From Flavobacteriales bacterium (lineage in GTDB: Bacteria > Bacteroidota > Bacteroidia > JANQJC01): DNA of 35,647 bases. Below the pieces are notes generated by a model. That model had not been told where the DNA came from. It searched no databases and saw only the letters and a program-made list of their open reading frames with translations. The stretch lies in the NCBI GenBank assembly GCA_028281825.1, contig JANQJC010000121.1:1-35647 (forward strand), written 5' to 3'. The position numbers and the translations under genes were made by a program. This document shows, piece after piece, positions 1 to 35,647 of the stretch. Position 1 is the stretch's first letter, and the number at the start of each line of letters is the position of its first letter.

Positions 1-1310
1 TCCTGGCCTTTTTCTTTCAATACCCTTTGGTAAAAAATCCAGTTTGAATAGTAGAAAGACCAATTGGGGTTTGATTGGTCAACCAAAAACTTATAATTAT
101 CAAAATTGCGGTGCCTCCTCACGGCTTCTTTAAGTACATATCCTATTTCCTGAACAGGAACAAGGTGCCTGGGTTCTTTAGGCTGGTATGTCCTGCTCCA
201 GGTATCGCCATAGGGAACAATAAAAAGTAGAAAGAGAAAAGCGTAGGGAACAAGGTTGACTTTAAGTAACTTTTTTAGGGTTTTTAATTGGGATAGCCAC
301 CGGAAAACGAAGTGAAAAAAGATGGCGACCAAAATAGCCATGAATGGGTACATAGGCATATCATACCAATCCATTTTTGTATCGGAGCCGTTGATAATGA
401 AGTAGAATAGAACAATAATAGTGGCTGAGAAAACAGCCAGGTTTTTGATGGTTTTATTCTTGTGTACCAGGCCAATTAATAAGCCACATGGCAGGAATAA
501 ATACCAATAAACAAACCTTGTGTTGACAATATTATCGAAGTAAAAGAAAGGTCTTTCATCAACTGCATTGCCAGCGGCATTATACCTGCCTCCTAGTTCA
601 TTATTGAAAACAACCTCAATATATCCTGGGTTATAAGCCTCCCGAAACAGGTAGTAACCCATAATAATGGTTACAGGAATGAGCAAGCCCATGTAAGTAT
701 GCTTATTGGTTAATAGGCCGATGGTTTTGCGTCTTACCAATGCATAGACAGCAAGGGATGGAAGGAAGAACAGGCCAGCAACACCTTTGGTTAATGCTGC
801 CAAGGCAATGAAGATAAAAGTGAGATAGAGGTGCTTTTTGTTGCCTAACTCAAGGTAAGCAAAGAATGAGAGTGAGTAGAGCATAATGAATAGCGTAAGT
901 AGGGTGTCATAATCCCCAGAGCGGGAACCATGCATATTTACGTAACCTTGTGATGTAATCAATATCAATGAAGCGATAAAGCCTAGCCAAAAACTATTTA
1001 GGAACTTGACTGAAAACCACACCAGGCCGAGGCAAGTAAGAAAAGCGGCAATAGCCGAGGGTAATCTAATGGAAAGCTCATCAAGGCCTATGGTTTTAAT
1101 GAATAAAGCCTGAAACCAAATCATCAATGGAGGCTTGGTATTCCACATGTCGGGTTGGCCTTCAAAGTGAGTAACAAGAAGGTTTCCATTACGGGTCATT
1201 TCTTCTGCATTGATAGCCAGGCGTGCTTCGTCCCATATACGCAGGGGCATGGTGTTTAAGTGCCCAAAGATGGGGACTAACAGCAAGGCTAGCAGCGCTG
1301 CAAAACCCAC
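1..1310 (-). CDS. ArnT/PMT-like GT39 family glycosyltransferase (C-terminus cut by window edge)
   Basis: Polytopic inner-membrane glycosyltransferase of the PMT/ArnT (GT39) type, which moves a sugar from a polyprenyl-phosphate donor to lipid or protein on the periplasmic side. After a first hydrophobic helix comes the family signature WDEARLAINAEEM, with the acidic DE pair expected in the first periplasmic loop, then NTKPPLMIWFQAL and about ten more hydrophobic segments. The frame is open to base 1, so the C-terminal soluble part is missing. The start is uncertain: the frame opens after a TAA at 1344-1346 and has no ATG before the first membrane helix. The best candidate is GTG at 1310; the first ATG, at 1250, would delete that helix. 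It lies downstream of trxB, behind a terminator, so it probably has its own promoter. The family is clear; the acceptor substrate is unknown. Confidence 0.85.
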   Translation of the reverse strand, partial: MGFAALLALLLVPIFGHLNTMPLRIWDEARLAINAEEMTRNGNLLVTHFEGQPDMWNTKPPLMIWFQALFIKTIGLDELSIRLPSAIAAFLTCLGLVWFSVKFLNSFWLGFIASLILITSQGYVNMHGSRSGDYDTLLTLFIMLYSLSFFAYLELGNKKHLYLTFIFIALAALTKGVAGLFFLPSLAVYALVRRKTIGLLTNKHTYMGLLIPVTIIMGYYLFREAYNPGYIEVVFNNELGGRYNAAGNAVDERPFFYFDNIVNTRFVYWYLFLPCGLLIGLVHKNKTIKNLAVFSATIIVLFYFIINGSDTKMDWYDMPMYPFMAILVAIFFHFVFRWLSQLKTLKKLLKVNLVPYAFLFLLFIVPYGDTWSRTYQPKEPRHLVPVQEIGYVLKEAVRRHRNFDNYKFLVDQSNPNWSFYYSNWIFYQRVLKEKGQ

Positions 1311-1377
1311 ATATTCAGCTTTTGATTTGATAGGTGATATCGCTTAAAAATGACTACCGCAAAATAGCTTTTTTATC

Positions 1378-1407
1378 AAAAAAGGGGATGAACTTTCATT
1401 CACCCCC
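1378..1407 (-). terminator. Rho-independent terminator after trxB
   Basis: Read on the minus strand, a 9-bp stem (GGGGGTGAA with TTCATCCCC, one mismatch) with a six-base loop is followed directly by TTTTTT. It begins about 25 bases past the trxB stop codon and ends the TonB receptor - DUF4249 - trxB operon. Confidence 0.75.
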
Positions 1408-1431
1408 TTTCCGTAATTTAGAAATATTTGT

Positions 1432-2373
1432 TTATACGATACCTTTCTCAGTGAGGTAACGCTCTGCATCAAGAGCAGCCATACAACCCGTGCCAGCAGC
1501 TGTGACTGCCTGACGATATACTTTATCGGCGGCATCGCCTGAAACGAATACGCCTTCTACCTTGGTTTTTGAAGTACCTGGAATTACCTTGATGTATCCC
1601 ACTTCATCCATATCGAGCCAGTCTTTGAATATGTCGGTGTTTGGTTTGTGCCCGATTGCCACAAAGAAGCCGGTTACATCGATTACGCTCTCTTCGTTGG
1701 TGATATTATTGAGTACTTTAACACCTTCGACGCCTTTTTCTCCAAGTATTTCCACGGTTTCGTGGTTAAACAGCACTTCAATATTATCAGTGTTTTCAAC
1801 CCTGTGAGACATTGCTTTTGAAGCCCTGAATTCGTCACGGCGAACCAGCATGTATACCTTTTTGCAAAGTTTGGCCAGGTAGCTGGCTTCTTCACAGGCG
1901 GTATCTCCACCACCCACAATGGCTACGTCCTGTCCTTTGTAAAAGAAACCATCGCACACGGCACATGCTGAAACGCCAAAGCCATTCAATCTCTGCTCAG
2001 ACTCCAACCCGAGCCACTTGGCCGAAGCACCCGTGGCAATGATAACGCTATCTGCCAGTATGGTACCTTTTTCTGTTACCAGTTTGTGAGGTGGTGCAGT
2101 AAAGTCCACTTCAGTGACCATTTCGTAGCGTATCTCAGTATCAAATCTTTCAGCCTGTTTGCGGAAGTCTTCCATCATTTCAGGGCCTTGAACGCCTTCA
2201 GGATAGCCTGGGTAGTTCTCTACCTCGGTTGTGATGGTTAATTGCCCACCTGGTTGCAGGCCTGAAAACATCAATGGTTTTAAATCAGCTCTTGCTGCAT
2301 AGATGGCGGCGGTGTAACCTGCCGGACCAGAGCCTATAATAACACAATTTCTTTTTTCGATTTCTTCTGACAT
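1432..2373 (-). CDS. trxB: Thioredoxin reductase (NADPH)
   Basis: Flavoprotein that passes electrons from NADPH through FAD and a redox-active disulfide to thioredoxin in the cytoplasm. The 313-residue length is usual for low-molecular-weight TrxB. An FAD-binding GSGPAG lies at residues 14-19, the redox motif CAVC at 137-140 (enterobacterial enzymes usually have CATC), an NADPH-binding GGGDTA at 154-159, and a second FAD motif with SGDAAD near the C-terminus. The two cysteines separate it from the related ferredoxin-NADP reductases, which lack them. It starts only 4 bases after the stop of the DUF4249 lipoprotein gene and is probably the last gene of the operon led by the TonB-dependent receptor; a terminator follows. 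Pairing TrxB with an outer-membrane uptake pair is unusual and may be no more than read-through. Confidence 0.97.
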   Translation of the reverse strand: MSEEIEKRNCVIIGSGPAGYTAAIYAARADLKPLMFSGLQPGGQLTITTEVENYPGYPEGVQGPEMMEDFRKQAERFDTEIRYEMVTEVDFTAPPHKLVTEKGTILADSVIIATGASAKWLGLESEQRLNGFGVSACAVCDGFFYKGQDVAIVGGGDTACEEASYLAKLCKKVYMLVRRDEFRASKAMSHRVENTDNIEVLFNHETVEILGEKGVEGVKVLNNITNEESVIDVTGFFVAIGHKPNTDIFKDWLDMDEVGYIKVIPGTSKTKVEGVFVSGDAADKVYRQAVTAAGTGCMAALDAERYLTEKGIV

Positions 2374-2377
2374 TTTT

Positions 2378-3289
2378 TTATTCTTCTAAAGGTTCTAAAA
2401 TTACGGTATCCATCACACATCCAAAACCACCCCAATAGCCCAGACCTTCTTCTCCTATATTGCTTGGTACGGTAGATGGTGATGAAAATGGGTTATCTCC
2501 CGCTTCGGCTACTTCTTCAAGCACTTCCCTAAATCGGTAGTGAGCATAGTCCATCGTACAGAACTTAATGACTACAGTGTCACCCTCAGCATAAAACCAA
2601 GGGTGTGAAGAAAGAGTGTCCACATCCACATTGCTTTGTTGGGTAAGTTCGTCTTCAGCTTTTTGGTACGGAAAAGTGATGGTAGCACCATTAAAAAATT
2701 TATCATCAAATGTGTAGCCCAGTGGGGCAAGCAGTCGGTCATTTTGCCCCAGTATTTTAGAGAACCAGGCATAATTGTTACCCAATTCAGGGGGGTCTGT
2801 GAGTTGAGCCCAAACATAGCCCAAGGTGTCGGCCTCGGCGCCTGGTTCTCGCTGGTACCAAAGGCTATCCAATGGAACAGGCTGTGTAATGATGGTAGAT
2901 GCTGTGAGTGTTTTTCCCTCGGCTATTACCGTGAGTTGATAGGTTTTACCTACCTCGCCAATCATGTTACTGGCCTTGTATACCAAGATTGGAACGGGGG
3001 CGTATATTTCAGTATCAAAAGTGAGCCTAAGTGTATCGGTGGTGGAGCCATCGCTTACGTAAACAGTGGCATCTTCAATAAAGAGGTTGTCAAGCCACTC
3101 ATCCACAGCAGCGAAATAAGAAGAACTTCGGGTGAGAATAACGTAAGGGTGCTTACCGTTTTCAATCACCCCTTCTACCACCACTTTATCTTCTGCATCG
3201 GGTAGGTCTAAATTGATTTCTTTTTCGCAGGCGGAGAAAAGTACCCCTAAGAGCGCTATTACCAGTCTATATTTTCTAAAAATTTTCAT
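2378..3289 (-). CDS. DUF4249 family outer-membrane lipoprotein
   Basis: Predicted lipoprotein of 303 residues: a basic N-terminus, a hydrophobic stretch and a lipobox ending LFSAC, with the lipidated cysteine at residue 21. The mature part opens with EKEINLDLP and VVVEGVIENG, typical of DUF4249, a Bacteroidota family nearly always encoded beside a TonB-dependent receptor. Family members are thought to work with that receptor at the cell surface, perhaps in ligand capture, though no substrate is established. Here it follows the receptor stop by 6 bases and precedes trxB by 4, so the three genes are very likely co-transcribed. Cys237-type residues near the C-terminus (FCTMD, FGCVMD) are visible, but their role is unknown. 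Confidence 0.88.
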   Translation of the reverse strand: MKIFRKYRLVIALLGVLFSACEKEINLDLPDAEDKVVVEGVIENGKHPYVILTRSSSYFAAVDEWLDNLFIEDATVYVSDGSTTDTLRLTFDTEIYAPVPILVYKASNMIGEVGKTYQLTVIAEGKTLTASTIITQPVPLDSLWYQREPGAEADTLGYVWAQLTDPPELGNNYAWFSKILGQNDRLLAPLGYTFDDKFFNGATITFPYQKAEDELTQQSNVDVDTLSSHPWFYAEGDTVVIKFCTMDYAHYRFREVLEEVAEAGDNPFSSPSTVPSNIGEEGLGYWGGFGCVMDTVILEPLEE

Positions 3290-3295
3290 CCTTGC

Positions 3296-5743
3296 CTAGA
3301 ATTTGAAATTCCAAGTTACCGAAGGTAATATCGGGAACAATGATACTTGATATGCCTTAAACTTCAAACTACCATCAGCAAAATTGCCTTCAGGGTCAAG
3401 GTATATAAAGAATGGATTGGCCCTGCTGTATAGATTGTATATTGAAATATTCCAGCTAGATTGGAATTTTCTGTTTTCATTCTTCTTGCTTTTGATGGTA
3501 GCAGATAAATCGGCTCGGTGATAGGGTGCCAGGCGATAGGTGTTTCTTTCAGCGAATTCGGTTACGATTTGCCCGCCCCACAAATATCTTCTGGAGGGTG
3601 GAGTAATGGAATTGCCAGTAGCATAAACAAATACCGCAGACAGGGATATCCTCTCGGTCCATTTGTAAGTGAGTATAAATGATAAGTCATGTCTCCTGTC
3701 ATATTTTGCGAAGTACTCTTTGCCGTTATTGATATCAGGAAACTGGCGTGTAGTTCTTGAAAGCGTGTATCCTATCCAGCCTTGTACTTTGCCCTTTGCC
3801 TTTTTGAGAAAAAACTCAGCCCCGTATGATTCTCCCGAACCGAATACAAAGTTATTGTCGGGGTTGTCAGCAATGTTTACTCCAGGTGAAGCTCCTTCTC
3901 TGTATTCTACCTGGTTTTCCATGGTTTTATAATACAGTTCTACTGAGCTTTCAAACATATCATGGAAGAAGTTTTTGAAAAAACCAACCGAGTATTGTAT
4001 ACCCTTTTGTGGCTGAACAAGTGTTGAGCTTGGCACCCAAATATCCGTTGGCAGGGAGAGGGATGAGAGGCTAGCCAGGTGTATATATTGATAATTGTGG
4101 GTGTATGAAGCCTTGACAGATGCGGTTTCATTGATTTTGTAGCGCATTGCAAAACGGGGTTCTATCCTTCGGTAGGTTACTACAGGTTCGTTGAGGCCAC
4201 CATCTATCAGTAATTTGAGAATTGGGTTGGGGTCGTTTACACCGCCATAATTAACCGTGTCCACTATTTGGTCGAGCTCATTTTTGATGTAGCGCTCAAA
4301 AGGTCCTATTTGCTGGAACATGGTGGCACGTAAACCGCCATTTACCTTTATCCTGTCACTTATTTCCCAGTCATCAGAAATGTAGAGTGCGGCGTCGTGG
4401 GCATACATCCTTATAACGTCGCCAAGGTCGAAAGTAAAGTCGCCTGCTTGCGCAGATACGTTGCTGGGTGTGAAGGTGTGGAAGATATAGTTCAATCCGA
4501 ACTTGACGTTGTGTTTGGTGCCCGGTAGCCATGTGAAGTCCATTTTTGCATTCCAATCGCGGATGCCAGAGAAAAGCTTGATGTTGAAGTCTTGTTGCCC
4601 TGCTTCAAATTCAAATTGGTAATCGCTAAAGATGAGTGAAGTGTTTACAAAGAGCTTGTTATTGAACAGGTGGTTCCAGCGCAGGGATGCCATGGCATTG
4701 CCCCAGGGTATTTTGGCACCAAAACCAGCATCTTCATTATTGAATTCAAAAACATCCCTGCCGAAGTAGGTGCTAAAGAATAGCCTGTCTTTGTGTGATA
4801 TTCTGTAGTTCATCTTCATGTTTAGGTCATAGAAATAGTAAGAAGACCCTTTGAAGTCAGAACTATCGGGAATGAATGGAGTTGCCAATACATCGGCGTA
4901 AGTGCGGCGAGCCGAAATGATGTAAGAAGCGGTATCTTTCTTTATGGGGCCTTGCACGGTGAGGCGAGATGAAATCACACCAATACCGCCTTCTGCATGG
5001 TGCTCGCGCATGTTACCTTCTTTCATGGAGATATCCAGTACAGAGGCTAACCTGCCGCCGTATTGAGCAGGCATACCACCCTTGGTCAATTCGATATTTT
5101 TAACGGCATCGCCATTGAATACTGAGAAGAAACCAAACAGGTGGGCGGCGTTGTATATCACGGCTTCATCCAGCAGGATAAGGTTTTGGTCGGGCCCGCC
5201 GCCGCGAACATAAAAACCTGTATTGCCCTCACCACCAGATTGCACTCCAGGTAACAACTGTATGGTTTTGAGCACATCCACTTCGCCCAGGAAGGCGGGA
5301 AGCTCTTTGATGGTTTCCATTTCCATTTCTACCGTACCCATTTGCACGGCTTCTACATTCACATTTGATTTTTGGGCTGTAACTATCACTTCTTGCTTCA
5401 CCACCGAGTTGGATTTAAGGGAAATGGTAACGCTGAGGTCTTTATCGAGCGTGATTTCTTTGGTGTAATCATTTAAGCCGATGTATTGTGCCTTGAGATA
5501 AAATGTGCCCGACGTGGCTTGTGAGGAGATAGAAAAGAAGCCGTAGGCATTGGTAGCTGCCCCTTTAACCATAGTGCCTTCAGCATCAACGATGTAGACT
5601 GAAGCACCAATCAGTGATTCACCTGTTTCTTCTTCTTGGGCGTAACCGCTTATAGTTACTTTTTCTTGTGAAAATGAAGGTAAGGCGATGAGCAATCCTA
5701 AAAGGATGAATAAAAAGAACCGGACTACCACATTTATTGTCAT
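3296..5743 (-). CDS. TonB-dependent outer-membrane receptor with carboxypeptidase-like regulatory domain
   Basis: Outer-membrane beta-barrel transporter of about 815 residues. I chose ATG 5743 over the upstream ATG at 5782 because it puts a normal signal peptide at the N-terminus (hydrophobic core, cleavage after LPSFSQ). After it come a CarboxypepD_reg-like domain (from VTISGYAQ, about 75 residues), a plug domain with LPGVQSGGEGNTGFYVRGGG and the LTKGGMPAQYGGRLASVLDI stretch, then a long barrel of alternating aromatic strands ending in a C-terminal phenylalanine (NFKF). This architecture and the following DUF4249 gene mark a Bacteroidota uptake pair. The substrate cannot be read from the sequence. 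The size and lack of an SusD partner argue against a classical glycan SusC. It is the first gene of the operon and has a strong promoter match upstream. Confidence 0.93.
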   Translation of the reverse strand: MTINVVVRFFLFILLGLLIALPSFSQEKVTISGYAQEEETGESLIGASVYIVDAEGTMVKGAATNAYGFFSISSQATSGTFYLKAQYIGLNDYTKEITLDKDLSVTISLKSNSVVKQEVIVTAQKSNVNVEAVQMGTVEMEMETIKELPAFLGEVDVLKTIQLLPGVQSGGEGNTGFYVRGGGPDQNLILLDEAVIYNAAHLFGFFSVFNGDAVKNIELTKGGMPAQYGGRLASVLDISMKEGNMREHHAEGGIGVISSRLTVQGPIKKDTASYIISARRTYADVLATPFIPDSSDFKGSSYYFYDLNMKMNYRISHKDRLFFSTYFGRDVFEFNNEDAGFGAKIPWGNAMASLRWNHLFNNKLFVNTSLIFSDYQFEFEAGQQDFNIKLFSGIRDWNAKMDFTWLPGTKHNVKFGLNYIFHTFTPSNVSAQAGDFTFDLGDVIRMYAHDAALYISDDWEISDRIKVNGGLRATMFQQIGPFERYIKNELDQIVDTVNYGGVNDPNPILKLLIDGGLNEPVVTYRRIEPRFAMRYKINETASVKASYTHNYQYIHLASLSSLSLPTDIWVPSSTLVQPQKGIQYSVGFFKNFFHDMFESSVELYYKTMENQVEYREGASPGVNIADNPDNNFVFGSGESYGAEFFLKKAKGKVQGWIGYTLSRTTRQFPDINNGKEYFAKYDRRHDLSFILTYKWTERISLSAVFVYATGNSITPPSRRYLWGGQIVTEFAERNTYRLAPYHRADLSATIKSKKNENRKFQSSWNISIYNLYSRANPFFIYLDPEGNFADGSLKFKAYQVSLFPILPSVTWNFKF

Positions 5744-5826
5744 CAACTTACTGCGAAGGCATTTTTTGTCACTGCCTGCCACACAAGGGTTTTGTATGGT
5801 TTTGGTGATGCCTTTTCAAGGTAGCG

Positions 5827-5856
5827 CAAAAGTACGATTTAAGTAACAAGTTTCAA
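5827..5856 (-). promoter_or_regulatory. Bacteroidota sigma-ABfr-type promoter of the TonB receptor operon
   Basis: On the minus strand TTG (5856-5854) is followed after exactly 19 bases by TACTTTTG (5834-5827), a full match to the Bacteroidota -33/-7 pattern TTG-N19-21-TAnnTTTG. Transcription should start near 5820, leaving a leader of about 75 bases before the chosen ATG at 5743 and supporting that start. Confidence 0.65.
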
Positions 5857-5985
5857 GAGTAGAATGTTCTAAAATGGTTGAGTTTTCAACTAATTGGGTT
5901 AAAAGTTCAATGAAGGACAGTTAGATGGGTGCTTATTCTCCCAACCTTATGAGGTTTTAAGGACGTATATCCAATTAACCCATCT

Positions 5986-6657
5986 ATGAAAGCAATACTC
6001 ACAATATTTTTATTGGCGGTGGCTTTAACTGGTTATGCGCAAGAGTATAGTGATACAGTAATTAACGCCACTCCAATGGTTTGGACAGATCGGGCTTCTG
6101 ACTATGCTGCAATAGAGGGGCATTACGGAGTGATGATGTTCAGAAGCAAAGCTTTGGGTAATTACCTTGGTACTCACATCAACCAACCCATCAATAAAGC
6201 GGGGATATCACTGAGTGGCAGGTTGGAGATTTCAAGGAGGTATGTAGCTGACGGACACCTTAGCTTTGATTATATGCTACCAATAAAGCAAACAGTGAGT
6301 GATACTCATTCATTTGAATTTTCAGGATTTCAATGGGGGATAATGGTTTTTGGAGCGGATGTGCTGCACAGAAACAGGGTATTGGATTGCATTTTTGGGG
6401 TTGGTTTTAATAGCGGAACTTATTGGTTGGACGTCGATGAGAATGGTATAAAGGGAGATTTTCGTAACCCGTTTTTTGCCCCAAAAGGTGTGGGTGAGTT
6501 GAGGGTAATAATGGGTAGGCGAGTGACACTAGGTAGCCGCATAGAATATCAATTGGATGTTTCCAGTAGAAGGTGGAAGGTGAAAACGGGTAGTGGTGTT
6601 GATGGGAGTAGGTTTAGTGGAATGAGTTTACAAGTGTTGCTGGGTGTGGCTTTTTAA
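5986..6657 (+). CDS. Predicted secreted outer-membrane beta-barrel-type protein of unknown function
   Basis: 223 residues with a clear signal peptide (MKAILTIFLLAVALTGYAQ, cleavage around residue 18-19). The mature part has alternating polar/hydrophobic stretches rich in glycine and aromatics, such as GHYGVMMFRSKALGNYLGTH, and ends LLGVAF with a terminal phenylalanine, as small outer-membrane barrels do. It is transcribed away from the TonB receptor operon across a 242-base shared upstream region. I recognise no family. It could be a small outer-membrane barrel or a periplasmic beta protein. Confidence 0.7.
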   Translation: MKAILTIFLLAVALTGYAQEYSDTVINATPMVWTDRASDYAAIEGHYGVMMFRSKALGNYLGTHINQPINKAGISLSGRLEISRRYVADGHLSFDYMLPIKQTVSDTHSFEFSGFQWGIMVFGADVLHRNRVLDCIFGVGFNSGTYWLDVDENGIKGDFRNPFFAPKGVGELRVIMGRRVTLGSRIEYQLDVSSRRWKVKTGSGVDGSRFSGMSLQVLLGVAF

Positions 6658-6709
6658 GTGAGACTTTTTGCCAGACTATTTTCAGGCTTTCTTTTGCTTA
6701 CCCAGTTTC

Positions 6710-6800
6710 TCATACTTTTTGCTTGACCAAAAAGTAGGCAAAAAGCCAAGGCTGCATGTGTGCCCTCTCCCTAAATCCCTCTCCCGCAGGAGGGGGACTT
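6710..6800. repeat. Composite intergenic repeat, copy 1
   Basis: About 90 bases closely matching 8504-8590. Two modules are visible: a left hairpin built on ACTTTTTGCTT facing AGGCAAAAAG, and a right hairpin CCCTCTCCCGC-AGGAGGGGG after CCCTCTCCCTAAAT. It lies between two genes, in the region 6658-6865. It could act as a terminator-like structure or be a non-autonomous REP/MITE-like element; no coding content is credible. Confidence 0.75.
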
Positions 6801-6831
6801 TTAATACGATGACAATCTCTGCAAGCCAACT

Positions 6832-6858
6832 ATTAATGCGGTTTTTTGGTAATATTGT
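6832..6858 (+). repeat. Short direct repeat before a gene start, copy 1
   Basis: The segment ATTAATGCGGTTTTTTGG followed by TAATATTGT matches 7630-7657 with two mismatches and one base inserted. Both copies sit just upstream of a start codon (7 bases here, 30 bases in the other copy). It may be a shared promoter or leader element, since TAATATTG is one base from TAnnTTTG, or the end of a repeat element. Confidence 0.5.
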
Positions 6859-6865
6859 CTTACTT

Positions 6866-7453
6866 ATGAATAAGATACGTACATACCCGAATGTGATATG
6901 GATAACTTTGGTGATACTGGCTTCTGCGGTGGTAGTTTGGGTGACTGGAATGATGATTTATGCCTCAATAAGTGATTTTTTGGATGGTGATGGCTTAGAC
7001 TTAGATACAGGTGGGCTGTTGACTTTGATATTTTTTGTTTTGGCTTTTCTATTCATGATTTTCTCCATGTGGGAAGGGGTTTCATATTACGCTTGCTACG
7101 TGGTGTTTGATGATGAGGGTGTGAGAATTGTAAGGCCACTACGCTTATATAAGGTTCACTATACCTGGAGTGCTCTCAAGGGTTATAGTCAGTCAGAGTA
7201 TATCATAGGTAAGCGTGGTGGTTCGGATTCTGATTATGATTCTTTTTACTCTTCCAGTTCTATCATCATTTATACCCTTGACGATAAAGCCTACGAAATT
7301 GTGAAACTATATAATTGGAAGTTTGATGAAGTACAGCCAGAGCTAAAGAAAAGTGGTATCAAGTATCTGGGTTATGAGGCTTTTAGAAGGGGTTGGTTGT
7401 TTAGACAATACCGGTTTTTGGAAAAAGGGGTAAGGAGTAATTATGAGGATTAG
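6866..7453 (+). CDS. Small membrane protein of unknown function
   Basis: 195 residues from ATG 6866. A longer reading from 6668 is possible, but it would translate through the intergenic repeat at 6710-6800, so I reject it. Two membrane helices are seen: about residues 8-32 (VIWITLVILASAVVVWVTG) and about 50-75 (LLTLIFFVLAFLFMIFSM). They are followed by a soluble domain of short beta strands with VVFDDEGVRIVRPLRLYKVH and WSALKGYS, reminiscent of bacterial PH-like domains seen in small membrane proteins. Function is unknown. It may be co-directional with, but not clearly coupled to, the MtfA-like gene 234 bases on. Confidence 0.65.
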   Translation: MNKIRTYPNVIWITLVILASAVVVWVTGMMIYASISDFLDGDGLDLDTGGLLTLIFFVLAFLFMIFSMWEGVSYYACYVVFDDEGVRIVRPLRLYKVHYTWSALKGYSQSEYIIGKRGGSDSDYDSFYSSSSIIIYTLDDKAYEIVKLYNWKFDEVQPELKKSGIKYLGYEAFRRGWLFRQYRFLEKGVRSNYED

Positions 7454-7499
7454 GGTGCATAGCTAAACTGTTAAATTGTTGTAAACACCCCATTTTAAC

Positions 7500-7600
7500 C
7501 TGCCCTTCCGGAAATTCTTCGGGACAGGCACAGGGAAGGGAATTTGAGGTTGCCGCGCTTCCCCGAAAGCATATAGGGTGGCTCGCAATAACGCAGGTTT
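7500..7600. repeat. Intergenic repeat-like element with inverted repeats
   Basis: Within the gene-free 7454-7687 stretch, CCCTTCC (7503-7509) and GGAAGGG (7534-7540) form a stem around GGAAATTCTTCGGGACAGG. They are followed by GGTTGCCGCGCTTCCCC and TGGCTCGCAATAACG. The last two phrases resemble dispersed intergenic repeats common in many bacterial genomes. There is only one copy in this window, so its repeat nature is inferred from general resemblance. Confidence 0.4.
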
Positions 7601-7629
7601 TTTGTTACAGATAGTATAGTAGGTCAATC

Positions 7630-7657
7630 ATTAATTGGGTTTTTTGGGTAATATTGT
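7630..7657 (+). repeat. Short direct repeat before a gene start, copy 2
   Basis: ATTAATTGGGTTTTTTGGG followed by TAATATTGT, the partner of 6832-6858. It ends 30 bases before the ATG of the MtfA-like gene. Confidence 0.5.
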
Positions 7658-7687
7658 GGGGAGTGGTTTTATGCCTCTAGTTTCAAT

Positions 7688-8464
7688 ATGGAAATAATTA
7701 TTCTTTTGGTGGGTGGTGTCATTATTGCTTTGGTGGCGAGGGCTGCGTCGAAAAAGAAGGCAAAAGCAGTGGCGAAGCCTTTTACCGATGCCGAAAGGGA
7801 AATACTGCAAAAACATGTGCTATTCTATCAAAAGCTGAATGAGGAGGAAAAGGTTGAGTTTGAGAAAAGGGTTCACCATTTCTTGCAAAATGTGACTGTT
7901 ACAGGGGTGAAAACGGAGATTGAGGATATGGATAGGGTGTTTGTGGCGGCTGGAGCAATTATCCCCGTGTTTGCATTTAAAGGGTGGGAGTATCGCAATA
8001 TCAATGAGGTATTGATATATCCGGGCTCGTTTAACAGGGATTATGAAATAGAGGGGAAGGATCTGAATACCTTGGGAATGGTAGGTGGTGGTGCGATGAA
8101 CAATATTATGATACTCGCCAAGAATAGCTTGCGAAATGGTTTTCTGAATACTACAGATAAATCGAATGTGGCGATACATGAGTTTGTGCACCTGGTGGAC
8201 AAAGACGATGGATATGTGGATGGTTGTCCTGAGACCTTATTGCCCTACAAGTATGCTTTGCCGTGGCTCAAACGGATACACCATGAGATAGCGCTGATAC
8301 ACGAAAAGGAGTCGGACCTTAACCCATATGGCGCCACCAATGAGGCTGAGTTTTTGGCGGTAGCAGCAGAGTATTTTTTTGAGCGGCCTGAGTTGATGCA
8401 GAGGAAAAATCCCGAGTTGTATAAGGAGTTGGAGAGGGTTTTTAAGCCAGAGCGGGAGGGGTGA
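7688..8464 (+). CDS. MtfA-like zinc metallopeptidase (peptidase family M90)
   Basis: 258-residue zinc peptidase. Residues 1-20 form a membrane helix (MEIIILLVGGVIIALVARAA) followed by a lysine-rich stretch, so the enzyme is probably anchored with its catalytic part in the cytoplasm. The zinc site HEFVH is at 164-168 (AIHEFVHLVD) and the third ligand is expected in NEAEFLAVAAEYFFE at about 219-221. This matches the M90 layout of E. coli MtfA, an aminopeptidase that also binds the Mlc repressor and so affects glucose uptake. The N-terminal helix is not in the E. coli protein but is common in Bacteroidota members. The Mlc link should not be assumed here, because this lineage lacks the same PTS circuit. 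The physiological substrate is unknown. Confidence 0.88.
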   Translation: MEIIILLVGGVIIALVARAASKKKAKAVAKPFTDAEREILQKHVLFYQKLNEEEKVEFEKRVHHFLQNVTVTGVKTEIEDMDRVFVAAGAIIPVFAFKGWEYRNINEVLIYPGSFNRDYEIEGKDLNTLGMVGGGAMNNIMILAKNSLRNGFLNTTDKSNVAIHEFVHLVDKDDGYVDGCPETLLPYKYALPWLKRIHHEIALIHEKESDLNPYGATNEAEFLAVAAEYFFERPELMQRKNPELYKELERVFKPEREG

Positions 8465-8503
8465 TTATAGTTGACTATTTACTTTCTTTTAAAAATTTTG
8501 ATG

Positions 8504-8590
8504 TCATACTTTTTGCTTGACGAAAAGTAAGCAAAAAGTCAAGGCTTACTAGTGCCCTCACCCTAAATCCCTCTCCCCAAGGAGAGGGTA
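8504..8590. repeat. Composite intergenic repeat, copy 2
   Basis: Second copy of the element at 6710-6800. The left module is a perfect 11-bp inverted repeat, ACTTTTTGCTT and AAGCAAAAAGT, around a 10-base loop; the right module is the hairpin CCCTCTCC-CCAA-GGAGAGGG. It lies just after the MtfA-like gene, and either hairpin could also stop transcription there. The remainder of 8465-8729 holds a promoter candidate and nothing else I recognise. Confidence 0.78.
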
Positions 8591-8610
8591 AAGTAATTTC
8601 AGCAAGGCCG

Positions 8611-8639
8611 TTTGATGGACGACAATTCTCTTATATTTG
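8611..8639 (+). promoter_or_regulatory. Candidate promoter of the immunity-gene cluster
   Basis: TATATTTG at 8632-8639 matches TAnnTTTG exactly, with TTTG 17 bases upstream at 8611-8614 (the usual spacing is 19-21). It would start transcription near 8646, giving a leader of about 85 bases for the gene at 8730. Confidence 0.45.
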
Positions 8640-8729
8640 GGAGGGACGGGTTGTGAAGTTTTGCGAGTGAGACTGGAATGATGAAAGTTAGGAGATAAGA
8701 AAATGAAATGAAAAGTTTGTTTGTGAACT

Positions 8730-9173
8730 ATGAAGAATTGTATAATCTATTTCAGAAAGGGAGAAGTTTTTATTCATCCATCCTCATACACTGACCAAGG
8801 ATTAGGAATCATGACTGAGCCCTTTTTTAGATTAGAGAGTTATAATCCAGCAGAGCTTGGCGAAAAAGTTATTACAGCGTTGAATACCTCAAAAACGGAT
8901 GTTCCACATCCTAAGGATTGGGGCAATTTTTTCAAGCCGTTCCTGAACTTTGTAGGTGTTGGGTCATGGGGGAGTTTTATAAGAACAACCAAGTGCATTC
9001 AAGTTAGTTATGCTGATTCTCAATTCCAATTTATTCCAACTGAGAACCTAGGAAGTAGGGGAGGGTTTAATGATATTGAGGGAAGTGTTGCAAGGGCAGA
9101 TGCAGATATTGACAAAGTTATCCCTGAAATTATAGGTCAAGAAATTATGAAGTGCCTTGAATTATGTAAATAA
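8730..9173 (+). CDS. CdiI-like (contact-dependent inhibition) immunity protein, putative
   Basis: 147-residue soluble protein with no signal peptide. Its pattern recalls a family of contact-dependent growth inhibition immunity proteins: an N-terminal IIYFRKGEVFIHPSSYT strand pair, a central VPHPKDWGNFFKPFL, the GVGSWGSFIRTTKCIQV segment and a helical C-terminus ending CLELCK. Such proteins bind and neutralise the toxin tip of a CdiA-type or other polymorphic toxin. The assignment is from memory of the family pattern and is not certain. No toxin gene is next to it, so it would be an orphan immunity gene giving protection from neighbours. Its stop overlaps the ATG of the next gene (TAATG), which suggests translational coupling. 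Confidence 0.6.
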   Translation: MKNCIIYFRKGEVFIHPSSYTDQGLGIMTEPFFRLESYNPAELGEKVITALNTSKTDVPHPKDWGNFFKPFLNFVGVGSWGSFIRTTKCIQVSYADSQFQFIPTENLGSRGGFNDIEGSVARADADIDKVIPEIIGQEIMKCLELCK

Positions 9174-9883
9174 TGAACATGAAATCGAAATTGAGGATGT
9201 GTTTTGGTTTATTTCTGTTCTTTACAATGGGTTGTATTGACAAGAGCTCAGAGAAAGTGGGTCGTGGTTTAGCTTATGTTGACACTCTCAACATATCTTT
9301 AAGTGATACTGTCGATTATTTAATAAAGGATGGTGAGGTTTATGAGCTTAAAGGCGATACATTAAATAGCATTGGATATTTCTCTGCTTTTTATACCTCA
9401 AAACATAACAGGACCAATATTAACCCTTGGGTTACTTATTATTTTTCGGATGGGTTAGCAAGTATTGAGTTCAATGGTGTTGAGTATTATATGGCTAATG
9501 GTAGAATACTTGATGGTAAACTAGAATCGCAAACTTTAGAAAAAGATATAACGCTCTTTCTGGATAAGACAAATTATCCTTGGGGGCAGGAGTTTTTGAG
9601 TTACAGGGAAGTGCTTGGGGTAGATGATACTAACTATACGTTTTTGCAATATAGCCTTATCAATTTGGAAATAGAAGATGAAATGCTGGAGCAGGATTTT
9701 GACAAAAAAATGCTGGAGGCACACAAAGCGATAAAGAGTAAGGGGAATATAATGTACATTTTGGCTAGTGGAGAGTTACGTTACACTTCATTGGAAGATT
9801 ATAAGAAACTTGGTGATGAAGATGCACATATTGGGTTTCAATTGGTAATGAAACAATTCGTCATCGCTCATGAGAAGGAATGA
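9173..9883 (+). CDS. Predicted lipoprotein of unknown function
   Basis: 236 residues beginning with a lipoprotein signal: basic start, hydrophobic stretch and FTMGC with the cysteine at residue 21 (counting from ATG 9173; a second ATG at 9179 is equally possible). The mature protein has short beta-rich phrases (YYFSDGLASIEFNGVEYYMA) and an acidic helical C-terminal half. I recognise no family. Because it overlaps the CdiI-like gene by one base and is followed 46 bases on by an Imm32-like gene, it may be an envelope-acting member of the same protective cluster, but nothing in the sequence proves this. Confidence 0.65.
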   Translation: MNMKSKLRMCFGLFLFFTMGCIDKSSEKVGRGLAYVDTLNISLSDTVDYLIKDGEVYELKGDTLNSIGYFSAFYTSKHNRTNINPWVTYYFSDGLASIEFNGVEYYMANGRILDGKLESQTLEKDITLFLDKTNYPWGQEFLSYREVLGVDDTNYTFLQYSLINLEIEDEMLEQDFDKKMLEAHKAIKSKGNIMYILASGELRYTSLEDYKKLGDEDAHIGFQLVMKQFVIAHEKE

Positions 9884-9929
9884 TAATACTTTTTAAGCTG
9901 AGAGGAGGTAGTTAATCAATCATAAAAAG

Positions 9930-10202
9930 ATGAAAATGCAAGTAATAAGTATTGAAGTGCCAAAATACACAACTGAAAAAGGAATAGTTCATAAGTGGAT
10001 AGATGGGTTTGAAATACAAACTAAAGTTGAAGATGGCCTGATAACTATAGTGGCAAACAAGGAGGGCTTACTTTCTTTGGCTAACCACCTATTAAATCTG
10101 GCACAGAATGAAGTGCCATCGGGAAGTCATATACATTTAGATGAGTATAACTCTCTAGAAGAGGGTTCTCGAGAATTAATCATTCAAAAAAGCAAGAGTT
10201 AG
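9930..10202 (+). CDS. Imm32-family immunity protein, putative
   Basis: 90-residue protein without signal peptide or membrane segment. The second half carries GLLSLANHLLNLAQ, VPSGSHIHLDEYNSLEEGS and ELIIQK. I associate this helix followed by an HIHLD...SLEEGS strand with Imm32, a polymorphic-toxin immunity family. Imm32 proteins are predicted to neutralise a cognate toxin domain; they occur alone in many genomes. ATG 9936 is an alternative start. Together with the gene at 8730 it suggests an island of immunity genes collected against toxins of competitors. Confidence 0.68.
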   Translation: MKMQVISIEVPKYTTEKGIVHKWIDGFEIQTKVEDGLITIVANKEGLLSLANHLLNLAQNEVPSGSHIHLDEYNSLEEGSRELIIQKSKS

Positions 10203-10373
10203 CTCTTCTCAAATTTTTTCTAATGACCAAAGCGTTTTCTTTAGCTCATAAAATCTAAAATTTGATATAAATCATTGAAAATCAACAAATTAAATTTTTA
10301 AGGTTATATCAAAGTACTACTTATTTTAACAGGGTGTAGTTGTAAAATAACAGTGTTAAAAAAGGGCAAAAAC

Positions 10374-10441
10374 GCCAAAAAACGCGTTTGTCGACACCCC
10401 CGAGGGACTCACGGAAAATCTTGGTCGGCGTGTAACACCGT
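10374..10441. other. Unexplained GC-richer segment between immunity cluster and tRNA
   Basis: The gene-free stretch 10203-10489 is very AT-rich up to about 10370, then turns GC-richer (AACGCGTT, GTCGACACCCCCGAGGGACTC, GGTCGGCGTGTAACACCG) before the tRNA terminator. Small palindromes are visible (AAACGCGTTT and an imperfect CGGCGTGTAACACCG). It could be a remnant of mobile DNA beside the tRNA or part of a small RNA read on the minus strand. I cannot assign it. Confidence 0.3.
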
Positions 10442-10456
10442 TCATTTTTTGGGTAT

Positions 10457-10485
10457 AAAAAAGCCCCCAAAACTTGGGGGCTTTT
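10457..10485 (-). terminator. Rho-independent terminator after tRNA-Pro
   Basis: A 12-bp perfect stem, AAAAGCCCCCAA (10459-10470) with TTGGGGGCTTTT (10474-10485), starts 4 bases past the tRNA 3' end. On the minus strand it is followed by a T run. Confidence 0.85.
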
Positions 10486-10489
10486 AAAG

Positions 10490-10563
10490 TCGGAGTGACT
10501 GGATTTGAACCAGCGACCACTTGCACCCCATGCAAGTACGCTACCGGGCTGCGCTACACTCCG
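10490..10563 (-). tRNA. tRNA-Pro (anticodon GGG)
   Basis: A 74-nt cloverleaf on the minus strand. The acceptor stem CGGAGTG pairs with CACTCCG plus discriminator A; the D arm has GCGCAGCCCGGTAGCG; the anticodon stem is CTTGC/GCAAG around the loop ATGGGGT, giving GGG after T33; the T loop is GGTTCAAATCC. The CGG start is typical of bacterial tRNA-Pro. CCA is not encoded and must be added by the nucleotidyltransferase. Confidence 0.96.
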
Positions 10564-10575
10564 AACTAGGGTTGG

Positions 10576-10583
10576 CAAAGATA
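10576..10583 (-). promoter_or_regulatory. -7 element of the tRNA-Pro promoter
   Basis: TATCTTTG on the minus strand matches TAnnTTTG and lies 12 bases before the mature tRNA 5' end, so transcription would begin only a few bases upstream of the tRNA. No clear -33 TTG at the usual spacing is seen. Confidence 0.5.
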
Positions 10584-10640
10584 TATATTATCCTAAACAA
10601 GTTAACAGTTTACAATTTAAGGTTGGCAAACCGCGGATTG

Positions 10641-11084
10641 TCAATCCCAATTTGGTACTTCTTGTAGAAACTTGTGTTGACTGCCTTGATAGTCCATTTT
10701 GCAGCAGTAATGATGCAGCCCATTGGTGACGATGATGTATTTGGCCATCAGCTGTGAGTTGTAGCGTGCTGCCTGATAAAATACATCTTGTGTTATTTTT
10801 ACATTGGGTGCTTTGCATTCCACCACTGTATGGGGTTTGGCGGTTTGGTCGTAAATGATGATATCTCCCCTTTGTGGCTTACGGTTGTAAGTCACTTTCA
10901 TTTCTACTGCTATGAGTGAGGCCGGGAATTTCTTTTCCTGTATTAGGTATTGAGCAAAGTTTTGCCTTACCCATTCCTCTGGTGTGAGTGCTACAAACTT
11001 CTTGCGAATGTTGTCAAATATCTGCTGCTTGCCATTCTCCGTGCGGGTGCGGAATTCATAATGAGGTAAATTTAATTCCTGCAT
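10641..11084 (-). CDS. Stand-alone HsdR N-terminal-type (HSDR_N_2) nuclease-fold protein
   Basis: 147 residues corresponding only to the N-terminal nuclease-like domain of type I restriction HsdR subunits. The PD-(D/E)xK core is intact: D74 in GDIIIYD, then E89 and K91 in VVECKAP, after a basic/aromatic region with TPEEWVRQNFAQYL. There is no helicase region and no hsdM or hsdS nearby, so it is not a restriction system. Such single-domain proteins are widespread in Bacteroidota with no established role; DNA repair or turnover is a guess. Its ATG overlaps the TGA of the preceding TlpA-like gene (TGATG), which indicates translational coupling. A GTG one codon earlier is possible but less likely. 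Confidence 0.85.
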   Translation of the reverse strand: MQELNLPHYEFRTRTENGKQQIFDNIRKKFVALTPEEWVRQNFAQYLIQEKKFPASLIAVEMKVTYNRKPQRGDIIIYDQTAKPHTVVECKAPNVKITQDVFYQAARYNSQLMAKYIIVTNGLHHYCCKMDYQGSQHKFLQEVPNWD

Positions 11085-12499
11085 CACTTGAGTTTGTGGA
11101 GTATATACTTGATGTTCTTCTCAGGCAAATCAGCGTGGTGACTGGGGTTTTGTGCTGGTGACAGCAGTAGCTTAAAGTCTTTGTCTATCAAGTAATAGCT
11201 AGGCACTGATTTGATGTTGTAATCCTTCAATACTTTGCTCTCACGCCCTGAAATCAAAAAAGTCCAGTTGTAGTCATTGGCTTGAATGTACTCTCTGGCG
11301 ATTTCAAAATCTTCATTTACCAATACCGTCACAAACTCGATTTTATTGCCAAACTCCCTTTTCAATTCTTTTACCAGCATGGTTTCTGCATTGCAGGCTG
11401 GGCAGGTAGCATCAGTAAACTCTAGGTAAATGTATTTGCCTCTAAAGTCACTTAGCTTAGTTGGTATGTTATTACTGTTCCGTAATTCTATCTCAGGTGC
11501 GGGATTGCCAGGGGCTAGCCTCACCAATTCAGTTCTCATGGTTTTAGCAGCCAGCGCAATTTCAGGGTGCAGGTTTTCTTGCTCAATTTTTTCAAGTAAG
11601 TTGGCTACTTTTCCCTTCTTGAATTCTTTATCATGAAAGAAGTTTTGACATGCCTTTATTAAGGCCAACCTGCGGAGGTGTTTGTCTTGAAGAAATTCAT
11701 TCTCTGTGAGTACACCATCTATAAAATCAAGACTGGCACTGGCATTGATGGCATGAACGAGTTTACTTCCTTTGTTTGAAATGGCAAAAAGTTCCACCTT
11801 TTTCTCAAAGAAGCTGTGGAAGAAATTCATGTACTCTAAATTCCTGTAATGGATAGCTTGGTCTTTGAAGTATTCTTCATAAAGCCTTTCTTCTGGTAAC
11901 ATGGTTATTTGCCTGATATTGGCAAAAGCGTAATTGACATAAGTCTCAAAAAACTCACCGTGCACTGCGTTGAATTTTTCATTAATGTCTTTTCTGAAAG
12001 CGTTGATATTATCAACCAGCTTTTTTTTATCCCTTGTTGACTGGCGCATCAGTAGGTAAACATTATTCTCCAGGAAATCATCGTACAGATTATTAAGTCT
12101 GACCAAGGATGGATTTAGTGAGTACCATGTACTGTTGGTGATTTCCAGCCTGTGAAAGTTTCTTTCTACAAACTCATTCACGCTGGTTTCCTGCACTTTT
12201 GGTTCAGGAAATTTTACCACATAATCTCCATTTTTCTCTATAAAAAAGTCAGCAAGTTCATTATCAATTCTCAGAAAAGCATATTGCGTTTCTTCCACCT
12301 GTGCTTTAAGGCTAAAGTTGCCGTTTTCATCAATCTGAGCCTGGGCTATTTCCCTTTCCTGATAGGTGATGTAGTCATTATATATATATAGGCTAATGGT
12401 TTTGGCTGGATAGGCGGGGGCCGTACCCTTAATGCTTACCTGGGCATACAAGCAACTACCAATCAACAATAAACCAAGCGCTAAACCAACTCCTCGCAT
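11084..12499 (-). CDS. TlpA-like thioredoxin-fold protein (thiol-disulfide oxidoreductase)
   Basis: 471-residue exported protein. The N-terminus has a signal sequence with either a lipobox-like LIGSC (Cys16) or a signal peptidase I site after LYAQ. An N-terminal beta domain (VSIKGTAPAYPAKTISLYIY) and a long helical middle precede a thioredoxin/AhpC-TSA domain from about residue 330. It carries PAPEIELRN, FRGKYIYLEF and the redox pair C366-P-A-C369, and the cis-proline motif SVPSYYLID. This is the usual layout of Bacteroidota TlpA/ResA-like periplasmic reductants, which keep partner cysteines or cofactor-binding sites reduced. The specific partner is unknown. It lies 16 bases after coaD and overlaps the HsdR_N-type gene by one base. 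Confidence 0.88.
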   Translation of the reverse strand: MRGVGLALGLLLIGSCLYAQVSIKGTAPAYPAKTISLYIYNDYITYQEREIAQAQIDENGNFSLKAQVEETQYAFLRIDNELADFFIEKNGDYVVKFPEPKVQETSVNEFVERNFHRLEITNSTWYSLNPSLVRLNNLYDDFLENNVYLLMRQSTRDKKKLVDNINAFRKDINEKFNAVHGEFFETYVNYAFANIRQITMLPEERLYEEYFKDQAIHYRNLEYMNFFHSFFEKKVELFAISNKGSKLVHAINASASLDFIDGVLTENEFLQDKHLRRLALIKACQNFFHDKEFKKGKVANLLEKIEQENLHPEIALAAKTMRTELVRLAPGNPAPEIELRNSNNIPTKLSDFRGKYIYLEFTDATCPACNAETMLVKELKREFGNKIEFVTVLVNEDFEIAREYIQANDYNWTFLISGRESKVLKDYNIKSVPSYYLIDKDFKLLLSPAQNPSHHADLPEKNIKYILHKLK

Positions 12500-12515
12500 T
12501 CTTTGATATTCAATT

Positions 12516-12974
12516 TCAAAGTTCTAAACCCTCTGGCACAAACGGTGATACATCACCACCATTGCGATAAATATCACGTACAATTGTTGAGTTTATTGCC
12601 GAGAGTTCAGGAGTCGTAAGTATAAAAATAGTTTCCAAGTCATCAAGCATCGTCTTATTAATCATCGCTATACTGCGTTCAAACTCAAAGTCAGCTGAAG
12701 TTCTAAGCCCGCGTAATATGTAGTTGGCTTTGTTCTTTTTGCAGTAGTCAACCGTTAACCCCTCAAAAGAGTCAACCCTCACTTTAGGCTCATTTTTAAA
12801 GACTTGTTCCACAAGACTTATTCTTTTGTCAAGATCAAACAGATATTTTTTAACTGAATTTACACCAATGGCAACTATTATCTCATCAAATAGTGGGAGT
12901 GTTCTTAAAACTATTGATTCATGGCCTTTTGTAATGGGGTCAAATGAACCTGGAAATACTGCTATCTTGCTCAT
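12516..12974 (-). CDS. coaD: Phosphopantetheine adenylyltransferase
   Basis: Cytoplasmic enzyme of coenzyme A synthesis that joins 4'-phosphopantetheine and ATP to give dephospho-CoA and pyrophosphate. Its 152 residues are typical. The nucleotidyltransferase motif is PGSFDPITKGH near the N-terminus (the TxGH class), followed by a central RGLRTSADFEFE and the C-terminal NSTIVRDI, the ISSTxxR-type ATP-binding motif. It sits inside a co-directional minus-strand run, 29 bases after the NYN-domain gene, with a TlpA-like gene following. Confidence 0.97.
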   Translation of the reverse strand: MSKIAVFPGSFDPITKGHESIVLRTLPLFDEIIVAIGVNSVKKYLFDLDKRISLVEQVFKNEPKVRVDSFEGLTVDYCKKNKANYILRGLRTSADFEFERSIAMINKTMLDDLETIFILTTPELSAINSTIVRDIYRNGGDVSPFVPEGLEL

Positions 12975-13003
12975 ATCTTAATAAAGGTTTGGTTGCGAAA
13001 TAA

Positions 13004-13630
13004 CTATTTCTTTTTTCTTCTCGCCGGTTTTCTTGCTGAACTTTTTCTGTTTCTGGTAGACTTTTGCTGATTGTCACCAGATTTCGCAGGGGTTGATTTA
13101 TCACTTGAATTATCTTTTGAAGGAGAACTAGCTGCATGGCTTCTAGGCTTGCTTTTAGTCAAGCTAAACCAATCAGTAGGCAATATTTGGTGAAAGTAGT
13201 CTGCCACATCAATCAAAGCTTCAGCTGTATTCTTTGGCACTGCGGCTATTTCCACTCTCACTCCCTCATTTTTGAGGTATTTTACCAAGTCGATATAATC
13301 AGAATCGCCAGACATGATGATAATGGTATCCACCTTGCTGGCCAGTTGTGTGGCTTTGATAGTAAGTGGTATATCAGCTGTTTTGTGGCAGGGTATCACT
13401 GAACCATGAAAGTTATCGTGCAGCCGTTCAGCCAATTTGCTTGATATGTGAGCCCCTTCCCTAAAGTAGGTCAGCCTATTAAGGCTGCGATTGCCAATAA
13501 GGCGGGGAATCAAAGTGTCAAAATTTATCATGGTGCCTGTATCTCCAGTTTCGCTGTGCAGGCTCCTTTCTATATTATTACCATCTATCAGTATCGCTAC
13601 CGACTGGCTTATTTTTATGTCTATACTCAT
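13004..13630 (-). CDS. NYN-domain (LabA/DUF88-type) putative ribonuclease
   Basis: 208-residue protein with a PIN-like NYN fold. Conserved acidic positions are D16 in LIDGNN, D101 in VDTIIIMSGDSDY, and D109 and D111 of the SGDSDY motif, so a metal-dependent RNase site looks complete. LabA-like proteins of this type occur in many bacteria and are suspected to act on RNA. From about residue 165 the protein becomes a low-complexity, lysine/arginine/serine-rich tail ending KPARRKKK, likely to bind nucleic acid. Its start abuts the stop of the upstream saccharopine-dehydrogenase-like gene with no spacer, so the two are almost certainly co-transcribed. Confidence 0.87.
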   Translation of the reverse strand: MSIDIKISQSVAILIDGNNIERSLHSETGDTGTMINFDTLIPRLIGNRSLNRLTYFREGAHISSKLAERLHDNFHGSVIPCHKTADIPLTIKATQLASKVDTIIIMSGDSDYIDLVKYLKNEGVRVEIAAVPKNTAEALIDVADYFHQILPTDWFSLTKSKPRSHAASSPSKDNSSDKSTPAKSGDNQQKSTRNRKSSARKPARRKKK

Positions 13631-14974
13631 TTAAATTTCAGTTTCTTTTTCATCAAAAGTGATATTGTATTCTTTTAGCTCACTTAAAATGGGTTCGTAA
13701 ATATCTTTAGAAAGTGGCAATAACACCCCTCTCTTTTCAATCTTGTTTTGGGCAATGAGCTTGGTTGCTATTGCTAGTGGCAAGCCCACTGTTTTTGCCA
13801 TAGCGGTAATGTTTTGGTCTTCTCCTTTTACTACCATCGATAGCTCTTTGCACTTTTTGCGGTCTTCCAATTCATAAGTCAACTTGTGCCACATCACTAT
13901 CATATCCTTGTCTTCTGGCTCAAGGCTCCATTTGTCCTCCAGTATTTTTTGGAGGATTTGGGCAGGAGTGGCATTTTTCAATCCTACCTTCTTGTTCTCA
14001 AAAATACCCAGCCATTGCAGTTTATCAAATACCTCCGAATCTTGGTCAATATGAAGGTAGTGTTTTAGTTTAAGCTCAACTGAGTCATGAGGGTTATAGG
14101 CCAAAAACGAATTGATAAACTCCCGATAGGTCATATTTTCAGAGCCTTCCATCACGTAGCTGTCATCAGTAACGCCCAGTTGAACAAACACGTCCCAGGC
14201 CCTGCAAAAGCCCACTCGCCTTAGGGTACCACGGAAGATAGTGTTGATATCATCCAAGCCATATAATGAACGGTACTTCAATGAGTCTCTATTGGCATAA
14301 CCTTCAAAACGTCCATACCCCTCAATTTCTATAATCTCAGTTCTTCGGAACACTTTATAGTAAGGGATGTATTTATAAGTTCCCTCCTGAATGAATTTCA
14401 CGGCACCACCTTGCCCGGCTAACACCACATTTCTGGGGTTCCAGGTAAATTTGTAATTCCATGGGTTGTTGTCATATTTAGGTGCTACCAATCCACCGGT
14501 AAATGATTCAAAGCCTTCCATCACACCACCATTACCCCGGATACTATCTATCTCTTGCATGGCAGATATATGGTCAATACCAGGGTCAAGCCCTATCTCG
14601 TTCATAAAGATAAGCCCCTCCTTGGCTACATCTTCATGCATCCCTTTTAGTTCATCTGTTATGTATGAAGCAGTTACAAGGTGCTTCCTGTAATTAAGGC
14701 ATTCATGGGCTACAGTAATATGCATAAAGGCAGGCAGCATGCTCACCACTATGTCCGCTTTTTGTATTTCCTCCCGTCGTTGGATTTCATTGTTCACATC
14801 AAAAGCAATGGCTTTGGCATTTGAAAAGCCCTGTGTTTTTTTTTGCGCCATTTCTAGTGATATATCCCCAACAGTCACTTCCCAACATTCGTCTACTGCG
14901 TGCTGCAATAGATAACCTATCAAGCTCACTGAAGACCTACCCGCACCAATTACCAATATCTTTTTCATTGCCAT
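13631..14974 (-). CDS. Saccharopine dehydrogenase/reductase family protein
   Basis: 447 residues with an N-terminal Rossmann fold (KKILVIGAGRSSVSLIGYLL) and the hallmark NEIGLDPGIDH of saccharopine reductases, followed by a long substrate domain with SFTGGLVAPKYDNNPWNYKF and TWNPRNVVLAGQGG. Close relatives are annotated as the NADP-dependent, L-glutamate-forming saccharopine dehydrogenase, which interconverts saccharopine and aminoadipate semialdehyde with glutamate. In Bacteroidota this probably serves lysine breakdown, since lysine is made by the diaminopimelate route. Start is ATG 14974, or ATG 14968 two codons later. It leads the minus-strand run that continues to the HsdR_N-type gene. 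Confidence 0.9.
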   Translation of the reverse strand: MAMKKILVIGAGRSSVSLIGYLLQHAVDECWEVTVGDISLEMAQKKTQGFSNAKAIAFDVNNEIQRREEIQKADIVVSMLPAFMHITVAHECLNYRKHLVTASYITDELKGMHEDVAKEGLIFMNEIGLDPGIDHISAMQEIDSIRGNGGVMEGFESFTGGLVAPKYDNNPWNYKFTWNPRNVVLAGQGGAVKFIQEGTYKYIPYYKVFRRTEIIEIEGYGRFEGYANRDSLKYRSLYGLDDINTIFRGTLRRVGFCRAWDVFVQLGVTDDSYVMEGSENMTYREFINSFLAYNPHDSVELKLKHYLHIDQDSEVFDKLQWLGIFENKKVGLKNATPAQILQKILEDKWSLEPEDKDMIVMWHKLTYELEDRKKCKELSMVVKGEDQNITAMAKTVGLPLAIATKLIAQNKIEKRGVLLPLSKDIYEPILSELKEYNITFDEKETEI

Positions 14975-15056
14975 TAACTATTGCCACGAAGGTAAGGGAT
15001 AATTTTTATGTAATATTTCATTCCCTATTATTCTATTAATCCCGAACTTTGACCCC

Positions 15057-15449
15057 ATGAAAAAGACAATACTTGTAGCTGCAACTATTTTTGGATTCAC
15101 TGCTGTTATCCTCGGGGCATTGGGCGCTCATGCTTTAAAAGCACACTTGGGTGCCGACCAACTAAACAGTTTTGAGACTGGGGTTAAATACCAAATGTAT
15201 CACGCAATAACCTTACTGGTGCTGGGTTTGTGGTATAAGGCCGATATCAAATTCTTAAACATGGCTGGATGGTGCATGATAATAGGCACTGTATTTTTTT
15301 CGTTCTCTATCTACTTGCTTTCTACCAGAAGCATCACTGGTTTGGAGGGGATAAATTTTCTTGGGCCAGTAACTCCGATAGGAGGTATGTTGATTATCAC
15401 AGGTTGGCTTTTACTACTGATAATGTTTTTGAAAAATAAGCTCGTTTAG
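15057..15449 (+). CDS. DUF423 family small membrane protein
   Basis: 130 residues with four membrane helices and the DUF423 N-terminal pattern FGFTAVILGALGAHALKAHL, then YQMYHAITLLVLGL, and a glycine/proline-rich end (LGPVTPIGGMLIITGW). The family is widespread in bacteria; its function is unknown. It is transcribed divergently from the saccharopine-dehydrogenase-like gene across an 82-base gap. GAACTTTG 10 bases before the ATG resembles a -7 element, which would make the transcript nearly leaderless. Confidence 0.9.
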   Translation: MKKTILVAATIFGFTAVILGALGAHALKAHLGADQLNSFETGVKYQMYHAITLLVLGLWYKADIKFLNMAGWCMIIGTVFFSFSIYLLSTRSITGLEGINFLGPVTPIGGMLIITGWLLLLIMFLKNKLV

Positions 15450-15528
15450 AGCCTGAAATAATTTTAAAATCGAAGAGATATTAACACTTAACTGGCAATT
15501 TATTACCAAAAAGTGAATTTAAGCATTG

Positions 15529-15550
15529 TTTTAGGATGCATATCCTAAAA
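15529..15550. promoter_or_regulatory. 22-bp inverted repeat, candidate operator of pckA
   Basis: TTTTAGGAT-GCAT-ATCCTAAAA is a perfect 9-bp inverted repeat around a four-base centre. It ends 6 bases before the -7 element and covers the place of the -33 box, so a dimeric regulator bound here would block or replace -35-type contacts. It lacks a T run and a long stem, so it is not a convincing terminator for the DUF423 gene. Confidence 0.6.
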
Positions 15551-15556
15551 TTAATT

Positions 15557-15564
15557 TAGCTTTG
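15557..15564 (+). promoter_or_regulatory. -7 element of the pckA promoter
   Basis: TAGCTTTG matches TAnnTTTG exactly. Transcription would begin near 15570, leaving about 12 bases before the ATG at 15583. No TTG occurs at 19-21 bases upstream; the nearest, at 15526-15528, is 28 bases away, on the far side of the palindrome. Confidence 0.6.
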
Positions 15565-15582
15565 CCGCCTAATTCTAATCAA

Positions 15583-17199
15583 ATGAATGAGTACGGACTA
15601 AAGTCAAAAGACGCTAGCATCGCCTCAATAGGCCTCAAAAATGTTTCAGCCGCACATTGGAACCTTACCCCGGCTGAATTAACAGAAGACACTATAATTA
15701 AAGGAGAGGGAGTTTTAACCGATACAGGTGCCCTTGCTGTTGACACTGGCGAGTTTACTGGCCGTTCACCAAAAGACCGCTTTGTGGTTTGCGATAGCAA
15801 AACAGAAGACTCAGTTTGGTGGGGTGATATCAATATCAAATTTACACCTGAGAACTTTGATTTGTTGTTTGACAAAATGGCGGCCTACTTAACAGGCAGG
15901 GAAGTGTATGTGCGTGATGCATATGCGTGTGCTGATGACAATTACAGGTTGAACGTGAGGGTAGTAACTGAGTTGCCATGGCAAAACCTTTTTGCCAATA
16001 ACTTATTCCTTCGCCCAACAAGAGAAGAAATAGAAGACTTTACTCCTGAGTGGCATGTAGTATCTGCTCCTGGTTTCAAAGCAGACCCTGAGAAAGATGG
16101 CACTCGCCAGGAGAACTTTGCTGTTATCAACTTCACCAGGAAAATGATTATCATCGGTGGCACTGGTTACACTGGTGAAATCAAGAAAGGTATCTTCTCT
16201 GTATTGAACTACATATTACCACACGAGAAAAATGTGTTGAGTATGCACTGCTCTGCCAATATCGGCGAACACGGTGATACTGCTATTTTCTTTGGCCTTT
16301 CAGGTACTGGAAAAACAACTCTTTCAGCTGACCCAGATCGCGGACTTATTGGTGACGATGAGCATGGCTGGAGTGAGGATGCCATCTTCAACTTTGAGGG
16401 TGGTTGCTATGCAAAATGTATAGACCTTACCGAAGAAAAGGAGCCTCAAATATTCAAAGCCATTAAGTTTGGTGCCCTTCTTGAGAATATCGAATTCTAT
16501 GAAGGAACAACTACGGTTGATTACACTAACACTACAAAAACCGAGAATACACGTGTTGGTTATCCAATCAATCACATATTCAACGCAGTGGAGCCATCAG
16601 TTGGTAAAGCACCTCAAAATATATTCTTCCTTACAGCGGATGCTTTTGGTGTATTACCTCCGATTTCAAAATTGGATGTTGGTCAGGCGATGTATCACTT
16701 TATCTCTGGTTACACAGCAAAAGTAGCTGGTACTGAGGTAGGTATAGTTGACCCTGTAACTACATTTTCAGCGTGTTTTGGTGCTGCTTTCTTGCCATTG
16801 CACCCAACTAAGTACGCTGAGTTGCTAGGTAGAAAATTGAAAGACAATCCAGATATCAACGTATGGTTGGTAAACACTGGATGGTCTGGTGGTGCTTATG
16901 GTGTAGGTGAAAGGATTAAGTTGAAGTACACACGTGCCATGATTACTGCCGCATTAAACGGTGAACTGAATGACGTTGATTTTGATACACACCAGGTATT
17001 TGGATTGGCAATGCCGACTTCATGCCCCAACGTGCCAGATGAGATACTAAGTCCTCGCAACACTTGGGAAGACAAAGATGGATACGATGCTAAGGCTAAT
17101 AAGCTAGCTGGTGAGTTCGTTAAGAATTTTAGCAAATATGCAGATGCTGCAAACGAAGAAATTCTGGCAGCAGCCCCTAAAGTTGCTGTTGAGCAATAA
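15583..17199 (+). CDS. pckA: Phosphoenolpyruvate carboxykinase (ATP)
   Basis: Gluconeogenic enzyme converting oxaloacetate and ATP to phosphoenolpyruvate, CO2 and ADP. 538 residues, as expected for the ATP-dependent family. Oxaloacetate-binding GRSPKDRF lies at 60-67, the P-loop GLSGTGKTT at 238-246, and the metal-binding kinase motif GDDEHGW at 257-263; NTGWSGGAYGVGERIKL follows near residue 430. I chose ATG 15583 (MNEYGL) because an in-frame TTG at 15562 would begin inside the promoter. The gene has its own promoter with an overlapping palindrome and a strong terminator, so it is transcribed alone and is probably regulated by carbon source. Confidence 0.98.
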   Translation: MNEYGLKSKDASIASIGLKNVSAAHWNLTPAELTEDTIIKGEGVLTDTGALAVDTGEFTGRSPKDRFVVCDSKTEDSVWWGDINIKFTPENFDLLFDKMAAYLTGREVYVRDAYACADDNYRLNVRVVTELPWQNLFANNLFLRPTREEIEDFTPEWHVVSAPGFKADPEKDGTRQENFAVINFTRKMIIIGGTGYTGEIKKGIFSVLNYILPHEKNVLSMHCSANIGEHGDTAIFFGLSGTGKTTLSADPDRGLIGDDEHGWSEDAIFNFEGGCYAKCIDLTEEKEPQIFKAIKFGALLENIEFYEGTTTVDYTNTTKTENTRVGYPINHIFNAVEPSVGKAPQNIFFLTADAFGVLPPISKLDVGQAMYHFISGYTAKVAGTEVGIVDPVTTFSACFGAAFLPLHPTKYAELLGRKLKDNPDINVWLVNTGWSGGAYGVGERIKLKYTRAMITAALNGELNDVDFDTHQVFGLAMPTSCPNVPDEILSPRNTWEDKDGYDAKANKLAGEFVKNFSKYADAANEEILAAAPKVAVEQ

Positions 17200-17223
17200 G
17201 TGATAAATATCATCCTATAAAAG

Positions 17224-17253
17224 AAAGCCCTTCATGAACAGAAGGGCTTTTTT
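17224..17253 (+). terminator. Rho-independent terminator after pckA
   Basis: A perfect 10-bp stem, AAAGCCCTTC (17224-17233) with GAAGGGCTTT (17241-17250), a seven-base loop and a T run to 17253, placed 24 bases after the pckA stop. Confidence 0.92.
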
Positions 17254-17297
17254 ACTGTTGTGTTTTTGTAATTAGTAATTGATTAAACCAAACAATA

Positions 17298-17774
17298 ATG
17301 AGCAATACAAACGCAATAGGATTAGATATTGATAAGTCAAAAGAATTAGCTGATAAACTGAATGATTTATTGGCCAACTACTCTGTTTTTTACCAAAACA
17401 CACGCGGATACCACTGGAACATAAAAGGCGAAAAATTCTTTGAGCTTCATGTTAAGTTTGAAGAGCTATACAATGACTTGCTTTTGAAAATCGATGAAGT
17501 AGCCGAAAGGATATTAACACTAGGTCATGTGCCAGAGCATAAGTATTCAAACTACAATCAAACGACAGATATCAAAGAAAGCACTGAAGTAAACGATGGT
17601 ATCAAGGCTGTGGGTCAGGTACTGGACGCGCTTAAAGTATTGATATCAAAACAAAGGGTGCTACTTAACTTGTCTGGTGAGATAGACGATGAGGGTACCA
17701 ATGCCCTAATGAGCGATTACATCCGTGAACAAGAGAAACTGGTTTGGATGTATTCGGCTTTTTTGAATAAATAG
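17298..17774 (+). CDS. dps: Dps family DNA-protecting ferritin
   Basis: 158-residue mini-ferritin that forms a 12-subunit shell, oxidises ferrous iron with peroxide and protects DNA in stress or stationary phase. The inter-subunit ferroxidase ligands are all present: H39 (RGYHWNIKG), H51 (FELHVKFE), D66 and E70 (KIDEVAERI). Their spacing of 12, 27 and 31 residues is as in Listeria-type Dps. There is no lysine-rich N-terminal tail, so direct DNA binding is doubtful. It stands alone between the pckA terminator and a large hairpin downstream. Confidence 0.93.
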   Translation: MSNTNAIGLDIDKSKELADKLNDLLANYSVFYQNTRGYHWNIKGEKFFELHVKFEELYNDLLLKIDEVAERILTLGHVPEHKYSNYNQTTDIKESTEVNDGIKAVGQVLDALKVLISKQRVLLNLSGEIDDEGTNALMSDYIREQEKLVWMYSAFLNK

Positions 17775-17797
17775 TCACCCACTGATGTCAATGGTAA

Positions 17798-17840
17798 ATA
17801 AAAGCGTTAGATTTAAGGACACTTAACCTGACGCTTTTAT
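17798..17840 (+). terminator. Large hairpin, probable dps terminator reaching into the next start codon
   Basis: ATAAAAGCGTTAG (17798-17810) pairs with CTGACGCTTTTAT (17828-17840), allowing one G-U pair. Inside it TTAAG-GACA-CTTAA forms a second stem. The outer 3' arm ends in CTTTTAT like a terminator tail. Its last two bases are the first two of the ATG at 17839. Confidence 0.7.
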
Positions 17841-18375
17841 GCATTCTGGCAGTACGTTTTATAAGACAAGTTTTTGGCAGGTTGGCTTAGACATGGAGTT
17901 TAATATGCCTAAAGATGACTTCCTGGATGCACTAAAGAAGAATGTAGACCCACCAGGTCATTTTGCCCATATATTTACTAGCACCCCAAACGCTTACATC
18001 GGTTCAGTAAATGATAACTACATTGATTTGCGACCAAATTTGAGGCATAAATTCTTCCATAGCAGAGGACGAGGAATAGTTGGTGATGTAATAGAAGATA
18101 GCAGTAAAACTATTGTTAAAGTAAAATTTGCAAGTCATCTGGCTTTAGCACTACAAATGTGTCTTGCATTCACTCTGTTTTCATCTTTGTCTTTCATTAA
18201 TTTATGGATTAATGAAAAATATAGATTGGAGTCCGCTTGTATAGTAGCAGCGTATGCTTTACTTATTCTTATTTTAATTCTCAGCTATCCCAATATGAGG
18301 CGTAAAAGCATACTAAGATTTAAGGAGTATGTTGAGAATATAACGCAGCAACGAGAAGAAACAACTAGTGCTTAA
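17839..18375 (+). CDS. Membrane protein of unknown function
   Basis: 178 residues from ATG 17839; ATG 17893 (MEFNMPKDDFL) is a plausible later start because the first ATG lies within the tail of a terminator-like hairpin. The N-terminal 95 residues are soluble, with DYIDLRPN-like short strands and GRGIVGDVIEDSSKTIVKVK. Two membrane helices follow (about 100-118, LALALQMCLAFTLFSSLSF, and about 131-150, CIVAAYALLILILILSY), then a basic and acidic cytoplasmic tail. I do not recognise a family. The neighbours (dps before, MscS after) give no functional clue. Confidence 0.65.
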   Translation: MHSGSTFYKTSFWQVGLDMEFNMPKDDFLDALKKNVDPPGHFAHIFTSTPNAYIGSVNDNYIDLRPNLRHKFFHSRGRGIVGDVIEDSSKTIVKVKFASHLALALQMCLAFTLFSSLSFINLWINEKYRLESACIVAAYALLILILILSYPNMRRKSILRFKEYVENITQQREETTSA

Positions 18376-18446
18376 CATTTCACTGTTTGTAAAATTTCTC
18401 TTTCCTATTTACAAGGGGTAAACAATAATTCTATTTTTACCTTGCG

Positions 18447-19340
18447 ATGAAAGGCATTTTAGAAAAAATTGAAATGGATGGCTTAAGTGTGGTTGTTATC
18501 ATCCTTATCATCATTGGGGCCATAATACTCACCCGGGTTTCAAGATGGTTACTTAGGCGCTTTTTTGATAGGGAGTCTATTCAACTTAAAGTTGACCCTA
18601 CACGTTATAAATTCTTGCGCCACTTTGCCACCATGATAGTATGGCTGGTAGCCATTGGGTCTATCATTTATGTTATCCCAAGCCTTAGGACTTTTGCTTT
18701 GGGGCTTTTTGCGGGTGCAGGTATTATGGTAGCTGTGTTGGGTTTTGCCGCCCAGGCTGCTTTTGCCAATATCATCAGTGGAATTTTTATCGTAATCTTT
18801 AAACCCTTTAGGGTAGGGGATGTCCTTCAAATAGGAAACTTATATTCAGGTACAGTGGAAGATATCACTCTAAGGCATACCGTTATTGTGAGTTTTGAAA
18901 ATAAATGGATTATTATGCCCAACTCAGTGATAAGTGCTGAGACAGTGATAAATAGTAGCATCAGTGATACCAGGATATGCGAGTTTGTTGAGATAGGCAT
19001 CAGCTATGATAGTGATATTGATTTGGCAATGAAAATAATGAGGGAAGAAGCCTTGGCGCATCCCAATTGCATTGATGTGAGAACCAAACAAGAAAAAAAG
19101 AATGGTGAGGAACAAGTTAGAGTGAAGGTGATAAATTTCGGTGATTCTTCTGTTAACTTGCGGGCTTGGGTTTGGGCAAAAGACCTGGGCGAAGCTAAGC
19201 TAATGCATTGGGATTTGAACAAATCAATAAAGGAGCGTTTTGATAAAGAAGGGGTGGAAATACCTTTCCCTTATCGTACCTTGGTTTTTAAGAAGGATAG
19301 TTCACAAGCCAAAGAATTAAGCAATGGCGGAGGAAATTAA
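18447..19340 (+). CDS. MscS-family small-conductance mechanosensitive channel
   Basis: 297-residue inner-membrane channel that opens under membrane tension and releases solutes on osmotic downshock. Three membrane helices are seen. The third carries the glycine/alanine-rich pore pattern (GAGIMVAVLGFAAQAAFANI), followed by the MscS beta domain (FRVGDVLQIGNLYSGTVEDI, then IIMPNSVI) and an alpha/beta C-terminal domain (FVEIGISYDSDI). Length and layout match short MscS proteins (E. coli MscS has 286 residues). The end overlaps the corA start by 17 bases, so the two are co-transcribed. Confidence 0.93.
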   Translation: MKGILEKIEMDGLSVVVIILIIIGAIILTRVSRWLLRRFFDRESIQLKVDPTRYKFLRHFATMIVWLVAIGSIIYVIPSLRTFALGLFAGAGIMVAVLGFAAQAAFANIISGIFIVIFKPFRVGDVLQIGNLYSGTVEDITLRHTVIVSFENKWIIMPNSVISAETVINSSISDTRICEFVEIGISYDSDIDLAMKIMREEALAHPNCIDVRTKQEKKNGEEQVRVKVINFGDSSVNLRAWVWAKDLGEAKLMHWDLNKSIKERFDKEGVEIPFPYRTLVFKKDSSQAKELSNGGGN

Positions 19341-20388
19341 AAGAACATCAAAAAAAGCAGGCTTGCCCCCTGGCTCCCTTATTCATGTTGGCAAAAAGCA
19401 TTCTGATAAGGTTAAAATTACCATAATTGACTACGATAAGGACAATCTGGATGAGAACACCTACGAGTCAGTCGATGCTTGTGAAAAGTTTGTGGATAAG
19501 CCCTCTAACACATGGATAAATATTGATGGTATCCATCAAGTTGAAGTGGTGGAGAAATTGGGAAACATGTTCGCTCACCACCCTTTGATGCTAGAAGATG
19601 TCCTCAATACCCATCACCGCCCCAAAATGGAAGACTTTGACGATTATATCTTCTTTACCTTCAAGATGCTTGGAATCGACAAGAGAGGGGGTATTGTAAA
19701 TGAACAACTGAGCATTGTGCTGGGTAAGAACTACGTCATCTCCTATCAAGAGCGTGAGGGTGATGTGTTTGATATCCTGCGTGAAAGAATAAGATTGGGC
19801 AAGGCCAATATCAGGCTAAGGGGTTCTGACTATTTGATGTACCGCCTAATAGATACTGTGGTAGACCATTACTTTTTGGTGATGGAAAATATTGGGGAGA
19901 GGGTAGACCAATTAGAAGAAGAAGTGATGTCTGAAGCTGCGGGCGATGCCACCATGAAGAAGATACTCAAGATGAAGAGGGAACTGATATCACTGAGAAG
20001 AACTATTTCTCCTTTGAGAGAGGCAATAAGCAGCCTGCAACGCGAAGGCTCTGACTTGATAGAAGAAAAGACCTATGCTTTCCTTAACGACGTGCAGGAC
20101 CATACCATTCAATTGGTTGAATCCATAGAGACTTACCGTGATGTACTCTCTGGCTTAATGGATATGTATTATACCACCATCAGCAATCGTATGAATAATG
20201 TAATGCAGGTGTTGACAATCATTGCAACCATATTCATTCCCCTCACCTTTGTGGCTGGTATCTACGGGATGAACTTTGAGTACATGCCAGAACTACAATA
20301 CAAGTGGGCCTACCCCGCTGTGTGGGCATTAATGATACTAATGGTAGTTGGAATGGTAGTCTACTTCAAAAGGAAGAAGTGGTTTTAG
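19324..20388 (+). CDS. corA: CorA family magnesium/cobalt transporter
   Basis: 354-residue channel-like transporter for divalent cations. A large N-terminal cytoplasmic domain with long helices (WINIDGIHQVE, HHPLMLEDVLNTHHRPKMED) leads to two C-terminal membrane helices separated by the signature YGMNF and the MPELQYKWAYP loop. It ends in a basic FKRKKWF. The layout follows Thermotoga-type CorA; selectivity between Mg2+ and Co2+ cannot be read from sequence. It begins 17 bases inside the mscS gene in another frame, an unusually deep overlap that points to translational coupling. Confidence 0.94.
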   Translation: MAEEIKRTSKKAGLPPGSLIHVGKKHSDKVKITIIDYDKDNLDENTYESVDACEKFVDKPSNTWINIDGIHQVEVVEKLGNMFAHHPLMLEDVLNTHHRPKMEDFDDYIFFTFKMLGIDKRGGIVNEQLSIVLGKNYVISYQEREGDVFDILRERIRLGKANIRLRGSDYLMYRLIDTVVDHYFLVMENIGERVDQLEEEVMSEAAGDATMKKILKMKRELISLRRTISPLREAISSLQREGSDLIEEKTYAFLNDVQDHTIQLVESIETYRDVLSGLMDMYYTTISNRMNNVMQVLTIIATIFIPLTFVAGIYGMNFEYMPELQYKWAYPAVWALMILMVVGMVVYFKRKKWF

Positions 20389-20419
20389 CGGTACTACTTT
20401 AATATATCATATTCTTGGT

Positions 20420-20755
20420 TTAGGAATAGAGAATTACATAAATACATGCTGATCCAATTAAACCAATTACTAGTAGAAATAATCCCAAATAGAATAGGGC
20501 AATTCCAGAATCTGCAGTTTGAATAGCCTTTATTTTATTGGCTTTTTGGGTTCCTGCAATAGAGAGTGAAATACCAATTAAACTGCAAATGGGCAAACTT
20601 AGAATACTGAAAAAAATAAAGGTTATTCCAGTTCCAACCAAAATAGAATCAATTATCTGCAATATTAACAAGGCTATTGGAACTAGATAGAATCCTGCCG
20701 TTACACGATATAGTTTTAGTATTTTATGTCTATCGAAAGGTTTGAATTCTCCCAT
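20420..20755 (-). CDS. Small membrane protein of unknown function
   Basis: 111 residues with three hydrophobic segments (about 17-35, 41-66 and 88-109) linked by a short basic loop (GTQKANKIKAIQ). The arrangement resembles small DUF4190-like membrane proteins, but I cannot confirm membership. It is 23 bases downstream of the zinc-ribbon gene on the same strand, so the two are probably one transcript. It converges on corA with no clear terminator in between. Confidence 0.6.
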   Translation of the reverse strand: MGEFKPFDRHKILKLYRVTAGFYLVPIALLILQIIDSILVGTGITFIFFSILSLPICSLIGISLSIAGTQKANKIKAIQTADSGIALFYLGLFLLVIGLIGSACIYVILYS

Positions 20756-20778
20756 AAATTGGGGTACAATTACTACGT

Positions 20779-21651
20779 TTACTCTCTATTATCTATGTTC
20801 TCAATCACAACAGAATCACTTTCAACTTCTTCAATCCCAATAACATCTCCTTCACCTTCTATGTCATCATAGAAAGGTAATAAAAGGTCTTTATCAGCAA
20901 ACTTGCCACTCAGGTCAGCTTCGTAAGGTGTTTTCACCATAAGCATATTCCAGTTACCATCCACGCCAATGTAAAAGTCCGTAATGGTTGAGTCATCCAG
21001 GGCATATTCAATGCATTCTTCAACTGCAAACACCAGTTCTTTTCTGCTTGTTTTTTTAACTCCTTTCATGTCACCCACCTTTAAGATTACAAGCAGTTTA
21101 TTGTTGTTTGTTTTTGATAGATATTCTATCCTATCCGTATCAATACCTTCTATATGAGAAGCTACGCAGGTTTTAATGAAGTACGAAATAGAATCACTCT
21201 CAAAGGTTGGATTGGAAGTCACCATAGCAATATCTTGCTCCAGATATTCTTCCCTGATGTCTTGAGGTATGTCGCCTTCGCTATCATCGCCACCGGCAAA
21301 TAGTCCGATAACAGTAGTAAGCAGACCTAATACAAGAGGAAATACAATAAATAGAAGACATCCACATCCATGCCATATAGGTCTTTTTACAGGGTCGCCA
21401 GCATCTTGTCTAGTTAGGGCTTCCTTAATATCATTTGGCAGTTCATCTTCTTTATAGGTTTTTTTACAGTGTGAACATTCTACTACCGTGGCTTTAAACA
21501 AGGGCATAAAAGGTATCCAAAACAAATGAAAATACCTGCCGTAGGTGGTGGCTACAAAAGAGTTTTTGCTTTGGCAATGTGGGCAGGTAGTATTACCCTG
21601 TATTTGCCTTTCTTTTAATTTGGAAGCTCGTGTGCCGTAGAAAATTAGCAT
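20779..21651 (-). CDS. Zinc-ribbon membrane protein of unknown function
   Basis: 290 residues from ATG 21651 (an ATG six codons earlier at 21669 is less likely). The N-terminus holds a zinc ribbon: CPHC and, about 40 residues on, CSHC (TCPHCQSKN, VVECSHCKKTY), with FWIPFMPLFKATVVEC between them. Zinc-ribbon proteins of this kind are common in Bacteroidota. One membrane helix follows (GCGCLLFIVFPLVLGLLTTVIGLFAGG without interruption). The second half is soluble, acidic, and ends in a run of D/E. Function is unknown. It heads a two-gene transcript with the small membrane protein after it. Confidence 0.72.
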   Translation of the reverse strand: MLIFYGTRASKLKERQIQGNTTCPHCQSKNSFVATTYGRYFHLFWIPFMPLFKATVVECSHCKKTYKEDELPNDIKEALTRQDAGDPVKRPIWHGCGCLLFIVFPLVLGLLTTVIGLFAGGDDSEGDIPQDIREEYLEQDIAMVTSNPTFESDSISYFIKTCVASHIEGIDTDRIEYLSKTNNNKLLVILKVGDMKGVKKTSRKELVFAVEECIEYALDDSTITDFYIGVDGNWNMLMVKTPYEADLSGKFADKDLLLPFYDDIEGEGDVIGIEEVESDSVVIENIDNRE

Positions 21652-21755
21652 AGTGTAGTGGTTGTTCAAGAATGGTAAATATAAAAAAAGAGATAGGTTT
21701 GTTAAACGAATGATATTTTATTAAAACCTATAATTTAGCAGATTAATATTCTGGT

Positions 21756-22457
21756 ATGCGTATATTCTATTCCAACGATATTTCTGGCAATATAGGACGG
21801 CTTGATGATGAAGAATCAAGGCATGTTGTGAAAGTATTGAGAATGGGTATAGGTGACCAGATACAGGTAGTGGATGGAGCCGGAAATTACTATACAGCCG
21901 AGATAACCAACCCATCCCACAAAGGTTGCGAATTCAGGATAATTGAGAAACAAGAAGAAGTAAAGAAGGGTTTTAGGTTATCAATAGCTATTGCACCAAC
22001 CAAGAACATGGATAGGTTGGAGTGGTTTGTTGAGAAAGCAACTGAAATTGGAGTGGATGCCATTGTACCAATTGAGTGCAAAAACTCTGAAAGGAAAGTA
22101 CTCAAGACAGAGAGGTTAGTGAAGAAGGCTGTTTCTGCCATGAAGCAATCTCAAAAGGCAAGCTTGCCTATAATCAATGAACTGACGGAAATAGCTGAGG
22201 TGCTGAAGGCGCAATTTAATGGTGAAAAATACATCGCGCACTGCTATGATATGCCAAAGGATAACCTGAAAGATATTTACAAGGTGGGCGGTAACGTGCT
22301 CATTCTAATAGGTCCCGAAGGGGATTTTACACCTGAGGAAGTGGAAGAAGCTGCCAAAAATGGTTTTAAACCTGTAAATTTGAGCAGCAACAGATTGAGG
22401 ACAGAAACAGCAGGAATAGTGGCTTGTTGTGCAATAAACCTCATAAACGGCTGTTAA
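21756..22457 (+). CDS. rsmE: 16S rRNA (uracil(1498)-N(3))-methyltransferase
   Basis: SPOUT-class methyltransferase that modifies U1498 of 16S rRNA in the 30S subunit. 233 residues with an N-terminal PUA-like part (MRIFYSNDISGNIGRL, HVVKVLRMGIGDQI) and the C-terminal trefoil knot carrying LILIGPEGDFTPEEVEEA and NLSSNRLRTETAGIVACC, the RsmE signature. The DUF4159 gene begins 7 bases after its stop, so they form a two-gene operon. Confidence 0.96.
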   Translation: MRIFYSNDISGNIGRLDDEESRHVVKVLRMGIGDQIQVVDGAGNYYTAEITNPSHKGCEFRIIEKQEEVKKGFRLSIAIAPTKNMDRLEWFVEKATEIGVDAIVPIECKNSERKVLKTERLVKKAVSAMKQSQKASLPIINELTEIAEVLKAQFNGEKYIAHCYDMPKDNLKDIYKVGGNVLILIGPEGDFTPEEVEEAAKNGFKPVNLSSNRLRTETAGIVACCAINLINGC

Positions 22458-22464
22458 ATTGAAT

Positions 22465-23133
22465 ATGATTAAGAAGCTGGGGATATTAGTTTTAGCGTGG
22501 ATGTTGCTTACATCCTCAGGCACGCCTACCTACACTTTTGCTATCCTCAAATATAATGGCGGCGGCGATTGGTATGCTAACCTCGCTACTTCATTGCCTA
22601 ATCTTATAGCGTTTTGCAATAAGAATATTGGTACTAATATTAATCCCGAACAGGCGGTGGTAGAAGTAGGTAGCCCGGATATTTACAATTATCCATTTAT
22701 TCACATGACGGGGCACGGTAATGTCATCTTCTCAGACCAAGAAGCTACCAATTTGCGCAACTATCTATTGTCTGGTGGTTTTTTGCATATCGATGATAAC
22801 TATGGCTTGGATAAGTTCGTTCGCCCACAGATGAAAAAAGTTTTTCCTGAGCTGGAGTTTGTGGAATTACCGTTTTCCCATCCCATTTATCATCAGAAAT
22901 ACGATTTTGCCAAAGGCCTGCCCAAGGTGCATGAACATGATAATAAACCACCCCAGGGCTTTGGTTTGATATATGAAGGTCGCTTGGTTTGTTTCTACAG
23001 TTACGAGGCTGATCTTGGTGACGGATGGGAAGACCTTGAAATACACAGCGACTCAGAAGAAACCCGACAAAAGGCCCTGAGAATGGGGGCTAATCTGGTG
23101 CAATTTGCTCTCATGGGTGCTGACCCTGAGTAG
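22465..23133 (+). CDS. DUF4159 domain protein, exported
   Basis: 222 residues from ATG 22465. An in-frame TTG at 22459 is possible but not needed. A signal peptide covers about the first 22 residues (ILVLAWMLLTSSG). The rest is one DUF4159 domain: FAILKYNGGGDWYANLATSL, FIHMTGHGNVIFSD, GGFLHIDDNYG and LPFSHPIYH. The fold is thought to be glutamine-amidotransferase-like, and related domains occur in larger membrane proteins next to MoxR/vWA operons, but the function is unknown. It follows rsmE at 7 bases and converges on the methyltransferase gene. Confidence 0.88.
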   Translation: MIKKLGILVLAWMLLTSSGTPTYTFAILKYNGGGDWYANLATSLPNLIAFCNKNIGTNINPEQAVVEVGSPDIYNYPFIHMTGHGNVIFSDQEATNLRNYLLSGGFLHIDDNYGLDKFVRPQMKKVFPELEFVELPFSHPIYHQKYDFAKGLPKVHEHDNKPPQGFGLIYEGRLVCFYSYEADLGDGWEDLEIHSDSEETRQKALRMGANLVQFALMGADPE

Positions 23134-23146
23134 GATTTAAGTTTGT

Positions 23147-23998
23147 CTAAGTTTTTTGAAACCCGTTGTGTTTACTTCTAAGATTTTGAATTGCAACCTG
23201 GTAGTCCAGTTCTTTGGTGAGTTCAATCATTAAGTGGCTTGATATCAATATTCTAGGGTTTATTGCCAGCTTGAAAATTTCTTGGTATACCTCTTTTTTT
23301 GTATCGTTGTCGAACTCGGTTTGCTTTCTCAAGCTTTTCCTATAAGCCATCCAGTTCGCCAGAAGAATAAAAGGGTAGAAAAGGGGTAGTAGCAGAATGG
23401 AACTCATTTTCGCTCTGGTAAAGTGATATTTTTTCACTTTGAAACCTGCCAGCTTAGTGAGGGTTCTGAGCTTTTGTGCACCAATCAAAAATATATGCCC
23501 AAAGTATATTTCATTGGTGATACTCTGTTCACTCATCCAAACACTATCCAACTCATTAGGTGGCATTCTTTTCTCAAACCGCTCACTCTCAGAAAGCAGG
23601 TAGCTAAGCTTAGACTTCAGATTGCTGTAGTTGGGGGTGGTAATTAGCAAGGTTCCATCCTTTTTTATTATGCGATTAAACTCCTTAAGAGCACCATATT
23701 GGTCGCTAAAATGCTCTATTCCCTCTTGGCAAATAAGTCCATCTGCAAATTCGTCATCCAGGGGCAAGCCTTCAGAAATATTGACTCGTTTGCATTCAAT
23801 ACCTTTTATCTCAAAATATTCGGGAAATAAGTCAAGTGCTATTGGCTCGGCACCTATCTCTTTCAATATCCTTGAAGTAATACCATTACCCGAAGGAAAG
23901 TCAACTATTCTTTTACCTTTATACCAAGCTTCGTTCTCAAGTATATAATGCTTTACGTAATACTTGATACTTTTGGGGTTGTCCTCGTATTTTGCCAA
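23147..23998 (-). CDS. Class I SAM-dependent methyltransferase
   Basis: 283 residues. The N-terminal half is a Methyltransf_11-type Rossmann fold: motif I is VDFPSGNGITSRIL, the acidic residue binding the ribose is in IALDLFP, and post-motif elements are LICQEGIEHFSDQYGALKEF and DGTLLITTPNY. A hydrophobic helix near residue 200 (ILLLPLFYPFILLANWMAY) suggests membrane association, as in methyltransferases of cell-surface polysaccharide or lipid synthesis. The substrate is unknown. It lies 15 bases after the hutH stop and is probably co-transcribed with it, with no obvious functional link. Confidence 0.85.
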   Translation of the reverse strand: MAKYEDNPKSIKYYVKHYILENEAWYKGKRIVDFPSGNGITSRILKEIGAEPIALDLFPEYFEIKGIECKRVNISEGLPLDDEFADGLICQEGIEHFSDQYGALKEFNRIIKKDGTLLITTPNYSNLKSKLSYLLSESERFEKRMPPNELDSVWMSEQSITNEIYFGHIFLIGAQKLRTLTKLAGFKVKKYHFTRAKMSSILLLPLFYPFILLANWMAYRKSLRKQTEFDNDTKKEVYQEIFKLAINPRILISSHLMIELTKELDYQVAIQNLRSKHNGFQKT

Positions 23999-24013
23999 AC
24001 TATCTACCTTGCT

Positions 24014-25510
24014 TTATTGAAGTATATCCCAATCTTCAAAACCCTTCAAAAAATCAATACTTGCTTGTAAGTCAGGGTACATAAACTTATCATTTTGTAC
24101 ATATTCCACCTTTTCTCTATACTGGGCCAAGAATTTTTCTAGTCTGGGTGATGTTTTCATAGGCCTGCGGAACTCTATCGCCTGGGCGGCAGTATATAGT
24201 TCTGTTGCCAATATACTATATAAGTTTTCTACCACTTTATAAGCCTTAGTTCCTGCATTGGCACCCATACTCACATGGTCCTCTTGTCCATTAGAGGTGT
24301 CAATAGTATCAACAGAGGCAGGGGTGCTTAGCTGCTTATTTTGGCTCACAGCAGCAGCTGCGGCATATTGAGGTATCATAAATCCAGAGTTCACCCCAGG
24401 TTCGGCTACCAGAAAGGGTGGTAGCTCTCTTTTACCTGAAATAAGCTGGTAGGTGCGTCTTTCAGAAATGCTACCCAATTCTGCGCCCGCTATGCATAAG
24501 GTATCGAAGGCAATGGCTAAAAATTCGCCATGAAAATTACCTGCTGAGATAATCATGTCTTCATCTGGGAAGATGATTGGATTGTCGGTAACTGAGTTTA
24601 TCTCAGTCTCAAAAGTATCACGTGTGGAGTACACAGCCTGCTTGGTTGCTCCGTGCACCTGTGGTATGCAACGGAAGGAGTAAGGGTCTTGTATGTGTTT
24701 TTTTACACGATTGATTAATTCGCTACCTTCCAGTAGTTGGCGAAAGACAGCAGCTGTTTCAATCTGCCCTTTGTGTGGTCTTACCAGTTGTATTCTCTCA
24801 TCAAAAGGCTCAATGCGCCCATCGTAGGCATCTAAAGAGAGAGCACCGATTATATCGGCAAACTTCACAAGGCGCTCCATGTGCACCAGGCACCATATAC
24901 CATAGGCTCCCATAAATTGAGTTCCATTGAGTAGCGCCAATCCTTCTTTGGATTTCAGGGTAATAGGTTCCCAATTGAGTGCTTTGAGTATATCTTCTGC
25001 TGCTGTCTTTTTTCCATTGAAGTACACTTCTCCCATACCAATTAATGGTAATGACAAGTGTGCCAAAGGGGCAAGGTCTCCAGAGGCGCCTAATGAGCCT
25101 ATTTGATAGATAACTGGCAGGATGTCCAGGTTATAAAAGTTCACTAGTCTTTCCACAGTTGCTGTTTGTACACCAGACTTTCCTTGAGATAGTGATTGTA
25201 TTTTGAGCACCAGCATAAGTTTCACAATTTCCTCTGGTACTTCATCCCCAAAACCGCAAGCATGCGACTTGACGAGGTTTTCCTGCAATTTTTCAAGGTC
25301 TGTTTCTGAAATATTTCTATCGTAAAGTGCACCAAATCCTGTAGTCACACCATATATAGGTTTCTCTGCTATGGCTATTTTCTTATCGAGGTATTCCCTG
25401 CATTTCTTGATGTTTTCAACAGCCTTTTCGGTGAGGCTTATCTTGCTTTTCTCACGTATTAATTTGCCTAGGTCTGCAACGGTGAGATGGTTGGTGCCGC
25501 ATTGATACAT
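24014..25510 (-). CDS. hutH: Histidine ammonia-lyase
   Basis: First enzyme of histidine breakdown, converting histidine to urocanate and ammonia through the MIO prosthetic group. That group is made by self-cyclisation of A142-S143-G144 in the visible GSLGASGDLAPLAH motif. Also present are YGVTTGFGALYD near the N-terminus and NGTQFMGAYG after the MIO site. 498 residues from ATG 25510 (MYQCGTNHLT) is a normal length; an ATG 8 codons earlier at 25534 would lie over the promoter element. No hutU, hutI or formiminoglutamate enzyme is in this window, so the rest of the route is elsewhere. Related ammonia-lyases acting on tyrosine or phenylalanine are an alternative. Confidence 0.92.
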   Translation of the reverse strand: MYQCGTNHLTVADLGKLIREKSKISLTEKAVENIKKCREYLDKKIAIAEKPIYGVTTGFGALYDRNISETDLEKLQENLVKSHACGFGDEVPEEIVKLMLVLKIQSLSQGKSGVQTATVERLVNFYNLDILPVIYQIGSLGASGDLAPLAHLSLPLIGMGEVYFNGKKTAAEDILKALNWEPITLKSKEGLALLNGTQFMGAYGIWCLVHMERLVKFADIIGALSLDAYDGRIEPFDERIQLVRPHKGQIETAAVFRQLLEGSELINRVKKHIQDPYSFRCIPQVHGATKQAVYSTRDTFETEINSVTDNPIIFPDEDMIISAGNFHGEFLAIAFDTLCIAGAELGSISERRTYQLISGKRELPPFLVAEPGVNSGFMIPQYAAAAAVSQNKQLSTPASVDTIDTSNGQEDHVSMGANAGTKAYKVVENLYSILATELYTAAQAIEFRRPMKTSPRLEKFLAQYREKVEYVQNDKFMYPDLQASIDFLKGFEDWDILQ

Positions 25511-25531
25511 ATTGGTGCTGTTTATTACCCA

Positions 25532-25539
25532 CAAATATA
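25532..25539 (-). promoter_or_regulatory. -7 element of the hutH promoter
   Basis: TATATTTG on the minus strand matches TAnnTTTG exactly, 21 bases before ATG 25510, giving a leader of roughly 15 bases. A clear -33 TTG is not found. It lies only about 40 bases from the oppositely directed comEC promoter candidate. Confidence 0.5.
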
Positions 25540-25577
25540 GAACCTCTGAGATATCTTTTTGATTAATCGGTGGGTTT

Positions 25578-25586
25578 TATAATTTG
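25578..25586 (+). promoter_or_regulatory. Candidate promoter of the comEC-like gene
   Basis: TATAATTTG resembles TAnnTTTG with one base deleted, and TTTG lies upstream at 25558-25561 (16 bases between). It would give a leader of about 20 bases for ATG 25615. Confidence 0.3.
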
Positions 25587-25614
25587 CACATTGTTCAAAA
25601 TTGAACATTACAAA

Positions 25615-27711
25615 ATGGATTTCTCCTACAAGCAGGCACCACTTTTTAGGCTGGTATTAGCATTTATCGCGGGTATTGTGATATCGATATCTAATATCCA
25701 AATAGTTGGTACCACTAAAGCAATTACTGTAATTGTTCTGGTTTTTGTGGCTTCAGCCTTGGGTGCGGTGTTTTCAAGAAGTGCTTCATACAAAAATCGT
25801 TGGGTTTTCGGAGCTTCACTTAGTCTGCTAATGATAAGTCTAGGAGCATTGACCGTTATAGTGAACACTGAAAAGTTACAAGAAAGGCATATATCCACAT
25901 TGCGGGAAGGTAAATACCCATTTATAGTTCAAGTGATAGAAGGTCCACAGGAAAAAGCGAATACTTACAGGTTTCTGGTGGAAGTAGAATGCGTTAAGCA
26001 ATACGGTAAATGTGAACCGCGTTCGGGTAAGGTTCTGTTGTATTTGGCCAAGGACAGCAGTTCAGCAAACATCAAGTATGGTGACAAGCTACTTGGTGAG
26101 GGCTATATAGAAACGATTGATGGCCCTGAAAACCCGGGTGAATTTGATTACAAGAAGTACATGGATTACCAGCAGGTGCAGCGCAAAGTAATGCTGTATG
26201 AAGGCCAATGGAAGCTATTGGGAGACGATGGTGGTAATCCATTAAAGGCTTTTGTATATCGATTGAGGGAGAGGATGTTAAAAGTGCTTCAATCCAGTGG
26301 GCTTAGTGAAGAAAGCTATGGTGTGGCATCGGCATTAGTTTTGGGTTATAAAGACGCATTGGATGGTGATATTATAAAAGCCTATGTGGGAGCAGGGGCT
26401 ATTCATGTTTTAGCTGTTTCAGGTCTGCATGTTGGGGTAATTTATATTATACTGATGTTCTTCTTAAAGCGATTAGGGCAGGGCAGAAGGTTTGCTTTAT
26501 TAAAGGTAATTATCATTATCAGTTTTTTGGTGACTTATGGTATGCTGACTGGCATGCCACCATCTGTTTCCAGGGCTATTATTATGTTTTCCTGTATTGC
26601 AATTGCAGATTCATTCAGGTTTCAGACCAATATATACAACACGCTATCATTTTCAGCCTTGGTGGTAACGCTAATTGACCCTTATGCGTTGATGCAGGTT
26701 GGTTTTCAGTTGTCATATTTGGCAGTTGCAGGTATCAGTTATCTGTACCCAAGAATATATGAGGTATGGGCTGCTCCAAACAAGGCCGTAGATTGGCTGT
26801 GGCAAATCACTTGTGTTTCATTGGCGGCACAGGTAGCCACTTTTCCATTGGTGTTGTTTTACTTCCATCAGTTTGCGGTTTACTTTTTACTGTCAGGTCC
26901 AATAGTCATTTTGGGAGCAACTGTTACAATCTGGTTAGGGTTAAGTCTGTTGGTTACATCATGTTTGCCTTTGCTTCCCCTGTTGCTTTCAACCGTGCTG
27001 GATAGGATAATATATTTCATGAATAAGAGTGTGACTTTTATTGAGACACTACCCCTTTCCGTAATCAAAGGCATAGACATAAGCCTGTTGGAGACTTGGC
27101 TAGTGTATGGGGCAATAGTGTTGCTATTGGTTTGGTTTGCATCTAGAAGTGTAAAGTGGTTGTATGGTTTTCTAGCTTTATTGTTGCTGATTTCTACACT
27201 TCAGTTAAGGGAAGCCATACACCAATCTCGGCAACAGCTTTTTGTGGTTTACAATGTGTCCAACGGTACATTGGCAGCCCTTGTAAATGGAAGAAAAGTA
27301 CAAGTGTTTGGGGACAGGGATTTGTTTGAGGATGGAAAAAAGATGGAGTATCACATAAAGCCCCATTGGTGGCAACTGGGTATTAATGAAGTAGAATTCA
27401 TAAGCCTGGATAGCTTGACGGAATACGAAACACCATTTCAAACTTTTGGCCTTTCAGTAGTGGGAAAAAACAATAAGTATAGAAATGTAATAACCACAGG
27501 AAGCGGGGAGGAGTTACTATTGCTTTATGATAGCCCTGATGCAAGTATTAAATCATTAGCTAGATATTACGACTTTGACAAAGTGATATTTGACGCTTCT
27601 AACTCTTACAAAAACACTAAAAAATGGACAAGGCAATGTAAGAGGGAAAAAATATCCTTTTACAATACAGCTGAATCCGGAGCCTACCTGTTAGATATTT
27701 CAGGGCAATAA
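25615..27711 (+). CDS. ComEC/Rec2 family DNA-uptake channel protein
   Basis: 698 residues from ATG 25615. The order is that of ComEC: two or three N-terminal helices, a DUF4131 OB-like periplasmic domain (about residues 95-200, with GDKLLGEGYIETIDGPENPG), then the competence membrane domain beginning ALVLGYKDALD and GAGAIHVLAVSGLHVGVIY, the family signature, and ending about residue 530. In transformable bacteria this passes single-stranded DNA across the inner membrane. The C-terminal 165 residues have the size of the beta-lactamase-like nuclease domain but no HxHxDH motif is visible, so the nuclease part is absent or inactive. Transformation in this organism cannot be inferred from this gene alone. 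Confidence 0.9.
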   Translation: MDFSYKQAPLFRLVLAFIAGIVISISNIQIVGTTKAITVIVLVFVASALGAVFSRSASYKNRWVFGASLSLLMISLGALTVIVNTEKLQERHISTLREGKYPFIVQVIEGPQEKANTYRFLVEVECVKQYGKCEPRSGKVLLYLAKDSSSANIKYGDKLLGEGYIETIDGPENPGEFDYKKYMDYQQVQRKVMLYEGQWKLLGDDGGNPLKAFVYRLRERMLKVLQSSGLSEESYGVASALVLGYKDALDGDIIKAYVGAGAIHVLAVSGLHVGVIYIILMFFLKRLGQGRRFALLKVIIIISFLVTYGMLTGMPPSVSRAIIMFSCIAIADSFRFQTNIYNTLSFSALVVTLIDPYALMQVGFQLSYLAVAGISYLYPRIYEVWAAPNKAVDWLWQITCVSLAAQVATFPLVLFYFHQFAVYFLLSGPIVILGATVTIWLGLSLLVTSCLPLLPLLLSTVLDRIIYFMNKSVTFIETLPLSVIKGIDISLLETWLVYGAIVLLLVWFASRSVKWLYGFLALLLLISTLQLREAIHQSRQQLFVVYNVSNGTLAALVNGRKVQVFGDRDLFEDGKKMEYHIKPHWWQLGINEVEFISLDSLTEYETPFQTFGLSVVGKNNKYRNVITTGSGEELLLLYDSPDASIKSLARYYDFDKVIFDASNSYKNTKKWTRQCKREKISFYNTAESGAYLLDISGQ

Positions 27712-27737
27712 AAAAGCCCCAAACTTTGGGGCTTCTT
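27711..27737. terminator. Bidirectional terminator between comEC-like gene and the S74 surface protein gene
   Basis: AAGCCCCAAA (27714-27723) and TTTGGGGCTT (27725-27734) form the stem, with A run and T run on the two sides. It starts at the comEC stop codon and lies 21 bases past the stop of the opposing gene, so it can serve both. Confidence 0.85.
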
Positions 27738-27757
27738 TACACTTTATGTGTTAGTTA

Positions 27758-30700
27758 TTATCTCTTGTTATTGTATTCAGGACTCAAGTTCCTTTCTTGC
27801 CTTTCAATTGGTTTTACTTCATAATCCAATGGAGAGATAGCTTGGTTAGTCTTGTCATCTACATTTTCTATCACGCTCGTTTTAGTCTCTTCAGCATTTG
27901 GATTAGTGTTTTCAATCGGCCCTGCATCTTCAGGATATAGTGGCCCAACTTCTTCACCATAGCCTGGCGGTGGGTTCAACTCATACTCAGGATGCAACTC
28001 AGGTACTGGAACGTCCTCTGGCCTTACGTCATATGGCTCTTCAGGTAGGTTCTCATTGAAGTCAATATCCTGTGGAGCAAATTTCACAGCTTCATCAGCA
28101 GACTCCATCATCCTCTCAAACTTGGCGCTCTTCTTCATATTGCCCAGTTTTTTGCTGTCATCAGCTTTACCCATTGCAATCCAGCTAAAGGTAACACCTT
28201 CATTACTTGGGTTTTCAATTTCAAACCCTTCTTTAGTGATTTCTTTTAAGGTCAATACCTTACCCGTTTGTGCGGGAGTTACAACCACAATTGGGTCTTC
28301 ATTAGCACCTAAGCGGTTTTTAAATTCATCAGAGAATTCAATCCACTTAGAAGGAGTATAGATGTTGTCGGCACCAAAATCACTAATGTTTCTCAACTGA
28401 CTCTTCATTTCATCCATTTCTTCTTTCATCACCTTCAATGCACCAGTATTGTATATTGAAAGTTCACCATATCTAACACCTTTCTTGTTTGGTCCAGTCA
28501 AGTTGCTTGGAGTTTCTTCAGAAATAAATCCAACGTGGATTAGGTTTCTTTCGTCACCGTTACGCTTGTAATAATTCAACTCCAAGTCATCCAAAAATGC
28601 AACAGCACTCTCGTAATCATCACGCTCAAATTTTTGGATATCATGCTTTACATCACGTGTACTTACATAGATGATACCATAGCAACCAACGTAACCATTG
28701 GTGTAGAAACCATAGTATCCGGCAGATGGCATATCTGAACGAACAGCCTTTGAGTTGTAGTTTCTTATCCAACTGCTATCAACCATGCGCCATCCACCGC
28801 CATAACTTTGGAAATAGATACCATTGGCACCATGAGGCCTCAACCAACCATCATAAAGGTACAATCCGTTACCATCAAATAATGCTCTCGTAGAATTGTT
28901 ACCGCGACCGATATATAAGTTATTACCATCATAATAGTTCAAGTAAGTATGATAACCAGAAGCAGCGTCAATGTGTAAGTTACCATTGGTTGTAGCTACA
29001 GTGGCAATACTACCGTTATTAATATAGGCTCTGCCATTACCGCCAACTACAAGATACCTGCCCCAACTAACATTGGGTCCATGGTACGCACCACCCCTAA
29101 TTCTCAATGCGGCTTCGGATGTGCTAGCTGGGTCTAGGTAATAGCCTGTACTATTATAATCACGGAAAACGGGGAAGTTGGCACCACCATCATTTACAAT
29201 TACACCCACATCACTCCCTGACCTTCTGAAACGCGCAATTTCAGAAGAGTTGCTACCAGCTGCAATGTAGAACCTATTACTGTGGTACTCAATTTTACCC
29301 ATGTCGCCACTTGGGTTACCACTCCAACTTTCATTTCCACTTTCATACCAGTATAAGTTAGGAGACTGACCATCGGCCGTCTCACTGCGCAGGTGCCATT
29401 GCCTTGCATTGTTCAGGATACCAAACTCGTTACTACTTGTGGCATATAGGTATGCCCTTGGCGTAGTATTACCAGCTACAAGCCTCAAAGCTACATTACT
29501 GGTATTGCCTGAGCGCAAGTAAAAGTCAGTTGTGTTTACAGGATAAAGGTGCCAGCCAGTGCTACTCCAATATACACCATCATTAGTAAGCGGCCTTACC
29601 CAGTTGCCTACATAAAACTCACCATTAATGCGCCCCCTTCCAGAAACCCAAAACTCAGCTGATTGAGCACTAGAATATTGGTTTTGAATGCTTCCATTAT
29701 TTACATAATCGTGTAACCATCCATAGGCACTTGTCCAAATTTGGCCACTGCTATTCAATATCATTCTTCTGTTACCTGAGTTATCACCACCATATAACCA
29801 TACAAAAGGATAACCACCATTGTTGCTATATTGAGTAGTACCATCAGTTCTAAATACCATCTGGCGGCTGTTACCATATAACCTCACGTGGCCATTGTCA
29901 CTTGTTCCACCCCTGTACCAACCTGCGTTGTATATATTTTCTGCAGCGCGAATTCTATACAAATGTGAAGTTGAATTAGGATCCAGATAGTAACCTCCGT
30001 TATTCAAATCATAATAAATAGGCGAATATATACGCTCATTAACCCTTACATAGTTATCTCCCTCACCCACACTAAATATCTCAGTAGGCGAGCCAACGGC
30101 AGGTGAGTTGTTGTAGAAACGTACACCACCATAAGTAGGAGAAGCACCTATCTCAATACCTGTATGCCAGTTAACAGATAGTCTTGAATGCGTGCTATAA
30201 CCGTTATTGTAGTACTCTGTAAATATGGCGTAATATGGGTTGTCATCACTTCTGTAACCCCAAGTCAGCCAGTTATTACCTTGGCTGCCTGATGGATCTG
30301 AGTTACCACCAAGGTTTAGGTGTCCACCACTAATCTTCATTTTGTCATTAGCAGATGGGTTGGAGTTGCCCACACCCACGGCATCACCAGAGTTTGCAAG
30401 GTGCACTGTAGAGCCTGAACGTTGCCAGGCATTACCAATGCCATTAGGCAAGTCACCAGCTTGTATAGCAGAAGAAACAAATCTTGTGCCATTACCTCTC
30501 AGGTATTGACCAGAAGCAGCTGTATTACCAATTCTATAACCACTAGATGCATTGATGTCACCACTCACATCTAACCTTTGAGAAGGTGTGTTTGAACCAA
30601 TACCTACCGAACCACCAGTTGTCATAGTAAAGTGGCTGGCATCACCAACGCCTGATCCGTAGTTGATCTTGAATTTACGACTATCAGATTGGTCAATACC

Positions 30701-32623
30701 TATGGCGTAATGAGCATCACCCGGATCATGTAAACGAATGGCTACATCCAGGTTTTCCCTATATAATTCCAAAGCCTGCGCTGGAGTAGAAGTACCTACA
30801 CCGATATTACCACTAGAGTTGATTTCGAGTCCTGAACCAACTGTGGTACTTTGACGAATATGGAAACCATTACCACCATTAACACCACCTTCCCACCAAA
30901 CACCGGAACTCACACCACCTGATCTACCATAGCGAACACCAGCTGCACCACTGCTATTATTCCAAACAACATGTGGGTTGCTCAGCATAATACCATTAGC
31001 ACCTGCGCCTATCGTTACATAAGGTGTACCTGCCGTTTCTGAAGGTGAGCTTGTACCGTCACCCCAAAGAGAAGTATTCTTAACTACTAATTTATCCCAT
31101 CCACTAGTACCTGAAGTGTTTACCTCCAACTTACCATCTGGGACAGTAGTACCAACACCTACATTTGAAGTGCTTTCATCCAGGAACAACATTTCAGTGT
31201 CTGTTCCCCTGTAAAAACGCACATCGCCGTCAGCTGCTGTCAATTGCACATCATTACCACCTTCATCATATACTTCAGCAAGGGTTTGTTCGTCAGTGTT
31301 ATCCAAATATCCTGAAAGGTTCACGCTGTTTCCTGCCTCAATAGATAATGTATTACCCGATAAAGTCAGGTTTTGATCATCAGTGTTATCAAGATAACCA
31401 GAAAGGTCCACACTGTTTCCGGCTTCAATACTTAAGTCATTGCCAGCAAGTGTCAAGTTCTGGTCATCAGTGTTGTCTAAGTAACCAGAAAGGTCCACAC
31501 TGTTTCCAGCTTCAATACTTAGGTCATTACCACTAAGTGTTAGGTTCTGGTCATCAGTATTGTCCAGATATGGTACTAAACTCACACTGTTACCGTCTTC
31601 AATACTTAAGTTATTACTACTGATTGAAAGTGTTTGGTCGTCAGTGTTAACATATGAAGCAAGGTTCACACTATTACCATCTTCAATGGAAAGTGTGTTT
31701 GATGAAAGCGTTAATGTCTGGTCGTCAGTGTTGTCCTGCAATTCCGTTAGGTTAACATTATTACCACCTTCAATAGTCAATACGTTAGTAGTAGTGTTGT
31801 AGCTCAGAGTTTGGTCATCTGTATTTACATAGCCACTCAAGTCAACCGTATTACCTGCCTCAATTGATAAGTCATTACCGCTAAGTATCAATATCTGGTC
31901 ATCTGTATTGTCTTCCAGTTCACTCAGGTCAACAGAACCACCGTTTTGCAGTGCTAATGTGTTTGTACCTGCGGTATACGTGAGGGTTTGGCTATCAGTA
32001 TTATCTAAATAGGGAGCAAGACTCACACTATTACCGTCTTCAATGGTCAAGTTGTTTGAAGAAATAGATAGTGTTTGGTCATCTGTATTGTCTTGTAATT
32101 CAGTCAAATCAACAGTGCCACCGTTTTGTAGCGTCAAAATATTGGTTGTTGCATTGTAGCTTAAAGCTTGGTTATCGGTATTGTCCATAAAAGAGGCCAT
32201 ACTTAAAGTATTGCCATCTTCTATGATTAGGTCAGTACCTGATAAACTGAGGTTTTGGTCATCTGTGTTGTCCTGCAAATCATCCAAATCCACGGTGTGA
32301 ACGGTAGAACCTTCAGTAATGCTCAACTCGTTTGTAGTTGCGTTGTAACTGAAGTTGTTGATATAAGCCAGGTTTCCTGTAGCTATATCATACCAGGTAC
32401 CTCCGATGTTTACCTGAAACTGCTGAGTACCGGAAATGTAGCGAATACTACCAGCATTAGTGCTTGCAGTATTACCAACCCTTACAGCTCCATTAACATC
32501 TAATTTCTCAGAAGGAGTGGCACTGCCAACACCAACATTTTGGGCGTTTGATACAAAAGTTGCTGCAGTAACTAAAGTAAGAGTAACTGCTAAATTTGAT
32601 AAGAGAGCATAGACCTTTTTCAT
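27758..32623 (-). CDS. Giant tail-fibre-like secreted protein with peptidase S74 chaperone domain
   Basis: 1621 residues with a signal peptide (cleavage about SNAQ, residue 28). Then come a fibre-head motif NVGVGSATPSEKLDVNG; eleven tandem 29-31-residue repeats (118-440); further fibre motifs of the GxGxxxPxxxLxVxG type; tail-fibre phrases NNGGYYLDPNSTS and NSTGYYLDPASTS; and an intramolecular chaperone (peptidase S74) from S1321 (STRDVKHDI, with K1326 five residues on, matching the Ser-Lys self-cleavage pair). S74 domains trimerise and fold beta-helical fibres, then cut themselves off. Here 300 residues follow the site: a coiled coil, a beta-sandwich resembling H-type lectins (about 1424-1488), and an acidic proline-rich tail. 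No T9SS sorting domain is visible. No phage genes surround it, so it is probably a cell-surface fibre or adhesin. Role unproven. Confidence 0.85.
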   Translation of the reverse strand: MKKVYALLSNLAVTLTLVTAATFVSNAQNVGVGSATPSEKLDVNGAVRVGNTASTNAGSIRYISGTQQFQVNIGGTWYDIATGNLAYINNFSYNATTNELSITEGSTVHTVDLDDLQDNTDDQNLSLSGTDLIIEDGNTLSMASFMDNTDNQALSYNATTNILTLQNGGTVDLTELQDNTDDQTLSISSNNLTIEDGNSVSLAPYLDNTDSQTLTYTAGTNTLALQNGGSVDLSELEDNTDDQILILSGNDLSIEAGNTVDLSGYVNTDDQTLSYNTTTNVLTIEGGNNVNLTELQDNTDDQTLTLSSNTLSIEDGNSVNLASYVNTDDQTLSISSNNLSIEDGNSVSLVPYLDNTDDQNLTLSGNDLSIEAGNSVDLSGYLDNTDDQNLTLAGNDLSIEAGNSVDLSGYLDNTDDQNLTLSGNTLSIEAGNSVNLSGYLDNTDEQTLAEVYDEGGNDVQLTAADGDVRFYRGTDTEMLFLDESTSNVGVGTTVPDGKLEVNTSGTSGWDKLVVKNTSLWGDGTSSPSETAGTPYVTIGAGANGIMLSNPHVVWNNSSGAAGVRYGRSGGVSSGVWWEGGVNGGNGFHIRQSTTVGSGLEINSSGNIGVGTSTPAQALELYRENLDVAIRLHDPGDAHYAIGIDQSDSRKFKINYGSGVGDASHFTMTTGGSVGIGSNTPSQRLDVSGDINASSGYRIGNTAASGQYLRGNGTRFVSSAIQAGDLPNGIGNAWQRSGSTVHLANSGDAVGVGNSNPSANDKMKISGGHLNLGGNSDPSGSQGNNWLTWGYRSDDNPYYAIFTEYYNNGYSTHSRLSVNWHTGIEIGASPTYGGVRFYNNSPAVGSPTEIFSVGEGDNYVRVNERIYSPIYYDLNNGGYYLDPNSTSHLYRIRAAENIYNAGWYRGGTSDNGHVRLYGNSRQMVFRTDGTTQYSNNGGYPFVWLYGGDNSGNRRMILNSSGQIWTSAYGWLHDYVNNGSIQNQYSSAQSAEFWVSGRGRINGEFYVGNWVRPLTNDGVYWSSTGWHLYPVNTTDFYLRSGNTSNVALRLVAGNTTPRAYLYATSSNEFGILNNARQWHLRSETADGQSPNLYWYESGNESWSGNPSGDMGKIEYHSNRFYIAAGSNSSEIARFRRSGSDVGVIVNDGGANFPVFRDYNSTGYYLDPASTSEAALRIRGGAYHGPNVSWGRYLVVGGNGRAYINNGSIATVATTNGNLHIDAASGYHTYLNYYDGNNLYIGRGNNSTRALFDGNGLYLYDGWLRPHGANGIYFQSYGGGWRMVDSSWIRNYNSKAVRSDMPSAGYYGFYTNGYVGCYGIIYVSTRDVKHDIQKFERDDYESAVAFLDDLELNYYKRNGDERNLIHVGFISEETPSNLTGPNKKGVRYGELSIYNTGALKVMKEEMDEMKSQLRNISDFGADNIYTPSKWIEFSDEFKNRLGANEDPIVVVTPAQTGKVLTLKEITKEGFEIENPSNEGVTFSWIAMGKADDSKKLGNMKKSAKFERMMESADEAVKFAPQDIDFNENLPEEPYDVRPEDVPVPELHPEYELNPPPGYGEEVGPLYPEDAGPIENTNPNAEETKTSVIENVDDKTNQAISPLDYEVKPIERQERNLSPEYNNKR
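31304..32272 (-). repeat. Eleven tandem coding repeats of 29-31 residues in the fibre protein
   Basis: The repeats correspond to residues 118-440. Two types alternate. Type A is like DNTDDQNLTLSGNDLSIEAG and ends SVDLSGYL; type B is like DNTDNQALSYNATTNILTLQ and ends TVDLTELQ. Counting a degenerate B unit before residue 118, the order is B-A-B-A-B-A-B-A-A-A-A-A. The last three A units (31304-31564) are nearly identical in DNA as well, pointing to recent duplication. Every unit keeps the reading frame. Confidence 0.9.
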
Positions 32624-32719
32624 AAAATCAGAATTTTGACCAGTTTAGATTAACTATACAATAGCCTTAAAAATAAAATAAATTAATATAAAAATCAAGC
32701 TACTATAATGTTAATAACG

Positions 32720-32727
32720 CAAAAATA
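32720..32727 (-). promoter_or_regulatory. Candidate -7 element of the S74 fibre gene
   Basis: TATTTTTG on the minus strand fits TAnnTTTG, about 97 bases before ATG 32623. No good -33 TTG at 19-21 bases is seen. The 252-base gap 32624-32875 otherwise holds only the terminator of the upstream paralogue and AT-rich leader sequence. Confidence 0.35.
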
Positions 32728-32824
32728 GGTATTTGGTTCTAAATTTCCCATAACACTATGTAATTTTTAAGACAAACGGGGTGATTGTTCGATAAATATC
32801 GGGTTAATCGAAAAGTGGGAAAGC

Positions 32825-32856
32825 AAAAAGCCCCGAAAATTTTCGGGGCTTTTTTA
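32825..32856 (-). terminator. Rho-independent terminator between the two S74 genes
   Basis: AAAAAGCCCCGAAAA and TTTTCGGGGCTTTTT form a near-perfect palindrome with T runs on both strands, 20 bases past the stop of the upstream paralogue. It indicates that the two fibre genes are transcribed separately. Confidence 0.85.
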
Positions 32857-32875
32857 AGTATGCGGTTATCGTTTT

Positions 32876-35647
32876 TTATTCAGAATCACCCCTTTCAGTT
32901 GGCGCTTGATCTTTTTGATCTTTACCATGAGGATAATTTTCAGGGTAATTCATCTCACCTTCAGGAACAAGTTCCGGAATAATGATATTTTCATTATGTT
33001 GCGGTTTATGCAATTCATCATAATTCAAAGGTGGGTGCTCAGTAGCTTCTGGAGATGGAGATGGTGTGAAGTCTTCGGGTCTGCTACCTAACTCACTATC
33101 CTCTTTTCTGTAATGCGGGCGTGGCTCATCAGCTTGTGCAGCTTTTTCAGCAGACTCAAGCATCTCGCTGAACTTTTCGCTTTTGCTAATCTCTTTAATT
33201 TCCTTACCAACAGGCTGTGATTTACCCATTGCAATCCAACTAAAGGTAACACCTTCATTATTAGGGTTTTCAACCTCAAAACCCTCACGTGTTATAGTTT
33301 TTAAGTTCAAAGTTTTACCACTTTGAGAAGGAGTAACCACTACTATAGGGTCAGCACTACCTAGAGTGGTTTTAAACTCTTCTGAGAATTCAATCCATTT
33401 TGAATTGGTATAGATGTTGTCAGCACCAAAGTCGCTCACGTTTTTCAACTGGTTTTCAATATGCTCCACCTTATCTTTAAGAACTTTCAAAGCACCGGTA
33501 TTATATAAAGAAAGTTCGCCCAGCTTAACACTCTTCTTTTTTGGACCGGTTAAAGCGCCAGGTGTTTCTTCGGCTATAAAGCCCACTTGAATGGTTTTTT
33601 GAGGATCCTCATTACGCTTATAATAATTTAACTCTAAATCATCCAAGAAAGCTAAAGAACTTTCGTAGTCTTCTTGTTGGAATTTCTCAATGTCATGTTT
33701 TACATCTCTTGTACTTGTTGATAAGAAAGTATATCCTCCAACATAACCATTAGTCCATACACCCCAGTAGTAGTAAGCAGGAACAGCCACTTCAACACTC
33801 TTGCTGTTATAGCTTCTTAACCAACTGCTGTCGTACATGCGCCAGCCACCGCCGTAGCTTTGCCAGTATATACCACCACCACCATTCACTCTGTACCAGT
33901 CATTAACATAAGTAGTGTAGAAAACAGATGAACTGGCAGGATCAATATAATATCCGCTGTTGTTCTCATCATACCATGTACCATTAAACGCATAAGTATT
34001 GCCACGGAAGTAGTTATAATTATTGGTATAAGGGAACCATGAGTCGTTGCGTGAAGTATGGAAATAATTCGCCGCATTCATAGAGTAAATATTACTATGG
34101 CTGTTAGGATCTACATAGTAACCGCTGTTGTTGATGTCCGTTAAACCGTCAGCCCATAGCCTGTGATGTGAGAAGTACCACAACCAACCGTGGCTGTTAT
34201 TGTGAGCACCAATTTGTTGGCTTCCCCAGCCATGACTGCTATGGCCAACCATCATTGTGGTTCTGCTACCAGCATTAGGAGTATCATATTCTAATCCATA
34301 CCAACCATTTCTACTACCAGCAATTCTCCAGGCACCGTATGAACCGTTATTTACATAGAAATGAGAACCATTAGCGTGAGTAGAATAAATACCATGATAT
34401 CCAGCCATATTTGTCCAGGAATGGAATTGGTTGTAGTTACCCCACTCACCAGTTCTTATGTAATTGTTTCGGTTATAATAGTGCCTTGTGGTACTGTTTG
34501 GGTCAGTGTAATAACCACTATTATTGTAATCATAAACTATTGGTGAATACATACCATATATGGACCTTACCAGGTTATCACCATTACCAACTGAGAAAAT
34601 TTCAGTTCCCATATCATGGTTATTATAGAACCTAATACCATTATAGCTGTAATGGGCACCAAGTTTAATACCTGTGTGATATGCAATCCTCAAATCAGGG
34701 TATGGGTTACTCCATGCCCCACTTTCCTGGAAAATGGCATATGCGTGGTTTCCTTCGCCACTATTGCCACCCACACCGCTAAATTCAATGCGCCCAACTT
34801 GTGCGGCACCTGTAATATCAAAATTGGCACTTTGGTTACCACCCCATTGGTTTTGGATATAATTGCCGCTACCGCCTGGGATATCTCCTACCTGTATAGC
34901 AGAAGAAACAAACCTGGTACCATTACCCCTCAGGTATTGCCCTGAGGCAGCCCCGTTACCAATTCGATAACCACTGGAAGCATTGATATCACCACTTACA
35001 TCCAGTCTTTGGGCTGGGGTGTTAGATCCCAAACCTACTGAACCACCACTTGTCATAGTAAAGTGACTGGCGTCTCCTACATTGGCGCCATAGTTAATCT
35101 TGAATTTACCACCGTCAGAGCGGTCAATACCCATTGCGTAATGATAATCGCCCGGATCGTGGAAACGAATGGCTACATCCAGGTTTTGCCTGTATAATTC
35201 GAGCAATTGGGCAGGACCACTAGTACCCAAACCTATATTACCACCCGAGGTGACCTCGATACCTGAACTTTCCGCTGCGGTTCTCCTGATATGATAACCA
35301 CCTGAACCATTCACACCCGCTTCCCACCATTGGCCGGAAGAAACACCGCCAGACCTGCCGTAGCGGGTAGCAGCTGCACTGCCTGTCCAAACCACGTGTG
35401 GGTTGGCAATCATAATACCAGCAGCCTGCGCCCCGATAGTCACATAAGGAGTACCACCAGTCTCAGATGGAGAACTCAATCCATCACCCCAAAGTGAGGT
35501 GCTTTTTACAACAAATGGCGCCCAGGTACCGGTACCGCCAGTAATAACCGTAAGGTTACCCGTAGGGGTAGGTGTCCCGATACCCACATTACCGTTTGAT
35601 AGTATTCTCAATCTCTCAGCGTTACCAGTATACATTTCCAATCCATG
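32876..35647 (-). CDS. Second tail-fibre-like S74 surface protein (N-terminus cut by window edge)
   Basis: At least 923 residues. The frame is open to the last base, so the start and any signal peptide or repeats lie outside. It is a clear paralogue of the neighbouring gene: it shares the GTPYVTIGAQAAGIM and NPHVVW block, the NLDVAIRFHDPGDYHYAMGI block and the GASSGYRIGN-type fibre head. It carries three tail-fibre phrases (NNSGYYTDPNSTT, NNSGYYVDPNSHS, NNSGYYIDPASSS) against two in the neighbour. The S74 chaperone starts at STRDVKHDIEKF (serine codon 33713-33715, lysine codon 33698-33700). After the chaperone come a matching coiled coil, the lectin-like domain (KWIEFSEEFK, FSWIAMGK) and an acidic proline-rich tail with a different sequence. 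It probably works as a trimeric fibre like its neighbour. Function is unproven. Confidence 0.85.
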   Translation of the reverse strand, partial: HGLEMYTGNAERLRILSNGNVGIGTPTPTGNLTVITGGTGTWAPFVVKSTSLWGDGLSSPSETGGTPYVTIGAQAAGIMIANPHVVWTGSAAATRYGRSGGVSSGQWWEAGVNGSGGYHIRRTAAESSGIEVTSGGNIGLGTSGPAQLLELYRQNLDVAIRFHDPGDYHYAMGIDRSDGGKFKINYGANVGDASHFTMTSGGSVGLGSNTPAQRLDVSGDINASSGYRIGNGAASGQYLRGNGTRFVSSAIQVGDIPGGSGNYIQNQWGGNQSANFDITGAAQVGRIEFSGVGGNSGEGNHAYAIFQESGAWSNPYPDLRIAYHTGIKLGAHYSYNGIRFYNNHDMGTEIFSVGNGDNLVRSIYGMYSPIVYDYNNSGYYTDPNSTTRHYYNRNNYIRTGEWGNYNQFHSWTNMAGYHGIYSTHANGSHFYVNNGSYGAWRIAGSRNGWYGLEYDTPNAGSRTTMMVGHSSHGWGSQQIGAHNNSHGWLWYFSHHRLWADGLTDINNSGYYVDPNSHSNIYSMNAANYFHTSRNDSWFPYTNNYNYFRGNTYAFNGTWYDENNSGYYIDPASSSVFYTTYVNDWYRVNGGGGIYWQSYGGGWRMYDSSWLRSYNSKSVEVAVPAYYYWGVWTNGYVGGYTFLSTSTRDVKHDIEKFQQEDYESSLAFLDDLELNYYKRNEDPQKTIQVGFIAEETPGALTGPKKKSVKLGELSLYNTGALKVLKDKVEHIENQLKNVSDFGADNIYTNSKWIEFSEEFKTTLGSADPIVVVTPSQSGKTLNLKTITREGFEVENPNNEGVTFSWIAMGKSQPVGKEIKEISKSEKFSEMLESAEKAAQADEPRPHYRKEDSELGSRPEDFTPSPSPEATEHPPLNYDELHKPQHNENIIIPELVPEGEMNYPENYPHGKDQKDQAPTERGDSE

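Follow-up and report, generated by a model that had tools for sequence, protein, structure and literature searches.

Tandem S74-domain fibre proteins in a Flavobacteriales genome as probable members of an exported adhesin repertoire

Introduction

Why should a bacterial chromosome carry, side by side, two large genes whose products are built like phage tail fibres, and what might the cell do with them? The question is raised by a Flavobacteriales contig (C62) that we analyzed over its whole length of 35,647 nucleotides, hereafter the window, and that belongs to a source genome of 4.02 Mb in 144 contigs, 96% complete. The initial annotation of this DNA had described two adjacent paralogues, and both open reading frames are indeed present:

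27758..32623 (-): P0001, predicted exported S74 fibre protein, complete, 1621 aa
32876..35647 (-): P0002, its tandem paralogue, 923 aa, start lost at the contig edge
32820..32860 (-): terminator-like hairpin between P0002 and P0001, followed by a T-rich run (-20.2 kcal/mol, z -5.4)

Results

Locus and gene order

On the minus strand P0002 precedes P0001, with 252 bases between them. P0002 has no start codon because the contig ends within the gene, and a signal peptide can therefore be checked in P0001 only. The hairpin, which does not figure in the list of a simple hairpin scan, sits just past the stop codon of P0002, and because so strong a structure separates the two genes, P0001 probably has a promoter of its own.

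The neighbours on the contig encode PEP carboxykinase, ferritin, CorA, a TonB receptor, a ComEC-like protein, and similar chromosomal functions, and no phage structural genes adjoin the pair on this contig, the far side of the contig end being outside view. This housekeeping setting, together with the signal peptide of P0001, bears out the reading of the pair as chromosomal genes away from phage genes. Elsewhere in the window, a Peptidase M90 (MtfA-like) gene lies at 7688-8464 (+), with a weak ATLF match below cut-off that probably reflects a shared metallopeptidase fold, and an aromatic amino acid lyase gene (Lyase_aromatic, 620 bits) lies at 24014-25534 (-).

Signal peptide, base, and stalk

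The N-terminal part of P0001 divides into three segments:

32543..32623 (-): P0001 Sec signal peptide, residues 1-27, hydrophobic core, expected cut between SNA and QN (27/28)
32270..32542 (-): conserved N-terminal base, P0001 aa 28-118, near-identical in four paralogues
31259..32269 (-): stalk of ~29-residue repeats (xDNTDDQxLxLSGNxLSIExGNSVxLxxY), encoded by 87-nt repeat families

The annotated signal peptide of the first protein is of a normal kind, with a hydrophobic core and a Gln at the predicted cut, as the Q-rule leads one to expect in Bacteroidota/Bacteroidetes (PMC5837995). A simple script, used in place of a trained predictor, found a hydrophobic core with an Ala-Gln or Ser-Gln site in 18 of the 19 family N-termini that the source genome offers, the one exception (on contig C41) having an uncertain start codon. 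The base, of about 95 residues, is common to four paralogues at 84-91% amino acid identity, with dN/dS, where estimable, at most 0.08, a rough figure because synonymous sites are near saturation; these alignments indicate that the base of the four paralogues is under purifying selection. At E 1e-10, the P0001 base was absent from all other 374 genomes of our phylum sample.

Homology of the shaft to tail fibres of phages

Beyond the stalk lies a long shaft with repeated phrases:

28739..31162 (-): phage-like shaft, P0001 aa 488-1295, carrying two GYY-x-DP phrases as well as three P-xxx-L loops
29972..30010 (-): DLNNGGYYLDPNS phrase, P0001 aa 872
29123..29161 (-): DYNSTGYYLDPAS phrase, P0001 aa 1155
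34493..34531 (-): DYNNSGYYTDPNS phrase, P0002 aa 373
34100..34138 (-): DINNSGYYVDPNS phrase, P0002 aa 504
33932..33970 (-): DENNSGYYIDPAS phrase, P0002 aa 560

The five NNxGYYxDPxS phrases of the initial annotation are thus recovered as two GYY-x-DP phrases in P0001 and three in P0002, and the tail-fibre head motifs that it listed likewise hold, VG-x-G-xxx-P-xxx-L being found four times in P0001 and three times in P0002. The two proteins share two matching blocks, 59% and 56% identical, one at each end of the shaft, and the middle of the P0001 shaft (aa 893-1259) has no counterpart in P0002. Viral proteins carry the same elements: the GYY-x-DP phrase occurs four times in one long protein of Synechococcus phage DSL-LC03 and ten times in an S74 tail fibre encoded beside a tail-sheath gene on viral contig L065, and a tail-fibre protein of viral contig L064 is 45% identical to P0002 over ~115 residues. 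By these similarities the shaft modules and phage tail fibres are homologues, and the modules have likely been exchanged by phages and cells in the past.

A divergent S74 domain

Behind the shaft, each protein carries the domain on which the assignment to the S74 chaperones turns:

28388..28663 (-): S74 chaperone/autoprotease domain of P0001, Ser1321...Lys1326, with a predicted long helix at its end
33440..33715 (-): S74 domain of P0002, STRDVK, Ser645/Lys650

A search with the Peptidase_S74 model, which the initial annotation had proposed as a check, gives an equivocal answer. P0002 reached 25.4 bits with PF13884 in the genome search (E 5.4e-4 and 20.6 bits, against a cut-off of 22, when scanned as a whole protein), whereas the Pfam scan of whole P0001 returned no PF13884 match at E<=1, and its C-terminal piece alone gave E 0.0013 and 19.5 bits against the same cut-off of 22. 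Further comparisons agree with the annotated S74 domains and their intact Ser-Lys pair. In profile-profile comparison, the S74 domains of the pair match the other S74 domains of the genome with a probability of 92% (P 5.4e-7), STRDVK is present in both paralogues, and the Ser, the Lys (S+5), and one Gly are invariant over 26 sequences. A monomer structure model of the domain, with a C-terminal coiled-coil helix (pLDDT 77), found as its best solved match the MyRF ICA structure 7dc3 (prob 1.00, TM 0.61-0.66), with E 1.3e-3 to 2.5e-3, the best of which falls slightly short of 0.001. The match to the K1F endosialidase (3gw6) was weak (prob 0.33-0.80, E 0.24 or worse), and many viral S74 proteins were matched as well; this structural check is only partly independent, because the alignment used for modelling contained phage S74 rows. 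Profile, model, and conserved residues together support the view that the domain of the pair is a genuine, divergent S74.

Whether the domain also cuts itself is less straightforward. In the pair, Thr replaces the Asp that follows the catalytic Ser, and part of the usual P-E-x-V segment is missing, so that cleavage is not certain. The Asp is not universal among S74 sequences, as a Ser-Ser variant (L034) illustrates. In MyRF, changing either the Ser or the Lys abolishes cleavage (PMC8326128), and since the pair keeps both of these essential residues, we take self-cleavage to be likely by analogy.

C-terminal modules behind the S74 domain

The S74 domain is not the end of either protein:

28166..28387 (-): P0001 post-S74 beta domain, aa 1413-1486, ISDFGAD...FSWIAMGK
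33221..33439 (-): P0002 post-S74 beta domain
27761..28165 (-): P0001 acidic proline-rich tail, 135 aa, net charge -17
32879..33220 (-): P0002 acidic proline-rich tail, 114 aa, net charge -14

The two tails are only 29% identical. The domain before them, which its sequence suggests to be beta-rich, is found within the source genome only in P0001 and P0002 and occurs in 8 of the 385 sampled phylum genomes, the source genome included; in the seven others it lies near the C-terminus with, as judged by eye, no S74 directly upstream. It has no Pfam match and no convincing PDB match, the end of a cyanophage tailspike appearing at E 1.2 only, and an AlphaFold run on the S74 and beta-domain region, from two sequences, reached a pLDDT of 30. 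A lectin fold was considered for this domain and dropped, as no tested evidence supported it. Searches with the C-terminal 202 aa recovered no viral relative and, in the species-genome collection, which was scanned with short exact patterns that detect close relatives only, one weak relative by the S74 part only.

A dispersed repertoire

The pair is real as two genes, but it is part of a larger repertoire, with about 18 S74 proteins dispersed over the genome (17 PF13884 matches, plus P0001), nearly all of them exported by predicted signal peptide. Across the phylum, PF13884 is found in 106 of 390 sampled genomes, and the survey for tandem S74 genes suggested by the initial annotation shows that several genomes carry tandem sets. 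With at least 16 S74 proteins counted in this survey, the source genome ranks first or close to first in the phylum sample, equal to one other genome (at least 16). One such set in the source genome, at C16:123622-129618, comprises three tandem S74 proteins of ~655-670 aa whose N-terminal repeats are unlike those of P0001/P0002.

Five sibling S74 proteins end in matches, mostly weak, to the type A sorting domain of the type IX secretion system (T9SS):

C83:7302-9194, C30:1373-3331, C91:71911-74967, C98:16550-18937, C96:9633-10655: S74 proteins with T9SS sorting-domain matches

One of them (L024, 27.3 bits) reaches the cut-off of 27 of Pfam PF18962, three (L027, 29.5; L028, 26.9; L030, 28.3 bits) pass the cut-off of 23 of NCBIfam TIGR04183, and the fifth (L021) is under both. 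Self-cleavage at S74 in these five would strip off the export signal. L028 (C98:16550-18937) combines two YadA-head repeats above cut-off with the S74 domain and the T9SS sorting-domain match; such repeats are typical of surface trimeric adhesins. The genome itself encodes SprA and at least 150 T9SS sorting-domain matches.

Other members differ from the pair at their ends. Contig C91 combines a P0001-type base with a canonical S74 end, and two further bases, on C30 and C56, each run off their contig. Contig C10 (L049, 1-1917) opens with a shaft that is 87% nucleotide-identical to that of P0002 over 460 bases and ends, without S74, in three Cys-containing repeats whose match to dermatopontin is weak and under the cut-off (E 0.059), an end that is possibly an alternative fibre tip. 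The tips thus differ among C91, P0001/P0002, and C10, the C10 tip and any base not being on one contig. The truncated N-terminus on C30 would fit as the missing start of P0002, although exact overlap among the broken contig ends C62, C30, C10, and C56 was not found.

Discussion

The explanation that we consider probable, on sequence features and on analogy with a characterized system, is that P0001 and P0002 are exported, long, fibrous adhesins that are trimerised by S74 and differ by swapped shafts and tips. Three chains would wind into a trimeric beta-fibre with the S74 coiled coil as its nucleus; correct trimerisation would trigger a cut before Ser1321 in P0001 and before Ser645 in P0002; and the C-terminal piece, consisting of the S74 domain, the beta domain, and the acidic tail, would depart, leaving the fibre locked and its tip exposed. 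The base may anchor the fibre at the cell surface, and exchange of shafts and tips between paralogues could provide a range of binding specificities with which to attach to cells, glycans, or surfaces. An adhesive role is favoured because the shared base is under apparent purifying selection and the middle of the shaft varies between conserved ends, and a surface adhesin in particular because siblings carry T9SS matches and one of them YadA-head repeats. A point against this explanation is that P0001 and P0002 themselves gave no match to Por_Secre_tail or any other T9SS model in the Pfam and NCBIfam scans. It would also be odd for the beta domain, if it were the binding domain, to be lost on cleavage. 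The initial annotation had proposed that the cell exports self-assembling trimeric fibres; the predicted signal peptide and the S74 domain agree with the export and assembly parts of that proposal, and among the several roles it offered, an adhesive fibre now seems likeliest.

Among known systems, the closest is the mosaic adhesive trimer (MAT) superfamily of the predator Bdellovibrio bacteriovorus, described in 2024, whose members have a signal peptide, a conserved base, a trimeric phage-like shaft, and swapped S74 or other tips, and in which surface display and S74 autocleavage were demonstrated experimentally (PMC10769870). The pair resembles it in the signal peptide, the conserved N-terminal base, the phage-like shaft, and the swapped tips, and the copy numbers are comparable in form, 13 S74 and 8 non-S74 proteins in Bdellovibrio against about 18 S74 and at least one non-S74 here. 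However, the two belong to different phyla, the S74 domain of the pair is followed by the beta domain and acidic tail rather than being terminal, and several relatives of the pair bear T9SS-type ends. PDB chains of solved MAT tips gave no match to P0001 at E<=1. We regard the pair as presumable analogues of MAT in working principle, with trimeric adhesins displayed as a repertoire, and predation is not to be read from the resemblance. Phage S74 fibres (T5 pb1, the K1F endosialidase, T4-like long tail fibres) have in common with the pair the S74 fold, the Ser-Lys pair, and the GYY-x-DP shaft phrase, whereas the pair has in addition a signal peptide, a bacterial base domain, and extra C-terminal modules. 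YadA-type trimeric autotransporter adhesins have a base-stalk-head trimer design that the pair would share, but use a beta-barrel anchor where assembly of the pair would rely on S74; the Pfam and NCBIfam scans reported no YadA family match on P0001/P0002. MyRF, the eukaryotic S74/ICA protein, is like the pair in having sequence after S74 and in being its best solved-structure match, but it is a membrane-tethered transcription factor and no adhesin.

The most serious alternative keeps the surface fibres but makes S74 a non-cutting, trimerising clamp, with the beta domain forming the true binding tip and the acidic tail ending the fibre flexibly. The sub-threshold Pfam score of P0001, the S-T for S-D change, and the shortened segment all speak for it, as does the tip-like placing of the beta domain near the C-terminus of exported-looking proteins elsewhere, without a preceding S74. 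Yet both paralogues keep the Ser and Lys that are essential in MyRF (PMC8326128), the S74 region is strongly constrained in the pair, and L034, whose own cleavage is putative, shows that the Asp is not universal, so that we hold a mere clamp to be rather unlikely. A more speculative proposal couples self-cleavage to export: the module behind S74 (the beta domain and acidic tail in the pair, the T9SS sorting domain in the siblings) would carry the protein to the outer membrane or anchor it there, and autocleavage triggered by trimerisation would free or present the fibre, replacing a sortase-like cut. We hold this to be improbable. Slightly more doubtful still is an exported structural matrix, sheath, or set of gliding-associated filaments with no role in recognition; the T9SS/gliding protein SprA and the long repetitive stalk are compatible with it, but varied tips and shafts on a conserved base point to changing ligands and not a uniform lattice.

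Two further readings would take the genes out of the cell's own surface biology. Homology of the shaft to tail fibres of phage and viral contigs invites the idea of a prophage or its remains, but a signal peptide is unexpected in phage fibres built in the cytoplasm, the neighbours on the contig are ordinary chromosomal genes, some 18 paralogues are dispersed over the genome (five with T9SS sorting-domain matches), the C-terminal part has no close viral homologue, and the paralogues appear to be under purifying selection, all of which makes a prophage origin of the locus very unlikely. The initial annotation had also entertained that the fibres belong to an extracellular contractile device whose genes lie elsewhere, and S74 proteins do occur in some operons of extracellular contractile injection systems (PMC8213781). 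This suggestion fares worst: the 96%-complete genome has no match to Phage_sheath_1 (PF04984), and a signal peptide would export the protein apart from a device that is put together in the cytoplasm, which leaves it scarcely credible.

With the exported adhesin fibre as the preferred reading, the description of the system as little-described stands in part. The same design is known from Bdellovibrio (PMC10769870), and S74 genes, frequently arranged in tandem, are found in 106 of the 390 genomes of the phylum sample. However, the literature that we searched does not describe the end formed by S74, beta domain, and acidic tail, the apparent swapping of tips within one Bacteroidota genome, or the placing of S74 ahead of T9SS sorting-domain matches, and we found in it no published account of S74 proteins in Bacteroidota. 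If the preferred reading is right, how does an export signal come to lie behind a self-cutting domain while the fibre is nevertheless intact at the surface? MAT-like, phage-derived adhesin repertoires would then exist in Bacteroidota too, beyond Bdellovibrio, and the S74 genes carried by about a quarter of the sampled Bacteroidota genomes may underlie surface or cell recognition that can be tested.
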